64,000 bases of DNA from Rubritalea marina DSM 17716. GTDB lineage: Bacteria; Verrucomicrobiota; Verrucomicrobiia; Verrucomicrobiales; Akkermansiaceae. The stretch is taken from the NCBI RefSeq assembly GCF_000378105.1, contig NZ_KB899248.1, positions 62,001-126,000 on the forward strand. The letters are read 5' to 3'. Shown here in pieces: positions 1 to 64,000 of the stretch. The position numbers and the translations under genes are program-made. The stretch's first letter is position 1. Every line of letters starts with the position of its first letter. Under the pieces are notes generated by a model, which ran no database searches, was not told where the DNA came from, and saw nothing but the letters and a program-made list of their open reading frames with translations.

Positions 1-921
1 TTCCAAGCGAACTTTGAGTGCTTGGGTCACTTCTTGAGCGTTCTCACCCATCAGCATGAAGGCAAGGCCGAGGACGACTTCGCCCTGACCGTCAGCAGTA
101 ACCGCGCCACGACGTAGCTCACTGCCGATCTGCACTTCCGCTATATCTGCAACACGAACCGGAGTCCCTTCGCTAGAAGCGACCTCGATTCTTTCGATTT
201 GTTTAATGGAGCTGACTCGCCCTACACCATGAACCAGTAAATCTTGGCCGCTGACAGTAACCCGGCCTCCGCCCACGTTGCGGTTGTTTTTTTCCAAAGC
301 CTCTACGACATCGGAGAGAGATAAATCAAATTTTACCAGCAGCTCTGGATCGACTACAACGTGATATTGTTTTTCGAGGCCTCCCCATGAGTTTACTTCA
401 GCAACGCCAGGGACTTTGCGAAGTTCGGGCTTGATGATCCAATCATGGATGGTTCGGAGTTGTTCAAGACTGCGACTGCCGTCGCTACTACGGATCACGT
501 AATGGAAGATTTCACCGAGTCCGGTCGAGATCGGTCCCATCTGCGGTGTGCCGACTCCATCGGGCAGCTCGACTGTGAGGAGTCTTTCGGAAATATACTG
601 GCGAGCGGTGGTGATTTCCGTATCGTCATCAAAGGTGGCGACAACCTGAGAGAGCCCGAATTTGGAGACTGAGCGCACACTGACGAGTCCGGGAAGGCCG
701 GATATTTCCAGTTCAACGGGCAGAGTGATCTGTTGCTCAATCTCTTCGCCATTGAGTGACGGAGCAACGGTATTGATCTGAACTTGGATTGGAGTGGTAT
801 CCGGAAAGGCATCAACAGGAACACGCGATCCCGCCCAGATCCCGGCAACTGCGATCAAGGCGGTAAAAAGGAAGACTAACAGGCGGTTGGCCAGACAGAA
901 GCGAATGAGATGTGTGAACAT
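1..921 (-). CDS. Heavy-metal efflux RND transporter, CzcA/CusA type (partial, N-terminal 307 residues)
   Basis: Inner-membrane proton-driven pump that would export divalent or monovalent metal ions together with the adaptor and outer-membrane factor encoded just upstream. Reading the minus strand from the ATG at 921 gives an open frame to the window edge. It begins with a short cytoplasmic segment and TM1 (residues about 10-30), followed by the 'VPVDAFPDTTPIQVQI' stretch typical of HME-RND pumps, and continues through the porter domain ('GLGEIFHYVI', 'WIIKPELRKVPGVAEVNSWGG'). The family is about 1040 residues long, so roughly 70 percent lies outside the window. The charged TM4 motif that separates Czc (divalent) from Cus (monovalent) pumps is not in view, so substrate is undecided. 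It is the third gene of the minus-strand operon, 56 bp after the adaptor gene. Confidence 0.95.
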   Translation of the reverse strand, partial: MFTHLIRFCLANRLLVFLFTALIAVAGIWAGSRVPVDAFPDTTPIQVQINTVAPSLNGEEIEQQITLPVELEISGLPGLVSVRSVSKFGLSQVVATFDDDTEITTARQYISERLLTVELPDGVGTPQMGPISTGLGEIFHYVIRSSDGSRSLEQLRTIHDWIIKPELRKVPGVAEVNSWGGLEKQYHVVVDPELLVKFDLSLSDVVEALEKNNRNVGGGRVTVSGQDLLVHGVGRVSSIKQIERIEVASSEGTPVRVADIAEVQIGSELRRGAVTADGQGEVVLGLAFMLMGENAQEVTQALKVRLE

Positions 922-977
922 GGGTGCGGAATAGATTGAAAAATAGAAAGAGCGGGGTGCGGTTGGTGTGGCGGCTA

Positions 978-2543
978 TCAATCATCGACGCAGCCAGCAC
1001 CGAGAAGTGATTTGAGAAACTCCGAGCGCAGAATGTAGCTACCTTGGCTGACGATTTTATCGCCGGGCGTAAGTCCGCTGCGAATAGCGGTTAGTTCTCC
1101 GGAAGCCGCGCCATGTGTGATTTCAACGCGGGTTGCTGCGTAGAGTGCGGGTTCCTTGCGGACGAAGACGAAAGGAACTCCATCAATGGTCTGGATCGCG
1201 CCTGTGGGAACTGCGAGTGTAGGGCTGGCCTTGCCAAGGTGGATGCGAGCGTCCCCATATAGGCCTTTCCGTAAAGCGGCTGGAGGTGCGTTCACCACAG
1301 CGCGTGCCTGTATGCGGCGGGATTTCTCATCTACCGCACTCGCGACCCATACAAGTTCGCCGGTGATGACTGTATCCGGTATGTCGGTGAAAGTTGCGCT
1401 TACTTCCATTCCAGGTGTTAGGCCTGCAGCATCGCGGGCGGGAATAGAGAGTTCAAGCCACATGGTCGAGAGATCGGCCAGAACGAAGATCGCTTCGCCG
1501 GGTTCGATCCGCTCTCCTACGGAGACATCGCGGTCAACGATGGTTCCCGCAAAGGGAGCTTTTAGAGTGAGTAAAGAAGTCGGACGACCGTCGGAGGCGA
1601 GCAGATTGATTTCGTTCTCGCTCAATCCGAGATTGAGCAATCGCTGGCGTGCTGTGGACAAATCCACATCGGCGACTTCTGCAGCGGCTTCGGCGGCTTC
1701 GAGATCGGCGGCGGCGGAGATCTGTTTATCCGCTAACTTGCGCTCGCGAATTACCTGAAGACCAGCGAGCTTCTTTGCCGCATTCGCAGAGAGAAAACGG
1801 CTTTTCATTTCCGCGAAGTCCGGTGAATTCACCGTGCCGAGAATTTCACCAGCGGCAACTTTTTGACTGGGAACCACTGCGATTTTCTGGACGATGCCCT
1901 CGACCAGAGGAGTGATTTTCGCGACCTTGTTTTGATTGTAATCGACCGTTGCGTAAGCTTCGACAGCAGGCTGGCCGGTGGTAGTTTCCGGATTGGAAAC
2001 TTTGACTCCTACCTTTTCCATCGACTCGGCAGATGCGACGCGGATCTTGAGGCTTTCACCCGCCTTGAGGCTGGCTGCGAGCTGAGGTTGGCAGATGGCG
2101 CATTCCTTTTCCAGGACACCATGCTCGTTGCACATCAGGGCATTGGCGGGTGCTGACGGTGCGGCAACTCCGGCTTTGTCGCCCTTCAGTTCAGGATGGC
2201 AAAGATAGCATTCATCTTCATAGACACCGTGCTCGGTGCAATACAACCGCTTTGGGTCTTTGATTTCCGGGTGACAAAGGAAACAACGATCTTCGTATCG
2301 GTCATGTTCCTTGCACCAGAGGCGCTTGGCATCGCGTTTTGAAGCATCGCAAATGAAGCAGCCTTCGCCCGTGGGGCAGGCCGCTACGGCGTGGACTTCG
2401 ATTTCTCCATCGGAGGATTTCTCACTGGCTTCAGTCGATTCGGATTTCGTGTTGGTTTCATTTTTCTCGGCATTACATGCGGCGAAAAAAAAGGTGAGGA
2501 TGCCAAGGCCGATGGCCTGGCTTAGTTTTGGGATTAGTTTCAT
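978..2543 (-). CDS. Efflux RND periplasmic adaptor (CzcB/CusB type) with N-terminal Cys/His repeats
   Basis: Membrane-fusion protein linking the RND pump to the outer-membrane channel. Residues 1-22 form a lipoprotein signal with lipobox 'FFAAC'. Residues about 55-160 hold a tandem Cys/His-rich array: units such as 'WCKEHDRYEDRCFLCHPE', 'YCTEHGVYEDECYLCHPE' and 'MCNEHGVLEKECAICQPQ', each offering a C-x2-H and a C-x2-C pair. From about 165 on come the barrel-sandwich/lipoyl, alpha-hairpin (about 230-310) and beta-barrel domains of the CusB/CzcB family. The array probably binds the exported metal; this is inference from residue content. The stop of the upstream outer-membrane factor gene is 4 bp from this ATG, so the genes are co-transcribed and probably translationally coupled. 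At 521 residues it is longer than the usual 400-450 because of the array. Confidence 0.93.
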   Translation of the reverse strand: MKLIPKLSQAIGLGILTFFFAACNAEKNETNTKSESTEASEKSSDGEIEVHAVAACPTGEGCFICDASKRDAKRLWCKEHDRYEDRCFLCHPEIKDPKRLYCTEHGVYEDECYLCHPELKGDKAGVAAPSAPANALMCNEHGVLEKECAICQPQLAASLKAGESLKIRVASAESMEKVGVKVSNPETTTGQPAVEAYATVDYNQNKVAKITPLVEGIVQKIAVVPSQKVAAGEILGTVNSPDFAEMKSRFLSANAAKKLAGLQVIRERKLADKQISAAADLEAAEAAAEVADVDLSTARQRLLNLGLSENEINLLASDGRPTSLLTLKAPFAGTIVDRDVSVGERIEPGEAIFVLADLSTMWLELSIPARDAAGLTPGMEVSATFTDIPDTVITGELVWVASAVDEKSRRIQARAVVNAPPAALRKGLYGDARIHLGKASPTLAVPTGAIQTIDGVPFVFVRKEPALYAATRVEITHGAASGELTAIRSGLTPGDKIVSQGSYILRSEFLKSLLGAGCVDD

Positions 2544-2547
2544 AGCT

Positions 2548-3849
2548 TCAGTTGTTAGTCATTGTTTTTAGGGAATTGTGGGCGCGGAGAAGATCAGCCT
2601 GGGCGCGGGTCTGACCGCGCTCGACCTTGAATAGGGTTTTGCGGGCATCAAGCACTTCGAGCAAAGAAGCTTTGCCTGAGTTGTAGGCTTCGCGGGTGTC
2701 AGTCAGTCCTAGGCGGGCTGCATTGATGGTTCGCGTGTCGAATTCGCTGGAACGGCTGCGGGCGGCACGGAGATCTGAGGAGAGTTTGGTAATGCGGGAG
2801 CGAAGTTCGCTTTCGGTGGCGCGGCCATTGGCTTGGGCGCTGTCGAGGCGTTCTTTGGCGGCCTGAATATTCCCCTGATTACGGTCGAAAATAGGGAGTG
2901 GAATACGGATGCCGACCACCGCAGCCGTCTCATTGGCATCACGCATCTCGCGGACTCCGCCGCCTACCTCAATATCGGAATAACGCTTCACTTTTTCGAG
3001 GTCGTAGGTGGCTTGCGCACGGGCGAAACGAAGCGCAGCGGCACGCATCGCTGGATGGCGCGAGATCGCGGATTCGGGATTTGATGGGACAGCACCTCGC
3101 GGAGCATCAAGCGATCCGGCGGCGGTGACGTTGGGTGATCCACCTCCCCATATCTGGCTCAGTTCTGCTGAGGCATTGCTCTCCGTAGAGCGAGCCTCGG
3201 CAAGATTTTCCTTGGCTTCGGAGATGGCTAGCCTCGCCTTACCGACATCGATCCGATTGCTTTTTCCTACCTCAAGCAAAGTATTCAGCGTGCTCAAGTT
3301 TTCCTCTGCACGGCCAAGATTTTGTTCGCTTAGTTCGCGAAGCTTCCGCGCTTCCAGAAGGGTGGTGAAAGCCCTGTCAGCGGCGATTCGGATATTACGT
3401 TCTTCGCTGGCAATCTCGGCTTTAAGTGCTGCAGATTTGAGTGCTGCGACCATCGTTCGCTTCGACCGTTTGCCCCCGAGTTCCAGTTTTTGAGATAGCG
3501 CTGCGGTGATTTCAGCTCCATTGAAACCGCTGCTCTCACCACTTCCGGCGAAGTTCTCCACGTCCAGTCCTATTTCGGGGTTTGGTGGAAGCCCGGCCTG
3601 GATTGTCTCCGCTTCAAGAGCCCTGAGTTCCGCGCGTAGAGACTGTAATCTGGGGCTATAGATCAACGCATGTTGAATAGCACTATTGCGGGAGACGACT
3701 CCCTTCAAAAGAGGCGCTGATTTTAATCCGGTGTTGTGGCTGGAAGTAAATCGATTGGCTGATTCCCTGCTTGATCGAGACTGAGGGTCAGAGGCGCAGG
3801 AAATGAATAGGAATGGGAAAATTAAAAAAATTGAGAGCCTTAAATGCAT
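2548..3849 (-). CDS. Outer-membrane efflux channel, TolC family (CzcC/CusC type)
   Basis: Outer-membrane factor of the metal-efflux tripartite pump. The protein (433 residues) starts with a lipoprotein signal (lipobox 'FISC', Cys18), as is usual for CusC/CzcC proteins. Two OEP repeats follow, rich in long Ala/Glu/Leu helices; the hallmark 'NPEIGLDVENFAG' appears near residue 98 and the second repeat has 'IEVGGGVREMRDANETAAVVGIRIPLPIFDRNQG', cited here as its two parts around residues 300-335. It is the second gene of the minus-strand operon, preceded by the small Cys-rich secreted protein and followed 4 bp later by the adaptor gene. I am confident of the family; the transported metal cannot be assigned from this gene. 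Confidence 0.93.
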   Translation of the reverse strand: MHLRLSIFLIFPFLFISCASDPQSRSSRESANRFTSSHNTGLKSAPLLKGVVSRNSAIQHALIYSPRLQSLRAELRALEAETIQAGLPPNPEIGLDVENFAGSGESSGFNGAEITAALSQKLELGGKRSKRTMVAALKSAALKAEIASEERNIRIAADRAFTTLLEARKLRELSEQNLGRAEENLSTLNTLLEVGKSNRIDVGKARLAISEAKENLAEARSTESNASAELSQIWGGGSPNVTAAGSLDAPRGAVPSNPESAISRHPAMRAAALRFARAQATYDLEKVKRYSDIEVGGGVREMRDANETAAVVGIRIPLPIFDRNQGNIQAAKERLDSAQANGRATESELRSRITKLSSDLRAARSRSSEFDTRTINAARLGLTDTREAYNSGKASLLEVLDARKTLFKVERGQTRAQADLLRAHNSLKTMTNN

Positions 3850-3999
3850 AAGAATGTGGGTTAGAAGTCACTTGGTTTGAGTGGGTGCCTGATCCAACAG
3901 AGGAATCGGCCACAGCTGGGAAACCGCGAGAAATAATTGCGGCTTTAGGGCATAAAAAAGCGTGCGCTAAAAATGAGCGCTCGCTGTCAAACCAGTGAA

Positions 4000-4461
4000 T
4001 CAAACGAGAAACACTGAATACCTCACACGAAGAGATACAGAGGGAATAAGTCCCACAAACGGGGGGCTTCCACGTATTCCGTGGATGGATCTTGTTAGGG
4101 AAAACGCGGTGGCGATTTCTCCTAACGACCTTGGAGATGCCATGGGGTCAGCCCCGTTTCGGCTATGGCTTTGGATGGAATCTACAGCAACAAAATTGTC
4201 TAGCTCCATGTAGAGATCTAGCGAACAATCTTGGCCTCGATTAGGAGAAACATCAATCTCAGAGGTGTCTTGCGAAGAATAATCACAAGATTCTTCATTG
4301 CTAAAACGTGAGCAGGCCCCCTCTGGAAGGATATCAAGGCACTCGCATTTTCCCACGAAAAAGTTCTGTATACAAAGACAATAGCCAAGGCCAGGCTGAG
4401 AAGTGGAAATTCCCACTAACATCAACCACAGCATAACTAGTGCTGTAAGTTTACGAGGCAT
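4000..4461 (-). CDS. Small Cys-rich secreted protein heading the metal-efflux operon (unknown function)
   Basis: The longest frame extends further upstream, but the ATG at 4461 gives a protein of 153 residues that begins with a classical signal sequence ('MPRKLTALVMLWLMLVGIS'), so I chose that start. The mature part has about seven Cys residues, several as C-x-C pairs ('GYCLCIQNFFVGKCECLD', then 'GACSRF', 'ESCDYSS', 'GQDCSLD'). This spacing suggests metal binding or disulfides. I do not recognise a named family, although short Cys-rich exported proteins do occur before czcCBA-type operons in this phylum. It lies 150 bp ahead of the outer-membrane factor gene on the same strand and divergently from the ArsR gene, so it is probably controlled by the same metal sensor. 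It could be a periplasmic metal chaperone; that is inference only. Confidence 0.6.
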   Translation of the reverse strand: MPRKLTALVMLWLMLVGISTSQPGLGYCLCIQNFFVGKCECLDILPEGACSRFSNEESCDYSSQDTSEIDVSPNRGQDCSLDLYMELDNFVAVDSIQSHSRNGADPMASPRSLGEIATAFSLTRSIHGIRGSPPFVGLIPSVSLRVRYSVFLV

Positions 4462-4587
4462 TGTATAATTTGAGGTCAAATAGTTGAGCGGGCAAACGGC
4501 TTCTGTTTGTGACGCGGACGCTATGTGATTTCGCATAACGTAACTAAACACTTGAATTACGCAAGGGAAATTTTACAATTTTACATA
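4462..4587. promoter_or_regulatory. Divergent promoter/operator region between the metal-efflux operon and arsR-type gene
   Basis: 126 bp separate the two divergent starts. The region contains a short inverted repeat, CGTAA-N13-TTACG (about 4539-4561), and AT-rich stretches just before the regulator ATG ('TTTTACAATTTTACATAATG'). ArsR/SmtB regulators normally bind an inverted repeat that overlaps both promoters, so this is the expected operator location. The exact operator is not established. Confidence 0.4.
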
Positions 4588-4944
4588 ATGAAAGCCGATA
4601 TTGCAATGATCGACACCCCTAAGTGCCTGAACACGAGTAAAGTAGCTCGTCTTAAAAAGGGGCTGGAGGCGGATGCCTTTGTTGACATAGCAAAAATCTA
4701 CAAGGCATTATCGCACCCATCCCGCTTGCAGGTGCTTTATTTGCTGGGTCTGGAACCGTGCTGTGTCTGCGATTTATCTCACGTCATGGGTATTCCAGTC
4801 CCTACAGCGTCACAATACCTCAGAATACTGAGGAAAGCAGGACTCGTAGAATTCGAAAAGGATGGAAAATTTATCATCTATTCCCTGACCTTGACGGCTC
4901 GTAGCCTGGGGGATTTAGGTAAAGTAAATGCCATTTACCTCTGA
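4588..4944 (+). CDS. ArsR/SmtB-family metal-responsive repressor
   Basis: Winged-helix DNA-binding regulator, expected to repress the divergent efflux operon until metal binds. The ATG at 4588 is chosen because sequence upstream of it is unlike the family. Visible features: the helix-turn-helix core 'KALSHPSRLQVLYLLGLEP', a Cys pair directly after it ('CCVCDLSHVMGIPVPTASQ', comparable to the ELCVCD metal box), the recognition helix 'ASQYLRILRKAGLV' and the wing 'FEKDGKFIIYSL'. After 'IYSL' the C-terminus departs from the family (about 20 residues of unrelated character) and ends within an inverted repeat at 4917-4940 (7-bp arms), immediately before the scarred region. The tail may therefore have been replaced when foreign DNA arrived. 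The fold call is secure, the tail interpretation is not. Confidence 0.85.
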   Translation: MKADIAMIDTPKCLNTSKVARLKKGLEADAFVDIAKIYKALSHPSRLQVLYLLGLEPCCVCDLSHVMGIPVPTASQYLRILRKAGLVEFEKDGKFIIYSLTLTARSLGDLGKVNAIYL

Positions 4945-5480
4945 GATTGTTCGATGGCTGCAGAATACATCCCAGAATAAGGGAGAGCAGCGCAAGCAGT
5001 AGCAGCGAGAAGGCTTTCCCTTTGGGCTTACTACGTGCAGTCCTACGCCTTCGCCTGAAAGGCTCCACCTCTCAAACTCTAAAAAGTGGCGGCATTAGCC
5101 GCAGGAAATTAGCGGACTAACTGGCTTGTTTGCTCCGCACCTCGTGGACACCAAAAGCCCGCCGTTCGCTCATGCTTCGCTTGCCGGACGGGCTTATCGT
5201 GTCTCACGGACCGGAAGAATAGACAGCGTTCAATTGTCCGTTGGCGATACCAACCGACGAACAGCATTTGCCAGATGACGAACCGATCTGGCTAAGGGTT
5301 TGCCACCCTCGCGACCGTAAAGGGCATCACAAACATTGTCCTCGTCACTGCGTTCCTGCGGGACTGTTCGGAGCCTCCCTTGACGTTGCTACCCCGCTTC
5401 TCGGCGAAGGCCAAGGTTTCATGCGCGGGGCGATGAAGCCCAGTGGCTTATATAAGAACCAAATGAGAAAGGAACCTAAC
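4945..5480. other. Gene-poor, probably imported stretch upstream of ardA
   Basis: No convincing gene. The frame that reads into ardA is open from 5241, but its residues (many Pro, His, Arg) do not look coding and a better start with a ribosome-binding site (AAAGGA) lies at 5481. A GC-rich hairpin sits at 5155-5195 (AAGCCCG / CGGGCTT arms with a CCG-containing loop). A TATATAAG element at about 5450 could be a -10 box for ardA. Base composition differs from the flanking efflux operon, which is consistent with a mobile-element remnant. Confidence 0.5.
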
Positions 5481-6080
5481 ATGACGAACAACACCCCAAG
5501 AATTTACGTGGCTTGCCTTGCCAGCTATAACGCCGGAACCCTACACGGAAACTGGATCGACCTCGACGGAACCGAGGCCATCGAAGACCAAATTTCGGGA
5601 ATCCTCAAAGCCTCGCCCGAGGAGGACGCGGAAGAATGGGCAGTGCATGACAATGAGTTTTGCGGCCATCTCTCCGAGCATGCCGGAACCGATACCCTGA
5701 ACGCGATTCAGGAGGCATTCTAGAAAGTCGAAGCCGAGGGGATTGATTGGGAAGTATTCTGCGAATACTGCGCCCACTTGGGGCATGACATTGAAGCCGG
5801 ACAGGTTGAAATGTTTAGCGAAGCTTACGCAGGGACAGCGGACACACTAGAAAACTGGTGCACCGAGTTTCTGGAGGAAACCGGGCAACTGGAATCCATC
5901 CCTGAAAATCTGCGTCACTACTTCGATTATGCGGCATATGCCAGAGACATGGAAATCAACGACGTGTTCACGATCAGTCACAACAGTGACACGCTCGTTT
6001 TCTGGCATCGATATCTTCCGTGGAACCGATATAGTGGCGACCAGATTGGCCTTTCAAAATGTAGACAAACGCCAAAATAA
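5481..6080 (+). pseudogene. ardA: Antirestriction protein ArdA, interrupted by an in-frame TAG
   Basis: ArdA is a DNA-mimic protein that conjugative elements use to block type I restriction enzymes of a recipient. From the ATG at 5481 the frame encodes 'RIYVACLASYNAGTLHGNWI', the diagnostic N-terminus of ArdA, then acidic segments, and stops at a TAG (5721-5723) after 80 codons. The same frame continues without further stops with typical ArdA sequence ('DWEVFCEYCAHLGHDI', 'MFSEAYAGTADTLENW', 'HYFDYAAYARDMEI') to about residue 177. A single nonsense change therefore splits an otherwise complete gene. The last 24 codons (from about 6003) are not ArdA: they come from the repeated 5' end of the GIY-YIG gene read in the opposite direction. 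No other transfer gene is visible nearby, so this is a relic of a mobile element. Confidence 0.85.
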
Positions 6081-6122
6081 GGATGAATTGGTAGGGCCGG
6101 TGGGACTTGAACCCACGACCAA
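6000..6122. repeat. 123-bp direct repeat, left copy (GIY-YIG gene start plus tRNA-Ile 3' half)
   Basis: Positions 6000-6122 match 6317-6439 at an offset of 317 bp with about two mismatches. The shared unit holds, on the minus strand, the 3' half of tRNA-Ile2 through the T-arm and the first about 25 codons of the GIY-YIG gene. In this left copy the gene start is severed and joined to the end of ardA. Confidence 0.9.
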
Positions 6123-6151
6123 CCCCGACTCTGAGTCGGGGCTGCTCTAAC
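6089..6151 (-). pseudogene. Truncated tRNA-Ile2-like fragment with a replaced anticodon arm
   Basis: On the minus strand this matches the 3' part of the intact tRNA at 6406-6481 (acceptor 3' strand with CCA, T-arm, variable loop) and ten bases of the D-arm side. The anticodon arm is replaced by a perfect palindrome at 6123-6141 (9-bp arms CCCCGACTC / GAGTCGGGG around one base). If folded as a tRNA arm the loop would read CUCAGAG with CAG in the anticodon place. The D-arm and 5' acceptor strand are absent, so it cannot be a working tRNA. The TAG stop of the GIY-YIG gene lies in its first bases. Confidence 0.75.
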
Positions 6152-6316
6152 TAGAAGTAATATATTGGATCACCCTTTTCGGATTTTTCCACCGTTTCAG
6201 CGTAGCTTCAAGCTTTCTAGCCTCTGACATGCTTGCGATGTGCTTGGCGGCAATAAGAACAACTGGCAGGCCAAGGCGTTTTGTGGAGTGCACCATGCCT
6301 GAGTTGTGACGCGTAA

Positions 6317-6481
<165 letters not shown>

Positions 6482-6745
6482 CCTGAATTCGATTCGGAAT
6501 ATAAGGAGTCGAGATCGCTTGGCAACACAACAATTCTTTTTTTTGGATCGTGATTCTCTCCGGCTCCATGGAATTGCAGGCTGGGGGTGGCGTGCTGGAC
6601 TTGAGATCACTAAGTCATGCGTGATGGACGCGCGCTTAGGTGGTTTTCAACTGGCTTGTAACAAATAACTTCTGGCTTTGATTCTAACGGTCTGATAGTT
6701 TTTTAAACGCTCGTTGTTCGGGCGCTTAATGAACACTAGAAAATT

Positions 6746-7432
6746 ATGAATAAGTATTTAGCGGAAGCATTTGGAACATTTTGGTTGGTGCTGGGCGGTT
6801 GTGGAAGTGCGGTCTTAGCAGCAGGAATCCCTGATGTGGGGATTGGCTACTTGGGAGTGTCTCTTGCTTTTGGACTAACTGTACTGACGATGGCATTTGC
6901 AATTGGCCACATTTCTGGCTGTCACCTCAATCCAGCAGTATCGATCGGATTGATGTTGGGTGGTCGCTTTGATAAGAAGGATCTCCTACCTTACATCACC
7001 TTTCAGGTGCTGGGGGGGATTGCAGCGGGCGGTGTCCTCTATGTGATTGCGAGTGGTAATGACGCTTTTAGTCTTGAGGGTGGCTTTGCATCCAATGGTT
7101 ATGGAGAGCATTCGCCGAACGGTTATTCGATGATGGCCGGCTTCGTGTGTGAGGTCGTCATGACGATGATGTTCTTGATCATTATCCTAGGAGCCACGGA
7201 TGAGCGCGCTCCTGCTGGTTTGGCTCCCATTGCAATTGGCCTAGGCTTGACCTTGATTCACCTCGTGAGCATTCCTGTGACCAACACCTCGGTGAATCCT
7301 GCGCGCAGTACTGGTGTGGCGATCTTTGCTGGTGGATGGGCAGTGAAGCAACTTTGGTTGTTCTGGGTGGCTCCGATCATCGGAGCTGTGTTGGGTGCGC
7401 TTGTCTACCGCGTGATTGGCGCCAAAAAGTAG
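6746..7432 (+). CDS. aqpZ: Aquaporin Z-type water channel
   Basis: Inner-membrane water channel of the MIP family, 228 residues with six membrane spans. Both NPA half-helix motifs are present: '[11 protein letters not shown]' near residue 63 and '[10 protein letters not shown]' near 186. The N-terminus '[21 protein letters not shown]' and the residue set around the second NPA (short loop with Arg after NPA) match AqpZ rather than glycerol facilitators, which carry an extra insertion and Asp after NPAR. It stands alone with its own upstream region and shares the bidirectional terminator at 7461-7497 with the convergent asnS gene. Role: rapid water flux during osmotic change. Confidence 0.95.
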
Positions 7433-7460
7433 CCAGCGAGCAACTAAAATAACTTGATAG

Positions 7461-7497
7461 AAAAGCCTTCACGATTTAATCGTGAAGGCTTTTTTTT
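7461..7497. terminator. Bidirectional rho-independent terminator between aqpZ and asnS
   Basis: AAAAGCCTTCACGA, a short AT loop, then TCGTGAAGGCTTTTTTTT: a perfect 10-plus-bp stem flanked by A- and T-runs, so it serves both convergent genes. Confidence 0.9.
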
Positions 7498-7503
7498 GAG
7501 AAT

Positions 7504-8865
7504 TTAGAACTCACAATGCCCGGGTGTCCGGGCGAAAGGTATCACGTCACGGATGTTTTTCATGCCTGTCACGAACATGAGCATGCGCTCGAATCCTAGG
7601 CCGAACCCAGCGTGGGGGCAGGTACCGAATTTACGAAGATCGAGGTACCAAGCATATTCTTCTTTGCTCAGCCCGTGGGCTTGCATGTTGGACTCGAGAA
7701 TGTCGTAGCGTTCTTCCCGCTGGGCTCCTCCGATGATTTCCCCGATGCCGGGCACGAGGAGATCCATAGCAGCCACAGTTTTTCCATCGTCATTGCTGCG
7801 CATGTAGAATGGCTTAACGTCTTTCGGGTAGTTGTAGACTGTGGTGGGACATTTAAAATGTTCTTCGGTGAGGTAGCGTTCGTGTTCTGACTGGAGGTTG
7901 GCTCCCCAGCTGACTGGGTATTCAAATGTTTGGCCAGAAGCCAAGAGAATCTCTACCGCCTCGGTGTAGCTCACACGTTGGAATGGTCGCTCAGCCACAA
8001 AGTTGAGCCGTTCCACTAGCCCTTTGTCGACAAATTTATTGAAGATTTCGAGGTCGCCTTCGTGTTGTTCTAGGATATAGCGCACTAGGTACTTCACAAA
8101 TTCTTCTGCCAGGTCCATGTCGTCTTCTAGGTCGCAGAATGCCATTTCTGGTTCCACCATCCAGAACTCTGATGCATGGCGGGTCGTGTGCGAGTTCTCA
8201 GCACGGAATGTTGGGCCAAAGGTGTAAATGTTAGAAAGTGCGCAGGCGAAGGCCTCGCCCTCCAACTGACCAGAGACAGTGAGAAAGGTGTTTTTACCAA
8301 AGAAATCACTTTCTGGCGCGTCCTTGGCGCCTTGGCTTTGCGTGGTCACGCGGAACATCTCACCAGCGCCCTCGCAGTCGGAGGCGGTGATAATAGGGGT
8401 GTGGATGTAACTAAAGTCTCTTTCTTTAAAAAACTGATGGATCGCAAAGGCCAGGCGCGAACGCATGCGGAAGACGGCTCCATAGAGATTGGTGCGGGGG
8501 CGTAAGTGAGCGATTGAGCGCAGGAATTCTTGGCTGTGACCTTTCTTTTGAAGTGGGAAGTCGGTTGGCGCTTCGCCATAGAGCTTGACCGAGCTAGCGT
8601 GTACTTCCCACGACTGACCAGCGCCCTGGCTTTCCACCAATTTGCCGGTGATGCCTACTGCTGCTCCGGTGCTCATGCGTTCGATATCTTCGTAGCCGGG
8701 TACTCCAGCATCCACAATGCATTGTAAGTTCTGCAACGAGGAACCGTCGTTGAGCTCGATGAAGGAAAAGGCTTTCGAATCTCGGCGAGTACGAACCCAG
8801 CCTTTCACGGTGATTGCTTCAAGCGCTTGGCTACTGGATAGGGCGGATTTAATCAAAGTGCGCAT
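7504..8865 (-). CDS. asnS: Asparaginyl-tRNA synthetase
   Basis: Class IIb synthetase that charges tRNA-Asn. Domain order is normal: an N-terminal OB-fold anticodon-binding domain ('[22 protein letters not shown]') and a class II catalytic core with motif 2 '[21 protein letters not shown]' (given here as '[17 protein letters not shown]') and motif 3 '[15 protein letters not shown]', followed by the '[10 protein letters not shown]' C-terminus typical of AsnS. The open frame runs to 8901, but the ATG at 8865 ('MRTLIKSAL') aligns best with the usual AsnS start; a further ATG at 8871 is possible. gatB is also present in this window, yet a dedicated AsnS means asparagine does not depend on the amidotransferase route. 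Confidence 0.96.
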
Positions 8866-9020
8866 CGACATTAGATCTAGCAGTGATTGCTGGAAATGCA
8901 AGGGAGGCTTTGCTTCCTAGGGGTAAGTTTTAGGCGTTAGATTTTATGGACTCCAAATGATGGTGAAATCTATCATCACAACGAAACCCTAAAGGACATG
9001 ATTTTGTTTGATGCTATCTG

Positions 9021-9413
9021 CTATGATTCAGCTGATTTATTGGCAGGTATGGCTATTTTCTTTATGAAATAATGACAAGCCAGTGAATATATAGGGCTGA
9101 TGATGAAACCTGTGACAGGAGCATAAGTCCTCCCGGTGTCGCTAGCTATAGCATTTAAGAGTTTTTTCAATTCAGGGGTGATCTCATCGCCATTAAAGGT
9201 GCCATTACCATCTAGGTCGAATGGTTCTAATTGAATCTGAAGTTGATACTCGATCATTTGAACACCCAGTATGATAGAGAGGTAGCAGATGAATGAGCAA
9301 ATTACCGTGTTTCTCATCCACTTTGACCTAGCATCCGATTTTTGTGCGAGCAGAGAGAGCGAGCTTATTAGAGGAGGTGAGATAAACAGAAATATGGCTA
9401 GTAGCTTAATCAT
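9021..9413 (-). CDS. Small membrane protein with a single EF-hand (unknown)
   Basis: 130 residues with three predicted membrane segments: residues 1-22, about 35-57 and about 98-118. Between the second and third lies one canonical EF-hand calcium loop, 'DLDGNGTFNGDE', with D1, D3, N5, T7, N9 and E12 in the right places. This predicts a calcium-binding site in the loop between membrane helices; which side of the membrane it faces is not clear. I recognise no family. It is a single gene between asnS and proA on the same strand, with no obvious partner. Function unknown; calcium sensing is inference from the loop only. Confidence 0.6.
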   Translation of the reverse strand: MIKLLAIFLFISPPLISSLSLLAQKSDARSKWMRNTVICSFICYLSIILGVQMIEYQLQIQLEPFDLDGNGTFNGDEITPELKKLLNAIASDTGRTYAPVTGFIISPIYSLACHYFIKKIAIPANKSAES

Positions 9414-9488
9414 GAGTCTCAGGGATTCGAGAGCTTAGCAGACTACTTCCGTCAAAACTAACACGTAAATCGTAAACCTTCTTGAACC

Positions 9489-9523
9489 AAAAAAACGCGC
9501 TCGTGTGATGGCGAGCGCGTTTG
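9489..9523 (-). terminator. Terminator of proA
   Basis: Stem CAAACGCGCTCG / CGAGCGCGTTT on the minus strand with an 8-nt loop, followed by TTTTTGG. It lies 26 bp after the proA stop. Confidence 0.85.
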
Positions 9524-9548
9524 AATAGATAAGTGTTTTTGGGGGCGC

Positions 9549-10835
9549 TTAGAGCCCTTCTTGGCGGGCGGCGTCCTTAAGCTGTCCGTCACCGGAGATG
9601 CGGTATTGGTAGCTACAGAGCTCGGCGAGACCCATGGGGCCACGTGCGTGGAGCTTGTCTGTGCTGATGCCAATCTCGGCGCCGAAGCCAAATTCTTCGC
9701 CGTCGGCGAAGCGAGTGGAGACGTTGTGGAAGAGGCAGGCGCTGTCGATCTCTGATTGGAAGCGAGCAGCATCGGCTGCATTCTCGGTGATGATCACTTC
9801 GCTGTGCTGTGAGCTGTAGTGGTTGATGTGCTCGATGGCTGCATCGAGGTCGTCTACGATCTTGAGCGCCACCACGAGGTCGAGATACTCGGTGCTCCAG
9901 TCTGCATCATCGGCTACTTCGAAGGACGGGACAATGGCGCGAGCAGCCTCGTCTGCTCGGACGGTTACGCCACGCTTGGCGAGGCGTTTGGCAAGCTTTG
10001 GTAGGAATTCTGCAGCCACTGACTGGTGTACTAGAATGGTTTCTAGGGCATTACAGACAGAAGGCTTCTGAGTCTTAGCATCGTCGATGATCGCAACGGC
10101 GAGGTCTTGGTCGGCAGCGCGATCTACGAAGGCGTGGCAGATCCCATCGTAGTGCTTGATGACAGGCATTCTAGCAAGTGAGACGACAGTCTCGATGAGG
10201 CCTTTGCCTCCACGTGGGATGATGAGGTCGAGGAATTGATCCATCTCAGCGAGCACCTTGACTGAGGCGCGGTCGGTGAAGGGGATGAGCTGGATTGAGC
10301 CATCTGGGAGACCAGCCTTGGCACCACCATCTTGTAGTGCCGCTGCAATTGCTTTGTTTGAATGAATTGCTTCAGATCCACCACGTAGGATTGTGGCATT
10401 ACCAGATTTGAGGCAGAGCACCGCAGCATCAGAAGTCACGTTTGGGCGGCTTTCAAAGATGATGCCAATCACGCCAATTGGGACACGTACCTTGGTGATG
10501 TGGATGCCATTCGGGCGATCCACTTCATCGAGCACCGTGCCAACTGGGTCGGGGAGGCCGGCTACTTGGTCGACACCCCCAGCAATCGCATCGATGCGTG
10601 CGCTGTCAAGGCGCAGGCGGTCGAGCATCGCGCCACTGAGGCCCTTGGATTCGCCGGCTTCGATGTCGAGCTTGTTGGCTTCGAGAATTTCAGCACTGGC
10701 ATCGCGGAGCCCCTGCGCCATTGCACGCAGGATATTGGACTTCTGCTCGCTGGAAAGTTGTGCCAGTGCGTGGGCAGCCTTGCGGGCTTTGGCTCCCATC
10801 GCATAGATGCTTGCTTGGATTTCCTCGTTCGTCAT
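9549..10835 (-). CDS. proA: Gamma-glutamyl phosphate reductase
   Basis: Second enzyme of proline synthesis from glutamate: NADPH-dependent reduction of glutamyl-5-phosphate to the semialdehyde. At 428 residues it has the normal length and fold of the aldehyde dehydrogenase superfamily. Diagnostic segments are 'RVPIGVIGIIFESRPNVT', 'LKSGNATILRGGSEA', 'IIPRGGKGLIE', the catalytic Cys in 'KPSVCNALETILVH' and the C-terminal 'GPMGLAELCSYQYRISGDG'. The usual partner proB (glutamate 5-kinase) is not in this window. It has a monocistronic look, with its own terminator downstream. Confidence 0.97.
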   Translation of the reverse strand: MTNEEIQASIYAMGAKARKAAHALAQLSSEQKSNILRAMAQGLRDASAEILEANKLDIEAGESKGLSGAMLDRLRLDSARIDAIAGGVDQVAGLPDPVGTVLDEVDRPNGIHITKVRVPIGVIGIIFESRPNVTSDAAVLCLKSGNATILRGGSEAIHSNKAIAAALQDGGAKAGLPDGSIQLIPFTDRASVKVLAEMDQFLDLIIPRGGKGLIETVVSLARMPVIKHYDGICHAFVDRAADQDLAVAIIDDAKTQKPSVCNALETILVHQSVAAEFLPKLAKRLAKRGVTVRADEAARAIVPSFEVADDADWSTEYLDLVVALKIVDDLDAAIEHINHYSSQHSEVIITENAADAARFQSEIDSACLFHNVSTRFADGEEFGFGAEIGISTDKLHARGPMGLAELCSYQYRISGDGQLKDAARQEGL

Positions 10836-10986
10836 GGCTCACCCATACGCCATGATGGAGTGTTTGACTAGGGGGAACAGTGATAAATTCTAGTTGTATG
10901 GGAAGAGCAATCGGCGAGCTAACAATAGTTTAGTTGGTTATCGGTTGTTCACATTCACTGTATCATGCTAGAAGGAAATAGAATCA

Positions 10987-12207
10987 ATGAGTCAGCAACG
11001 TATTAGTATAATTGACGCCATTCGTGGTATGGCGGTTTTCGGGATTTTATTAGCAAATATCCAGAGTTGGAGTGGCTACAAGTTTGTGCCATTTGAAGTG
11101 CATGACACGCAGCCGCTGCATGCCTATGACCATTATTTTAAGGCAGTTCACCAGTTTGTGGTAGATGGCAAGTTTTACGCGATTTTCTCGATTTTGTTTG
11201 GTGCTGGGTTCGCGATTCAATTTGTAAAGAACCAGGAGCGGATGGATCCGTTTTTGCAGATGTACCGGCGTAGGTTGAAGTTTCTGTTGATGTTTGGATT
11301 GCTGCACACAGTGGTGTGGTCAGGTGATATTCTTACTCTTTACGCTTTATTGGCATTTGTTTTGGTAGCGATCCGCGACATCCCATACCGATGGCTACTA
11401 CCTACGTCTATCTTCTTGCTGAGTCTTTTCGCACTGACTCATTTGATCGTGTTGTTCGGTGGCTTGGCTCCTGAACCGATCGAGCAAACTGCGTATAAAA
11501 CCTATCCAGACATCGATAGTGTGAGTTACATGGCGATCTTCACCGATGGCTCGGTGGTGGATGTGTTTAAGCGCAATTGGGAGAACGTGTATTACCGCTG
11601 GGCGGACATGTTGCCGAATGGCCGTGTGTCACGCGTTCTCGGTTTTTTTATGCTGGGCTTTTATATGATGCGCAGTGGTTTTTTCACCAAGCATATTTAC
11701 AAGTGGTCGGTGTTGTTGGGGTCTTTGGTGGTTGGCTCGGTACTGACGTTTATTGTGAGTGAGCAAGGTACCTCAATGGCTTCGTGGTCGACCACTGCGA
11801 TGGATGCGTGGTTCAAGATTCTCGTCGTTGGGGCTCAGATTGCGCTAGCCATCGGCTACATGTGTATTCTTGCTCAGATTTACCAACGCCCGATTGGTGA
11901 AAAGTTGCTCTGGCCACTGACTGCGATAGGGCGCATGGCATTCACGAATTATTTGTCGCAAACGCTAATAGGCATTTTGTTGTTCTATGGATTTGCTGGC
12001 GGTCTGTATGGGAAGCTATCGTTGACGCAGCTGTACATGCTTGCGGTGCTCATCTACAGTGCACAAGTGCTCTTTAGTTCCTGCTGGGCGAAGTTTTTCA
12101 AGCAAGGTCCCGTGGAGTGGCTATGGAAGTGCCTGACCACCGGGAAGTGGACTTCGAACCGCAAGCAAGTGCAAGTAAGTCAGGCTGAGGGAGCCACGCG
12201 TGCTTGA
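10987..12207 (+). CDS. DUF418 (YeiB-like) multi-pass membrane protein
   Basis: 406 residues with about ten hydrophobic segments. The N-terminus 'RISIIDAIRGMAVFGILLANI' is the signature of the DUF418/YeiB group, which is distantly related to the acyltransferase-3-like membrane proteins, and the C-terminal half holds the DUF418 core ('RPIGEKLLWPLTAIGRMAFTNYLSQT', quoted as 'AIGRMAFTNYLSQT'). Family function is not established; acyl transfer in the membrane has been suggested from the fold. The following App1-type gene begins about 100 bp downstream on the same strand, so the two may be co-transcribed. No other context clue. Confidence 0.85.
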   Translation: MSQQRISIIDAIRGMAVFGILLANIQSWSGYKFVPFEVHDTQPLHAYDHYFKAVHQFVVDGKFYAIFSILFGAGFAIQFVKNQERMDPFLQMYRRRLKFLLMFGLLHTVVWSGDILTLYALLAFVLVAIRDIPYRWLLPTSIFLLSLFALTHLIVLFGGLAPEPIEQTAYKTYPDIDSVSYMAIFTDGSVVDVFKRNWENVYYRWADMLPNGRVSRVLGFFMLGFYMMRSGFFTKHIYKWSVLLGSLVVGSVLTFIVSEQGTSMASWSTTAMDAWFKILVVGAQIALAIGYMCILAQIYQRPIGEKLLWPLTAIGRMAFTNYLSQTLIGILLFYGFAGGLYGKLSLTQLYMLAVLIYSAQVLFSSCWAKFFKQGPVEWLWKCLTTGKWTSNRKQVQVSQAEGATRA

Positions 12208-12313
12208 TCTGAGGGATCGTTTCTGGCGCCGTGGCTCGAGACTTGATACACTTTCAGAATCGGCATTGGAATTGCTAGTCTCTGGTAGCTTGAAGGCACT
12301 AGAGAGATAAAGG

Positions 12314-13360
12314 ATGAGACGGATCATGATATGGTTGCGCCACGGTGCGCTGGTGGTGGAATGGTTGATGGGGGTGATTTTTTACGTCCTCACCTTCTGG
12401 ATCCCACGCCGTAAAGCAGAGCCAGTGGCGAATGTTTTCAATGCCGTGCATCATCCGAAAGGAATCTACCTCTTTGGCAGAGTGATGGCATTGCGAGTAA
12501 TGTCTGCCCCGAAGCCAGAAGATGGCAATTGGGAGAATTTCAAGCGCATGGCGAGTAATTGGTTCACCCTTGATTTTCCCAATGCTCGAGTGGAGGTGAA
12601 GGTGGGGCAGCGACTCATCACGGTGCGATCGAATAAGGAAGGTTACTTTGAATTGCACGACACAATGGAGGCGGATGTGGACCGTATTGAGGTCAGCCTG
12701 CCGCAGCATGGGTATTCGGCATCGGTGGATCTCACCGACAGTCGTTCGGCCCCTCACTACGTGGTCATCTGTGATGTCGATGATACCGTGGTAGAGACTG
12801 GTTCGATCTCGATGATGAAGATGCTTGAGACGACTTTGTTTGGCAATTTACACACCCGTGAGATCGTGCCTGCGGTCCCGGAGTTGGTGTCTGAGTTGCA
12901 TCGGCACCTGGCGTGTCCGGTATTTTATGTGACTAGCTCGCCATGGAATTTAGCGCGTTTTTTGAAACAGGTTTTCCGCCGAGCTCAGCTGCCATTGGGT
13001 GGATTGTTCATGACGAACTGGGGACTGACACCGGAGCAATGGTTGACCCCCAGCCACGATGACCACAAGCGTGAATCGATCAACGAGGTGGCTCGTTGGT
13101 ATGATGACACGCCTTTCATCTTGATTGGCGATGATAGCCAACGTGACCCTGAAATCTATTCCAAGGCACTGCGAGATTTTGGTCCCGACCGAGTGAAGGC
13201 TATTTTGATTCGCAATGTGGCGGGCACCTTGCGCGGGATGGAAGTGAAGCAAGACTTTGAGTTGCTGAATGAGTCTTATGGCAAGCGTGCCGTCCATGTC
13301 GAAGATGAAGAGTTGATGCGCCAATTCCTCTGTGATATTGGTGTTAGCCTCACGGATTAG
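12314..13360 (+). CDS. App1-type phosphatidate phosphatase (DUF2183, HAD-like)
   Basis: 348 residues. An N-terminal membrane-proximal helix (about 8-30) precedes a region resembling a beta-rich linker, then the DUF2183 catalytic domain: 'YVVICDVDDTVVETG' (the DxDxT nucleophile loop near residue 152), 'FYVTSSPWNLARFL', a conserved Lys in 'HDDHKRESI' and 'FILIGDDSQRDPEIY' with the metal-binding Asp pair. Yeast App1 dephosphorylates phosphatidic acid, and bacterial members are assumed to act on similar lipids. The ribosome-binding site AAAGG lies just before the ATG. The next gene starts 7 bp after this stop, which indicates an operon. Confidence 0.85.
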   Translation: MRRIMIWLRHGALVVEWLMGVIFYVLTFWIPRRKAEPVANVFNAVHHPKGIYLFGRVMALRVMSAPKPEDGNWENFKRMASNWFTLDFPNARVEVKVGQRLITVRSNKEGYFELHDTMEADVDRIEVSLPQHGYSASVDLTDSRSAPHYVVICDVDDTVVETGSISMMKMLETTLFGNLHTREIVPAVPELVSELHRHLACPVFYVTSSPWNLARFLKQVFRRAQLPLGGLFMTNWGLTPEQWLTPSHDDHKRESINEVARWYDDTPFILIGDDSQRDPEIYSKALRDFGPDRVKAILIRNVAGTLRGMEVKQDFELLNESYGKRAVHVEDEELMRQFLCDIGVSLTD

Positions 13361-13367
13361 TGATTCT

Positions 13368-14789
13368 ATGTTAGCAGAAAATTTTGATTACGATATGGCT
13401 GTCATTGGTGGCGGCAGTGGTGGATACGCGGCGGCTCGCACTGCTGCTGCAGCAGGTAAGAAGGTGGTGGTGATTGATGGTGCTGATGAGCTTGGTGGCT
13501 TGTGTATCCTACGCGGGTGCATGCCCAGCAAGGCATTGATAGAATCAGCCAACCGCAATCTCGCGATGCGTGAGTCTGAGGAATTTGGTCTGAGCCACGA
13601 GAATGCCAAGGTTGATATGCGCACGGTGATCGAGCGCAAACGGTATCTGATTAAAGACTTTTCTGATTACCGTGCGGAGCAATTGCAAGACGGGCGTTTT
13701 GATCTATTGCGTGGCTTTGCACGTTTCACTGATGCACATCACTTGGAAGTGCAGCTCAAAGAAAGTGGGGCGATGGAGTCTCTATCTGCTCGTACGATCA
13801 TTGTCGCTACCGGGTCTAGCATTTTTGTGCCTGAAATTGAGGGTCTTCAAGACTGCGGCTACATCACCTCGGACGACATCCTCGACATGCAAGAATTGCC
13901 CGATTCGATTGTCGTGCTCGGCGGGGGGGCGATCGCGCTGGAGATGGCGCATTATCTCGAAGGGTTAGGCAAGGAAGTCACCGTGGTGCAGCGTAGCCCG
14001 CATTTATTGACCGGAATGGATACTGACTTGGCTGATGAACTAGAGGCTGCGCTCACCGCCCGCACGATGAAGATCCACACGGGTACGAGTCTGCAACGCT
14101 TTGAACCCTCAAGTGCAGGAAAGAAGCGTGTTGTGTTTGTTCGCGATGGTGAGGAAGAAGTGGTAGAGGCAGATGAAATCTTGTTGGCGCTGGGGCGGGT
14201 GCCAAATACTGTGGGGATGCAACTGGAGCAAGCTGGAGTTGAGCTTAATAAACGCGGCGGCATCGTAGTGAACCAACAGATGCAGAGTTCAATCCCACAC
14301 ATCCTGGCATGTGGTGACGTTTGTAGCCCCTACGAGCTGGTGCATATTGCCATTGAACAAGGTGAGTTGGCGGCTGAGAATGCCATGAGTTTGATGTCTG
14401 ATCAGGCTGCGCAGCTCAATGAAATCGACTACCGGCTTAAACTTTACGGGATTTTCACCGAACCTCAGGTGGCCGCTGTCGGTCTGTCTGAGGCTGAGGT
14501 GCGCGCCTCAGGAATTGAACCTTTGGTGGAGACCCATCCATTTAATGATCATGGTAAATCGATGATCCATGGCTCCAAGTATGGTTTTGTGAAGCTGATC
14601 GGTGACCCGACGACTAAGGAGATTCTTGGCGGGTCGGTTGTGGGGCCTGAGGCGGTGGAATTGATCCACGAAATCGTGGTTGCCATGGCCTTCCGCGCAA
14701 CGGCGAACCAACTAGCAAAAATCCCGCACTACCATCCAACCTTGAGCGAAATTTGGACCTACCCGGCTGAGGAAATTGCTGATGCGTGA
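13368..14789 (+). CDS. FAD-dependent pyridine nucleotide-disulfide oxidoreductase (class I; dihydrolipoyl dehydrogenase/mercuric reductase-like)
   Basis: About 473 residues from the ATG at 13368, chosen because the Rossmann motif 'MAVIGGGSGGYAAARTAAAAG' (quoted to 'GGSGGYAAARTA') then starts close to the N-terminus. The redox-active disulfide is 'GGLCILRGCMPSKAL' (C-x5-C here, one residue longer than the C-x4-C of lipoamide dehydrogenase). A second NAD-binding motif 'VVLGGGAIALEMAHYLEG', the FAD motif 'HILACGDVC' and the C-terminal interface with 'HYHPTLSEIW' (the catalytic His-x4-Glu pair) follow. No E2 or lipoyl-protein gene is nearby, so the physiological substrate is undetermined; mycothione or mercury reductase activity cannot be inferred. 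Confidence 0.88.
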   Translation: MLAENFDYDMAVIGGGSGGYAAARTAAAAGKKVVVIDGADELGGLCILRGCMPSKALIESANRNLAMRESEEFGLSHENAKVDMRTVIERKRYLIKDFSDYRAEQLQDGRFDLLRGFARFTDAHHLEVQLKESGAMESLSARTIIVATGSSIFVPEIEGLQDCGYITSDDILDMQELPDSIVVLGGGAIALEMAHYLEGLGKEVTVVQRSPHLLTGMDTDLADELEAALTARTMKIHTGTSLQRFEPSSAGKKRVVFVRDGEEEVVEADEILLALGRVPNTVGMQLEQAGVELNKRGGIVVNQQMQSSIPHILACGDVCSPYELVHIAIEQGELAAENAMSLMSDQAAQLNEIDYRLKLYGIFTEPQVAAVGLSEAEVRASGIEPLVETHPFNDHGKSMIHGSKYGFVKLIGDPTTKEILGGSVVGPEAVELIHEIVVAMAFRATANQLAKIPHYHPTLSEIWTYPAEEIADA

Positions 14790-14849
14790 TTGCGTTTCTG
14801 AGTCTGAAGAAATCCTTGCACTTTTGGCTGGGTAGGTGAGAGTCACCCT

Positions 14850-15431
14850 ATGGCTGAAGTACCATCTACATTCACATTGGAAGCAGGGGCGCAAGCACCT
14901 GATTTTAGTTTGCCGAACGGCGCTGGCGAGCTTGTTGCTCTGGCGGAGCATCTTGGCAGTAAGGGCACCTTGGTGATGTTTGTGTGCAACCATTGTCCTT
15001 TCGTGGTGCATCTTGCCAAGCAAGTGGGTGAGATGGCTGCCGAGATGAAAAGCTGGGGGATGAATACCATCGCAATTAGCTCGAATGATGTGGAACATTA
15101 TCCGCAAGATAGCCCAGAGAAGATGCTTGAGTTTGCGCAACAATTTGGCTGGGATTTTCCATACTTGTACGATGAAAGCCAGGAAGTAGCGCATGCCTAC
15201 TCTGCTGCTTGTACGCCGGACTTTTTTCTATTGGATAAGCGCGGTTGTTTGTTCTATGCGGGGCAATATGATGATTCACGTCCTAACAATGATCTGGCGA
15301 TTGACGGCCGTGATCTCAAGCTCGCGATCCGCCAGCTTCTGGAAGACGGCGAGCCGGTCACGGAGACCAAGCCAGCAACGGGCTGCAACATCAAATGGAA
15401 GCCAGGCAACGAGCCTGCTTACTTCGCTTAA
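14850..15431 (+). CDS. Thioredoxin-fold peroxiredoxin-like protein
   Basis: 193 residues of the AhpC/TSA-like redoxin group that is often annotated 'thioredoxin family protein'. Features: 'LEAGAQAPDFSLPNGAGE' at the start, the active-site region 'MFVCNHCPFVVHLAKQ' with C-x2-C, 'AISSNDVEHYPQDSPE' and 'YSAACTPDFFLLDKRG' containing the cis-Pro. No signal peptide, so cytoplasmic. The C-terminus carries another Cys in 'ATGCNIKWKPGNEP', which is conserved in the group. It follows the oxidoreductase gene by 60 bp and may share its transcript, so a thiol-redox link is possible. The exact peroxide substrate is unknown. Confidence 0.88.
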   Translation: MAEVPSTFTLEAGAQAPDFSLPNGAGELVALAEHLGSKGTLVMFVCNHCPFVVHLAKQVGEMAAEMKSWGMNTIAISSNDVEHYPQDSPEKMLEFAQQFGWDFPYLYDESQEVAHAYSAACTPDFFLLDKRGCLFYAGQYDDSRPNNDLAIDGRDLKLAIRQLLEDGEPVTETKPATGCNIKWKPGNEPAYFA

Positions 15432-15438
15432 TGCTCGC

Positions 15439-15810
15439 TTAATACCTTGGCACCGAGGGATCGATGTCTAGCGACCAGAGTTCGATCCCACCGTGCATTG
15501 AGAAAACGTTAGCATACCCTTGCTCTCGCAGGTAGAAGGTGGCGTTGAGAGAGCGTACCCCATGGTGGCAGTAGATGATGCAGGCAGTCTCTTTGTTGGG
15601 GAATTGTGATTCCGCCATGCCTGCAAATTGGGAGAGCGGTACTAGCATACTACCCTCGATGCGGCAGTAGGCGTATTCATGTGCCTCACGGCAATCAAGA
15701 AACAAGACCGAGCTGTTCTCACTGAGGATTGCCTTGCATTGCTGTGGGCTGATCTCGTTGACGTGTGTTGGATCGGGAAGCATGAAGATACGTGATGATG
15801 GGCCATTCAT
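15439..15810 (-). CDS. Rhodanese-like domain protein
   Basis: A single rhodanese domain of about 123 residues from the ATG at 15810. The open frame goes further upstream but overlaps the neighbouring transpeptidase gene; an alternative start is 15783. Seen: 'VLFLDCREAHEYAYCRIEGS' and the active-site loop 'YCHHGVRS' with the catalytic Cys, then 'LREQGYANVFSMHGGIELW', which is typical of single-domain sulfurtransferases such as GlpE. The role is probably sulfur transfer in the cytoplasm. It converges on the thioredoxin-fold gene, the two stops being only 7 bp apart, and no clear terminator separates them. Confidence 0.9.
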   Translation of the reverse strand: MNGPSSRIFMLPDPTHVNEISPQQCKAILSENSSVLFLDCREAHEYAYCRIEGSMLVPLSQFAGMAESQFPNKETACIIYCHHGVRSLNATFYLREQGYANVFSMHGGIELWSLDIDPSVPRY

Positions 15811-15872
15811 TTCGGAGCCCAATGGTGTGCTTGAACCTATCAGAGAAGCTCTGTTGCTAGAATTAGCCCAGA

Positions 15873-16502
15873 TTACTCGACGATGACGGTACTGCGGAGT
15901 GGGGTGTTCTCGAAGAACTTTTTGGCCATCGCATCGGGCATACGCACACAACCATGGGAGGCTGGGTAGCCAGGAAGGAAGCCCGCGTGCATGCCAATGG
16001 TACGGTTGAAGCGCATGAAGTATGGCATTGGAGCCGCTTCAAATGTTTCGCCTGGGCCCGGCTTGTCGATACGGGTGTCGGCGTCATTGTTGATCGTGAG
16101 GCCCGAGGCATTGTCTTTGATGATGCCGTAGAGCGAAGACTTGTGGTCGGCTACTTTTTGGGTGACTTTGAAGCGACCTTTTGGGGTGCCGTGGCCATCG
16201 GTACCAGTCGAGATTGGTGAAACTCCTACCAGGGTCTTGCCTTTGTAAAAATAGGCTCGCTGGTCATTTAGATTGATGCGGATACTCGGGGAACCAGTGA
16301 CGCCGTCACCATCCCAGTAGCCTTGCGGAGATGCAATGCCATTGTGAGTGATTGCTGGACCGACTGGGTCTGGTGTGTCGAACCCGGTCAAATACCCGGC
16401 ATTGGAGCGCGCCGAGCTGGTCGAGGTTGGAGTGTATGGCACACAGCTTGAGATGAGAAGCGTGAGTGTCAGGCCGAGGGAAGCAATGGAAAGTTTTTTC
16501 AT
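15873..16502 (-). CDS. L,D-transpeptidase (YkuD domain) lipoprotein
   Basis: 209 residues with a lipoprotein signal (lipobox 'LISSC', Cys20). The YkuD catalytic domain covers about residues 70-205: 'SIRINLNDQRAYFYKGKTL', 'GTPKGRFKV', the His of 'IGMHAGFLPGYPA' and the nucleophile motif 'SHGCVRMP'. The family cross-links peptidoglycan (3-3 bonds) or anchors lipoproteins to it. It is divergently transcribed from the polysaccharide deacetylase gene across a 170-bp region, so two cell-wall modifying enzymes share an upstream region and may be regulated together. Confidence 0.93.
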   Translation of the reverse strand: MKKLSIASLGLTLTLLISSCVPYTPTSTSSARSNAGYLTGFDTPDPVGPAITHNGIASPQGYWDGDGVTGSPSIRINLNDQRAYFYKGKTLVGVSPISTGTDGHGTPKGRFKVTQKVADHKSSLYGIIKDNASGLTINNDADTRIDKPGPGETFEAAPMPYFMRFNRTIGMHAGFLPGYPASHGCVRMPDAMAKKFFENTPLRSTVIVE

Positions 16503-16671
16503 AGGGAACGGGCTGAGTATATGAATCGCGGCATCTTGGTCAAGACGCAGTCATTAGTACTACTTGAATTTCTAGTCTTATTCATTAGAGGGAAAGAATT
16601 TATGGTATTTCTGCGTAGAACCATCTTGTGGCGTGACAGTAATCGGATTCTCGGTTATCCATCCACAGTAC

Positions 16672-17520
16672 ATGACGACGCCTATGTGTATCACTCAAAC
16701 CCTCCGATATGGCCTGATGGTGACTTCGATGTTTTTCCTAGCTAGTTGTGGCAAGGATAAGCAGCCAGAGCAGGCTGCCATCGACCCAATTGTTTCTAAC
16801 AACACCAAGAAAAAGAAGTCGAAAAGTCAGTGGTACACTGGCAAGGCGCAATGGAATGAGAGTAGCAATGGCCTGAGTAATGACATTAGCGGCAATCGCC
16901 AAGTTTCATTCAGTTATGGCAATCGTAACAGCAAGAATATTGCGATCACCTTTGATGACGGACCTCATCCGACCCTCACACCGAAGCTGCTGGACATTCT
17001 GAAAGCGCGCAATGTGAAGGCTACATTTTATGTGCTTGGTCCGCTGGTGGAGAAGCATCCAGAACTGACGCGCCGCATCCTGCGCGAGGGGCATGAGTTG
17101 GGTAATCACACCTGGACTCACCCCGATATGTCAAAGATGGGTGCCAATAGTGTGCGCAATGAATTGCAGCGCACTGAGGACACCATCGTCCGGGTGACTG
17201 GGGTGAAACCTCAGACGATGCGCCCGCCATATGGGGCATTTCGCAGTGAACAAAAGAAGTGGGTTTTTGCTGAGTTTGGCTACCCAACGATTCTTTGGGA
17301 TGTCGATCCTAACGACTGGCGTCGTCCTGGCTCACAAGTCGTAGCCCGCCGTCTGATCAATGGTGCGCGCGGCGGTTCGATTCTTTTGGCACATGATATT
17401 CATTCAGGTACGATAGCTGCTATGCCGATGACCTTGGACTCCTTGATCAATCAAGGCTACAAGTTTGTCACGGTCTCTCAATTGATTGCGCAGAGCAATA
17501 CTGCGACCGCTGGGTATTGA
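16672..17520 (+). CDS. Polysaccharide deacetylase (NodB domain) lipoprotein
   Basis: 282 residues from the ATG at 16672, which puts a lipoprotein signal ('YGLMVTSMFFLASCGKD') at the N-terminus. The NodB core shows all standard motifs: motif 1 'ITFDDGPHPTLTPKLL' (catalytic DD), motif 2 'GHELGNHTWTHPDM' (H-x3-H metal ligands), motif 3 'RPPYGAFRSEQ', motif 4 'ILWDVDPNDWRRPG' and motif 5 'ILLAHDIHSGT'. This is a metal-dependent de-N-acetylase acting on peptidoglycan or another amino-sugar polymer in the periplasm. It is divergent from the L,D-transpeptidase. The next gene (GTPase) starts 7 bp after the stop. Confidence 0.93.
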   Translation: MTTPMCITQTLRYGLMVTSMFFLASCGKDKQPEQAAIDPIVSNNTKKKKSKSQWYTGKAQWNESSNGLSNDISGNRQVSFSYGNRNSKNIAITFDDGPHPTLTPKLLDILKARNVKATFYVLGPLVEKHPELTRRILREGHELGNHTWTHPDMSKMGANSVRNELQRTEDTIVRVTGVKPQTMRPPYGAFRSEQKKWVFAEFGYPTILWDVDPNDWRRPGSQVVARRLINGARGGSILLAHDIHSGTIAAMPMTLDSLINQGYKFVTVSQLIAQSNTATAGY

Positions 17521-17527
17521 ATAACCG

Positions 17528-19183
17528 ATGATCGCCACCAGACTGACGGAATCTCGCGATGAATTGCTAGAGCTTGTTCGCTATGTGCGAGGCCTAGCGA
17601 GGGAGTCGTCGACCGAAGTCGACTCGGGTGATGATGCTCTGATCGAGCAATCGCAGCGCCCATTTCGGATTGCGGTGGTGGGGCCGCGGGAGGTGGGAAA
17701 GACCAGTTTTTTTGAGCAACTGGTTTCCTGTAAGTTTGATAAAGCATGGGCCCGAGCTGGCGGGGTGATGATTGTTCGCGACATCGGGCATCGCGTGTTT
17801 GTCGATTACGAGAAAGCCTGTAAGATTCACTACCAATCACGGATGCGCGGTGTGGAACTGGTTGAGTTTTCTGATTTGGCGAAAATGGACTCGGTGCAGC
17901 GGCTTGCTGCTGAGAAATTGCTTCGTGGGGCGGATTTTACTTTCTACCTGATCTCAGCGGAAAACCCGTGGGATGCGCCGACCTGGAATACGATTTCGGA
18001 TTCTTTTGCTTGGACTGAGGAAAAGGCGGCCCTGGTATTGCATAAAACCGACACGCGTCTGGAAAAGGATTTAGGTATTTTACAGCAGCACATGCGCGAG
18101 CTTTGTGCCAAGAAGCTCAAGGCAGTCTTGCCAGATTTTGCCACGAGCTTGAAGCGTCCCAATTCGATACAGTTATTAAGAGAGTTTCTCGATGACACAC
18201 TCGAGCGTAGTCGTGAAAGAAGGCGTTCAGTGCGCATGGTGTATGATTCGTGTTACGCGCTGCTCAGGCGCTGTGAACAGGCTGTAGATGATCAGGTCAG
18301 AGAGCTGAAGGGGGATCAAGAATTCCTGCAGTCGGTAGAGGCTCAGGTGGTGCGATTTCGCGAGCAAAAGATCACGGAAGTGCAGGATCGTATTGGCGAG
18401 TTGGGTGGCTTGATGGACACAATAGAGCCCAAGGTCTATCGCTACATGGCGTGGCGTACTGGTGTCTTGGGGTCGATGGTCTCGGTATTTGGTAATGGGA
18501 GTTTGGCGATGAAGGTGGAGTCTTATCTTTGTAAAAAACTGCAAGAAGAAGCGACTGATTACGCCCAAGAGGAAGCGAGCAAGATGATTGATCAATGTCG
18601 TGAGGAATGGCATACGATGCGCCCCAGCCTGCAACAACGGCTCTCGGTGGATGTGGCTGAATTCGACGAGGATACCTTTGCTGATCTAGGCGAAGAATTT
18701 ATAGAATCGAGTGCCGCAGCGGTGAGCCAGGCAGTGGTGAGCATGAGGCTGCGCGGTAGTGTCGATAGTTTAGTGCATCGCAGGCATCGGATCCAACAAC
18801 GCATCGCGCAGCTTGTCCTGCTTCTCTTGTTTCTCGGTCTCACATGGGGAGCGTTTGTGTCGGAGAATCCTTTTCACTTGTTTACCCAGATCACGCTAGG
18901 ACTCGCTGTTGTTTTGATGCTTGTGGGCGCGGTCTACGCCAAGCGCAGCCAGGAGGAACTTATGGAGGTGTTTTTTGAGGCCTACGACACCACCGCGGGC
19001 TCGCTCACCATGGGGGTCGGTGAGGCTCACCTCGATCGTATGCGTGTGTTCTTCACTGGTTTTACTCCGATGTTTGAGAGCACGCGCAAGCACATTGCGC
19101 GCGAGCAACAGAGTCTCGGCCCACTGGAGAAGGTCGCTGCTAACCTCTACTTGCGTCTACGTTCTTGGGAAAGTAGCTTCTAA
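17528..19183 (+). CDS. Dynamin-like / P-loop GTPase with membrane segments
   Basis: 551 residues. G1 is 'AVVGPREVGKTSFFEQL' near residue 50 and a G4-like motif 'VLHKTDTRLEKD' near 175, so it is a GTPase of the TRAFAC type. Long Glu/Gln/Arg-rich helices follow (about 220-310 and 340-430, coiled-coil character), then two close hydrophobic segments (about 440-480, 'LVLLLLFLGLTWGAF' and 'LGLAVVLMLVGAVYA') and another helix. This plan (GTPase, helical stalk, paired membrane insertion, helix) is that of bacterial dynamin-like proteins, which remodel membranes. The assignment to a named subgroup is not possible by eye. It shares a transcript with the deacetylase gene. Its stop overlaps that of the convergent LysR gene by 4 bp. 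Confidence 0.75.
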   Translation: MIATRLTESRDELLELVRYVRGLARESSTEVDSGDDALIEQSQRPFRIAVVGPREVGKTSFFEQLVSCKFDKAWARAGGVMIVRDIGHRVFVDYEKACKIHYQSRMRGVELVEFSDLAKMDSVQRLAAEKLLRGADFTFYLISAENPWDAPTWNTISDSFAWTEEKAALVLHKTDTRLEKDLGILQQHMRELCAKKLKAVLPDFATSLKRPNSIQLLREFLDDTLERSRERRRSVRMVYDSCYALLRRCEQAVDDQVRELKGDQEFLQSVEAQVVRFREQKITEVQDRIGELGGLMDTIEPKVYRYMAWRTGVLGSMVSVFGNGSLAMKVESYLCKKLQEEATDYAQEEASKMIDQCREEWHTMRPSLQQRLSVDVAEFDEDTFADLGEEFIESSAAAVSQAVVSMRLRGSVDSLVHRRHRIQQRIAQLVLLLLFLGLTWGAFVSENPFHLFTQITLGLAVVLMLVGAVYAKRSQEELMEVFFEAYDTTAGSLTMGVGEAHLDRMRVFFTGFTPMFESTRKHIAREQQSLGPLEKVAANLYLRLRSWESSF

Positions 19184-20073
19184 TCGCTGGATCTTTTGTT
19201 GCTCTCGGTGGCATGGAGCAGCTCGGCGATGAAGTTGTTCGTGATGGTATCTGGAGCGCTATCGTTGCGCCAGCCCACACTGACGGGCACGAGTGCGGCG
19301 CTTGATTCCTCCAGAGCCACCAAGCACAGGTCTGAATCTAAGGAACTGCCTTCAGCCACTAGGGCGACTCCTAGCCCAGCTGAAATGGCCAAGCTGACGC
19401 TCTCAATACTATCGAACTCACCAGAAATCTTGGCATTGATCTGGTGGTCTTGGAAGAATTGCACCACCCCGCGGTAGTATTCAGGGTATTCGTGGCGAGC
19501 TAAGAGTAATAATTTTTCTCCATCGAGGGCGTCGGCGCTGATGCTGTTACTGCGCGCAAAAGGGTGCTTTGGCGGGACCGCGAGGCAGAGGCGTTTATCA
19601 AAGAGTCGCTGCCACGTGATTTCCTTGTTGGGGAATTCAGCACTGACGATCAGGTCAACTTGGTCGTCGAGCAAAAGCTGGCGCATTTCCTCGGAACTTT
19701 TGTCGTGGAGCTCAATTTTCACACTAGCGTGGAATTGTAAGAAGCGACTCATCGTTCCCTTGAGTAATTTACCAGCGAGGCTGGGGGCGTAGGCGACGCG
19801 GATGGTACCACCTTCGATTTCACGGCGTATGCCTTCGATGCGCCGATCCATATCGTGAATGAGTGCTTCACCTTCGCGTTGCACTACCTTGCCAGCGGTG
19901 GTGAGGCGGATTGATTTGGCGCCGCGGTCTAGCAGCTTCCAGCCGCAGTCGTCTTCAAAGGCTTTAATCTGCCGACTCAAAGCCGGCTGAGTCATGCGCA
20001 GCTGAGCTGAGGCGGCAGTGATGCTGCCAGATTTAGCAACTTGTAAGAAATAGCGAAGCTGACGGATTTGCAT
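19180..20073 (-). CDS. LysR-family transcriptional regulator
   Basis: 297 residues. The N-terminal helix-turn-helix is classical ('MQIRQLRYFLQVAKSGSITA', 'AQLRMTQPALSRQIKAFE'), then the two-subdomain effector-binding region ('IRVAYAPSLAGKLLKG', 'DLIVSAEFPNKEITWQ', 'GVALVAEGSSLDSD'). It is divergently oriented to the pirin gene, with two T-N11-A type sites in the shared region, so it very likely controls pirin and itself. The inducer is unknown. Confidence 0.95.
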   Translation of the reverse strand: MQIRQLRYFLQVAKSGSITAASAQLRMTQPALSRQIKAFEDDCGWKLLDRGAKSIRLTTAGKVVQREGEALIHDMDRRIEGIRREIEGGTIRVAYAPSLAGKLLKGTMSRFLQFHASVKIELHDKSSEEMRQLLLDDQVDLIVSAEFPNKEITWQRLFDKRLCLAVPPKHPFARSNSISADALDGEKLLLLARHEYPEYYRGVVQFFQDHQINAKISGEFDSIESVSLAISAGLGVALVAEGSSLDSDLCLVALEESSAALVPVSVGWRNDSAPDTITNNFIAELLHATESNKRSSD

Positions 20074-20078
20074 GACGT

Positions 20079-20125
20079 ATACCTACCTGGCATGAACCTG
20101 GGAATCAAGTATACCTTTTAGGTAT
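20079..20125. promoter_or_regulatory. Paired LysR-type binding sites between the regulator and pirin genes
   Basis: 20111-20125 is ATACCT-TTT-AGGTAT, a perfect 6-bp-arm palindrome fitting T-N11-A. 20079-20093 is ATACCTACCTGGCAT, the same pattern with a decayed right arm. The two sites are 32 bp apart, about three helical turns, the usual RBS/ABS layout for a LysR tetramer at a divergent promoter. Confidence 0.7.
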
Positions 20126-20182
20126 GCCATGAGAGAGGTCTAGTCATGAGACAAAAGCCATCGTTTGTGGCAATGTCAATGC

Positions 20183-20902
20183 ATGGAAACAACAAAGCAA
20201 CAGATTCAAGTATGGCGTTCTGAGGAACGCGGGCATGAGAATCATGGCTGGCTCAATGCTCGCCACAGCTTTTCCTTTGGCAATTACTACAACCCAGCCC
20301 GTATGGGTTTTCGTAGCCTCCGTGTGATCAACCAAGACATCATCGCACCGGGGATGGGCTTCGGCATGCACCCGCACCGCAACATGGAGATCTTCACCTA
20401 CATGCTCGATGGGGTGCTCGCACACAAGGACAGCATGGGCAATGAAGGCGCGATCCGCCCAGGGCAGATCCAAGTCATGTCAGCAGGGAAGGGCGTCCAG
20501 CACTCCGAGTTCAATGGCTCCGCTGATCAAGAAGCATCCTTGCTGCAGATCTGGCTCTTGCCAAACGAAGAGGGCACCGAGCCAAGTTATACAGAATGGG
20601 AACCCAGCGCCGAGCACGCCAATGACAAGCTCACCCTATTGATTTCACCCGATGGCCGCCAAGGCTCCGCTACGATTCGCCAAGATGCCTTTATCTATAG
20701 CATCAAGTTAGATGCAGGCGAATCGCTGGAGCTGCCCGTAGCCCTCGGACGTGGAGCCTGGCTTCAGCTCGTGTGTGGCGAGCTCGAGCTTAATGGCAAC
20801 CACCAGCTGAGCGCAGGCGATGCCGCCTCCACCGAGGATGCCGGCACCCTCACTATCTCAGCCAAGAGCGAAGTAGAAGCGCTCTTTTTTGATCTCAACT
20901 AA
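20183..20902 (+). CDS. Pirin family protein (YhhW/quercetinase-like bicupin)
   Basis: 239 residues from the ATG at 20183. The first cupin has the conserved metal ligands: 'GFGMHPHRNMEIFTYMLDG' (H-x-H) and 'GKGVQHSEFN' (H and E), with 'LNARHSFSFGNYYNP' before them as in YhhW. The second cupin is present but lacks ligands, as usual. Bacterial members can show quercetin 2,3-dioxygenase activity in vitro; the real substrate is normally unknown. Control by the divergent LysR regulator is likely. The yceI-type gene follows after 40 bp. Confidence 0.92.
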   Translation: METTKQQIQVWRSEERGHENHGWLNARHSFSFGNYYNPARMGFRSLRVINQDIIAPGMGFGMHPHRNMEIFTYMLDGVLAHKDSMGNEGAIRPGQIQVMSAGKGVQHSEFNGSADQEASLLQIWLLPNEEGTEPSYTEWEPSAEHANDKLTLLISPDGRQGSATIRQDAFIYSIKLDAGESLELPVALGRGAWLQLVCGELELNGNHQLSAGDAASTEDAGTLTISAKSEVEALFFDLN

Positions 20903-20942
20903 CAAACTAATCCAACAACTAAAAATAATAGATAGAAACACC

Positions 20943-21578
20943 ATGAAAAACACAGCATTAGCACTAACCGCAGTCGCAGCTACCGTCACATTCGTATCGT
21001 GTGAGAACCCTGCAGACAAGTCCACCGCAGCCAAGGTTTCCGAGGCTAAGGAAGTTCAAGCTGGGGACGCCACTGGCCAAAAGTGGAGCTTCACCGAAGG
21101 CTCCAGCATCACCTTCGTTGGCTCCAAGGTGACTGGCTCACACGAAGGCGGCTTCAAGAAATTTGACGGCCACTTCTTTGTAGACGGCGAAGAACTCGCA
21201 GCCAGCGGTCACGAAGTGGTGATCGATATGAGCTCTACCTGGTCTGATGCTGAGAAGCTCACTGGCCACTTGTTGTCACCAGACTTCTTTGATGTGAAGC
21301 AGTATCCGAACAGCACCTTCACCGTGACTGGTCTCAAGGAGCAAGCTGGCGCCAAGGGCGAGACCCATCTCCTCACTGGCAACCTCGACTTCCACGGTGT
21401 GACCAAGTCCATCGACATCCCAGTCAATGTTTCCAAGGCAGACGGCGAAATCAAGCTCAAGGCTGACTTCTTCATCAACCGCTTCGACTTCAACGTGAAG
21501 TACCCAGGCAAGACCGACGACCTCATCCGCGAGGAAGTTGTCATCCGCTTCGACCTCACTGCCCAGCCGCAGTCCTAA
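20943..21578 (+). CDS. YceI-like family lipoprotein
   Basis: 211 residues from the ATG at 20943, chosen because a lipoprotein signal follows directly ('MKNTALALTAVAATVTFVSC'). The YceI lipocalin-like barrel is clear: 'SSITFVGSKVTGSHEGGFKK', 'LTGHLLSPDFFDVKQYPNST', 'HLLTGNLDFHGVTKSIDIPV' and 'FDFNVKYPGK'. YceI proteins bind long isoprenoid or quinone-type molecules in the periplasm and are often linked to stress response. It follows pirin on the same strand and ends at a strong terminator (21619-21652), so pirin and yceI are probably one LysR-regulated operon. Confidence 0.92.
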   Translation: MKNTALALTAVAATVTFVSCENPADKSTAAKVSEAKEVQAGDATGQKWSFTEGSSITFVGSKVTGSHEGGFKKFDGHFFVDGEELAASGHEVVIDMSSTWSDAEKLTGHLLSPDFFDVKQYPNSTFTVTGLKEQAGAKGETHLLTGNLDFHGVTKSIDIPVNVSKADGEIKLKADFFINRFDFNVKYPGKTDDLIREEVVIRFDLTAQPQS

Positions 21579-21618
21579 GCCTCATTCGTAAATCACAAAC
21601 CATTCTAAACCCAATCGT

Positions 21619-21652
21619 CCGTCAGTACGCTCTGCGTGCTGACGGATTTTTT
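21619..21652 (+). terminator. Terminator of the pirin-yceI operon
   Basis: CCGTCAGTACGC-TCT-GCGTGCTGACGG (12-bp stem with one mismatch) followed by ATTTTTT, 40 bp after the yceI stop. Confidence 0.92.
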
Positions 21653-21817
21653 GTGTCAATGGTTCTGGAGCTTCGTTGGCTTCCATATTTATTGATACTA
21701 CGCAGGACATTTCCAAGATGGATCGTTTCTAGCAGAAAAGATTTGATGTAATCTACTTAGCTGTTAGCTATATGTAGCTCTCTGAGTGATCAACAAAATC
21801 ACCTCAATCAATTTCGT

Positions 21818-22189
21818 ATGAAATACATCTATCCATTCATACGCTCTTCTATTTGCGCCTCTTTTCTTGTTGTTTTATCCTCTTGTGCTCAGCAAACAGA
21901 TGAGCTTCCTCCTGTTTCATCGATAAAATCGAATCTTGCAGAAGAAGGAACATTAACAAACAAAGTTCTTGAGAGAGATGCGACCCAGGCTATTCGCAAA
22001 CTCAAGGGCGGAAATCCACAAATTATCAAATTTGTCCTTCAACAGCCTGTTGGGGCTTCCGGAAATAAAGCATGGAGAGAAATATGGGTTACTGATCCAC
22101 ACGGCAAAAGTGAAAGCTTCATCATGACATTCCGAGAAGACGGTAGAGGTTCAGCTAACTTTGAGATCGAACCTATGAGAAGAAGCTAG
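21818..22189 (+). CDS. Small lipoprotein of unknown function
   Basis: 123 residues beginning with a lipoprotein signal ('FLVVLSSCAQQ', lipobox Cys near residue 23). The rest is polar, with a central 'LKGGNPQIIKFVLQQPVG' and 'AWREIWVTDPHGKSESF' that could form a small beta sheet. I recognise no family. It stands alone between terminators, and its AT-leaning sequence resembles the two following unknown genes rather than the pirin operon, which suggests an accessory segment from here to about 24260. Confidence 0.55.
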   Translation: MKYIYPFIRSSICASFLVVLSSCAQQTDELPPVSSIKSNLAEEGTLTNKVLERDATQAIRKLKGGNPQIIKFVLQQPVGASGNKAWREIWVTDPHGKSESFIMTFREDGRGSANFEIEPMRRS

Positions 22190-22376
22190 GACTTGAGTCA
22201 TTATTCGAGTAAATTTACAGATCTAACAAAATCTTATTCCGCTACAAGTTGTCTCTATCTGACAGTCAATCCTACGCTATTGGCCCGGCGGCTCTGAGAA
22301 ACATTCAACGCATTAATTGCGCATTTTCACCGACCTCTCGAGGGGCGCGCATAATGTGCTCTGAGTTCTATTTAAA

Positions 22377-22715
22377 ATGAATCCGTTAAAACTAATATCT
22401 CTAGCACTCATCGTATTGTCGACTTTCAGTTGCCAAACGATGTATGTTCCACCTCATCTACCTCAGCACGCAACAACATCATTATATGGTAAGACTCTTG
22501 AGCCGATAAGAGGCAAAGAAAATTACTACAAGCTTAAGGTTTATACAGGCGGTACAGCAGGTACGAAGCACGCAACCCAAGTAGCCGAAAGTGAAATTGA
22601 ACGGTGGATGGTAGGTAAAGAATACGCTTCTTATGAGATTACAAAGACGCGCTACGTACCATTTCCAATTTCACATGTGTACTTTGAAATCAAAATGGCA
22701 AGTGGTAAAAACTAA
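22377..22715 (+). CDS. Small lipoprotein of unknown function
   Basis: 112 residues starting with 'MNPLKLISLALIVLSTFSCQ', a clear lipoprotein signal (Cys19). The mature region is short and rich in Tyr and Thr ('NYYKLKVYTGGTAGTKHATQ', 'RYVPFPISHVYFEIKMASG'), consistent with a small beta fold. No family recognised. A 187-bp non-coding gap separates it from the preceding lipoprotein gene. Confidence 0.5.
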   Translation: MNPLKLISLALIVLSTFSCQTMYVPPHLPQHATTSLYGKTLEPIRGKENYYKLKVYTGGTAGTKHATQVAESEIERWMVGKEYASYEITKTRYVPFPISHVYFEIKMASGKN

Positions 22716-22774
22716 GGTGCTATAGTATTAAAAAAGACAGAGCACGGATATAATGAATGATTGTGTAGGCCAAT

Positions 22775-23410
22775 TTAAAAGCCCAACTGCGAAAGTATCA
22801 GGTCGGCCTGTTCTTTCATTAGAGGTTGTAACTCTTTTATTAAGGTCTTTTTCTCGCTAGCAGTCAGTTCATTCCATGAATCGACCTCTCTATCAATAGA
22901 TGTCGGTTTGTACGAGTAGCCTTTCTCAACGCCGTAGTTCACAGGTTGATAGTTATAGGATTTTTTTCCATTTTGAGTAACCTCAAGAGCTCCGCGCATA
23001 TTGCAAAATGCTACGATTGGAGAAGACATGCTGAGAAAGCTTCTTCGATGAAACCCGACTCCTGTCATCCCTGGGTTTCCGTATGGGTATGTTGGGTGTA
23101 ACTTGAGACAAATATCATGCTCTGGGGTTGTAGTAAGGTATGCGGGATATCCTTTGTCTTTAAGACTATCGACTAAGTATCTTGCGAACGAAACATCTTG
23201 GTCCTTGATTCCACCGAATTCATTATTGAATGCTGTGGTACCGATTACTGTAAATCTAGGCTTTGTGTCTTCTGACTCAACGACTGCTATCCCACTTTTG
23301 GTGACTTGTTTCAAACTCTCAGGGGCGATCTGCTGATTATTAACGCAGGAACTAAGGAGCGTGAAAGTCATGCATAGGCTTGTAAGGAATATCCTGTTTT
23401 GTTTGTTCAT
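22775..23410 (-). CDS. Lipoprotein of unknown function (weakly DUF4136-like)
   Basis: From the ATG at 23410 the protein has 211 residues with a lipoprotein signal ('TLLSSCVNN'). The body contains 'RFTVIGTTAFNNEFGGIKDQ', 'FARYLVDSLKDKGYPAYLTT' and a near-C-terminal helix, an order that recalls outer-membrane DUF4136-like lipoproteins, but the resemblance is weak. It is transcribed toward the small lipoprotein at 22377. Function unknown. Confidence 0.5.
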   Translation of the reverse strand: MNKQNRIFLTSLCMTFTLLSSCVNNQQIAPESLKQVTKSGIAVVESEDTKPRFTVIGTTAFNNEFGGIKDQDVSFARYLVDSLKDKGYPAYLTTTPEHDICLKLHPTYPYGNPGMTGVGFHRRSFLSMSSPIVAFCNMRGALEVTQNGKKSYNYQPVNYGVEKGYSYKPTSIDREVDSWNELTASEKKTLIKELQPLMKEQADLILSQLGF

Positions 23411-23534
23411 GATTTTTCTGATCAAGTAGGAATCTATAAGTGTTAGTTTAACATGTTAGTAAACCAGCCTAACTAGAAGTCAACGGCAAATCGAACTTTG
23501 GATTATGAGTGCCAAAATATCGCTAAATTTAGCT

Positions 23535-23840
23535 TTAGTTCGGCGAGTAAAACAAGACTCCAACCCGTTCGATATGCTCTAGCAATGAAGGTGTTCTGAT
23601 CTGCGAGCGTATTGAAATATCAAAAGTGTAGGGTAGTAGGAGGTCGTCTAGCTCGTTCTCAAGCTTTGCTAGATAGCGATGATTCAGGTTCTCTCCGACG
23701 AGTGTTAGGTCGATGTCAGAGGCTGGACGGTGGGTTCCCATTGCCCTTGATCCGTAGAGAATCGCTTGTTCAATCTCCGGGTATTTGGAAAACACCTCGA
23801 GGATTGCTTGGTAATCTGTATCTTTAAGGCTCAATACCAT
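23535..23840 (-). CDS. MNT-type nucleotidyltransferase (antitoxin of a HEPN/MNT pair)
   Basis: 101-residue minimal nucleotidyltransferase with the signature 'YGSRAMGTHRPASDIDL' (GS-x10-D-x-D type) and 'YTFDISIRSQI' with the third Asp. In HEPN/MNT pairs the MNT protein inactivates its partner by adding AMP to it. It is translated 2 bp after the stop of the HEPN gene, the tight coupling usual for toxin-antitoxin pairs. Confidence 0.88.
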   Translation of the reverse strand: MVLSLKDTDYQAILEVFSKYPEIEQAILYGSRAMGTHRPASDIDLTLVGENLNHRYLAKLENELDDLLLPYTFDISIRSQIRTPSLLEHIERVGVLFYSPN

Positions 23841-23842
23841 GC

Positions 23843-24256
23843 TTACATATCCTCTGCTAGGCGTGCATGGAGTTGCAGAAATGCCGAGTGATAGTCATTT
23901 CGAATGAGTTCGCTGATTTCATCGGCAGTGTCCTCATTGTAGGTATGGGATGATTTATTTCTGCTCTTAATCATTTCCATCCAAGTATCTGGATTTTCAA
24001 TTAGTCCTCTAGCAGCTGCCATCCGTGTGGCATCGCGTGACCCTTGGATGTTGGCTTCCCCTTGATATTGGTAAAAGTCTTTCACCGTGTTCCACGCCAG
24101 TTCGTGAGTGAACTCGAAGGCCTGAATCAAGCCTTGGTCCTCAAGAGCAGTCAGAGGGCGCTCGAATGAAAGCTCCACAGCTTCACTCAATCGCTGAAGG
24201 GCGCGGGTGTAGTTGATGTAGCGTTGCTTCCATCGAATATCCTCTGAATCTACCAT
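23843..24256 (-). CDS. HEPN-domain protein (HI0074-like nucleotidyltransferase substrate-binding; toxin)
   Basis: 137 residues, all helical, of the HI0074/DUF86-related 'nucleotidyltransferase substrate-binding' group. The opening 'RWKQRYINYTRALQRLSEAV' and 'FEFTHELAWNTVKDFYQYQG' are diagnostic, and the R-x4-H active motif is 'SRNKSSHTYNE'. HEPN partners are RNases when not modified. It is the first gene of the two-gene unit on the minus strand. It lies among accessory genes, as expected for a mobile toxin-antitoxin or defence module. Confidence 0.87.
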   Translation of the reverse strand: MVDSEDIRWKQRYINYTRALQRLSEAVELSFERPLTALEDQGLIQAFEFTHELAWNTVKDFYQYQGEANIQGSRDATRMAAARGLIENPDTWMEMIKSRNKSSHTYNEDTADEISELIRNDYHSAFLQLHARLAEDM

Positions 24257-24383
24257 GTTGCTGTTAGTATTACTTAGTATCTAGTGATAGACTCTCTACG
24301 AGTCAAATGCAAGGTTGCATGGCTGAGAATCCGAAGGAGTAGGAGATTTGAGTTCTGCAGTGGAATACTATGGATCTATCTTA

Positions 24384-26915
24384 TTATTCATCCTGAATCC
24401 AATGATATGTGATCCGTTTTTGTTTAGGGTGTAGCTGAAGTTGTAAAAGGTGGTAGTCGTTGAATCCTTTAGGTCCTTTGTTGGGGAAGTAGAGGTTACC
24501 TAGGGAATACGCGATGAGTCTGCCACGGTAGTATTCTGTGGCTTGTACGATGTGTGGGTGGCTGCCGATGACCATATTAGCACCGAGGTGAACCATCTCT
24601 TTTGCGATCTTTCGCTGAGGCTCGCTGATCACCGTGGTGTATTCATTGCCCCAGTGGGGTAGGGCAATGACGAAGTCACAGCTTCTAGAAATCTCACGGA
24701 TTTGTTCTTCAATGATTTCGCGGTCACGTGGGTACTGGAGGATGTTGTTGTCAGAGGGAAGAGCAAGTGTCCTGACTGCATTGAAGCTAATCCATCCGAT
24801 GGATACTCCCTGGGTATGGGTGATGAGTGGTGATGAGCCTAAACCTGCGACTTTGAAACCTGTTTTCTCCAAACTGGCTATGGTGTCTCGCAGGCCAATA
24901 CTGCCAGCATCATAGATGTGGTTGTTACCCAAAGTCACAAGTTCCACTCCATTATTGGCGAGATGCTGGATGTTGTTTGGTTCTGCAACAAAGGAAAAAC
25001 TACGATTGTATTCGATGGCTGGTGCCTTGCTGAGAGCACATTCTAAATTGACCACCGTGAGGTCATCATTTTTCATCAAATCAACAAATCTTTGAGAGAA
25101 GATATTCCCTAAGGCTTCATCTAGATTCACATCACCACCGAAGTGCATGGTGATGGCTGTGTCATCATCAGGCAGCGTGAGAACATTGTATCGGCGGTAC
25201 TTCTCTAGCAACTTTCCTAGGGTGCTGATTTCTGGTGCCCCTCCAAGGTGGTGGATGACTTCATCCTCATGATCGAGGAATCCTAGCATTCCTTTGTCAT
25301 GCCAGAGCGCGCCAACGTGCGACCCGAAGTCGAGTACTAAGCCTGATTCGATCACGTTTTCAGTGATTGGAATGGAGTCTTGGCTCGTGCAGCCAGAATG
25401 GATCATCTGGAGCTGCTGGCGCAACTGTCTGGGGTTGCTCCAATGTAGGGGGACTCCGCTTTGGCGGAATCCATACACCAAGAAATTGGCGCAGTCATTG
25501 CCAATCAGGCATTCACCGCCGCGCTCGCCATTGTGTTCTAGCAGGCCGATTCCAAAGGCGTAAGGACTGCCTGCTTGCTCGCTCAAGCTGCCGCGAAACC
25601 CATCGGCACAACGCACCCGAATTTCAATGCACTCCGACTCGGTCACTCCCTCATTGGTGTGGACGTGTGCTTGGATTTTGATGATCCCAGCTTGACTTGG
25701 CCATGGCAGGAATTGTTTCCAAGTGCGCGCTGCCAAGGCTGGGTCCAGAGTGTCGCAGAGGAATTTCTTTGAGTAACTGAGGTAGCTGGATTGCGGGCCC
25801 CGAGTGAAGTTTTTTCCCAATGGGATGTGTGGAAGAAGGTCGTAGCTCTCAGCATCGGGAATGTGTTGCCACCATTCAACCTTCTGAATCTGTTGGTCGA
25901 TGTTGTTGATGCGGATGTCGCCAACAGTGTCGATCGGCATGCGGTAGACGCCATCAATACAGCGGTGGGCATCGTCGACAGTTAACGGGAGCGATGCGTG
26001 CTCACTCTGCCATTGTTGGAGGAGATTTTCCCAGCGTTCTTTCTGATGACCGACTGTGACCTTGTTCCGGTTCTGTACCAACAAGCGCTGGATGCGCTTT
26101 GAATAGTTGCGGGAGGTGAAACGGGGGATCGGCTGGCCTTGGCGGATGAGTTCTTTCGCGCGCTCTGATCGATCAAGGTTGGATTCTTGAAATGGCTCGA
26201 TGACAATCTGGCAGTTCTGGATGTTGGAGGCTTTCTCGAGTGCTCGGAACATCAACCTCTCAGCCTGTAGCTCTGAGTCGAGCCATGGTCGAGAAATGGC
26301 GAAGCTCAATGCCTCGAGCTTTGCTTGCCCCAAGACCCACGCCCAGTGTTTTTCAAATGCGGCCTCGCTCTCCGAGTCTTGCGCATAGAAATCGAGGTCG
26401 ATACTGACAGCGAGTTTCTCATCAAATGTCTTTTGGACTAATTTCCTAAAGTCCCAGACTTCAAAGTGTGGAGCCAGAGCTCCGCAGGATCTGGGGACAA
26501 TCTGTAGTCGCCAGTCGAGATGTTTTATAGCTTCCTCTTCTAACTCGCGCATTTTCGCCTCGCTGAGCTCGCTGCCGGCAATCCAGATCACCCGCTGAAT
26601 CGGTCTTGGCATGAGCGGCTCAATCCAATTGTAGGCTTGCAGCTTTCCAGACTGGCGTAGCTCCTGAATGACCTCTGCACGATGCTGCGAAGATCTTACT
26701 TTGCGAATGCGTTCACGGATTGAATCACTATGCGCGATATTAGATGCATCAGAGTGCGCATCAAACAAGATGAGCGTGTATTCCTCATCCAGATCGAGTT
26801 CTTGGGCAAAGAAGCCAAAGCTACCAAGATGGTTGTCCTCAATGTAGATTGGCAGCTGCTTAGCCTGTGCTGTCAGACACAGGATCAAAAAGATGAAGAA
26901 CCTAACGAGCACCAT
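24384..26915 (-). CDS. Three-domain exported protein: UPF0489 + NlpC/P60-like + CapA metallophosphatase
   Basis: 843 residues with a signal peptide (1-18). Residues about 20-300 are a UPF0489-like arginase-fold domain with 'LILFDAHSDASNI' (52-57) and 'AVSIDLDFYAQD' (171-177), which supply the Asp/His metal site. Residues about 430-580 look like an NlpC/P60-type Cys hydrolase: 'IGNDCANFLVYGFRQSG' (Cys475) and 'FGSHVGALWHDKGM' (His533). Residues about 587-843 form a CapA/PgsA metallophosphatase: 'ITMHFGGDVNL', 'NNDVELVTLGNNHIYDAG'-like segment around GNNH, 'ALPHWGNEY' and 'VIGSHPHIVQATEYY'. CapA proteins take part in poly-gamma-glutamate export or removal. The combination suggests an enzyme of the cell surface handling gamma-glutamyl or peptide polymers. 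The start overlaps the previous gene by 14 bp. Confidence 0.75.
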   Translation of the reverse strand: MVLVRFFIFLILCLTAQAKQLPIYIEDNHLGSFGFFAQELDLDEEYTLILFDAHSDASNIAHSDSIRERIRKVRSSQHRAEVIQELRQSGKLQAYNWIEPLMPRPIQRVIWIAGSELSEAKMRELEEEAIKHLDWRLQIVPRSCGALAPHFEVWDFRKLVQKTFDEKLAVSIDLDFYAQDSESEAAFEKHWAWVLGQAKLEALSFAISRPWLDSELQAERLMFRALEKASNIQNCQIVIEPFQESNLDRSERAKELIRQGQPIPRFTSRNYSKRIQRLLVQNRNKVTVGHQKERWENLLQQWQSEHASLPLTVDDAHRCIDGVYRMPIDTVGDIRINNIDQQIQKVEWWQHIPDAESYDLLPHIPLGKNFTRGPQSSYLSYSKKFLCDTLDPALAARTWKQFLPWPSQAGIIKIQAHVHTNEGVTESECIEIRVRCADGFRGSLSEQAGSPYAFGIGLLEHNGERGGECLIGNDCANFLVYGFRQSGVPLHWSNPRQLRQQLQMIHSGCTSQDSIPITENVIESGLVLDFGSHVGALWHDKGMLGFLDHEDEVIHHLGGAPEISTLGKLLEKYRRYNVLTLPDDDTAITMHFGGDVNLDEALGNIFSQRFVDLMKNDDLTVVNLECALSKAPAIEYNRSFSFVAEPNNIQHLANNGVELVTLGNNHIYDAGSIGLRDTIASLEKTGFKVAGLGSSPLITHTQGVSIGWISFNAVRTLALPSDNNILQYPRDREIIEEQIREISRSCDFVIALPHWGNEYTTVISEPQRKIAKEMVHLGANMVIGSHPHIVQATEYYRGRLIAYSLGNLYFPNKGPKGFNDYHLLQLQLHPKQKRITYHWIQDE

Positions 26916-28233
26916 GACCCTCAGGCATTTTCTCTAACTTGTTGAGAAGCGTGATGTCCGTGAGGCAAGTGTCTTCGAAATGCGTGCCCTTGTAGACGGA
27001 ATCGATGCGCAGTGTTATTTTTGAGATTTTGTTGGGGATTGATCCTAGATCGATGAGTTGCTGGTGTTGGTGATCATAGAGCATTCTTTTAACCTCATGC
27101 TGGTCATTAATAGTAATGGTAAGGTCTTTAACTCGGTTGTTCTGTCTGAAGTTACTTCTGTAACCGTTCATCATTAATAGGTGCGTCACTTTGGTGCCTG
27201 CATTAGGTGTTATAGTGATGGTCTCTCCAATACCGTCGCCCTCGACCCCTTCTGACCAAGCTTCTTGTTTCAGTCTCGCCTTATATTCAGTGCGTCCTAT
27301 GTTTTGAACCTCATATGTGATTCCAGATACAGATGGTAATTCTGAGCTTGCTAAAATTTTGAAATCCTTAGAATTTCCATAAATCTGGTCTCCAATTGTG
27401 TAGACATATATTGCCTCATCTTCTCCTTTTGGGAACACCACAACTCCACTATACCTAATGCGGGCCACGACTGTAATGTCATCTTCAATGGTTGGTTCCA
27501 GATCCTGGAATTCCCAAACTAAATTTCCATCTTTTGGTATAAATTGATTGGTGGGTTTTGATACTTTGATGTGTTTCGGGTCGACTCCTCTGTTGTTGAT
27601 AGTAATTTTCCCTTTCTTAATTGGACCGTGCCAGATTCCACCACTAGATAGGCGATACTGAAATGACCATGAACTATCATTGAAGTCGTCACTAACGAAG
27701 TAAGTGGAAAAGCTATAATCCGAATCATAGCTAATTTCAATGATCGTAGGGGTGTCGGCCTTGAAACGAACGCTACTGACATACCAAGCTTCAATTCCTT
27801 TAAGTACTTCGGAACTTTGGAAGGGCTTTATCTTGCCCGTTGCATAAGCTTCAGGAGTGTATTTTGCCTTAATCGGCTTGCCGTTTACTTTGATGCTATA
27901 ATCTCGGCAGTATTGAGGATTTATTTTGAGAGGTTTTTTTTCCTTGGTATCAATGACCTCGTACATGGTCTCCCTCATATCTTCCACTGGAAAACCAAAG
28001 GTGACCTTAGTGGATTTACCGGAGACATTGTGCATTTCGTATCGCACCTTGACGCGTGCGAAGTCGGGGTAAAGGTCGATGGTGAGCTGTTCATCCATGA
28101 TCTGAACATTCTCGGTGCCCTCCGCTGTGAATGGCGCCAAAGAACCAGTAAACGCGATGCCATGTGAATAGCCGCCACCATTGGCGAAAAGTGCGGCAGA
28201 TAAGGCGAGGTAGAATGCAAGAATGGTACGCAT
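26902..28233 (-). CDS. Secreted DUF4424-like protein of unknown function
   Basis: 443 residues with an N-terminal signal ('MRTILAFYLALSAALFANGGG'). The segment 'VQIMDEQLTIDLYPDFARVKVRYEMHNVSG' (quoted as 'MDEQLTIDLYPDFARVKVRY') resembles the start of DUF4424 proteins, which are beta-rich exported proteins. The rest is also beta-rich with no membrane anchor ('SSWSFQYRLSSGGIWHG', 'LVWEFQDLEPTIEDDITVV'). Its last 14 bp overlap the start of the three-domain CapA gene, so translation is coupled and a joint role at the cell surface is likely. What it binds or cuts is unknown. Confidence 0.6.
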   Translation of the reverse strand: MRTILAFYLALSAALFANGGGYSHGIAFTGSLAPFTAEGTENVQIMDEQLTIDLYPDFARVKVRYEMHNVSGKSTKVTFGFPVEDMRETMYEVIDTKEKKPLKINPQYCRDYSIKVNGKPIKAKYTPEAYATGKIKPFQSSEVLKGIEAWYVSSVRFKADTPTIIEISYDSDYSFSTYFVSDDFNDSSWSFQYRLSSGGIWHGPIKKGKITINNRGVDPKHIKVSKPTNQFIPKDGNLVWEFQDLEPTIEDDITVVARIRYSGVVVFPKGEDEAIYVYTIGDQIYGNSKDFKILASSELPSVSGITYEVQNIGRTEYKARLKQEAWSEGVEGDGIGETITITPNAGTKVTHLLMMNGYRSNFRQNNRVKDLTITINDQHEVKRMLYDHQHQQLIDLGSIPNKISKITLRIDSVYKGTHFEDTCLTDITLLNKLEKMPEGHGAR

Positions 28234-28633
28234 GAATGAGTCGCTGTTAGGTTTCGAATCAGATGTTAACTTTGGTCGGATTCAAATAACAATAGCAAAT
28301 GCTAAGAGAGTGAGGTTTCAGCTTTTCGTTCTCTGGCGCTTATGCGCTCCCCTTTCAGGGAAGGTGTTTTTTGATGAAGGGACCTAGGCTTGCGGCTCAT
28401 ACTTCGCCTTACCCTAGGCTGGTATGTGATTCGCTTTCAGCCAGTGGTGCTGCACTTGGAATTGGCCTTTGTTGAAGTGTTTTACGGACCAAGTGTCATG
28501 CTGTCTTGTCACAATAGACGCCGCTCTGAGGGAGTTGCAGTCCCACGTGAGTGCGCAGCAGGCCTCTTTACCGCTTACGCATTCCCAATGGCTGGTGATC
28601 AATGACCAATGACGAATCCCAGCCGCTTCGCAG
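28234..28633. repeat. 400-bp gap with a possible dispersed REP-like repeat
   Basis: No convincing gene. At 28345-28445 the sequence has short inverted and direct repeats: CCTTTCAGGGAAGG, and CCTAGGCT twice (28382 and 28422) around 'CTTCGCCTTACC', followed by CTTTCAGCC. Similar CCTAGG-containing blocks are common as dispersed repeats in Planctomycetes and Verrucomicrobia; this is recollection, not a search. The two open frames here (71 and 81 codons) overlap on opposite strands and look spurious. Confidence 0.35.
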
Positions 28634-29599
28634 CTAATCCTTGGCAGCTTTTGGATCAAGGGCGTCGCGGAGGCCGTCGCCTAGGAAGTTGAGGGCGAAG
28701 AGGGTGATGGAGAAGAGGACGCTGGGGATGATGAGGAGCTGGGGGGCGGTTTCCATGTAGTTGGCACCGTCCTTGAGGAGGATGCCCCAGGAGGAATTGG
28801 GTGAGCTGACGCCGAGTCCGAGGTAGGAAAGTGAGGCTTCGAAGAGGATGAAGCCGGGCACGGTGAGGGTGGCGTAGACGATGATGGGCCCCATCATGTT
28901 AGGCAGGATGTGCCGGGTGAGGATCTGGCGGTGGCTGAGGCCGAGCGAGACTGCAGCCTCGACGTATTCTTGTTTCTTGATGTTGAGTGTTTGGGCGCGC
29001 GCCATGCGTGCCATGGTGAGCCAGCCGAGCGAGCCGATGGCGACGAAGAGTGGGATGAGGTTGGTGAAGCGGGTGACGAAGCCGGCATTCCAGCCCCAGT
29101 CGTCGCGCAGCAGGGTGGTGAGTGATTCCATGTACTCGGAGATGAGGAGTGAGAACAAAATCACGAGGACGAGGAAGGGGAGGCCATAGAGGATGTCGAC
29201 GAAGCGCATCATTAGGGCGTCGGTTCGGCCACCCACATAGCCAGCAATCGAGCCATAGCTGATGCCAATGATGAGGGAAAAGCTGGTAGCGACGAGACCG
29301 ACTAACAAGGAGATTTGCCCGCCGTAGAGGAGGCGAGCGAAGATGTCGCGCCCAGATTGGTCGGTGCCTAGCCAATGTTCGGCTGAGGCGGGCAGAAAGG
29401 TTTTGTTGAGGTCTTGGTGGTTGGGGTCCTTGAACCAATGTTCGAATCCAGAGTTCTCGGGTGTGCCGATACTGCCAATGAATGGCAGGGCAAAACAAAG
29501 CAGGAAAATGACGGTAAGGATACCGAGGCTGACGATGGCCATGGAGTTTCGTCGCAAACGCAACCAGGCATCCTGATAGAGTGAGTGGCTAGTAGACAT
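28634..29599 (-). CDS. ABC transporter permease, DppC/OppC family
   Basis: 321 residues. N-terminal cytoplasmic segment, TM1, then the family-specific 'LGTDQSGRDIFARLLYGGQI' and five further spans. The EAA loop 'EYVEAAVSLGLSHRQILTRH' is clear. It is the last of three genes (oppA-oppB-oppC order on the minus strand) and starts 2 bp after oppB ends. No ATPase gene follows within the operon, so the ATP-binding subunits lie elsewhere. Confidence 0.94.
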   Translation of the reverse strand: MSTSHSLYQDAWLRLRRNSMAIVSLGILTVIFLLCFALPFIGSIGTPENSGFEHWFKDPNHQDLNKTFLPASAEHWLGTDQSGRDIFARLLYGGQISLLVGLVATSFSLIIGISYGSIAGYVGGRTDALMMRFVDILYGLPFLVLVILFSLLISEYMESLTTLLRDDWGWNAGFVTRFTNLIPLFVAIGSLGWLTMARMARAQTLNIKKQEYVEAAVSLGLSHRQILTRHILPNMMGPIIVYATLTVPGFILFEASLSYLGLGVSSPNSSWGILLKDGANYMETAPQLLIIPSVLFSITLFALNFLGDGLRDALDPKAAKD

Positions 29600-29601
29600 G
29601 G

Positions 29602-30522
29602 CTATGATTGATTTCTCAAGCGAGGGTTGATGGCAGCGAGGGCGAGGTCGGCTAGGAGGTTTGCCAGAACGATGAGAATGCCGAAAAGGATGACCACGCC
29701 CTGGATCAGGTTGTAGTCGCGGGCGAGGGCTCCATTGATGAAGTGCTGTCCAAGGCCGGGGACTTGGAAGATGGTTTCGATGATGAAGGAACCACTCACG
29801 AGCGCGGCGAAGGCGGGGCCGATGTAGGCGATGGCGGGGATGATGCCACCGCGTAGCGCATGCTTGAGCACGACGGTGGATTCTCTAAGCCCTTTGGCGC
29901 GTGCGGTACGGATGTAATCTTGGTTCAGTGTTTCTAGCATGCCACCACGTGTGATGCGTGCGATGTAAGCAGCGGTGGCTAGCCCTAGGGTGATGGCGGG
30001 GAGTAGCCAGTCGAGTGGGTCTCCCCAGCCCGCGACTTTGAGGAAGGGAACCTTGGAGGCGATGCCGCTTGCTAATAATGGGCCGATGACAAAAGACGGG
30101 ATGCTGATGCCAATCATGGCAAAGACCATGGTGCCGAAGTCGATCCAGGAATTCTTACGCAGGGCGGAAAGTATGCCCGCCGGAATGCCAATACAGAGGG
30201 CGATGAGCATTCCTGTGGTGCCGAGGATCAAGGAGGCGGGGAAGGAGTATTCGATGATCTCTAGCACTTGTCTACCTTCCTTGGACATCGAGGGACCCAG
30301 GTCGCCTTGTGCGATATTGCCGAGGTAGTAGCCAAATTGCACCACCTTGGGTTGGTCGAGCTTGTAGTAGGCTCGATTTTTTTCGATGACGTGTTCTGGC
30401 ACGGCTTTTTCATCGGTGAGTGGGTCGCCGGGCATGAGGCGGACCAACACAAAAGTAATGGAGATGAGGAAGAAGATCACCACGACGCCTTGGCCGAGTC
30501 TGCTAATGAGAGTCTTGAGCAT
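29602..30522 (-). CDS. ABC transporter permease, DppB/OppB family
   Basis: 306 residues with six membrane spans. The N-terminus 'VVIFFLISITFVLVRLMPGDP' and the EAA loop 'DYIRTARAKGLRESTVVLKH' followed by 'IPAIAYIGPAFAALVSGSFI' are diagnostic of the OppB group. It lies 3 bp after the binding-protein gene, indicating a translationally coupled operon. Substrate: short peptides or nickel are both possible for the family, and the binding protein favours peptides. Confidence 0.94.
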   Translation of the reverse strand: MLKTLISRLGQGVVVIFFLISITFVLVRLMPGDPLTDEKAVPEHVIEKNRAYYKLDQPKVVQFGYYLGNIAQGDLGPSMSKEGRQVLEIIEYSFPASLILGTTGMLIALCIGIPAGILSALRKNSWIDFGTMVFAMIGISIPSFVIGPLLASGIASKVPFLKVAGWGDPLDWLLPAITLGLATAAYIARITRGGMLETLNQDYIRTARAKGLRESTVVLKHALRGGIIPAIAYIGPAFAALVSGSFIIETIFQVPGLGQHFINGALARDYNLIQGVVILFGILIVLANLLADLALAAINPRLRNQS

Positions 30523-30525
30523 GGC

Positions 30526-32136
30526 TTAGGGTTGGGTGAGGTCGATGAATTTGTATGGATGCTGATTGAGCAGCAAGGGGTGCCACCCTTGGACCTGCGG
30601 CGAGAGAAGGTAGTTGGTGGTGGCCCAGAAGAGCGGCAGCGAGGGCAGTTCGTCCATCATGGTGGCTTCGGCTCGCTCAAGCAGGCGGAAGCGTTCAGCG
30701 GGGTCGCTACATTGCGCAGCGGTTTTGAGTTGTTGGTCGTAGTCGTTGTTGAACCAGCCGGTACGGTTGTTGCCGCCACCTTTTTTCCACATGTCTAGGA
30801 AGGTGGTTGGGTCTGGGTAATCGGCAGACCAACCGCCGAAGCAGACATCGTATTGGAGTTTGGTGAGTTTATCGAGGTAGGTCTTCCATTCGAACTGGAC
30901 GATGGTGCAGTCGACGCCGAGTTCTTGCTTCCACATCGCTTGTACTGCCTCGCAGATGCGCTTGGTGGAATCTCTATCAGTAGCTAACAATTTTAGGCGA
31001 AGAGGGTTATCAGGTCCAAATCCGGCTTCTTTGAGGAGGGCTTTGGCTTCACTGAGCTTGTATTCGATTGCCTTTGGTGGTTGGTACTCACCGATGGGTG
31101 GGGTGACCGAGTAGGCGGCGCTTTGCCCGCCTTGGAGGATTTTGTCGATGATTGCCTGACGGTCGATAGCGAGTGCGAGTGCGCGTCGGATTTTTGGGTT
31201 CTGTACGGCGGGGCTGGTGACATTACAGCGGAGGAAATAGGAAGCGAAGTAGGGTTCTTGGCGAAGCGATTCAGGCTCGGTATCTTTTGCGTAGCGGATC
31301 ATTTCCGGCGCGAGGGTGTAGGTGCCGTGTAGCTGGCCATCAAAGAACATGCGGGCTTCGGTGTAGGCATTTTTGATCGGGAGGAATTTGATCCCCTTGA
31401 GTTTGAGGCGGGCGGCATCCCAGTAGTTTGGGTTTGCTTCGGCGGCGATGTATTGGTTGAACTTCCAGCTGGTGAGCTGGAAGGGACCATTGCTAACGAT
31501 GTGTTGTGGCCGCGTCCAGGGATTGTGCTTCGTTTGCATTTCGCCATGTGAGAGCACGCAATGCTTTGGCACGGGAAACCAGGTGTAGTGCATGGTGAGG
31601 TCTGGCAGGAACGGAGTGGGAGCCACGAGTTCTAGCTCCAGCGTGTGTGGATCTGGAGCACGCACAGAGACGCTAGAGAAGTCGTCGCTTTCGCCTTGGT
31701 GAAACTGTTGCGCTCCTTTGAGGTAGTAGAGCATCTCAGCGTATTTGGCCCCGAATTCTGGAGTGAGGATACGCTCGAAGGCGAAGAGGAAATCGGCTGC
31801 GGTGAGTGGGGTGCCATCAGACCACTTAGCGTCGTTACGCAGGTGGAAGGTCCATTGGGTAAAGTCGGCATTGGCTTCCCAACGCTCAGCCATGCCGGGG
31901 AGGTGGACGCCTTCATTTTCTGGATGTCGGACGCAGAGTCCCTCGAATAGAGCGTTGATGATATTGGACTCAATCACGCCTGTGACCACTTGTGGGTCGA
32001 GTTCTTTTGGCTCGTCGCCATTGCCTAGCAGGAGAACTTTTTCTTCGCTTGCTCGGTCAACAGTCCGGCGCTGATCGCAGCTGATGAGACTGAGAGTGAG
32101 TGCGAAAACGGCACTGATGTGGAAGATGCGAAGCAT
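30526..32136 (-). CDS. Peptide-binding lipoprotein of an ABC importer (SBP_bac_5, OppA-like)
   Basis: 536 residues from the ATG at 32136, which is followed by a lipoprotein signal ('FALTLSLISCDQ'). The SBP family 5 pattern is complete: 'GDEPKELDPQVVTGVIESNI', 'LAPEMIRYAKDTEPES', 'RRALALAIDRQAIIDKI' and the C-terminal 'PSLPLFWATTNYLL'. It captures oligopeptides at the outer face of the inner membrane and passes them to the OppBC permease encoded right after it. The transporter is separated from gatB by one small membrane-protein gene; both are on the same strand. Confidence 0.93.
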   Translation of the reverse strand: MLRIFHISAVFALTLSLISCDQRRTVDRASEEKVLLLGNGDEPKELDPQVVTGVIESNIINALFEGLCVRHPENEGVHLPGMAERWEANADFTQWTFHLRNDAKWSDGTPLTAADFLFAFERILTPEFGAKYAEMLYYLKGAQQFHQGESDDFSSVSVRAPDPHTLELELVAPTPFLPDLTMHYTWFPVPKHCVLSHGEMQTKHNPWTRPQHIVSNGPFQLTSWKFNQYIAAEANPNYWDAARLKLKGIKFLPIKNAYTEARMFFDGQLHGTYTLAPEMIRYAKDTEPESLRQEPYFASYFLRCNVTSPAVQNPKIRRALALAIDRQAIIDKILQGGQSAAYSVTPPIGEYQPPKAIEYKLSEAKALLKEAGFGPDNPLRLKLLATDRDSTKRICEAVQAMWKQELGVDCTIVQFEWKTYLDKLTKLQYDVCFGGWSADYPDPTTFLDMWKKGGGNNRTGWFNNDYDQQLKTAAQCSDPAERFRLLERAEATMMDELPSLPLFWATTNYLLSPQVQGWHPLLLNQHPYKFIDLTQP

Positions 32137-32269
32137 TACATTACTTTGTGAGGCAAATCGCAAGTGATGTGGAGCATAAATTTGTCGAACTTGGCGGGGG
32201 AGAGCGACTATTTGAGTGCCTCTATCGGTGGGGGCTAGCAATTGCTAACAAGCGGCAATGGATCAAGGG

Positions 32270-32836
32270 CTATTGCTGAGCCACCTCGAGCATGACTGGG
32301 TTGAGCGGGGCGTGGGTGAGCTCGCTAAAGTCTGTCGCTCGGTTAGCGTTTGGGGCGGCTTCGCGGAGCTCAACGACCCAGCGCATGAATGGCTGCGATT
32401 TGTAGCCGAGGTAATCGGCCATGTTTTCGAGCCCTTTGGTGCATTGGATGGTGATGGTATTGCTGCCGTTGGGGAATTTGCCGCCGGTGATTGCGAGGGT
32501 GTTCGAATCGCCCACGTATTTGCTGACTTCGTTGGCATCGCCTATGTTTGATTTGAATAGGACTCGGAGTGTGCCGTCTGAGTTATGATTGGAATCGATG
32601 GTGATGGTGGCTACTGGGATGACTTCCTCTTTGGCATTGGTGATCCAGTAGGTTTCGATTGCGTCGATGTGTAGCCACTGCCCCTCGGCGGGGATGTCCG
32701 ACTCGTATGGTTCGAGAGCCGTCATATTCCCGATACTTGAGAGGTAGTAGAGGGCCCCGAGACCAAGAGCGAGTAGCAAGAGGCCTGAGAGGCCAATGAA
32801 GAGGAAATCTTTTGCGGTGGTCTGGGGTTTTGTCAT
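32270..32836 (-). CDS. Membrane-anchored protein of unknown function
   Basis: 188 residues. A short basic N-terminus is followed by one membrane anchor (about 13-32, 'LFIGLSGLLLLALGLGALYYL') and a beta-rich exported part with 'IETYWITNAKEEVIPVATIT' and 'DSNTLAITGGKFPNGSNTI'. No family recognised. The ATG lies 16 bp after the gatB stop, so it is probably the second gene of a gatB transcript; this position does not suggest a role in tRNA charging. Confidence 0.6.
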   Translation of the reverse strand: MTKPQTTAKDFLFIGLSGLLLLALGLGALYYLSSIGNMTALEPYESDIPAEGQWLHIDAIETYWITNAKEEVIPVATITIDSNHNSDGTLRVLFKSNIGDANEVSKYVGDSNTLAITGGKFPNGSNTITIQCTKGLENMADYLGYKSQPFMRWVVELREAAPNANRATDFSELTHAPLNPVMLEVAQQ

Positions 32837-32851
32837 GCTGTGTGGTGGTGC

Positions 32852-34315
32852 TTAAATTGCGAGTTTCTTTTGGACGTATTCTGAAACCATTTTTGGGTTG
32901 GCTTTGCCTTTTGATGCTTTCATGACCTGACCGGTGAACCAGTTAGCAGCTTTCGCATTACCTCCTTTGATTTCTTCTACTTTGGCTGGGTTAGCAGCAA
33001 TGATTTCGTCGATGATAGATTCGATGGCGGAGTTGTCGGCGGGTTCGAATCCCATGTCTTTGGCAATGGCAGCTGGTTTGGATTCTGGGTTGTCCCAGAG
33101 TTTGGCGAAGACGTCTTTGGCTTGGTTGTTGGAAATCGTACCGGCTTCGATGAGTTCGACAAGTTCCTTGAGTGCCTCTGGCTGGATGGGGTTCTGGTCG
33201 ATGCTGAGGAAGCTTTCGTTGAGCTTGCCGAGCACGGTGTTGATGATCCAGTTGGCGATTTTCTTACCAAACTTTGAGCCTGCTGCAGCTTTTTCAAAGT
33301 AGTCTGCGAGGACGAGGTCGCTGGTGAGGACTCCGGCATCGTATGCTGAAACACTGAAGTCGCTTTCGAAGCGATCGCGTTTGTCGTGTGGTAGTTCTGG
33401 AACGAAGGCTCGCATTTTTTCTACCATCTCTGCTGTATTGACTGGGAGGAGGTCTGGCTCAGGGAAGTATCGGTAGTCGTGAGAGTCCTCTTTGATACGC
33501 ATCACGGAGGTTTGGCCGGTATTGGGGTCCCAGCGGAGGGTTGCTTGTTGTTGTTCGATCCCCATATCGAGTTCTTCGATTTGGCGGTCGATTTCGTAGT
33601 AGATGGAGGCGCGGACCGCGGAGATGGAGTTGAGGTTTTTGATCTCTAGTTTGGTGCCGAGGACGTCGGTGCCGTTCTTGCGAACGGAGATATTCACGTC
33701 GCATCGCATTTGGCCTTTTTCCATGTCGGCGTCTGAGATTTTGCCGTACTGGAGGATTTGTTGGAGTGACTTGAGGTAGGCGTATGCTTCTTCGGCGCAG
33801 TCGATGTCTGGCTCAGTCACGATCTCCATGAGTGGGGTGCCGGCACGGTTGTAGTCGATTACCGAGGCATTGGCGAGGTGGGTGGATTTGGCGACATCTT
33901 CCTCAAGGTGGATGCGGTTCATCTGCACTACCTTGCCAGGGTTTGGTATATTTTTTTGTGCGTCTTTGTGGTAGGCCAAGTCGTAGAGTGGCACGCCACC
34001 GCCGCCGCAGAGCGGGAGGTCGAACTGGGTGAGTTGGTAGTTCTTTGGCATGTCTGGGTAGAAGTAGTTTTTGCGGTCCCACTTCGACACTTCGGGGGTG
34101 GTGCAGTTGAGCAGCATGCCTGCGAGGATGGTTTGCTCGATAGCGTGCTTGTTGAGCACGGGGAGAGCGCCGGGGAGGCCAAGGCAGACGGGGCACACGT
34201 TGGTGTTGGGCTCATGGCCGTAGCCTGCACGGCAGGCACAAAACATCTTGCTTTCGGAGTTGATTTGACAGTGAACTTCAAGGCCGATGGTGGCGATGTA
34301 ATCTTCTCTTGGCAT
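32852..34315 (-). CDS. gatB: Aspartyl/glutamyl-tRNA amidotransferase subunit B
   Basis: 487 residues from the ATG at about 34315 ('MPREDYIATIGLEVHCQIN'), which matches the standard GatB start; the longer frame opens with a TTG and lacks support. Features: 'GLEVHCQINSESKMFCACRA' with Cys residues for Zn, 'CPVCLGLPGALPVLNKHAIE', 'GGGVPLYDLAYHKDAQ', the 'KLEIKNLNSISAVRASIYYE' motif and the C-terminal YqeY-like helical domain ending 'QVMKASKGKANPKMVSEYVQ'. With GatA and GatC (not in this window) it converts Glu-tRNA-Gln or Asp-tRNA-Asn to the amide. Because asnS is present, the likely task is Gln-tRNA formation. Confidence 0.96.
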   Translation of the reverse strand: MPREDYIATIGLEVHCQINSESKMFCACRAGYGHEPNTNVCPVCLGLPGALPVLNKHAIEQTILAGMLLNCTTPEVSKWDRKNYFYPDMPKNYQLTQFDLPLCGGGGVPLYDLAYHKDAQKNIPNPGKVVQMNRIHLEEDVAKSTHLANASVIDYNRAGTPLMEIVTEPDIDCAEEAYAYLKSLQQILQYGKISDADMEKGQMRCDVNISVRKNGTDVLGTKLEIKNLNSISAVRASIYYEIDRQIEELDMGIEQQQATLRWDPNTGQTSVMRIKEDSHDYRYFPEPDLLPVNTAEMVEKMRAFVPELPHDKRDRFESDFSVSAYDAGVLTSDLVLADYFEKAAAGSKFGKKIANWIINTVLGKLNESFLSIDQNPIQPEALKELVELIEAGTISNNQAKDVFAKLWDNPESKPAAIAKDMGFEPADNSAIESIIDEIIAANPAKVEEIKGGNAKAANWFTGQVMKASKGKANPKMVSEYVQKKLAI

Positions 34316-34376
34316 AGTAAATCGTTGGTAAATTGGTAGGGCTGGCGTGGCTGCCAGCGGGTTGTTGCTGATTGGT

Positions 34377-35180
34377 CTAGCGAAGCTTGAGCACTTGTTC
34401 AATATCGATCTGCGCAATTGCCAATTGTAGTTGTTCGTCAGCTAAAATTTCCTGGGCCTTTGGGTTGAGCATGAGCTCGGTTAGCTTGCCTTCTTTGAGT
34501 TGTTGGAGGATTTCCGGGTCTTCTAGAAATGCTTGAACTTTGGGGTGTTCGAGTGCGCGTTTGACTTCGGCATTTTTGGCGATTTTTTTAAAGGCTTCAG
34601 GGTCTTTGGCTTTAATCTCGCTGAGTTGAGCGAGGGTATCGGTGGCATCGTCACTGGAGCCGATAAGTTTTTGGACTTGGCTGCTGAAGGCGCCCTTGAT
34701 TTGTGGGGCGGCGGTGTCGGTGACTTCGTTGAGTTTTTCCTGGATTGCGGGCAGGCTGGATTTGACCCATTCAGGGCTCTTTTCAATAAACTTTTTATTT
34801 GAGCTAATGATGACCACGGCAATGCAAAAAGCTCCGAGTAGGCAGACCCCAGCAATAATGGTGAACATGGGGGGGCGTTGGCCATTGGGGCCATTGGGCA
34901 CGGGATCGTAGAGAAAGTGGGTGATGTACTTGAGCCCGAAAAAGCTTAGCAAGGCACAGATGCAGCCTATCAAATAATGGCCGTAAACAGGGAAGTTTGG
35001 CCAATGCTGTGGCGCGAAGTGGTTGCTGGCAGCAAAGCCCAAGAAGCCGCCAAGCACGAGACCGACGAGGCAAAGTAGTGCATAGAAGAGCTTCAGCACA
35101 CCCTTGATCAAGCAATACGATACAATCGCAATGGCGATGCAGAGCAGTACTGCTAGTACCCAATTTCCTTCCAAGTCCAT
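34377..35180 (-). CDS. Membrane protein with long helical C-terminus (unknown)
   Basis: 267 residues. Three or four membrane segments lie in the first 140 residues ('WVLAVLLCIAIAIVSYCLI', 'LLCLVGLVLGGFLGFAAS', 'YLIGCICALLSFFGLKYI', 'IIAGVCLLGAFCIAVVII'), an arrangement that recalls CvpA-like proteins. The C-terminal half is charged and helical and repeats the pattern 'LEHPKVQAFLEDPEILQQLK', 'MLNPKAQEILADEQLQLAI'. No named family. It precedes gatB by about 60 bp on the same strand. Confidence 0.55.
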   Translation of the reverse strand: MDLEGNWVLAVLLCIAIAIVSYCLIKGVLKLFYALLCLVGLVLGGFLGFAASNHFAPQHWPNFPVYGHYLIGCICALLSFFGLKYITHFLYDPVPNGPNGQRPPMFTIIAGVCLLGAFCIAVVIISSNKKFIEKSPEWVKSSLPAIQEKLNEVTDTAAPQIKGAFSSQVQKLIGSSDDATDTLAQLSEIKAKDPEAFKKIAKNAEVKRALEHPKVQAFLEDPEILQQLKEGKLTELMLNPKAQEILADEQLQLAIAQIDIEQVLKLR

Positions 35181-35373
35181 CTAGCAATGAAGAGTATCGG
35201 GATGATCCGATAGGTCGATGAAAAAAATGGGCGACTAGCAATGAGTGCTGGCAGGGTTTGTGGCGAAGCTTGATGGGTGACTTTGGGGCGCCTTGCCTGT
35301 GCCTGTTAGGCTATGATGTGTGCATCGAATGCGTCTTCTGCCATCCCTGCTGAGTGTGGATAGCGTCAGGGAT

Positions 35374-36135
35374 TTATTTCAGCTGAAGTAGCACTGGGCA
35401 GTGGTCTGAGCCAAGAACTTGGTCGAGAATGCTAGCAGATTCTAGCTGTTCAGCGAGGCTGCTAGAGGCACAGAAATAATCAATTCTCCAACCCACATTT
35501 CTGGCTCGAGCACCGGCGCGGTAACTCCACCAACTGTATGCTTCTGTGGTGTCTGGGTGGAAGTGTCTGAAAGTGTCGATGAAGCCGGCCTCTACGATGT
35601 TATTAAAGCCTGCGCGTTCTTGGTCACTGAAGCCAGGGTTCTTACGGTTTTCTTTTGGGCGAGCAAGGTCGATTTCTTGGTGCGCGACATTGAGGTCGCC
35701 ACAGAAGATGACGGGTTTGTTTTTTTCTAGTTCTTGGCAGTAGGCGAGGAAGGCGACATCCCAAGAGCAGCGGTACTCGATGCGCTTGAGGGCATTCTGA
35801 GCATTGGGGGTGTATACGGTGACCAAGTAGTAGTCGGGATACTCGGCGGTGATCACGCGTCCTTCAGTATCGTGTTGCTCGATACCGATGCCATTGACGA
35901 CACTGAGTGGCTTTTCTTTGGAGAGAATGAGCGTGCCTGAGTAGCCTGGCTTGTCTGCAGCATTCCAGAATTGGTGGTAGCCGGCGAACTCAAGTGGGAG
36001 CTCGACTTGTTCTTCGCGCGCCTTGGTCTCTTGGAGGCACAAGACATCGGGGTTGGTGTCTGCAAACCATTGAGCAAAGTCTTTTTTGAGCACGGCGCGG
36101 ATGCCGTTGACGTTCCAGGAAATGAGCGTTTTCAT
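35374..36135 (-). CDS. xth: Exodeoxyribonuclease III / AP endonuclease
   Basis: 253 residues from the ATG at 36135 ('[20 protein letters not shown]'), the standard ExoIII start. All catalytic blocks are present: 'WNVNGIRA', 'CLQETKA', 'YSGTLILSK', 'VYTPNAQN', '[15 protein letters not shown]', 'DTFRHFHPD', 'YSWWSYR' and the final 'VLGSDHCPV' with the catalytic His. It repairs abasic sites and trims 3' ends. Base-excision repair genes are not seen nearby. Confidence 0.96.
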
Positions 36136-36164
36136 CGGGTTGTTATGTTCTAGTTGGTGGGCTG

Positions 36165-36920
36165 CTAGGGGTGAGATTTCCCCCAAATTTCAAGTGATTC
36201 TGGCGGGGAGATCATGAAGCTTTTGCCATTGGGGGCTGAGACTTCCTGGGCATAAACTAGCGGGACGCAGGTCAGCGAGAGAATGGGGTCGTCGCCACTG
36301 CGCTGGATGCGTTCGACGTGGAGCACGGAGAAGTAATGAGGGTTTTGGCGGATTTCGAGCAATCCACCTGTTTGGAGCCACGCGCGTGCCTGGTGGGGAG
36401 CCTGCGGGAGGATGAGGTGGATCTGAACTGGGTAGGGGGTGAGGCCGTCGTAGCCATCGTGTGTCACCATGGCTTGGAGGCTGAGGATGAGGCCTTGTGG
36501 GATCAGGTGGCTGGCGTTGAGTTGGGCGGCCTTGAGTATCTTGAACGAGCCTTGGACGTAGGTGTTGTAGCGGATGTCTTTGTGATTATTGATGTAGACG
36601 CGCTTGAGCTCGCTATTGAGGGTCTTGACCTCTTTCTCGTCAAGTTGGCTAAACTTTTTGTAGAGGTTTCGAGGATTGAGGGTGTCGCCTTGCGGTGGGA
36701 ATAGAGGGCTGTGCGCCTCGATCATTTGTTCGCGACCTAGCGCCTTGAGGATCCGGTAATTGCGCGGTTCATGGGGATTGCCAAAGACCTCGAGAAAGAA
36801 CAACCAACTCCAGATGGCGAGACATAGAGCTACGAGGTTGGCGAGTATCCACCAAAAGTGTGGTGGTTTCGCCTCCAAGATGTTGGTGACAAGTGACGAG
36901 TGTTTACGCTGCTTGGCCAC
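36165..36920 (-). CDS. Single-span membrane protein of unknown function
   Basis: 251 residues. One membrane segment (about 23-45, '[21 protein letters not shown]') with a long outside part that includes '[19 protein letters not shown]' and '[20 protein letters not shown]'. The C-terminal half is beta-rich ('[20 protein letters not shown]'). I recognise no family; it looks like a lineage-specific protein. It lies between the IscA-like gene and exonuclease III, all on the minus strand. Confidence 0.55.
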
Positions 36921-36961
36921 CGTGATTGATCAATGCGAATTCCCAGAGGGGTAGAGGGGGG

Positions 36962-37333
36962 CTACTTGCAGTCGTTGGCAGGGTCGTAGCTGCCTTCCTC
37001 GCCTTTAGCTTCAAATGAAGTGCCGCAGCCACATGAACGTGAGGCGTTCGGGTTCTGCAGGCGGAAGCCTGAGTCCGAGAGTGAGTATTCATAGACCAAT
37101 TGGCAGCCTTCGAGGTATTCAAAGGATTCTGGGTCGATGTGGACAATGGCGCCATCTTGCTCCAAACTTTGATCCTTGGCTTCTGCGGCTTTGATCTCCA
37201 TCACGTATTGCATTCCCGCGCAGCCGCCCTTTTGCACGGAAAGGCGAAGGCCATGGCCGGCTGGGGCGTCGTTCTTGGCGAGAAGGTTTTTGAGTTCCTT
37301 GATCGCTGACTGTGAGAGTGTGATGATTTCCAT
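36962..37333 (-). CDS. IscA/HesB-type iron-sulfur cluster carrier
   Basis: 123 residues of the A-type carrier family. The three conserved Cys are seen: 'KGGCAGMQYVM' and 'SRSCGCGTSFEAKGE'. The start 'IITLSQSAIKELKNLL' and 'GLRLSVQKGGCAG' are typical. A short C-terminal extension after the CGC motif is common. These proteins pass Fe-S clusters to targets such as IspG or radical-SAM enzymes. No other isc or suf gene is in the window, so its exact place (IscA, SufA or ErpA) is not decided. Confidence 0.93.
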   Translation of the reverse strand: MEIITLSQSAIKELKNLLAKNDAPAGHGLRLSVQKGGCAGMQYVMEIKAAEAKDQSLEQDGAIVHIDPESFEYLEGCQLVYEYSLSDSGFRLQNPNASRSCGCGTSFEAKGEEGSYDPANDCK

Positions 37334-37454
37334 AATTTGCTGGGCTCAACATAGGCGAGCAATTCCGATTCATCCACTGAAACTTTTGAAAAAATGCAGG
37401 TGCTTGGTATTGAATCACTCAGCAAGCACGGAGCCCTAATTCTGCTAGGCTAAG

Positions 37455-37569
37455 CTATTTCTAGCTTGCCTTGGGAATCGCGGCGATTATGGTCGCATCC
37501 AGTTCGGGACTTGGCGCAGTTTGGTAGCGCGCCGCTCTGGGGGGAGCGGAGGTCGCAGGTTCGAATCCT
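37455..37569 (+). repeat. Left direct repeat of the tRNA-Pro element (promoter plus broken tRNA-Pro)
   Basis: 115 bp identical, apart from one extra G, to 41930-42043. It contains a promoter (TTGCCT at 37466, 16-bp spacer, TATGGT at 37488) and tRNA-Pro sequence from 37505 to the T-arm. Beyond 37569 the sequence ('AATGCCTGTGTGCG') no longer fits a tRNA. The anticodon loop has six G instead of five, a further sign of decay. Confidence 0.93.
37505..37569 (+). pseudogene. Truncated tRNA-Pro (GGG) without 3' acceptor strand
   Basis: Runs from the 5' acceptor strand through D-, anticodon and most of the T-arm, then breaks. An additional G enlarges the anticodon loop. It still has the promoter, but the acceptor stem cannot close, so a charged tRNA is not expected. 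Confidence 0.85.
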
Positions 37570-37841
37570 AATGCCTGTGTGCGTGGTTCGATTTTTGTTT
37601 TTTGTAACTTTTTTACTATTAGTTATTTGTTTTGTTTTTTTCGCAGCACTGTGCCGCCATGTTTTTTGATAATACGTGGTAATTACAGCCTATGTTGCAT
37701 CGTAATTACACGAAAGTCGTATGATTATTTGCGTGATGTTTGATCGACTATGAGAATAAGGTTCATAATTATCTATAGGTGAAGGGGTGTCTGCCGCGCG
37801 GCTTTATGCAAACGATTGTTCAACTGTTGTAGGGGAGCAAT
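37570..37841. other. AT-rich non-coding left end of the element
   Basis: About 270 bp between the broken tRNA and the terminator of the secreted-protein gene. It is rich in T-runs ('TTTTTGTTTTTTGTAAC') and has no open frame of note. It may hold the left arm sites of the element's attachment region; no repeat was clear by eye. Confidence 0.45.
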
Positions 37842-37878
37842 AAAAAGCCCCTTACGTATTTCAACATAAGGAGCTTTT
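37842..37878 (-). terminator. Terminator of the element's secreted-protein gene
   Basis: On the minus strand AAAAGCTCCTTA, an AT loop, TAAGGGGCTTTTTATTG: a near-perfect 11-bp stem with a T-run, 24 bp after the stop. Confidence 0.85.
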
Positions 37879-37901
37879 AGAGAAAATGTAAATGGATGTA
37901 T

Positions 37902-39485
37902 CTATTGCAAAGCTTTGTTCAGTAAGTCAGCTTCTTTGAGTAAGGGGGTCAAAGTGACGATCTGTACAGGGCTAAGATCCATTTGTTGAAGTAATTTGAC
38001 TCTTGATGTTAGCGCTTGAAGACCAGCCTTTATTTCAGGTAATTCGGCACTGTTATCTACTTTGTATGTTATAAGAGCGTTCTCATTTACTGAAGCCTCA
38101 CCCCCTTTATCTGTGGCGTTTATGCTGTATTGCGAACTGATCTGCTCGATCCCTCCCCCCATAGTATCTTTCAAAGACTTTAGATCGTATTTTGTATCGG
38201 AGATTAACTGGTCTATTAGATCTGTCTGAGAGCTTAAGATTGTAGTAACAAGAGTTTGGCGTTGAACCGAGTCTAGTAGTTGAGCCTCTTCAGATTCGAG
38301 CATTTTAAAGGCTTTCTGAGGGTTCTTTTTAGCTAAATCTTCTATGCCACTTACTAGTAGTTTGAGTGTTTGATTAGTTTCATCCGATCTTTCAGCCATT
38401 ATACGTGTTTCAACAGCACCGAGGTTCGGGTAGTCTGGATACCTTACTGAGAATGCATTAAACTGTAGACTGGCTTGTCTCGCGTCACGTCTAGCTAGAT
38501 AGCCAAGCTCTTTTGCCTCGACGTTAGCAGCGTCATGCTTGTTTTTTAGGTAGGCAATATCAGGGGTAATCTGTCTCTCTACAATTGTGACTATTTCACG
38601 GTCAGTAATTTGTGTTTGAACCTTGCTTAAGGAGTAATTTATTTTTTCTAGAGCTGACCAATATCGATTCATTGCAACTTCTGCATTCATTTTGCTGCGT
38701 ATTGCAGCAGCAATTTTGGTAGCTTTTGCGATGACTTTCTGTCTTTTAATAACCTCTTTCTGCTTTTGGGCTATGTCTAGGTCATTGGTATAGGAGCGAG
38801 TGTAGACGTTGCATATGGCAAAAGCTGCTTCTACTTCGTCAGCGTCGATGAGCAGATCTAGCAGCCTGAGTGTGTCCTTTTTAAGCTGCTCTCCTGAAGC
38901 AAGGTCAATAGAGGCTTCGTTTCTTTTAATTTTTCCTGCTTCGCTCTTGAGCTTTGCCAACTCTTTTTCAGCTTGCGCTATGATACTGGCATTTCTCACA
39001 CATTCTCTATGTGCTTTTGTGCCTTGTTGTACTCCCCGTGTCCGATTAAAAGTTAGTTTATCAATTTTAGCGTTGGCTGTGGCGACGATCTGTTTGTATT
39101 TCGCGTATTCTGCACGTACTTGATTTTTTCTAGATTCATTTTGTTTAGATGAATGAGAAAGTGCAGAGTTTTTTTGGTGGTGGGGCATTGTGCCTTTGGC
39201 TAAATCGAGCATCACGTTTACTCCTAAAACTTGATATGAATTGGGTGCATAGTCGGGGTTGTTTAAAAAGTCTTCCCCAAAATTGACAGACGCTTCCATA
39301 TCATTTTTACGAAAAGCATTTACTACGTTTTTCCATGCTTGGGTAGCGCTGGCATCTTCTAGATTTGTGACATCAACTTCTGGAGATAGTAGATCGTCCA
39401 ATTCGTCAGCAAAGCTAACGGGAGCTATTGATAAAATTACTGATGAGCTTAGTAACAGAGTTTTAAAAAAAGGGGGGAAAGACAT
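37902..39485 (-). CDS. Large exported coiled-coil protein carried by the tRNA-Pro element (unknown)
   Basis: The ATG at 39485 gives 527 residues with a good signal peptide ('LLLSSSVILSIAPVSFA', cleavage before DELDD). The longer frame (61 more codons) would bury the signal and is rejected. Most of the mature protein is helical and charged, with coiled-coil stretches near residues 110-200 ('AYKYKQIVATANAKIDKL'-like), 240-320 ('IAQKQKEVIKRQKVIAKATK') and 430-520. A helical-repeat segment at the start ('AWKNVVNAFRKNDMEASVNF') recalls TPR units. No enzyme motif is visible. Codon use is AT-leaning like the rest of the element. As its only large cargo gene it may act outside the cytoplasm on the host surface or on competitors; that is conjecture. 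Confidence 0.6.
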   Translation of the reverse strand: MSFPPFFKTLLLSSSVILSIAPVSFADELDDLLSPEVDVTNLEDASATQAWKNVVNAFRKNDMEASVNFGEDFLNNPDYAPNSYQVLGVNVMLDLAKGTMPHHQKNSALSHSSKQNESRKNQVRAEYAKYKQIVATANAKIDKLTFNRTRGVQQGTKAHRECVRNASIIAQAEKELAKLKSEAGKIKRNEASIDLASGEQLKKDTLRLLDLLIDADEVEAAFAICNVYTRSYTNDLDIAQKQKEVIKRQKVIAKATKIAAAIRSKMNAEVAMNRYWSALEKINYSLSKVQTQITDREIVTIVERQITPDIAYLKNKHDAANVEAKELGYLARRDARQASLQFNAFSVRYPDYPNLGAVETRIMAERSDETNQTLKLLVSGIEDLAKKNPQKAFKMLESEEAQLLDSVQRQTLVTTILSSQTDLIDQLISDTKYDLKSLKDTMGGGIEQISSQYSINATDKGGEASVNENALITYKVDNSAELPEIKAGLQALTSRVKLLQQMDLSPVQIVTLTPLLKEADLLNKALQ

Positions 39486-40189
39486 GTGCGTGTAGGTGTA
39501 GTATAGTTGGGTGTTACGATAACTCAATATGTGGAGAGTGGATCCCAATGTGAAGAAAAAAATATAGATAAATGGGCTAACTAGTAAAATGAGTGAATTC
39601 TTCGCGCATCGTGATTGATTGTGAGTGTTGACTTGTCTTGGAGGGAGTTTGATAAAGTGATTCTTCATTTGTGCTAACAGATGTTGATGTGTGAGCTTTA
39701 TGAAGTTAATGTTTTTTGTCGTTTCTTGTTGACAATGTTGTATGTAATGTTAGCATTTTAATCGTGATTTTTGATTTTAAATATCACCAAGGCAAGTCTT
39801 TGGGGGGAGAGGTTCGTAACCTCAACTTGCTGCCATATATAACTATATGAATTATTTATTTTTTCATTTTTTATAATTCCGATGAGTTTTTTCGGTTGTA
39901 TAAAAAGTGAATATTTTTAAATACTATATTTAATTGTTTCGGAAATGCATTTCAATTCCTTAATATGGTTGTGGAGGTTTCTTTTATAAGAATATTTCTA
40001 GATGAGTTAACTATCAGTTCTTATGAGCAGGTATGTATGCTTTTCGGAAATGCCTACAATGCTATATAGTATGTGTAGTATCTAGTAAAAAAGAAACATA
40101 ATAGGTGTTCCTTTGTGTGCCTTCTCTTCTGTTCTCTTTGTTGCGAGTGTTTTATTCATTTAGTTATAATGTAAATATAAAATATTATT
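39486..40189. other. AT-rich intergenic region with nested hairpin and repeated 12-mers (candidate element origin)
   Basis: About 700 bp without a gene between the two divergent element genes. At 39791-39834 there is a two-level inverted repeat: outer GGCAAG / CTTGC(T)GCC and inner GAGGTT-CGT-AACCTC. The 12-mer TTTCGGAAATGC occurs at 39937-39948 and again at 40042-40053. The region around 39840-40190 is more than 70 percent A+T by eye. A promoter for the rightward gene is likely: TTGCGA (40141) and TATAAT (40165). Structured AT-rich DNA next to a replication-type gene is what an origin would look like, but it is unproven. Confidence 0.45.
40141..40170 (+). promoter_or_regulatory. Predicted promoter of the polymerase-like gene
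   Basis: TTGCGA (40141-40146), 18-bp spacer, TATAAT (40165-40170). Transcription would begin about 13 bp before the ATG at 40190, leaving almost no leader; no ribosome-binding site is seen, so translation may be leaderless-like. Confidence 0.45.
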
Positions 40190-41434
40190 ATGGCGAATAA
40201 AAAAGAAAAGAAAATAGTAGTTTTTTTACCCAAAAAGAGTAAGAGGATTTTTAAGTGTTTATATGATGAATTCCCTAAAACAAGTAAAGGTAAATATGCT
40301 AACTTTAAAAAATCTGTTGCATTTATTACTGAGTATATAAATCTTTCGAAATCTTTAGGTTTTAAGTGTGTTAGTATGAGTTCAACATATATTAAAAGTA
40401 AATATGGAGATGTGGTGTATGAATCATTAATTAATGGATACTTGTCTAAAATAGTGGTAAGAGGTGATGCATATTCTAATGATTTTGGTAAAGGGTTTTG
40501 TAAGTCTTTTAAATTAAAAGATGAATATATGAAGTCATCGCTGTATCACGTCAAGATCTGTGGAATTAATATTTCAAGAGCCAATAAGTATTGGTTTCCT
40601 GATGAGTCTAAGGGTTTTCTCAATAGGGATTTGGTAGAGAAAGGGCTTAATTCTCTATCGATTGACAATAAAGACTTTGGTGAGCTTGATGCAGATATCT
40701 ATATGTCGATGTCAAAAAATTCTGTAGATCTAAAGGACTGGAAACTTTCAAGAAAAGATCGTGTCTACAGTGCTGTGACGAATATGAAGAAAAGCGTTCG
40801 GCGTTGTTTACGGATGAATGGTAGCCCGATCACATGGGTAGATGTTAAATGTTGTCAGCCATACTTAGCCCTCTCTTATCTTAGTGATGAAAGGGAGTAC
40901 AGGATCTGGTCTAACATGTTGGACCGAGACTTTTACAACTCAATTCTGAAATTTAATAAATTTTACGAAGGTTTAGGTAATGATCGAGCAAGGATGAAGC
41001 AGCTGGTTTCAGCATTTCTAGCAGGTTGTGGTGATGGTACGTCGAAGTATCCATTAGGCAATTGCAAGTATGATGACCCTGATGAGCTAACCAATGATGA
41101 AAAGCACGCCATTCACCAATTCATGAAAAGAGCATTTCCCGTTTTTTACAAAGAGCATAAAAAAGGTCGAAAGGAAAAGCACAGCTATCTGTCTTTGGCT
41201 CTCATGAAGCTGGAGTCAGATGTTATTATCGACAGAGTATTGCCTGAGTTAGATTTTGATGCTGTTACCATTCACGATTGCATAGGTTGCGAGCCTAAGA
41301 ATGCTGATAGACTCAAGCAAGTCATGATGGAAAAATTTGAGGGGGCTATAGGTGTCTCTCCAAAGCTTGATGTTGATAGTCCTGTAAGCTTCCTCCAACT
41401 GTACTTTATGTTGAGTGGGCTGGTGGTGGCTTAG
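40190..41434 (+). CDS. Winged-helix plus family-A-polymerase-like protein of the tRNA-Pro element
   Basis: 414 residues, AT-rich. Residues about 55-115 ('SMSSTYIKSKYGDVVYESLI' then 'FGKGFCKSFKLKDEYM') look like a winged helix. From 190 on, motifs resemble the palm and fingers of family A polymerases: 'WVDVKCCQPYLALSYL' (motif A, Asp218, Gln223), 'DRARMKQLVSAFLAGCG' (motif B-like, Arg266, Lys270), 'LALMKLESDVIIDRVLPEL' (Glu342) and 'AVTIHDCIGCEP' (motif C, His362, Asp363). No 3'-5' exonuclease is present and the size is half that of Pol I. I recall similar 'DI-SQP...HD' proteins from phages and mobile elements that have no assigned activity. It may replicate the element. The last about 15 residues run antisense to integrase sequence, so the C-terminus may be altered by a junction. 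Confidence 0.6.
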   Translation: MANKKEKKIVVFLPKKSKRIFKCLYDEFPKTSKGKYANFKKSVAFITEYINLSKSLGFKCVSMSSTYIKSKYGDVVYESLINGYLSKIVVRGDAYSNDFGKGFCKSFKLKDEYMKSSLYHVKICGINISRANKYWFPDESKGFLNRDLVEKGLNSLSIDNKDFGELDADIYMSMSKNSVDLKDWKLSRKDRVYSAVTNMKKSVRRCLRMNGSPITWVDVKCCQPYLALSYLSDEREYRIWSNMLDRDFYNSILKFNKFYEGLGNDRARMKQLVSAFLAGCGDGTSKYPLGNCKYDDPDELTNDEKHAIHQFMKRAFPVFYKEHKKGRKEKHSYLSLALMKLESDVIIDRVLPELDFDAVTIHDCIGCEPKNADRLKQVMMEKFEGAIGVSPKLDVDSPVSFLQLYFMLSGLVVA

Positions 41435-41767
41435 ATAGAACGCCACAGCATCAAGGAGGGTGCTTTTCTGTTTTAATTTGGCAAAGGCGTCTTCAGCCAT
41501 TCTCACATCAATAGCCGTAAGATGAGTGGTAACATGGTTAAGGGGTTGGTTTATATCTTTGTTTAAACGAAGCAGGGCAACAAAGCACTCAGCATCTTCA
41601 AGGTATTTGAATTTCTTTCTTTTCCATTTTCCATCCTCCTTCCAGCCCTGCACTAGATGACTATGGTAGCGTTTTCCGTTCTTCGTCTCAGTGTATTCTC
41701 TGATACTTAATTTAGATAGAGTGTGAGTAGGCTTAGATTTGAGGTTTTTATTTTTGGAGATGTTCAT
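41249..41767 (-). pseudogene. N-terminal fragment of a tyrosine recombinase (integrase)
   Basis: From the ATG at 41767 the first about 125 residues look like the arm-binding and start of the core-binding region of phage-type integrases: 'KNGKRYHSHLVQGWKEDGKW', 'KRKKFKYLEDAECFVALLRL', 'LLDAVAFYLSHHQP' and 'HKVQLEEA'. After about 41390 the frame runs antisense through the polymerase-like gene and no longer resembles an integrase; the catalytic domain with R-H-R-Y is missing. The gene is next to the right repeat and points away from the tRNA, the usual position of an integrase by its attachment site. The element therefore probably cannot excise by itself. Confidence 0.65.
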
Positions 41768-41798
41768 TTTCGGGGCTAACAAGCTCCAAAAAACATTG

Positions 41799-41845
41799 CA
41801 CGAAGATCACACGAAGCTCGCTAGCATTGAGCAAGCACGACGAAG
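41799..41845. repeat. Short direct repeats beside the right attachment repeat
   Basis: CACGAAG at 41799-41805 and 41810-41816 (11 bp apart, one helical turn) and a related CACGACGAAG at 41836-41845. Directly repeated 7-mers in phase between an integrase gene and its attachment core are the expected form of arm-type sites. Confidence 0.4.
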
Positions 41846-41929
41846 GAACGACAAACTTAAAGCCTTGCCAGCGATTGATAGGGATACAAATACTGGCTAC
41901 CTCGTCGCGATGTTTTCTTATGCACAGCA

Positions 41930-42043
41930 CTATTTCTAGCTTGCCTTGGGAATCGCGGCGATTATGGTCGCATCCAGTTCGGGACTTGGCGCAGTTTGGT
42001 AGCGCGCCGCTCTGGGGGAGCGGAGGTCGCAGGTTCGAATCCT
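41930..42043 (+). repeat. Right direct repeat of the tRNA-Pro element
   Basis: Partner of 37455-37569, offset 4475 bp. It includes a promoter (TTGCCT at 41941, TATGGT at 41963) and tRNA-Pro from 41980 to the T-arm, after which the complete 3' end of the gene continues. Confidence 0.93.
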
Positions 42044-42056
42044 GTAGTCCCGACCA
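41980..42056 (+). tRNA. tRNA-Pro (GGG anticodon), intact copy
   Basis: 77 nt with encoded CCA. Acceptor CGGGACU / AGUCCCG closes fully, the D-arm is GCGC...GCGC, anticodon arm CCGCU-CUGGGGG-AGCGG, T-arm GCAGG-UUCGAAU-CCUGU. Its 5' part and promoter belong to the duplicated 114 bp, while the last 13 bases are unique to this copy. A terminator follows at 42067. Confidence 0.95.
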
Positions 42057-42066
42057 TTTTAAAAAC

Positions 42067-42095
42067 GCCAGTCTCGATGGAGGCTGGCTTTTTTT
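42067..42095 (+). terminator. Terminator of tRNA-Pro
   Basis: GCCAGTCTC-GATG-GAGGCTGGC followed by TTTTTTT, 10 bp after the tRNA. An 8 to 9-bp stem. Confidence 0.88.
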
Positions 42096-42312
42096 ATGCC
42101 GCAAGGATGAGTAAGCTGTTCGACAGCTGAGCGTGAATCACGCGATCTTACATGAGAATGCGGAGGAGCATGTTGTTAATAGCAGATCAGGAACGGAGTG
42201 ACAATGATCCTGGAACTCTTCGCATTTAGGAATGGTGATAGCTTTTGGGACCCGGCGTTTTTTGCCTATCTTTTCCGAAGGGTGGCGTGGGGTGAGTGCG
42301 GCTTGGTTGAGC

Positions 42313-43260
42313 CTAGCCACGGGTGCCTTGACGGTATTCTAGACCTTCGAGTTCGATGCCAACGCCTTCATCGAGGATGATGATGCGGTCTTCAAGATTG
42401 AGGCGCTTGGCCTCTGCCATGAGCCGTTGCTCTGGCTCATCGACGGGTTCATTGCCGAGCGGGAAGGTGCGGTAGTGCATGGGGATCATGAATTCTGCAC
42501 CGAGTTCAAGGAAGGCTTGGACGGCTTCTTCTGGGTTCATGTGGACATCGCGGCCACTTGGGGTGTTGTAGGCGCCGATGGGGAGAATGGCGATGTCGAT
42601 ATGATGCCGCTCGCCTATCTCATTGAAGCCTTCAAAGTATGCGCTATCGCCGCAGTGGAAGATGGTGATGCCGCCGGAGCGGACGATGTAGCCACCGTAG
42701 TCGCGGTGGGTGTCGTGGATGTAGCGGGCACCCCAGTGGTGGCAGGGTGTGTGGATGACCTCGAGCTCACCAAAGCGAAGTTGGTCCCAGATTCCCATTT
42801 CGATTACGCGGTTGAATCCTAGTTTCTTCACGAGTGCGCCATTGCTCTGTGGTACGACGATGCCCTCGCGAGAATCGACGATTTTGAGCGATTTCTTGTG
42901 CATGTGATCGAAGTGGGCGTGGGAGACGAGAACGAGGTCGACGAATGGGAGTAGCTTGATGTCGAGTCCTGGCTGGCGCTGGCGTTTGACAAATCCGTGC
43001 CAGAGCGCCCAGTTGGGGTCGACGAGGACTGAGGTTTCGGCAAATTGTAGTAGGAAGCTGGCGTGGCCGATCCAAGTGACGCGGGCTGTGCCAGTGGGTG
43101 GCGACTTGAGTTCTGGGGCGTTGGTGCTTCCTTTGCGGCGTTTGAAAAACTCGCTGGCGATCACCTTGCCAAAGAAATGGATGTTGCGTTTGACCCATCC
43201 GCGGCGGGGCTTAACCCCTGAGTAGTTTTGGCGTTCTGGCTTTGGATTGTTACGAGGCAT
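42313..43260 (-). CDS. MBL-fold metal-dependent hydrolase (UlaG/NAPE-PLD-like)
   Basis: 315 residues of the metallo-beta-lactamase fold. The metal motif is 'LVSHAHFDHMHKKSL' (H-x-H-x-D-H), preceded by 'VTWIGHASFLLQF' and followed by 'PCHHWGARYIHDTHRDYGGY', 'ITIFHCGDSAYFEGFNEIG' and 'FMIPMHYRTFPLGNEPVDEP'. The order and the WIGHAS start fit the group that contains NAPE-hydrolysing phospholipase D and UlaG. Probably an outer- or inner-membrane-associated phosphodiesterase or lactonase; the substrate is not known. No neighbours hint at a pathway. Confidence 0.9.
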   Translation of the reverse strand: MPRNNPKPERQNYSGVKPRRGWVKRNIHFFGKVIASEFFKRRKGSTNAPELKSPPTGTARVTWIGHASFLLQFAETSVLVDPNWALWHGFVKRQRQPGLDIKLLPFVDLVLVSHAHFDHMHKKSLKIVDSREGIVVPQSNGALVKKLGFNRVIEMGIWDQLRFGELEVIHTPCHHWGARYIHDTHRDYGGYIVRSGGITIFHCGDSAYFEGFNEIGERHHIDIAILPIGAYNTPSGRDVHMNPEEAVQAFLELGAEFMIPMHYRTFPLGNEPVDEPEQRLMAEAKRLNLEDRIIILDEGVGIELEGLEYRQGTRG

Positions 43261-43368
43261 GGGTGATGGGTGAGTGCTCGTGACATCATGCCTCAGCTTT
43301 CGCTAGATTGCAAATGTTGGAGATGGCGAATCTCTGCGGAGATGCGGATTTTTTGGGTGCTGCCGGGA

Positions 43369-44031
43369 TCACTCGCCTGGCTTGGCATCGCCGATGGGTT
43401 GTGGCTGGCCGAGGTGTTTGGCCTGGGTGTCAAGTAGGTGGATGTCGAGGAAGGCTTTGGCTCGCGCAAAGATTTCGCGCATTTGCGTCTTGGTGCCTTG
43501 GTTGGTGGTGACGTCGGCGGCTGGGTGGGCGACGATATCGACGCCGAGGGCTTGGCCTAGGTAGATGGCGCGCTTGCTGTGGAAGGGTTGGGAGACGAGG
43601 AGGATGGATTCTTCTTTGAAGACCTCTTTGGCGCGGACGACGGAGTCGAGCGTGCGCAGGCCGGCGTAATCGCAGATGATCGCGTGTTCTGGAACCTTGG
43701 CTGCCACTAGCGCCTTTTTCATGGCGGTGGGTTCATCGTAATAGCGGTCAGAATTGTCTCCACTGACGAGTAGGAATTGCACTTTGCCTGCGTGGTAGAG
43801 CTGGGCTGCGGCGTCGATGCGGAATTTGAAGTAGAGGTTTGGGCGGCCATCAATGAGGGTGGGGGCGCAGCCGAGTACCAGGCAGACTTTGCGTTCGGGG
43901 ACGGCGTCGAGCGTGTATTCTAGGCGAGGTGCAGCTACTGATTCGACTCGCAAGTAGATGAGGCCTAGTGCCAACAGCCCGCTGGCTCCGAAAGCGAGAA
44001 GGAGAATCATGAGGGATTTTAGCAAACGCAC
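43369..44031 (-). CDS. SanA-like membrane-anchored protein (DUF218/YdcF family)
   Basis: 220 residues. An N-terminal membrane anchor (about 7-27) precedes a DUF218 domain with 'KVCLVLGCAPTLIDGRPN', 'FLLVSGDNSDRYYDEPTAMK', 'DYAGLRTLDSVVRAKEVF' and 'LVSQPFHSKRAIYLGQALG'. These segments match SanA (vancomycin exclusion at high temperature) more closely than YdcF or ElyC. SanA affects envelope permeability in enterobacteria by an unknown reaction. The CII-like gene lies just upstream (12 bp between stop and start), so the two are likely co-transcribed. Confidence 0.88.
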   Translation of the reverse strand: MRLLKSLMILLLAFGASGLLALGLIYLRVESVAAPRLEYTLDAVPERKVCLVLGCAPTLIDGRPNLYFKFRIDAAAQLYHAGKVQFLLVSGDNSDRYYDEPTAMKKALVAAKVPEHAIICDYAGLRTLDSVVRAKEVFKEESILLVSQPFHSKRAIYLGQALGVDIVAHPAADVTTNQGTKTQMREIFARAKAFLDIHLLDTQAKHLGQPQPIGDAKPGE

Positions 44032-44043
44032 GACAGAGGGGGG

Positions 44044-44511
44044 CTAATCTTCGTCTTGGTGCATGCGTTCGAAGTTTCCTTCTTCACAGCAACGAATAAA
44101 GCCTTCGGTGTGGCCTTTGAGGCGGTTCCAGATTTTGCGTAGATCTTCGGCTTCATCCGGGGTGATCGAGTTGTCAGAGGCGGCGTGGGCAATCCGGCTG
44201 AGGAGGTCGGAGAATTGGCTGACAATTTTATTGGTGGCTGGGAGGTAGTGGCTGGTGTCGACCTCGCTGGCATCTGCGTGGGGTACGAAGTAGCCACCGC
44301 ATTGGTGGGCTAGGAATTCGATGAGCTCACGGTGTTGGGTGAGTTCGTAGATTTGGAGAAGCCTGTCGATTGGGTTTTTGCTGCCGGAGCCTAGCTCTGA
44401 TTGTTCTTGAGCCCACTTATAGACGAGAGAAAGCGAGACCCCGAGCTCTGAGGCAACGGCTTTTGGGCTCGTCTCTTTGAATGCATTACGGAGGACTTCG
44501 TGGGATTCCAT
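44044..44511 (-). CDS. CII-like helix-turn-helix protein (phage regulatory CII/CP76 type)
   Basis: 155 residues from the ATG at 44511; a start at 44562 is also open. An N-terminal helix-turn-helix ('SPKAVASELGVSLSLVYKWA') is followed by an all-helical body ('ATNKIVSQFSDLLSRIAHAA', 'TPDEAEDLRKIWNRLKGHTE'). The layout and wording resemble the phage regulatory protein CII/CP76 group. No phage genes are adjacent, so it is either a domesticated regulator or a chromosomal member of that family. Confidence 0.6.
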   Translation of the reverse strand: MESHEVLRNAFKETSPKAVASELGVSLSLVYKWAQEQSELGSGSKNPIDRLLQIYELTQHRELIEFLAHQCGGYFVPHADASEVDTSHYLPATNKIVSQFSDLLSRIAHAASDNSITPDEAEDLRKIWNRLKGHTEGFIRCCEEGNFERMHQDED

Positions 44512-44637
44512 GCCTACGAGCTGTAGATTGTCTAACGAATATTGCAAGGAGGGAGTCGACAAGAATCAAGTCGATGTTAGCCACAGGTTAAGAGTTTACT
44601 TGGGCTGGGAGCTGTGGAAGTCTATGGGACATTCATT

Positions 44638-46599
44638 ATGAAAATTCTTCGAGTAGCAGCTGCGAGTGTGAACCAAACGCCGATGGATTGGCGGGGGAAT
44701 GCTGCGCGTTTGATTGAGGTGATTGAGTCAGCGAAAGCTGAGGGGGTGCAGGTGCTTACCTTGCCTGAGCTGGCGATCACAGGCTACGGCTGTGAAGATG
44801 CGTTTTTGATGCCGAATACCGTGGAGCGCGCCGAGTCTGTCTTGGCTGAGATTTTACCGCACACTTCAGACATGATGGTGTGTGTGGGGATGCCATGGCG
44901 CCACCGTCATGCCTTGTTTAGCGTGGCGGCGATAGCTGTGGATGGTGCATTGGTGGCTCTATCGGCGAAGCAGCACCTCGCTGGGGATGGGCTGCACTAT
45001 GAACCGCGTTGGTTTAGTGCCTGGCCCGCAGGCGAACAGGCAGAGGTGAGGTGTTGTGGCTGCAGCGTGCCGATGGGCGATGTGGTGGTGGATCTAGAGG
45101 GTTTGAAGGTAGGGTTTGAGATTTGTGAAGATGCGTGGTCTGCGACGCGGCCGGTGAATGCGCTGAGCCGCTATGGGGTGGATGTGATTTGTAATCCGAG
45201 CGCGAGCCACTTTGCCTTTAATAAGCAACGTCTGCGTGAGCGATTCATCAATGAAGGGGCTCGCTGTGCAGGAGCGGCATATCTTTACGCCAATTTGCTT
45301 GGGAACGAGAGTGGGCGTGTGATTTTTGATGGTGGCCCACTTATTTCGAATGCTGGCTCGATTGTGGGCCGTGGTGATCGCTTTAGTTTCCAGCACTCTA
45401 CGCTGGTGCAGGCAGATGTCGATGTGGACGTGAATCGGGCCAAGCTGGCGGCTACTGCGAGCCGAGTGGTGGAGGTGCGGGATTGCTTGCGCACGGTGGT
45501 GGTCGACTGGGCTCCTACGTATTTGCAGAAGGCTGCCTCGATCGAGCATGCAGGTGAGGCCTGGGAGAAAGAAGAGGAATTTGCCCACGCGGTGGGGCTC
45601 GGGCTATTTGATTATTTACGCAAGAGTTACTCGCAAGGGTTTGTGGTGTCATTGAGTGGAGGCGCGGATTCCTCTGCGGTGGCGAGCTTGGTGGCGATAG
45701 CGATGCAGTTAGCGTTAGACGAGCTGGGTGAGGCAGGGGTGCGCCAACGGTTGTCTCACATCGAATTAGCTGATGCTTCTGGTGAATGGATGAAGCAGCT
45801 GCTTGCCTGTGTCTATCAGGCATCTGAACACAGTGGCGATGCCACTGAGGAAAGTGCCCGTGAGTTGGCGCGCGCACTCGGAGCGGACTTCCATCGCTGG
45901 TCGATTGCGAGCCTTGTGGATGATTACACCGATAAACTACAGGCTGTGCTTGGCCGCGAGCTTGATTGGGATCACGACGACCTGGCGCTGCAGAATATTC
46001 AGGCACGCGTTCGTTCTCCGGGGATCTGGATGATGGCTAACGTGCGTCGCGCCTTATTGCTGTCGACGAGCAACCGCTCTGAGGCTGCTGTGGGCTATGC
46101 CACGATGGACGGTGATACCTCGGGTGGGCTTAGCCCGGTGGCTGGTATCGATAAGGCATTCTTGCGACAGTGGTTGGTCTGGCTTGAGCGTGTTGGTAGC
46201 AAGCGCATTGCCAAGGTGGGAGCGCTTCACTTTGTGAATGGTCTGCAACCGACTGCTGAGTTGCGTCCGGCTAGTGAGTCACAAACTGATGAAGGAGATC
46301 TCATGCCATATCCCGTGCTCGACGCGATTGAGCGTGCTGCGATTCGTGATAAACAAGCACCATTGGAGGTCTACCTGGGCTTGAAGGATAGCCTGAGCAA
46401 GTACCCAGCTGGGCAGCTCAAGTCGTGGGTGATCAAGTTCTTTCGGCTTTGGTGTGTCAACCAATGGAAGAGGGAGCGCTATGCACCATCGTTCCATGTG
46501 GATGATGAGAATTTGGATCCTAAAACTTGGTGCCGATTCCCGATCCTTTCGAGTGGATTTAAGGCTGAGCTCATAGAGCTCGAGAAGTTCGAGTCCTAG
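44638..46599 (+). CDS. nadE: Glutamine-dependent NAD+ synthetase
   Basis: 653 residues from the ATG at 44638. The N-terminal nitrilase-type glutaminase has all catalytic residues: Glu in 'LPELAITGYGCEDAF', Lys in 'AKQHLAGDGLHYEPRWF' and Cys in 'GFEICEDAWSATRP'. The C-terminal synthetase has the PP-loop 'VSLSGGADSSAVASLV' and 'RALLLSTSNRSEAAVGYATM' with 'DGDTSGGLSPVAGIDK'. It makes NAD from deamido-NAD using ammonia from glutamine. It is monocistronic; rpsA follows after its own leader. Confidence 0.96.
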   Translation: MKILRVAAASVNQTPMDWRGNAARLIEVIESAKAEGVQVLTLPELAITGYGCEDAFLMPNTVERAESVLAEILPHTSDMMVCVGMPWRHRHALFSVAAIAVDGALVALSAKQHLAGDGLHYEPRWFSAWPAGEQAEVRCCGCSVPMGDVVVDLEGLKVGFEICEDAWSATRPVNALSRYGVDVICNPSASHFAFNKQRLRERFINEGARCAGAAYLYANLLGNESGRVIFDGGPLISNAGSIVGRGDRFSFQHSTLVQADVDVDVNRAKLAATASRVVEVRDCLRTVVVDWAPTYLQKAASIEHAGEAWEKEEEFAHAVGLGLFDYLRKSYSQGFVVSLSGGADSSAVASLVAIAMQLALDELGEAGVRQRLSHIELADASGEWMKQLLACVYQASEHSGDATEESARELARALGADFHRWSIASLVDDYTDKLQAVLGRELDWDHDDLALQNIQARVRSPGIWMMANVRRALLLSTSNRSEAAVGYATMDGDTSGGLSPVAGIDKAFLRQWLVWLERVGSKRIAKVGALHFVNGLQPTAELRPASESQTDEGDLMPYPVLDAIERAAIRDKQAPLEVYLGLKDSLSKYPAGQLKSWVIKFFRLWCVNQWKRERYAPSFHVDDENLDPKTWCRFPILSSGFKAELIELEKFES

Positions 46600-46846
46600 A
46601 GCCTCGGTGGCTTCTTCAGCCGAGCGGGGGGGAGATTTGTTTTTCTGTGACGAAAAAACCTTAAAAAAGGCGTTTATTCTGCTTGCTTTGCGGATGTGAA
46701 CAACTAAATTGCGTGCCCCTTCTCGAAGGGGAAAACAACTCGATCAAGGCCTTTCCTAGGTGCGGATGTTGGAGCCCCGGTTCCGCACTGAAGATTCTGG
46801 GGCGATTCTGAAAGGTTCTTGAATCAACAACTAAACAAAACAAACA
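46600..46846 (+). promoter_or_regulatory. rpsA promoter and structured leader
   Basis: A sigma-70-type promoter is visible: TTGCTT (46683-46688), 16-bp spacer, TAAATT (46705-46710). The transcript would have a leader of about 130 nt with two hairpins: CCCCTT-CTCG-AAGGGG (46716-46731) and GTGCGGA...TCCGCAC (46760-46788). S1 synthesis is autoregulated in E. coli through its leader, so these may be regulatory; that link is inference. Confidence 0.5.
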
Positions 46847-48529
46847 ATGAGCATTAATGCTGAACTCTCAGAACTTATTGATTCTAAGTTCCGTGAATTT
46901 AAAGAAGGTACCATCGTCAATGGTACTATTATCGATATCCGTCCACAAGTGGTCCTCGTAGATATCGGTTACAAGTCCGAAGGCGCAATCGCAACTCAAG
47001 AATTCGAAGACGAAGAGATTGAAGTTGGTGATGGCGTAGAAGTTCTCCTCATGAAGCTTGAGGATGACAACGGCATGGTCGTACTCTCCAAGGAAAAGGC
47101 TGCACACAAGCAGAACTGGGAGAAGATCGTCAAGGTTTACGAAGATGGTGGCCTCGTTAAAGGTAAGGTCAAGAGCGTGGTCAAGGGTGGCCTCATGGTC
47201 AACGTTGGCGTGGAAGCATTCCTTCCAGGTTCACAGGTTGACATCATCCCACCAAAAGATCTCACCGAGTACGTCGGTAAGGTATTTGAATTTAAAATCG
47301 TTAAGGTCAACGACGAGCGTAAGAACATCGTTCTTTCACGTCGCGAAGTGATCGAAGCAGAGCGCGCAGAAATGCGTCAGCAGTTCCTCCAGACTGTGGC
47401 TGTAGGCGACAAAGTAGAAGGTCTTGTGAAGAACATCACAGACTTCGGTGCTTTCGTTGACCTTCAGGGCATGGACGGACTTCTTCACATCACTGACATG
47501 TCATGGGGCCGTATCTCACACCCATCTGAGATGCTCCACATCGGTCAGTCACTCGAAGTGCAGATCCTCGACGTAGACCGCGAAAAAGAGCGTGTTTCCC
47601 TTGGTATCAAGCAAATGCAGGACAACCCATGGGCAGACATCGAGTCTAAGTTCCCAATCGGCCAGCAGGTCAAGGGTAAGGTCACTAAGCTTCTTCCATA
47701 CGGTGCATTCATCGAAATCGAGAAGGGCGTCGAAGGCCTCGTTCACGTTTCTGAGCTTTCATGGGTCAAGCGCATCACACGTCCATCCGACGTGCTCGAG
47801 CTTGGTCAGGAAATCACAGCTGTGGTTCTCGGTATTTCAATCGACGAGCAGAAGATCTCTCTCGGCGTACGTCAGCTCGAAGAGAACCCATGGGACGCGA
47901 TCGAAGCTCGCTACCCAATTGGTCAGCGCATCACAGGCGCTGTGCGTAACCTCACTACATACGGTGCATTCGTAGGTCTTGAAGAAGGCATCGACGGCAT
48001 GATCCACGTGTCCGACCTTTCATGGACACGCAAGATCAACCACCCATCCGAAGTTCTCAAGAAGGGCGACGAAGTGGAAGCAGTGGTTCTTTCCATCGAC
48101 AAAGAAAACCAGCGTGTGTCACTTGGCGTGAAGCAAGCTGAGAATGATCCATGGGCAGACATCGACGACAAGTTCAAGGTAGGCGACCTCGTGAAGGGTC
48201 AAGTTGCGAAGATCGCATCCTTCGGTGCATTCGTAAACCTTCAGGACGACATCGACGGCCTCATCCACATCTCACAGCTCTCCGAAGAGCATGTTGAGCG
48301 CGTGAAGGACGTTGTTAAGGTTGGTTCCGACGTGGAAGCACGCGTGATCAAGGTGGACAAAGTCGAGCGTCGCATCGGTCTTTCCATCAAGGCAGTTGAG
48401 TACTCAGAAGCAGAACTTCGCAAGGAGTCACAGTCCTTCGAGACACTCAAGCCATCCAGCGAAATGGTTGGTCTCGAGCAGGCATTCAACCTTGCCTCTG
48501 GCGAGGAGTGGAGCCCATCCGAAGACTAA
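46847..48529 (+). CDS. rpsA: 30S ribosomal protein S1
   Basis: 560 residues with six S1 (OB-fold) repeats at about 17-85, 102-170, 187-256, 272-342, 358-427 and 444-513. Repeats 3 to 6 show 'VKNITDFGAFVDLQGMDGLL', 'VTKLLPYGAFIEIEKGVEGL', 'VRNLTTYGAFVGLEEGIDGM' and 'VAKIASFGAFVNLQDDIDGL', each followed by 'HVSDLSW' or a like motif. S1 unfolds mRNA on the small subunit during initiation. Codon use is strongly biased (C-ending, CTC/CTT), as expected of a highly expressed gene and visibly unlike its neighbours. A terminator closes the unit. Confidence 0.97.
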   Translation: MSINAELSELIDSKFREFKEGTIVNGTIIDIRPQVVLVDIGYKSEGAIATQEFEDEEIEVGDGVEVLLMKLEDDNGMVVLSKEKAAHKQNWEKIVKVYEDGGLVKGKVKSVVKGGLMVNVGVEAFLPGSQVDIIPPKDLTEYVGKVFEFKIVKVNDERKNIVLSRREVIEAERAEMRQQFLQTVAVGDKVEGLVKNITDFGAFVDLQGMDGLLHITDMSWGRISHPSEMLHIGQSLEVQILDVDREKERVSLGIKQMQDNPWADIESKFPIGQQVKGKVTKLLPYGAFIEIEKGVEGLVHVSELSWVKRITRPSDVLELGQEITAVVLGISIDEQKISLGVRQLEENPWDAIEARYPIGQRITGAVRNLTTYGAFVGLEEGIDGMIHVSDLSWTRKINHPSEVLKKGDEVEAVVLSIDKENQRVSLGVKQAENDPWADIDDKFKVGDLVKGQVAKIASFGAFVNLQDDIDGLIHISQLSEEHVERVKDVVKVGSDVEARVIKVDKVERRIGLSIKAVEYSEAELRKESQSFETLKPSSEMVGLEQAFNLASGEEWSPSED

Positions 48530-48561
48530 TTCTTCCGCAAGGAACACTAGTTCAAATCAAA

Positions 48562-48593
48562 AGCGTCTCGGTTCAGACCGAGGCGCTTTTTTT
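48562..48593 (+). terminator. Terminator of rpsA
   Basis: AGCGTCTCGGT-TCAG-ACCGAGGCGCT followed by TTTTTT, about 32 bp after the stop. Confidence 0.92.
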
Positions 48594-48808
48594 GTCTTTA
48601 TTGCGGGGTGGTGGTGGCTGAGCGTGATCCTGTGGGCAATGGTACTGGTTGTCTAAGTCGAGTGACGCGAGTGGTTTTGTTAGGAAACGTGCTGGGTGCT
48701 TGATTTGATGGTAAATGATCGGGCCTATTATGTTCTTGTGCTCATGAGTGCAGGGGATACAAAGGGGTATTCACATTCTCGCTCAATTTGGGTGAGGAGA
48801 GTTAGAGA

Positions 48809-50548
48809 ATGCTTATGAGTACAATCCAATCAAGGCCAAGAATATCGAGGCAGCTTGTGGAGCTTGCGATGGCAGCGGGTGACACGGCGGAGGCGAAGCT
48901 CAGCGAGGTGGCTGAGGAGGCTCTTAGTCTGAACGTTTCGATGATTGATGCATTTTTGGACCAGGAGTTGGTGAATGAGGAAGTATTTTTTGGGCTTCTG
49001 GCGGACAAGTTTGCTTCTGAATTGATTGGTTCTGACGTGGTGCTGGATCCTGATGCCAAGGCTCAGGAGGCATGTTCCGCAGCTTTGGCTATTCAGTACC
49101 AAGTGGTGCCGCTGTCGCTCAAGGATGGGGTGTTGAGTTTGGCGAGTTATGATCCGTATCGTATTGATGCCCGTCAGGTGTTGAGCCGAGCCTTGCCTTA
49201 CGCGCTGGAATGGAAGCTGGCAACACGGCGCTTCACTCGCAGTAGCTTGGGGGCGATCTATGGGATCGGGGCAGATACGTTTGAGAAAATTTTGGCAGGT
49301 CGTGATTCTGATGACGATGCGGTCCTGGAGTCGGATGAAGCATCTGAACTGGATGATGAATCTGAGGACGCTAGCGTCTTGCGTTTTGTGAATCAGATCA
49401 TCAAGGAAGCGTTGAGTCATAAGGCTACGGACATTCACATTGAGCCGCAGGCTGAGGAATTGCGGATCCGCTACCGGGTGGATGGGAAGTTGCTCGATGT
49501 GCCGGTGCCGAGCAAAATCAATGCGCTTCAATCTTCGGTGGTGGCACGATTAAAAATCATGTCGCGACTGGACGTGGCTGAGCGCCGCCTCCCACAAGAT
49601 GGGCGTATTCATTTGAAGAGTGGCGGCGACAGCATTGACGTGCGTGTGGCCACGGTGCCCTCAGTGGAGGGGGAGACCGTGAGTTTACGTCTACTCAACC
49701 AGCAGCGCTTTGATCTCTATGGACTGGAGCTTGAGGAGAAGGTGCAGCAGAGTATTGAAGACGTTCTTTCGGCCTCCCACGGAGTGATTTTGGCCACTGG
49801 GCCGACGGGGTCAGGTAAGTCGACGAGTCTCTATTGTTTCCTCGATTATTTAAATTCTCCGGAGACCCGAACGGTGACCATTGAAGATCCGGTAGAGAAC
49901 AAGCTCCCTGGGATTGTCCAGATTGCGGTGAAGCCTGAGGTCGGGCTCACCTTTGCGAAGGGGTTGCGTTCGATTTTGCGTGCGGACCCTGACAATGTGA
50001 TGATCGGGGAGATTCGTGATACCGAGACAGCTGAAATCGCGATTCGCGCGTCGCTGACGGGGCATTTGGTCTTCAGCACCTTGCACACGAATACTGCTGT
50101 GGGTGGGGTAAGCCGCCTGATGGATATGGGTGTGGAGCCGTTTCTTTTGTCTGCATCAGTGCGCGCGTTTATGGCGCAGCGCTTGGTGCGTCGACTCTGT
50201 CCACATTGTGCTGAACCGGCGAGCGATTGGTCGAGCGAGCGTGCGCGTGCGCTTGGAGTTCCTGAGGGTATCGTGCGCCTGCCGCATGAGGTGAAAGTGC
50301 CTGTTGGTTGTTCGGAGTGCCGCCACACTGGATACCGTGGGCGCATCGCGATCTACGAAATTTTTAAGATCTCCGAACCAATCCAGAATTTGATTGCGAA
50401 GGAGGCGGATGAAAACGAGCTCATTGCCCAGGCTGTGCGTGAAGGTTTCGAACCCATGCGTGATTATGGATGGCGTAAAGTTCTCAAGGGGGTGACCTCA
50501 GTGGAGGAGGTCTTATCAGCCACCCACAAAGGGGAAGCAATTAGTTAA
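48809..50548 (+). CDS. gspE: Type II secretion / type IV pilus assembly ATPase (GspE/PilB family)
   Basis: 579 residues. The N-terminal MshEN-like domain is followed by the ATPase core: 'ASHKATDIHIEPQAEELRIR' near the Asp box, Walker A 'ATGPTGSGKSTSLYCFL', the Asp box and 'NVMIGEIRDTETAEIAIRAS' (Walker B), 'GHLVFSTLHTNTAVGGVSRL' (His box) and the Zn-finger Cys pairs 'CPHCAEPASDW' and 'CSECRHTGYRGR'. It powers assembly of the pseudopilus or pilus from the cytoplasm. It opens an operon that continues with F, K-, L-, M-, C-like proteins and the secretin. Confidence 0.93.
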   Translation: MLMSTIQSRPRISRQLVELAMAAGDTAEAKLSEVAEEALSLNVSMIDAFLDQELVNEEVFFGLLADKFASELIGSDVVLDPDAKAQEACSAALAIQYQVVPLSLKDGVLSLASYDPYRIDARQVLSRALPYALEWKLATRRFTRSSLGAIYGIGADTFEKILAGRDSDDDAVLESDEASELDDESEDASVLRFVNQIIKEALSHKATDIHIEPQAEELRIRYRVDGKLLDVPVPSKINALQSSVVARLKIMSRLDVAERRLPQDGRIHLKSGGDSIDVRVATVPSVEGETVSLRLLNQQRFDLYGLELEEKVQQSIEDVLSASHGVILATGPTGSGKSTSLYCFLDYLNSPETRTVTIEDPVENKLPGIVQIAVKPEVGLTFAKGLRSILRADPDNVMIGEIRDTETAEIAIRASLTGHLVFSTLHTNTAVGGVSRLMDMGVEPFLLSASVRAFMAQRLVRRLCPHCAEPASDWSSERARALGVPEGIVRLPHEVKVPVGCSECRHTGYRGRIAIYEIFKISEPIQNLIAKEADENELIAQAVREGFEPMRDYGWRKVLKGVTSVEEVLSATHKGEAIS

Positions 50549-50585
50549 GCCGCGCGTTGGATTGCAGCATTTTTTGGGATAAAGC

Positions 50586-51830
50586 ATGAGTCAGAGTTTT
50601 CAATATGTAGCGTTAGATAGCCGTGGTAAGCAAAGCAATGGTTCCTTGGTGGCGCAGAACCGTGTGCAAGCTACGCAGATGTTGAAGGCTCAGAAGCTTC
50701 GCGTGCTCAGCCTCAAGCAGGGAACGGCAGGTGCCAAGGCGTCGAAGCGAGGTAGTTTGCTAGCTTCCGCGAGACGACAGACGGGCAAGAAGGAGCTCTC
50801 ACAGAAGGATGTGGTATTGTTCACCGAGGAACTGAGCGAGTTGTTGGAGTCAGGCTTGCCGCTGGAGCCGGCCCTGGCCTCAATGGAGGGGCGCTCTGAA
50901 ACTGGGGTGTTACAGCAAGCCGCTTCCAAGTTGCGCAAGCACATCACAGAGGGGGAGCATATGTACCAAGCTTTACCCAAAGTATCATCCACGTTTGGAG
51001 CGCTCTATTGTAATCTAGTGAAGGCGGGGGAGGCTGGTGGTGGATTGCAAACGATTTTATCACACCACGCGGGTTACCTATCTGAGCAAATGGAACTACG
51101 CGCTCGCTTGAAGCAAGCGATGATCTACCCAGCGGTACTCTTGGTATTTTGTCTGATGGTTGGCTTGGTATTCATTTTCTACCTCATCCCACAGCTATTG
51201 GGACTCTTGGAGAGTCTACCCGGGTCTGAAATACCACTTGGGGTGGTGATCGCAGTCTCATTGAAATCAATCCTTACGGAGTACTGGATGTACATTATTG
51301 TGGCGATTGTTGCTTTGATTACTATCGTCAAGCTGTGGCACGACCGCGAAGAGAATAAGCTAAGCTGGGACCGCCTGCGCTTGCAGATTCCGATCTTGGG
51401 AGCGGTGAGTAGCTATGGGATTTATGTGCAGTGGTTGCAGACCTTGAGCAATCTACTGAGTAATGGCCTGCCATTGGTGCAGGCTCTGAAGCTAACCCAA
51501 GAGACGGTGACGAATCGTTTTTTGAGACAACATTTAGTGACGATCCACGAGGGTGTGAGTGATGGCTATCGATTCACCAGCTGTTTGAGTAAGGCGGGGG
51601 TCTTTCCGCCAAACTTGGTTGACCTGATAGCGGTGGGTGAAAAGACAGGAAACCTTTCGAAAGCGGTGGAGCGTGCAGCAATCTATTACGATAAGCGTTT
51701 GAGCGCGATTATCCAAAGTGCCATGAGCTTGATCACTCCGGTCATCTTGATTGTGATGGCTGGACTGGTGGGGATGTTATCTTACACCTTCATTCAAGCG
51801 ATATACGAAACGATGTCCAATATGCGTTAA
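50586..51830 (+). CDS. gspF: Inner-membrane platform protein (GspF/PilC family)
   Basis: 414 residues with two repeated T2SF domains (about 65-200 and 270-400) and three membrane spans. Diagnostic: 'FTEELSELLESGLPLEPALA', 'YPAVLLVFCLMVGLVFIFYL' and 'GNLSKAVERAAIYYDKRLSA' with 'LITPVILIVMAGLVGMLSYT'. It forms the platform that couples the ATPase to pilin polymerisation. Starts 37 bp after gspE. Confidence 0.93.
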   Translation: MSQSFQYVALDSRGKQSNGSLVAQNRVQATQMLKAQKLRVLSLKQGTAGAKASKRGSLLASARRQTGKKELSQKDVVLFTEELSELLESGLPLEPALASMEGRSETGVLQQAASKLRKHITEGEHMYQALPKVSSTFGALYCNLVKAGEAGGGLQTILSHHAGYLSEQMELRARLKQAMIYPAVLLVFCLMVGLVFIFYLIPQLLGLLESLPGSEIPLGVVIAVSLKSILTEYWMYIIVAIVALITIVKLWHDREENKLSWDRLRLQIPILGAVSSYGIYVQWLQTLSNLLSNGLPLVQALKLTQETVTNRFLRQHLVTIHEGVSDGYRFTSCLSKAGVFPPNLVDLIAVGEKTGNLSKAVERAAIYYDKRLSAIIQSAMSLITPVILIVMAGLVGMLSYTFIQAIYETMSNMR

Positions 51831-51867
51831 AGCGACCATAGGCTGTAGTCGCTTGCACCACGAAGTC

Positions 51868-52818
51868 ATGAGAATCCCAAGGAAGAAGATCACCTCAGGT
51901 CGCCGAGCTATTGCTCTGGTGGCTGTGTTGTGGGTGATGGGCGTGATCTCTTCATTGTTGGTGGTCACGCTTGGCTTGTTAAAGATGGATTTCGACCGTG
52001 GGATGGAGCAATCAATGGCAGTCTATGCCTGGCAGCAAGCGCATAGCGGCTTCAGCTATGCGGTTCATCCCGGAGTGGATCGTGATGATACGGTTCTGCA
52101 GTACCAGGACAGCGAGTACGATGAGGGCTATTCAGTGAAAATCATGCCGTCAGGTGTGCAGTTAAATCTGAACCACGTGCTCCAGAGCAATGATAGTAGG
52201 CTCTTGGTAAACTTGTTTGAACTTTGGGGGATGGATCCCTCGCTTGCTGAGGATTTGGTCGATGCGATGGTGGACTGGGTGGATGGAGACGACTTGGTGA
52301 GCCTGAATGGTGCAGAGGCTGACTTTTACCGTGATCAAGGGTTCTTTGATCGCCCACACAATCGCCCATTCCGCCATGTGTCTGAATGCCATCTGGTGCG
52401 GGGCTTTCATATGCTTGAGCAATTGAAGCCGAACTGGCGGGAGTATTTTACGCTGTGGTCAGATGGGCCACTCGACGCGCATGAAGCATTGCCAGAGTTG
52501 CTCGCCGCGGCTGCTGAGGTCGAGCTTTCTCAGTGCGAGAGTTACAGGAGCTTGGTGCGTGGGGAGGACGGATTATTTGGTACGGAAGATGATGTGAAGT
52601 TCCAGTCAGTGGACGCGGTACTTGATTACCTGCTTTCACCAGCAGGCGGTCGAGACATTATTAAGAGAAGGTTTATTATACGTAGTTCTAACTTAAGAAT
52701 TGAGAGTTTAGGCTATTCAGGTACATATAAATGTCTGATTGAGGCAATCAGTGCGAAGGCAGGAGGGAATGCGCCGCTCTTGTATTATCGAGAAACGTAT
52801 CAAAGCAGTGAGAAATAA
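51868..52818 (+). CDS. GspK-like minor pseudopilin
   Basis: 316 residues from the ATG at 51868. A short basic leader precedes a hydrophobic helix ('AIALVAVLWVMGVISSLLVV'), as in type IV pilin-like proteins, and the globular part contains 'DAMVDWVDGDDLVSLNGAEA', the signature of the GspK saddle domain. GspK caps the pseudopilus tip in type II secretion. A G-x4-E type prepilin cleavage site is not clear (R-R-A follows the basic leader), so processing is uncertain. Confidence 0.78.
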   Translation: MRIPRKKITSGRRAIALVAVLWVMGVISSLLVVTLGLLKMDFDRGMEQSMAVYAWQQAHSGFSYAVHPGVDRDDTVLQYQDSEYDEGYSVKIMPSGVQLNLNHVLQSNDSRLLVNLFELWGMDPSLAEDLVDAMVDWVDGDDLVSLNGAEADFYRDQGFFDRPHNRPFRHVSECHLVRGFHMLEQLKPNWREYFTLWSDGPLDAHEALPELLAAAAEVELSQCESYRSLVRGEDGLFGTEDDVKFQSVDAVLDYLLSPAGGRDIIKRRFIIRSSNLRIESLGYSGTYKCLIEAISAKAGGNAPLLYYRETYQSSEK

Positions 52819-54019
52819 GAAGCAAAGCACACTGACTTTACCAGCAGTAGAGGGAGGTTGGCAGCGTTGGGAATGCATTCCCGATGGCGCTGCAGTATTG
52901 CTTGATGAGAAGCATGAGGATCTGCCTGAGTCGACTTGTGTTGGCTTGCCGAGCCATTGCGTGGTCACGATCCCATTGCGCCTTCCAGTTGCATCTGCCG
53001 AGGTGTATCGCGATGCGGCCTTGCTGGAGCTTGAGACTTTAGGCTTATTGGATGGCGATGGAACTACTAGCCAATTTGATATCCTCGTGGTGGAAGAGGC
53101 CGCCGAGCATGCTTATGTGGCAGTTCATTGCTTGATGGCGGGTGAGCTCGATATTCCTGAGGCTGCGGCTCACGCGCGTTTTGATGTGGCATGTCGCCAT
53201 TGGGAAGTCGACAAGGATCAGGATGTGATTGGAGTGTGTCGTGAGCACGGCCAGTGGGTGTTGCTCTTTTTCATGCGCGGTGAGCTGATTTTAAGTGAAC
53301 TCTGCGGAGCCTCACATGAGGGGCTCGGGGTGAATCTGGATCTCATGATCGATCAATTGAGCATGCGTGGCTTTGATTTTCATCCCTCCATTGTGCAGGT
53401 GCTTGGGGTGGGCTGTCCAAGCGAGGCGGTCGATAGCATTGGGAAAAACTTTGCGATGGAGGTGCTTATGGATCAAGCCATGAGCCCTAAGGTGCCTGAG
53501 GAAATGCTGCATATTGAGCCACTCGAGGCCACTGCAATCAAAGCGAAAGAACACCGCCAGAAGCGCCTAAAGTCGATTGGCGTGTCAGTGGCAGCGGTGT
53601 ATTTGATGGGGGGCTTGTTGATTGGTGTGCTGATGTTGATGCAGCATGTTGATTTGAAAAATAAGCAGGCAGAGCTCGAGAGATACCTGCCGGGGTGGCA
53701 GGAAAATGAGGCGCACTTCGAACTCTGGAGCGAACTCGATGACCTCGTGACTCCCGAGTGGCCACTGGCCCTGTATGCGGCGACGGTTTCGAGTCTCGAC
53801 GGCTTGAAAGGAATTGAATTTGATGAGGTGATGGCTCGGCCGAGATTTATTGAGATTCGTGGCTCAGCAGCGCGCGCATCGGACCTCAATGTGTTTAAGC
53901 AAAAGCTCAGGGTCGAACCGATGTTCGAGGAGTATGATTGGTTGCTCGGACAACCGAAGAAATCATCCAAGACCCAACGATGGGAATTCAAATTCCGAGC
54001 CCAGGCAAAACAACTATAG
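52769..54019 (+). CDS. GspL-like (PilM/PilN-type) assembly protein
   Basis: 416 residues from the ATG at 52769, chosen because an AGGAGG ribosome-binding site sits directly before it; this overlaps gspK by 50 bp. The cytoplasmic part (1-275) is beta/alpha and resembles the actin-like fold of GspL, followed by one span (about 278-300, 'GVSVAAVYLMGGLLIGVLML') and a periplasmic ferredoxin-like domain. GspL links the ATPase to the membrane. Identification rests mainly on domain order and operon position. Confidence 0.68.
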   Translation: MRRSCIIEKRIKAVRNKKQSTLTLPAVEGGWQRWECIPDGAAVLLDEKHEDLPESTCVGLPSHCVVTIPLRLPVASAEVYRDAALLELETLGLLDGDGTTSQFDILVVEEAAEHAYVAVHCLMAGELDIPEAAAHARFDVACRHWEVDKDQDVIGVCREHGQWVLLFFMRGELILSELCGASHEGLGVNLDLMIDQLSMRGFDFHPSIVQVLGVGCPSEAVDSIGKNFAMEVLMDQAMSPKVPEEMLHIEPLEATAIKAKEHRQKRLKSIGVSVAAVYLMGGLLIGVLMLMQHVDLKNKQAELERYLPGWQENEAHFELWSELDDLVTPEWPLALYAATVSSLDGLKGIEFDEVMARPRFIEIRGSAARASDLNVFKQKLRVEPMFEEYDWLLGQPKKSSKTQRWEFKFRAQAKQL

Positions 54020-54027
54020 TTAGAGAG

Positions 54028-54564
54028 ATGGCAGCAACCCAACGTGAAAAGAGATTAATGGTGGCAGTCGGTGTGCTGGTTGCTATTCTGGCGCACGTCT
54101 GGGTGGCTCAGGCAATCATGCAATCATACGCCAAAAAGAAGTCCACGATTTCAAGCTTGGAGAGCCGTATCGGCCAATACAAGAATAGCGATAATGTGAA
54201 GAAGGTGATTGCTGATGAAATGCAATGGGTTGCCGACCATGAGCCTGAGCCGATTGATTTTGAGCAACAACAATCGCAGTTGCTCGAATTTTTGTCGAAC
54301 TCAGCGGCTGACCAGTCGATTGTGCCGACGAAGCCTGAGCTCAGCCCACAGAAAGATTTGGGTGGGAAGTTTCAGCGTTGTAAGATTCAACTTGAGGCTG
54401 AGGCTGGTGAGTCCCAGCTCTATCGTTGGTTGGTGAAGGTGCACAAACCGAGTGAGTTTCGTGCTGTGACGAGTATCAAGCTGAAAGCTGATCCTAAAGA
54501 TAGAGCGAGCGGCTTGCTGACATGTACGTTGGGTACGGAGCAATGGTTGATAGATATTGAATGA
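54028..54564 (+). CDS. GspM-like assembly protein
   Basis: 178 residues from the ATG at 54028, 9 bp after the previous stop. A single membrane span at 10-30 ('LMVAVGVLVAILAHVWVAQA') is followed by a coiled coil ('YAKKKSTISSLESRIGQYKN') and a small periplasmic alpha/beta domain ending 'LLTCTLGTEQWLID'. Size and topology are those of GspM/PilO proteins that pair with GspL. Sequence similarity alone would not show this. Confidence 0.65.
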   Translation: MAATQREKRLMVAVGVLVAILAHVWVAQAIMQSYAKKKSTISSLESRIGQYKNSDNVKKVIADEMQWVADHEPEPIDFEQQQSQLLEFLSNSAADQSIVPTKPELSPQKDLGGKFQRCKIQLEAEAGESQLYRWLVKVHKPSEFRAVTSIKLKADPKDRASGLLTCTLGTEQWLIDIE

Positions 54565-55130
54565 TGTTACGACTTCTCACATTGACGATGACTTCTGCGG
54601 TGGTTTCAGCCATGGCCCAAGTTCCCGTGGACCCGCAGATCAATGACTTTGACGGCTTGCTGGAAAACTCGCCATTCAAGGTGCAAAAGGTCGATATTGC
54701 ACCCATCGTGTCGCCACCAATTAATAAGAATTTCACCTTGAGAGGGGTGTCGCGCTTTGATGATGGCTGGAGAGTGACTCTCGTTGATATGAAGCAGCCA
54801 AAGCAGCGCATCCGAGTCTACGAGAAGAAGCAAACAAATAACGATGGTATTCGTTTGCTTCGAGTGAACCAGAACACGAGTGATCTCTTTCAAACCACTG
54901 TGGACCTTATGGTCAATGGCCGCAAGGTGACGGTGGGCTACAACGAGGCAGACCTCAAAAAGAAACGCAGCAGCTCGATTGTCTCGGCTGTACCAAAAAT
55001 TCCAACACGTCCGAAGCCCGGGCTCGAGCAGCCGGCTACCAACCAAGCAGAAAACGAAGCCAATACATCACCTCAGAATACCAAGAACGTACGCCGCCCA
55101 CGCGTCCGTAGGACACTTCCGAGCCAGTAA
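54561..55130 (+). CDS. Periplasmic protein between GspM-like and secretin genes (GspC/PilP-like candidate)
   Basis: 189 residues overlapping the previous gene by 4 bp. It has a signal sequence ('LLTLTMTSAVVSAMA'), a short beta domain with 'ENSPFKVQKVDIAPIVSPP' and 'FTLRGVSRFDDGWRVTLVDM' that resembles the homology region of GspC/PilP, and a Pro/Arg-rich disordered C-terminus. Such proteins bridge the inner-membrane ring and the secretin. The assignment is by position and fold impression. Confidence 0.6.
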   Translation: MMLRLLTLTMTSAVVSAMAQVPVDPQINDFDGLLENSPFKVQKVDIAPIVSPPINKNFTLRGVSRFDDGWRVTLVDMKQPKQRIRVYEKKQTNNDGIRLLRVNQNTSDLFQTTVDLMVNGRKVTVGYNEADLKKKRSSSIVSAVPKIPTRPKPGLEQPATNQAENEANTSPQNTKNVRRPRVRRTLPSQ

Positions 55131-55159
55131 GTCATTTTCCGCTGCACCCAGATCCAACC

Positions 55160-57529
55160 ATGAACACATTCACCAATATTCAACCGATGATCGCCTTTGG
55201 CCTAGCGATAGGCATGCTTGGGGCGGTCTCTGCCCAGCGAGAGCCACTCGCGCCGGGAGTCAAAGCTCCCGATCCAGTATTGGTTGATCCTAATACGATG
55301 ATCAAGAATGACATCCAGGAGCCGCTGATGGATGGAGAAAGTATCGCGATGTTCTACCGTAAGGTGACTGGTAAGCGCGTGATCGTGACCAAGGCCGCGC
55401 AGGCTTTGGAGATCAGTTTTGTGCAACAAGCGCCTCTGACTTATGCTGAGGCAGCCGATCTCTTGGTGAAGACATGTTTCTTGGAAGGTTTGGTATTTGT
55501 GCCGAGTGGACCCAATGAGGTGAAATTGCTGGTGGCTCCTAGCGTGCGCAAGGCAGGTGGCTACCCGTTGGTGTCGGATCCGACGTTGCTTCCTGATACA
55601 GAGGAGCTTGTCAGTTATGTGATGGGTTTGGAGAATATTCAGCCCGAGGAGGCCATGAGCATTTTTACTGGCGTCATTTCTCAGTTGGATGCTCACGGTT
55701 CGATTGTACCAGTGCCTAATGCCAACGCCTTGATCATCACTGAAAACTCGCAGCTCGTTCGAACATTGATAGCCATCAAGCAGCGCATCGATATCCCGCA
55801 GGAGCTTTCGACCCAGAAGTGGATTCCTTTGCAGCATGCTGACGCAGATGAGACTGCAGAACACGTGCGTACGATCATGGACTACAGTAGCCAGCAGAAC
55901 CGTCAAGTATCGTCGGGAACTACTGCGAGGACAGCTCCTAGAAGCAACGTGAACAACAATCGCGGCACGAATAACAACAACAATAACCGTAATCGCAACA
56001 CCAGCAATAACCGCTCTAGTAATTCAGGTAATAGTGAGAGTGGGGTGCAAGTGATTGCCGACATTCGTACCAATCGCATCTTTTTGATTGGCCGTCCGAT
56101 AGATGTAGAGGTGGCGGAGAGCTTAGTGCTTGGCTTTGATTCTCCCTTGGATGAGCGAAACTTTTACAAGCAGAAGCTGAAGTTCCTCTCGGTTTCGGAG
56201 TTTCTAAACATTGCTGAGAGCGCGATCACTCAGGTGTCAGTGCAGACTAGCAATGGAGCAAACTCACCACGCACCAATAGCAATGCACGCATCACTACTG
56301 GGCAGAACCGTGGGCAAGTAAGTGCCAATGGCTCATTCTCCCAGAACAATGCAGGAGGCAACCTTGAGTCGACAAATCGCGTCGATGGCCCGGAGTCCAT
56401 CATCATCGGCAAGACTTTGTTGGTAGCAGATAATAGCAACAACACCCTCATTGTGAAGGGTCCTCCACAGTCGATTAAGGTACTCAAAGACTTGATCAAT
56501 GAGATGGATGTGGTGACTGAACAGGTGCAAATTACCGCCATTTTTGGTCGTTACAATATTGGTGATACACTGGATTTTGGTGTCGACTTCGCGCGGACCT
56601 ACCAGCAAATTTCTGGTGATTTTGGAGCGGCTGGTCAGAACCGGACTGGTTATCCCGTGCTCACAGATCCATTAAGTTTGGATACGATAGCGTCGTTTCC
56701 TGACACTTCGGGTCTCTCGATTTACGGTCAGATTGGGCGTCACTTTTCAGCGACCTTGCGTGCTATGGAAAACACTGGAAAGTTTCATTTGATGGCACGA
56801 CCAACAGTCTTCACCACGAACAACCGTCGCGCGGTTTTGTCCTCAGGTCAGCAAGTGGCAGTACCGACCAACACATTCACCCAGGGTGGATCGGGAGTGA
56901 ATGGGTCACAGTCTACCAACATTGCTTTCCGTGATATCTTGCTAGAGCTTGAAGTGATTCCATTGGTTAATTCACACAACGAGGTCACGCTTCAAATTTC
57001 CTTCGTCAACAACAACATCATTGGAAATACAAATATCGATGGCAATGACATCCCTACGATTGGACAAGAGAGTATTGTCACAACAGTGACGGTGCCAAAT
57101 GGCGAGACGATCGTGCTAGGAGGCTTGATCACGGAGCGTAATGAATCCTCTGAGACTGGGGTGCCCTTCTTGATGCATGTGCCAGGTCTGAAGCGTTTGT
57201 TCTCCTCAGTACAGAAAGACGTGATCCGTGAGGAATTGGTTATTTTCATCCAGCCTCGTATTGTGAATGGTCGCGTGGATTTGATGGGGTTGCAGCAAGA
57301 GAATGCTGAGGCTTCACAGCTTGTGACTGATATGCAAAGTGGCGCTTCTGTGTTGCCGATGCGTTACGCAGACCCTCAGGTGCAACAACAGGCAGAGGAC
57401 GAGCAGCGTCAGTCGATGCGACGTACATACCAGCCCGCGAACTCAACAAGCGGGCAGAGCAACACAAGTTCCGGGCTTACTACGCCAAGCAGTAACAAGC
57501 GCAAGTCAGTGGGGAGCCGGAGACGTTAA
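55160..57529 (+). CDS. gspD: Secretin (GspD/PilQ-like outer-membrane channel)
   Basis: 789 residues. A signal peptide (1-26) precedes N0 and N-domains ('VTGKRVIVTKAAQALEISFV', 'LQHADADETAEHVRTIMDYS'), a long Asn/Gly/Arg/Ser linker (about 255-290) and a second such low-complexity stretch (about 360-410), then the secretin barrel with 'GQQVAVPTNTFTQGG', 'TTVTVPNGETIVLGGLITER' and 'VPFLMHVPGLKRLFSS' and 'LVIFIQPRIVNG'. It makes the gated pore in the outer membrane. Its C-terminus is Ser/Arg-rich, with no clear pilotin-binding S-domain. It is the last gene of the operon and is followed by a strong terminator. Confidence 0.94.
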   Translation: MNTFTNIQPMIAFGLAIGMLGAVSAQREPLAPGVKAPDPVLVDPNTMIKNDIQEPLMDGESIAMFYRKVTGKRVIVTKAAQALEISFVQQAPLTYAEAADLLVKTCFLEGLVFVPSGPNEVKLLVAPSVRKAGGYPLVSDPTLLPDTEELVSYVMGLENIQPEEAMSIFTGVISQLDAHGSIVPVPNANALIITENSQLVRTLIAIKQRIDIPQELSTQKWIPLQHADADETAEHVRTIMDYSSQQNRQVSSGTTARTAPRSNVNNNRGTNNNNNNRNRNTSNNRSSNSGNSESGVQVIADIRTNRIFLIGRPIDVEVAESLVLGFDSPLDERNFYKQKLKFLSVSEFLNIAESAITQVSVQTSNGANSPRTNSNARITTGQNRGQVSANGSFSQNNAGGNLESTNRVDGPESIIIGKTLLVADNSNNTLIVKGPPQSIKVLKDLINEMDVVTEQVQITAIFGRYNIGDTLDFGVDFARTYQQISGDFGAAGQNRTGYPVLTDPLSLDTIASFPDTSGLSIYGQIGRHFSATLRAMENTGKFHLMARPTVFTTNNRRAVLSSGQQVAVPTNTFTQGGSGVNGSQSTNIAFRDILLELEVIPLVNSHNEVTLQISFVNNNIIGNTNIDGNDIPTIGQESIVTTVTVPNGETIVLGGLITERNESSETGVPFLMHVPGLKRLFSSVQKDVIREELVIFIQPRIVNGRVDLMGLQQENAEASQLVTDMQSGASVLPMRYADPQVQQQAEDEQRQSMRRTYQPANSTSGQSNTSSGLTTPSSNKRKSVGSRRR

Positions 57530-57540
57530 ATAGATTCATA

Positions 57541-57576
57541 AAAAAAGCTCAGATCGGGTGGATCTGAGCTTTTTTA
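57541..57576 (+). terminator. Terminator of the secretion operon
   Basis: AAAAAAGCTCAGATC-GGGTG-GATCTGAGCTTTTTTAA: a 9 to 12-bp perfect stem, symmetrical, so it also works for the tmRNA gene on the other strand. Confidence 0.92.
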
Positions 57577-57579
57577 AGG

Positions 57580-57936
57580 TGGTGGAGGCGAGGGGAGTTG
57601 AACCCCTGTCCTAAATGCCTTTCAGGCAAGCGTCTACATGTTTAGCAGGTAGAATGTGTTTAGGAATGAGCTAGTCTACCAGCAGCTTACTCAAACCGAT
57701 TTCCCTGTAATATTTAACCATTGAGCCCGGAAACCCGACTCTCAAGCGATTCCTCAATTGTGTCGCGGCGGCCCGTAGAGGACGTCTGGGCGGCGGCGTT
57801 GCTGTCAATTAAGCAGCAAGTGCGAGCTCGTTAGAGTCTGCAATTATTTGTTTTGAACGGCTTTTTAAGAGGCCAGCCGATCAACCTCTACATGCAGCAA
57901 GTCCTTCCAACATCCAGTCGAAACCAAAACGCCCCC
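57580..57936 (-). ncRNA. ssrA: tmRNA (ssrA)
   Basis: 357 nt on the minus strand. The tRNA-like part has acceptor GGGGGCG (5', ending at 57936) pairing with CGCCUCC and an encoded ACCA (3', 57580), with the T-arm GGGGUUCAACUCCCC. The tag frame reads ...IIADSNELALAA and stops at TAA; the LALAA end is the normal degradation signal. The resume codon is probably the GCA of ADSNELALAA or one a few codons before it. tmRNA rescues stalled ribosomes with SmpB. Confidence 0.95.
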
Positions 57937-58055
57937 GAAAGTTCTCAGCCAGTGGCTTCGAGCAATCGGCATATTGCACTTTGTGTGTTGCCGTGGCGGG
58001 GAAGGTACGGCTGCCTTGAGTGGATTGCAACAGAAAAGTATCGCTGAATCGGGGC

Positions 58056-58451
58056 CTAGGCGTTCTGTGATTTAGGCAAGAATGGAGCCACAAAGCTCTC
58101 GTGGAAATCGAAGCCTTCGTTGAAGTCACTTCGTTCGTCGCTGTCTTGCTTACCAAAGACACCTTCTTCGATGAGCCCGAAGACCATGGTGCCGATATCG
58201 GCGCTTGATTGAATACCCCACTCGGCGAGCAAGGTAGATGCCATGGGGCCAAATTCTTCGAGAGCAAAGTCACGGAAGCCAACGAGGAGCTCCTGAGCTG
58301 TGACGTGCTGGACGGCGTATGGGTCGTCTTTCTGGCGTTCAGTCACGGTGCGATCCAGGGCTTCTTTGAGAAAGAAGTAGGCATCCTTTGAGAAGCTGGG
58401 CTCTCGCTTGAGGATGTTTGCGATGGCTTGTTCAAAGTGAACTGATTGCAT
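58056..58451 (-). CDS. Minf_1886 family protein (Verrucomicrobia/Planctomycetes-specific, unknown)
   Basis: 131 residues from the ATG at 58451. The pattern 'DAYFFLKEALDRTVTERQKD', 'HVTAQELLVGFRDFALEEFG', 'LLAEWGIQSSADIGTMVFGL' and 'RSDFNEGFDF' is that of the Minf_1886 family, found in Verrucomicrobia and Planctomycetes. Its function is not established. It is transcribed toward tmRNA, and its upstream region is the candidate origin described next. Confidence 0.9.
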   Translation of the reverse strand: MQSVHFEQAIANILKREPSFSKDAYFFLKEALDRTVTERQKDDPYAVQHVTAQELLVGFRDFALEEFGPMASTLLAEWGIQSSADIGTMVFGLIEEGVFGKQDSDERSDFNEGFDFHESFVAPFLPKSQNA

Positions 58452-59286
58452 GTACCATTTGTACTCATAGAAATTCCTTTCATTCAATCCGCAAGTTCTA
58501 TAACTGCTAGATTAAATGAATGTGAATAACTTGGAAATAAGTGTGGATGGATGTTCTCAGCGCCTATCTATCAAGGTTCTAAATAGTTCCTCATGCCTGT
58601 CGCTTGATGGATAGATGCATGCGATTTAAATTTTTATTAATTTTAAATTGTCTCTTGAAAGCTGAATTAGAGGCTTTTGTGTCGCCTGTTCTAAATCGTA
58701 GAGACTGATTCTTTGATGAGGCGTTTGCGTGGGAAGCTCATGCAGTTCATGCAATGGGCAATACTCGAGACAGCAGATTGTATTGTGAATAACTTGTGCA
58801 AAGTGTGTCCTACTGAGCCTTGTTCAAGGTCTTAGGTGGATTCTGCTTTTGATGGAGAAATCGAAGCATCAAATGTATTGCGAGTCTTTGTGAATAACTT
58901 GAGAATAGATCTGAAAGATTTGACGATTTTTTATTCATTAATTTTTAGGATAAATGAAGGGTTGTGTGCTGAAACCTTATTTCTATATGGCAGAGAGCTC
59001 TTTTGAGGGATGAATATCACTCATGCTTAAGTGCTTCATCTTGATGGTGTTATTGTGTGTTTTCGATGTGGACAAATGAAAATTGTTCCGTAATATACAC
59101 GTTTTTTTGATCTGATTAGATGTTCTGAGCGATGTGAAATCGGGACGAATTTACTGATGTGCTCAAGCTATGCAATAGATACAGCCGATTGTGAATAACT
59201 TGTGAATGTTCTAGAATGCCGAAAAGTGACTAAAAATATGTAATGAACTTTTTTGCATTGCTGTATCTCTTTGTTATGGTTCGAAC
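58452..59286. other. 835-bp intergenic region with four identical 13-mers and an AT-rich stretch (candidate oriC)
   Basis: No gene. The 13-mer TGTGAATAACTTG occurs four times in the same orientation, starting at 58521, 58784, 58889 and 59190. Its first nine bases fit the DnaA-box consensus TGTGNATAA. Further near-matches are TGTGGATGG (58542) and TGTGGACAA (59067). An AT-rich block at 58622-58652 ('TTTAAATTTTTATTAATTTT') could be the unwinding element. A chromosomal origin explains the length, lack of genes and boxes. The alternative is a regulatory region for pfkA with repeated sites of another regulator. Confidence 0.55.
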
Positions 59287-60363
59287 ATGCGCATCGGAAT
59301 TCTGAACAGCGGGGGTGATTGTCCAGGGCTTAATGCTGTGATTCACGGCGTCGTAGGGGCTGCATCGAAGTTGAATATGGAGGTGGTTGGCTTTCGCGAC
59401 GGCTTTGAAGGGCTCTTGGATGGTGGTGAGCATGTGATTTTAAATCCTATCGATACGATTGGGATTATGAAGTTGGGTGGTACGATTTTAGGGACAACCA
59501 ACAAGAACCACTTCGTTAAGAAAGTGGGAGTGGAGGATATTAAAGACATTGCCCAGACCCTGGTCACTGAGACCAAGGCAACAATGAAGGAGCTTGAAAT
59601 AGAAGCGTTGATTGTGGTGGGCGGAGACGGTACTTTGAGTACTGCGTTGCATCTCTACAATGAAGGTATTCCGGTAATTGGTGTCCCGAAAACCATTGAT
59701 AATGATCTTCAAGCGACCGCGATGACATTCGGGTTTGATAGTGCCGTTTCCTGTGTGGTTGATGCACTGGATCGTCTTCACACAACGGCGGTGAGCCATA
59801 AGCGTGTGATGGTGGTGGAAGTGATGGGGCGTTCAGCGGGTTGGATCGCTCTGTGGGGGGGGGTCGCAGGTGGTGCCAATATCGTGTTGATACCCGAGAT
59901 TGAATTTGATTTTGAGAAGGTGGCTAAGAAAATTAAAGAGCGGGAAGAGAAAGGGTTCTACAGCACCATGATTGTGGTGGCTGAGGGGGCGCACTTACCT
60001 GAGGGTGATCAGATCACGAAGTCCACGGTAGGGAAGAGTGTGCGTTTTGGAGGTATTGGTGAAGTGGTCGCTGAGCGCATCGCTAAAATGACTGGGAAAG
60101 AAACTCGAGCCTGTACTTTGGGGCACCTGCAGCGTGGTGGTGAGCCAACAAGTCTAGACCGTATTCTAGGAGCTAGATTCGGCGTGAAAGCGATCGAGCT
60201 GGCCAAAGAGAAACAATTTGGCCGGATGGTGAGTTATCAATCGTATCAGGTCAGTTCGGTGACAATTGCCAAGGCGGTGCACCAGTTGCGCACAGTGGAT
60301 CCACATGGTGAAGTGGTGACGACTGCGCGTGCTATTGGTATCTCCATGGGTGATGAGGACTAG
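59287..60363 (+). CDS. pfkA: 6-phosphofructokinase
   Basis: 358 residues. Start 'MRIGILNSGGDCPGLNAVIH', nucleotide loop 'VVGGDGTLSTALHL', 'GVPKTIDNDLQATAMTFGFD' with the catalytic TIDND, 'VMGRSAGWIALWGGVAGGAN' and 'TLGHLQRGGEPTSLDRILGA'. In the family's numbering the phosphodonor positions are Gly104 (GGDG) and Lys124 (PKTIDND). ATP enzymes usually have Gly/Gly and PPi enzymes Asp/Lys; Gly/Lys is the mixed group III pattern, generally ATP-dependent. It commits fructose 6-phosphate to glycolysis. Confidence 0.95.
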   Translation: MRIGILNSGGDCPGLNAVIHGVVGAASKLNMEVVGFRDGFEGLLDGGEHVILNPIDTIGIMKLGGTILGTTNKNHFVKKVGVEDIKDIAQTLVTETKATMKELEIEALIVVGGDGTLSTALHLYNEGIPVIGVPKTIDNDLQATAMTFGFDSAVSCVVDALDRLHTTAVSHKRVMVVEVMGRSAGWIALWGGVAGGANIVLIPEIEFDFEKVAKKIKEREEKGFYSTMIVVAEGAHLPEGDQITKSTVGKSVRFGGIGEVVAERIAKMTGKETRACTLGHLQRGGEPTSLDRILGARFGVKAIELAKEKQFGRMVSYQSYQVSSVTIAKAVHQLRTVDPHGEVVTTARAIGISMGDED

Positions 60364-60416
60364 GATGATCCTAGAGGGGGGGCATCTCCAGCGATTTAGG
60401 CTTGGCGTGGATGCAT

Positions 60417-60447
60417 AAAAAATGCGCGTACCCAAGGGCACGCGCAT
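60417..60447 (-). terminator. Terminator of leuB
   Basis: ATGCGCGT / ACGCGCAT stem (8 bp) with a 10-nt loop; the A-run on the + strand gives the T-run on the minus strand after leuB. Confidence 0.85.
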
Positions 60448-60482
60448 ATAGAAATAGGTAGCTTAATACTAGCTTGTGTTGA

Positions 60483-61601
<1,119 letters not shown>

Positions 61602-61691
61602 TTAGCAAAGCCAGGGCTGCTTGAGAACAACGATTTTTATAAATCTTACCATCGATTATGATTGTGCAGTCATGCTCTGCTAGGCATCGTC

Positions 61692-62666
61692 ATGGCCGTG
61701 GATCTCTCTCTCAATATTGCCTTTATTGTTGGTGGCCTCGTGGCCTTATTCTTCGGTGCTGAGTGGTTGGTTCGTGGTGCAGCTCGCATTGCTCTGATGG
61801 TGGGGATTTCCCCCTTGGTGGTGGGTCTCACCGTGGTAGCCTTTGGCACGAGTGCTCCAGAATTACTGGTATGTTTGGAAGCGAATGCTGATAACCAACC
61901 GGACGTCGCCTTAGGGAATGTGATCGGCTCCAATATTTGTAATATTGGTCTGATCTTGGGGATTGCAGCGATCATGCGGCCGGTAGTGATACACAAACAA
62001 ATCGTACGTAAAGAGATGCCGATCTTGGTGGTGGTGAGCCTGCTGTTTATCGGGATGTTGCACAATGGGATGGTATCGCGTTTCGAGGGGGGCATACTCT
62101 TTCTCGGGGTGGTCGCTTATACGGTGGTGAGCATCATACAATCGCGCAAGGAGGAGAGTGAGGATGATTTCGGTGAACTCGCAGAGGAAGACATTGTTGC
62201 GGCTAAGACTGGCGGCGCGAAAGAGGTGTGGACCAACATCTTTTTTATTCTTCTTGGCCTCGCTGTCCTTAAGTTTGGCTCTGATTTTTTGGTGCGAGGC
62301 GGGGATTATGTGGCGCGATATTTCGGAGTGGATGATGCCATCATCGCCTTGTTTCTTTTCGCTTTCGGAACATCGCTTCCGGAGTTAGCCACTTCGATCG
62401 TTGCAGTGCGTAAGGGTGAGGGAGACTTGATTGTCGGCAATGCCATTGGTTCCTGCATCTTCAACTTGCTGGCCGTGATTGGAATCACCGCGATGGTCAA
62501 GCCGATCGCTGAAGGGGAAATCGAGATGCTAGACAAATTAGTTATGTTGGGTTTCACCGTAGGCATTTTCGCTTTCATGTGGTCCAGTATGAAGATCAAG
62601 CGTTGGGAAGGCATTTTGCTCTGCCTCATCTACTTATGCTACTCCGTCGTTCGAGCACAGATGTAG
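61692..62666 (+). CDS. Calcium/sodium antiporter (CaCA superfamily, YrbG-like)
   Basis: 324 residues from the ATG at 61692. Two inverted halves of five spans each; the alpha repeats are 'GTSAPELLVCLEANADNQ' with 'GNVIGSNICNIGLILG' and 'GTSLPELATSIVAVRKGEG' with 'VGNAIGSCIFNLLAVIG'. The paired Glu residues in GTSxPE bind Ca2+/Na+. It exports Ca2+ in exchange for Na+ or H+. A terminator hairpin follows at 62686. Confidence 0.94.
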   Translation: MAVDLSLNIAFIVGGLVALFFGAEWLVRGAARIALMVGISPLVVGLTVVAFGTSAPELLVCLEANADNQPDVALGNVIGSNICNIGLILGIAAIMRPVVIHKQIVRKEMPILVVVSLLFIGMLHNGMVSRFEGGILFLGVVAYTVVSIIQSRKEESEDDFGELAEEDIVAAKTGGAKEVWTNIFFILLGLAVLKFGSDFLVRGGDYVARYFGVDDAIIALFLFAFGTSLPELATSIVAVRKGEGDLIVGNAIGSCIFNLLAVIGITAMVKPIAEGEIEMLDKLVMLGFTVGIFAFMWSSMKIKRWEGILLCLIYLCYSVVRAQM

Positions 62667-62685
62667 AGTGCTTGGCCTAAAAAGT

Positions 62686-62723
62686 AAAAGCCACCCAAAG
62701 GTTGTAATCCTTGAGTGGCTTTT
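62686..62723. terminator. Bidirectional terminator after the antiporter gene
   Basis: AAAAGCCAC...GTGGCTTTT, 9-bp perfect outer stem with an inner CC(A)AAGG/CCTTG part. Confidence 0.85.
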
Positions 62724-62756
62724 GAGGTGTCTTGTTATCCTTGGGGGGAAAACAGC

Positions 62757-63017
62757 TTATGCTGCATCCGTGATTTTCTTTGCTTTTTTCAAAGTAGCTT
62801 GGCTCAACTTGCCGTTGACGCGGCGTGAGTTGTCTACCAAGTCTTTGAGTTCAGAAAGGCATTCTTCGGCTGCTTTCAATGCTTTACGTGGACCGCCGTA
62901 CTTCTTATCAGAGAAATACTTGGTGAATGTAGAGCCTGAACGACTTAGGCATAATCTCCAGCCCTGGAAGGCTGTGGTTTCGTATGTGAATCGAGTTAAG
63001 TTCTTTTTTGATTTCAT
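62757..63017 (-). CDS. Small AP2-like DNA-binding protein
   Basis: 86 residues. 'GWRLCLSRSGSTFTKYFSD' followed by 'KKYGGPRKALKAAEECLSEL' has the strand-strand-strand-helix layout of the AP2 fold ('W-V-I-R-G...K-F-sd..yGG...Al.aA'). In bacteria and phages this fold occurs alone in small proteins or fused to nucleases and integrases. Here it stands alone with a basic N-terminus and a charged C-terminal helix. Probably binds DNA; targets unknown. It is on the minus strand opposite the antiporter. Confidence 0.7.
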   Translation of the reverse strand: MKSKKNLTRFTYETTAFQGWRLCLSRSGSTFTKYFSDKKYGGPRKALKAAEECLSELKDLVDNSRRVNGKLSQATLKKAKKITDAA

Positions 63018-63381
63018 AATATTTCGTGGGGTGGTTGTTGTTGACCTAACATTAGACCACTATATGACAAAATTGTCAAATTAGAGGCTGTTGTACGAAC
63101 GTTTGAAAATAAGCGTGTTATAGAAATTTGAATACCCTTATATGTTAGATGTGTTCTATTTGTCCTGATTTATCAGGGGTTTACACGTGTTGGGTAGATT
63201 TTTTGCGACAGCCTAATGAATTCTATCAAGTATAAAAAAATGAAAAAAATTCTACTGATAGGTGAATTAAGTAGATTGTTGGGTTGAAAAAGTGTAGGTT
63301 TTATGATTATACGCAAAAGTGAGGGAGTAGTTGACTGGAGATCAATGAGCTGTGTATAGCTGTGTTTGAATTTGATTGGTA
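63018..63381. other. AT-rich intergenic region
   Basis: 364 bp without a gene between divergent starts. T/A-rich runs such as 'TATAAAAAAATGAAAAAAAT' at 63231 dominate. Nothing with clear structure was seen. Confidence 0.5.
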
Positions 63382-64000
63382 ATGGAGGGATATTCTGAGA
63401 GCACGTTTGCCTATTTCTTTTTGAGTCTCTTTATTGAAGGCTTACCATATATATTGTTGGGCACCGTACTGAGTGGGTTCATAGATGTGTATGTGCCTGC
63501 CCGGAGTTTTGAGCGTTTTCTGCCGAGGAACCGGGTATTAGCGGTATTGGTGAGTGGTTTACTTGGTGTGATTCTACCAGTTTGTGAGTGTGCGGTTGTT
63601 CCGGTTATTCGTCGATTATTGGGCAAGGGATTGCCTTTGGGCTGTGCGTTCACCTACATGTTGGCGGCTCCTATAGTGAATGGCATCACGATGTTCAGCA
63701 CATGGACTGCATTTCAGGGGCAGGGAGCATGGATGATCATGTGGTCGCGCATGGGCTTAGGCTATCTGGTGGCGATCATCGTGGGCTTGCTCATGCTGCG
63801 TCTGCCGGCGCATTGGGTGTTGAAGCGTGGAGTCCTACGAGGTGAGCATGATGGTGATGCTGCTGGGCACGGGGGAGATGGGCAGCATGAGCACGGCTGT
63901 GATCACGAACATCAAGATGGTTGTGGCCATGTTCACGGTCACGGGGATGAGCATCATGCATGTGGACACGATCACCACGAGGATGAAGTGCCTAGGGTGT
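63382..64000 (+). CDS. YraQ/UPF0718-type permease with His-rich loop (partial, 206 residues)
   Basis: Membrane protein of the UPF0718/DUF318 permease family (ArsP-related), cut by the window end. Start ATG at 63382. The family pattern is clear: 'FFLSLFIEGLPYILLGTVLS', 'GVILPVCECAVVPVIRRLL' with the conserved CEC, 'GLPLGCAFTYMLAAPIVNG'. After about residue 155 comes a loop very rich in His, Asp, Glu and Cys ('HGCDHEHQDGCGHVHGHG', then 'DEHHACGHDHHEDE'), which should bind metal ions. Some relatives export organo-arsenicals; others are linked to Zn, Co or Cu. The His-rich loop favours a divalent metal here. The start is the first ATG after the AT-rich gap. Confidence 0.88.
   Translation, partial: MEGYSESTFAYFFLSLFIEGLPYILLGTVLSGFIDVYVPARSFERFLPRNRVLAVLVSGLLGVILPVCECAVVPVIRRLLGKGLPLGCAFTYMLAAPIVNGITMFSTWTAFQGQGAWMIMWSRMGLGYLVAIIVGLLMLRLPAHWVLKRGVLRGEHDGDAAGHGGDGQHEHGCDHEHQDGCGHVHGHGDEHHACGHDHHEDEVPRV

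Follow-up and report, generated by a model that had tools for sequence, protein, structure and literature searches.

What does a 414-codon reading frame without a database family encode, and what does its product do for the DNA that carries it? This question is raised by a gene, here called P0001, in the window, the 64,000-nucleotide stretch of Rubritalea marina DSM 17716 that was analysed. A preliminary description had read the protein as a winged helix joined to a small polymerase-like domain on a mobile element. We consider P0001 to be probably a minimal family A nucleic acid polymerase of the TV-Pol/divPolA2 type, belonging to a small mobile element integrated at a tRNA-Pro gene. The assignment draws on the family to which the protein belongs, its catalytic residues, a recurrent linkage to integrases or resolvases and a tRNA-flanked island, all of them read from sequence.

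The polymerase gene and its active-site motifs

The gene lies on the forward strand at the following position.

40190..41434, + strand: polymerase gene P0001, 414 aa, ATG start, stop at 41434, with a family of divergent relatives

The coordinates were checked and agree with those described before. Among 400 random sequences of matched composition, no open run exceeded 239 codons, compared with 414 in P0001. Searched alone and by sequence, P0001 gave no significant match in Pfam, NCBIfam, PHROGs or PDB; the Pfam search also gave no exonuclease match, in line with the described lack of that domain. In tblastn against phages and plasmids, P0001 retrieved only matches at E ~9 to N4-type RNA polymerase 2 (RNAP2) and other noise, and the faint matches from the PHROG search and the phage tblastn were to N4-type RNAP2, all on motif C.

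The catalytic residues emerged from an alignment of 19 divergent relatives, in which 306 columns were scored for conservation. Apart from the start Met, the only invariant columns are R191, D218, E342, H362 and D363, and four of these five fall on the Arg of the hairpin, the Asp of motif A and the His and Asp of motif C, a pattern at motif residues that exceeds chance. Furthermore, P224 and Y259 are kept by 18 of the 19 members, while K270 is lysine in 17. The residues fall into the following elements.

40760..40762, + strand: R191, beta-hairpin arginine (TGR/RGR position), invariant in 19 sequences; RGRVY in T7 RNAP, TGRLS in Pol I
40841..40861, + strand: motif A, D218-V-K-C-C-Q-P224, D218 invariant and P224 in 18/19; a strand in both models
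40985..41026, + strand: motif B (fingers helix), R266-x3-K270-x8-G279, with the spacing of Pol I, T7 RNAP, T7 gp5 and N4 RNAP2; helix 266-279 in the model
41213..41215, + strand: E342, in the helix preceding motif C, invariant in 19 sequences
41273..41278, + strand: motif C, H362-D363, followed by Cys, not Glu, invariant in 19; strand-turn-strand in the models, block pLDDT 73

D218, Q223, R266, K270, E342 and HD362-363 all stand where the preliminary description had placed them, and the 19-member alignment together with the motif B spacing confirms motifs A, B and C in the order of family A polymerases, with the E342 helix ahead of motif C. R191, which takes the place of the TGR/RGR arginine in Pol I and T7 RNAP, had not been mentioned. 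The spacing of motif B, by contrast, had been called non-canonical, and this impression must be corrected. The pattern R-x3-K-x8-G occurs exactly once each in Pol I (R754), T7 RNAP (R627), T7 gp5, N4 RNAP2 and P0001; since it is the same in all of these, the remark on an irregular motif was mistaken. In P0001 the motif reads R266ARMKQLVSAFLAG279, so that the motif glycine is G279, nine residues after K270, and G281 is a second glycine. An aromatic residue normally occupies the K+8 position of motif B, which is Ala in P0001. The residue after HD is Cys, Gly, Ser or Ala across the family, compared with HDS in T7 RNAP, HDC in N4 RNAP2 and HDE in Pol I and T7 gp5.

As a separate observation, E342 and its equivalents, invariant in the 19 members, lie within a Q-x-x-E-S stretch ahead of motif C. 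To our knowledge, textbooks do not list a Glu at this position among the catalytic residues of family A polymerases.

Fold models and profile comparisons

Two AlphaFold2 runs were made, with alignments of three and four rows that included no proteins from the genome-search loci, one row in each being a divPolA2 phage protein. The mean pLDDT is only 40 in both models, while the blocks around palm motifs A and C reach 54-87, and the strands, the motif B helix and the strand-turn-strand of motif C appear in order. When compared with the PDB by Foldseek, either model retrieved family A DNA polymerases throughout its top 20, and the 50 matches listed for the second model likewise all belong to family A, the best with E 4.5e-4 and a probability of 1.00. 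The TM-scores of these PDB matches are low, about 0.25, which a poor model would lead one to expect. Among viral models, the best Foldseek matches are phage proteins of 400-435 aa, including the Rheinheimera Barba polymerase (divPolA2), and a Zamilon virophage replication protein ranks lower; the divPolA2 row in each alignment means that these viral matches were partly favoured by construction, which does not apply to the PDB matches. A fold search against family A polymerases had been proposed as a check of the earlier reading, and both models, at a pLDDT of about 40, retrieved such enzymes, a palm-less fold not being obtained. Together with the invariant catalytic columns and the motif B spacing, these fold matches support a small polymerase of family A type.

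Profile comparisons with individual enzymes gave no significant match. In hhalign, the family profile aligned with Pol I, T7 RNAP and T7 gp5 (one sequence each) only at motif C, with a non-significant E of 0.2-0.3, and the PDB profile search gave E above 1 throughout.

The N-terminal domain

Ahead of the polymerase motifs lies a segment that was proposed to be a winged helix.

40295..40522, + strand: probable winged helix, residues ~36-111, with a pattern shared in 7 relatives, wing residues 95 and 107 conserved, and a GC change point

With the relatives, residues ~36-111 share a helix, a stretch that resembles a helix-turn-helix, and an end like a wing, G-x-K-S-x-Y-x-L, and Tyr or Phe at positions 95 and 107 is kept in nearly all 19 members. 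The N-terminus is therefore probably a DNA-binding winged helix, as had been suggested; the shared pattern speaks for the earlier reading, while neither a confident model nor a database match accompanies it, and the winged-helix profile found no match in the PDB. No further copies of this domain were found in 286 genomes of the class.

The base composition of the gene changes at the edge of this domain. GC is 25.5% at 40190-40530 and 40.5% at 40531-41434, with the change at residue 114, just past the winged helix; the log-likelihood ratio of the change point is 12.4, compared with at most 8.5 in 500 codon shuffles, and GC3 is 21% vs 36-45%. The position of the jump at the domain boundary suggests that the DNA-binding module was exchanged.

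The tRNA-flanked element

P0001 lies in an AT-rich island of 4.47 kb that is flanked by two direct repeats, 115 and 114 nt long and identical except for a single G, each comprising 50 nt of upstream DNA and the first 65 nt of tRNA-Pro. The features of the island are as follows.

37455..37569, + strand: left direct repeat (pseudo-tRNA, att copy) from the repeat search, anticodon run longer by one G, 3' end unmatched; ARAGORN, tRNA-??? gggg
37902..39668, - strand: 588 aa ORF from the ORF list, cargo, with a signal-like N-terminal stretch; homologues with best E 3.9e-88
39669..40189, no strand: AT-rich non-coding region, 521 bp, 29% GC by composition, upstream of the polymerase gene
41413..41767, - strand: N-terminal fragment of a tyrosine integrase, ~119 aa; 47% identity (E 1.2e-22) with a relative whose open frame has 437 codons
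41930..42043, + strand: right direct repeat (att copy) from the repeat search, the same as the left save one G
41980..42056, + strand: intact tRNA-Pro (GGG), integration target; ARAGORN, and Rfam RF00005 with 63.9 bits for 41980-42053

The Rfam tRNA model detected only the right tRNA copy and left the other undetected. By carrying these repeats, the element appears to bring its own tRNA 5' half and perhaps also its promoter. In 11 congeners neither flank keeps an adjoining tRNA-Pro, and an empty integration site was not found. It was also observed that the att repeats hold the 5' part of the tRNA, compared with the common targeting of the 3' end, as in a related element described below (locus L102).

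Between the polymerase gene and the tRNA, and divergent from the latter, lies the integrase fragment; integrase homologues whose open frames span 423-447 codons are up to 47% identical to it. Since the homology ends at residue 119-120, at the last codons of the polymerase gene, a deletion has taken most of the integrase, the antisense of which now encodes the last few polymerase codons, while the catalytic part of the polymerase is untouched. As the integrase is truncated, the element in this genome is probably no longer mobile by its own integrase. The tRNA-Pro repeats and the truncated integrase, neither of which had been seen before, thus agree with the mobile-element setting that had been assumed for the gene.

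The 588 aa ORF, which occupies the left half of the island, gave no match in Pfam, PHROG or NCBIfam; its relatives come from few genomes of the same taxonomic family, chiefly from another genus. The AT-rich region at 39669-40189 is a possible origin or control region. A 12-nt direct repeat, TTTCGGAAATGC, occurs there at 39937 and 40042; with a P of 0.06 for this single repeated 12-mer, which is not clearly above chance, we make no claim of iterons. No helicase was recognised by eye near P0001 or at those loci of its relatives that were read.

Relatives and their genomic neighbourhoods

Relatives at ~19-26% identity turned up in whole-genome searches of the same order and, when profile A2 was used, of the phylum; with profile A8, relatives were detected in 15 of 384 genomes of the class. 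Most members of the 19-member set are 349-503 aa long, and no close homologue of P0001 was found in the genomes searched. Scans of IMG/VR for close relatives returned only L049 and a phage copy, L047, while tblastn with the relatives L005, L006 and L008 found none in plasmids, and none in phages with L005.

Site-specific recombinases recur beside these genes. By a local profile, a tyrosine integrase is present at 6 of 12 newly fetched polymerase loci, in one case only as a 102 aa piece; the profile also matches L016, L017, L018, L020 and L025, loci that contributed to it. Pfam confirmed integrases at L016, L018, L019, L021, L025, L097, L098, L105 and L106, and resolvases at L016, L021, L104 and L105. 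L097, L098 and L020 all show a tRNA first, then the integrase and then the polymerase; the integrase adjoins tRNA-Ser, tRNA-Gly and tRNA-Pro. In the small elements L017, L020 and L098 the polymerase is the main gene beside int. L014 and L020 represent one contig of 4.75 kb, labelled uncultured Opitutae. At L102 (3608-11666), the last 45 nt of a tRNA-Arg recur ~8.0 kb away beside an integrase with one mismatch. This is apparently an intact integrative element of ~8 kb with whole integrase and polymerase genes, and the best candidate for experiments.

L023 and L024 look prophage-like by eye, and a contig filed as viral (L049, positions 1-6313; IMGVR_UViG_3300032235_001248) carries a polymerase relative beside methyltransferase-, DUF262- and restriction-like genes, likewise read by eye, and is possibly a mobile island and not a virus. 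At L016, a protein of 208 aa without a family match is encoded just downstream of the polymerase relative (6378-7004) and is a possible functional partner of the polymerase.

Possible roles of P0001

The nature of the product was weighed first against a small single-subunit RNA polymerase, similar to N4 RNAP2 or T7 RNAP, which would transcribe the genes of the element or make RNA primers. RNA synthesis is conceivable, given the Cys that follows HD in P0001 and in N4 RNAP2 alike; the Cys, Gly, Ser or Ala found there in the family recalls HDS and HDC rather than HDE, the sole weak sequence matches are to N4-type RNAP2 at motif C, and Yutin et al. kept an RNA polymerase as an option for divPolA2 (PMC11348598). 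We nevertheless regard this reading as improbable. DNA polymerases lead the fold matches, with mitochondrial RNA polymerases well behind, the K+8 Tyr of T7 RNAP is missing, and small elements more obviously need replication than a private transcriptase. Two points favour DNA synthesis: every fold match listed for the better model is a DNA polymerase, and CCPol, an enzyme of the same broad kind, provides a DNA polymerase precedent.

Polymerase-like enzymes such as Abi-P2 act in defence, and a SIR2-like neighbour at L018 and the DUF262-like one at L049, both read by eye only, could hint that P0001 is cargo, a polymerase for defence or abortive infection, and not the replication protein of the element. 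With an integrase or resolvase as the recurrent neighbour, no single defence partner, and the polymerase as the main gene beside int in three small elements, this seems very unlikely. A more serious doubt, although still on the unlikely side, is that P0001 is a decaying relic without present function in an element that has lost its integrase. The truncation of the integrase at the 3' end of the polymerase gene, the pseudogene state of the left tRNA copy and the lack of a close homologue in the genomes searched would fit such decay, but the frame is intact over 414 codons with all family-invariant residues kept, and the att repeats are still identical save one base, which implies a recent insertion.

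For the minimal family A polymerase that we prefer, the most likely role is replication of the excised element, perhaps with priming. Integrase-mediated excision would come first, after which the N-terminal winged helix would dock P0001 on the DNA of the element, perhaps at the AT-rich stretch that precedes the gene. In the palm, D218 and D363 would hold two metals for two-metal nucleotidyl transfer, while R266, K270 and R191 would contact nucleotide and DNA. P0001 might then synthesise DNA, and possibly its own primers too, on the circular element, which would be copied and raised in copy number before re-integration or transfer. Enzymatic activity, origin binding, any priming and a DNA rather than an RNA product are the inferred parts of this scheme. 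A bolder version, which we hold to be doubtful, would make P0001 a self-contained replicon protein: a single family A chain of ~400 aa would unite an origin-binding winged helix with primase and DNA polymerase, would replicate small tRNA-integrated elements that encode neither helicase nor SSB, and would have its DNA-binding module swapped between elements.

Comparison with known polymerases

TV-Pols, a kind known from transposons and viruses, were described as minimal, nuclease-free family A polymerases that are 400-600 residues long, carry an Arg in the beta-hairpin, an Asp pair in the palm and RxxxK, and adjoin lambda-type integrases or gamma-delta resolvases in diverse bacterial hosts, including Verrucomicrobia; they were predicted to be primase and polymerase, and CCPol was counted among them (Iyer, Abhiman and Aravind 2008; PMC2579912). 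The defining residues, namely the hairpin Arg, the palm Asp pair and the fingers RxxxK, are all present in P0001, as are the minimal domain without nuclease and, in the family, the integrase or resolvase neighbours. P0001 would thus work like a TV-Pol and shares most of the defining features in the published description, which makes it TV-Pol-like rather than an established member. Several differences are evident: TV-PolN was predicted to be all-helical, while the N-terminal domain of P0001 reads as a winged helix; a subset of TV-Pols has a fused or adjacent D5 helicase, none of which was recognised near P0001; and the fingers Asp of TV-Pols is not kept in P0001 under the preferred alignment. 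Depending on the alignment, this position is D247 or K257 (D247-F-Y249 vs K257-F-Y259), and the column beside Y259 holds D, K, N or G among the relatives. Microcystis phage Ma-LMM01, a known TV-Pol carrier, gave no match to profile A5. Since integrase- or resolvase-linked minimal family A polymerases were reported in 2008 (PMC2579912), the element is not the new sort of replicon that had been envisaged.

The phage relatives lead to divPolA2, named in 2024 by Yutin et al. (PMC11348598). L006, L008, L009 and L012 match phrog_4756 at 2e-10, 4e-10, 2e-9 and 1e-46, P0001 itself is absent among the matches at E <= 1, and the family profile aligns with the phrog_4756-type profile through motifs A-B-C at E 1.4e-11. 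With L012, tblastn retrieved 115 Rheinheimera phage records as well as Vibrio and Aeromonas phages, which are those from which divPolA2 was named (PMC11348598); from this list of phage hosts and the Barba fold match, phrog_4756 presumably corresponds to divPolA2. Similar to P0001, divPolA2 proteins have ~400-435 aa, palm motifs A-B-C and an extra N-terminal domain in place of thumb and exonuclease. However, they are encoded by lytic phages beside a normal PolB, whereas the P0001 family occurs in integrase elements, and motif A is DFxALHP in divPolA2 but D[IV]KxCQP in the P0001 family.

The closest characterised analogue of P0001 is CCPol-MP of SCCmec, a demonstrated DNA primase-polymerase (Bebel et al. 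2020; PMC7581432), and related PolA-SSB primase pairs are widespread in Bacillota (Rice 2023; PMC10061031). The preliminary description knew of no activity for proteins of this kind, which overlooked CCPol-MP, assigned to the TV-Pols. CCPol is likewise a small exonuclease-less family A polymerase of an integrative element with a recombinase, and with its essential active-site aspartates D169/D324 it is a demonstrated model for the activity proposed here. Unlike P0001, which has no significant Pol I match, CCPol is close to housekeeping Pol I in sequence, and it is accompanied by MP and a helicase in one operon and by a serine recombinase, none of which was recognised at P0001. For the OB-fold MP partner and the helicase beside P0001, it should be considered that OB folds are hard to spot by sequence and that the 588 aa ORF has no family. 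Pipolins (piPolB) are alike in concept, being integrated elements with their own self-priming polymerase beside a tyrosine recombinase and a tRNA site, but their polymerase belongs to family B and its chain is unrelated to P0001.

Minimal family A polymerases of mobile elements are therefore already known as a kind. P0001 and its relatives add an N-terminus that is probably a winged helix, tRNA-integrated elements of very small size in which no helicase was recognised, and a profile match that ties bacterial element polymerases to the phage divPolA2 family. The kind is thereby extended to a recurrent set of very small integrative elements of Verrucomicrobiota, with polymerase and integrase among few genes. 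P0001 was missed by Pfam and NCBIfam, and the only model to detect four of its relatives was an unnamed PHROG, so that genes of this sort are probably annotated as 'hypothetical'. The set provides material on whether TV-Pols besides CCPol prime and replicate their elements, and on whether divPolA2 is a DNA or an RNA polymerase.
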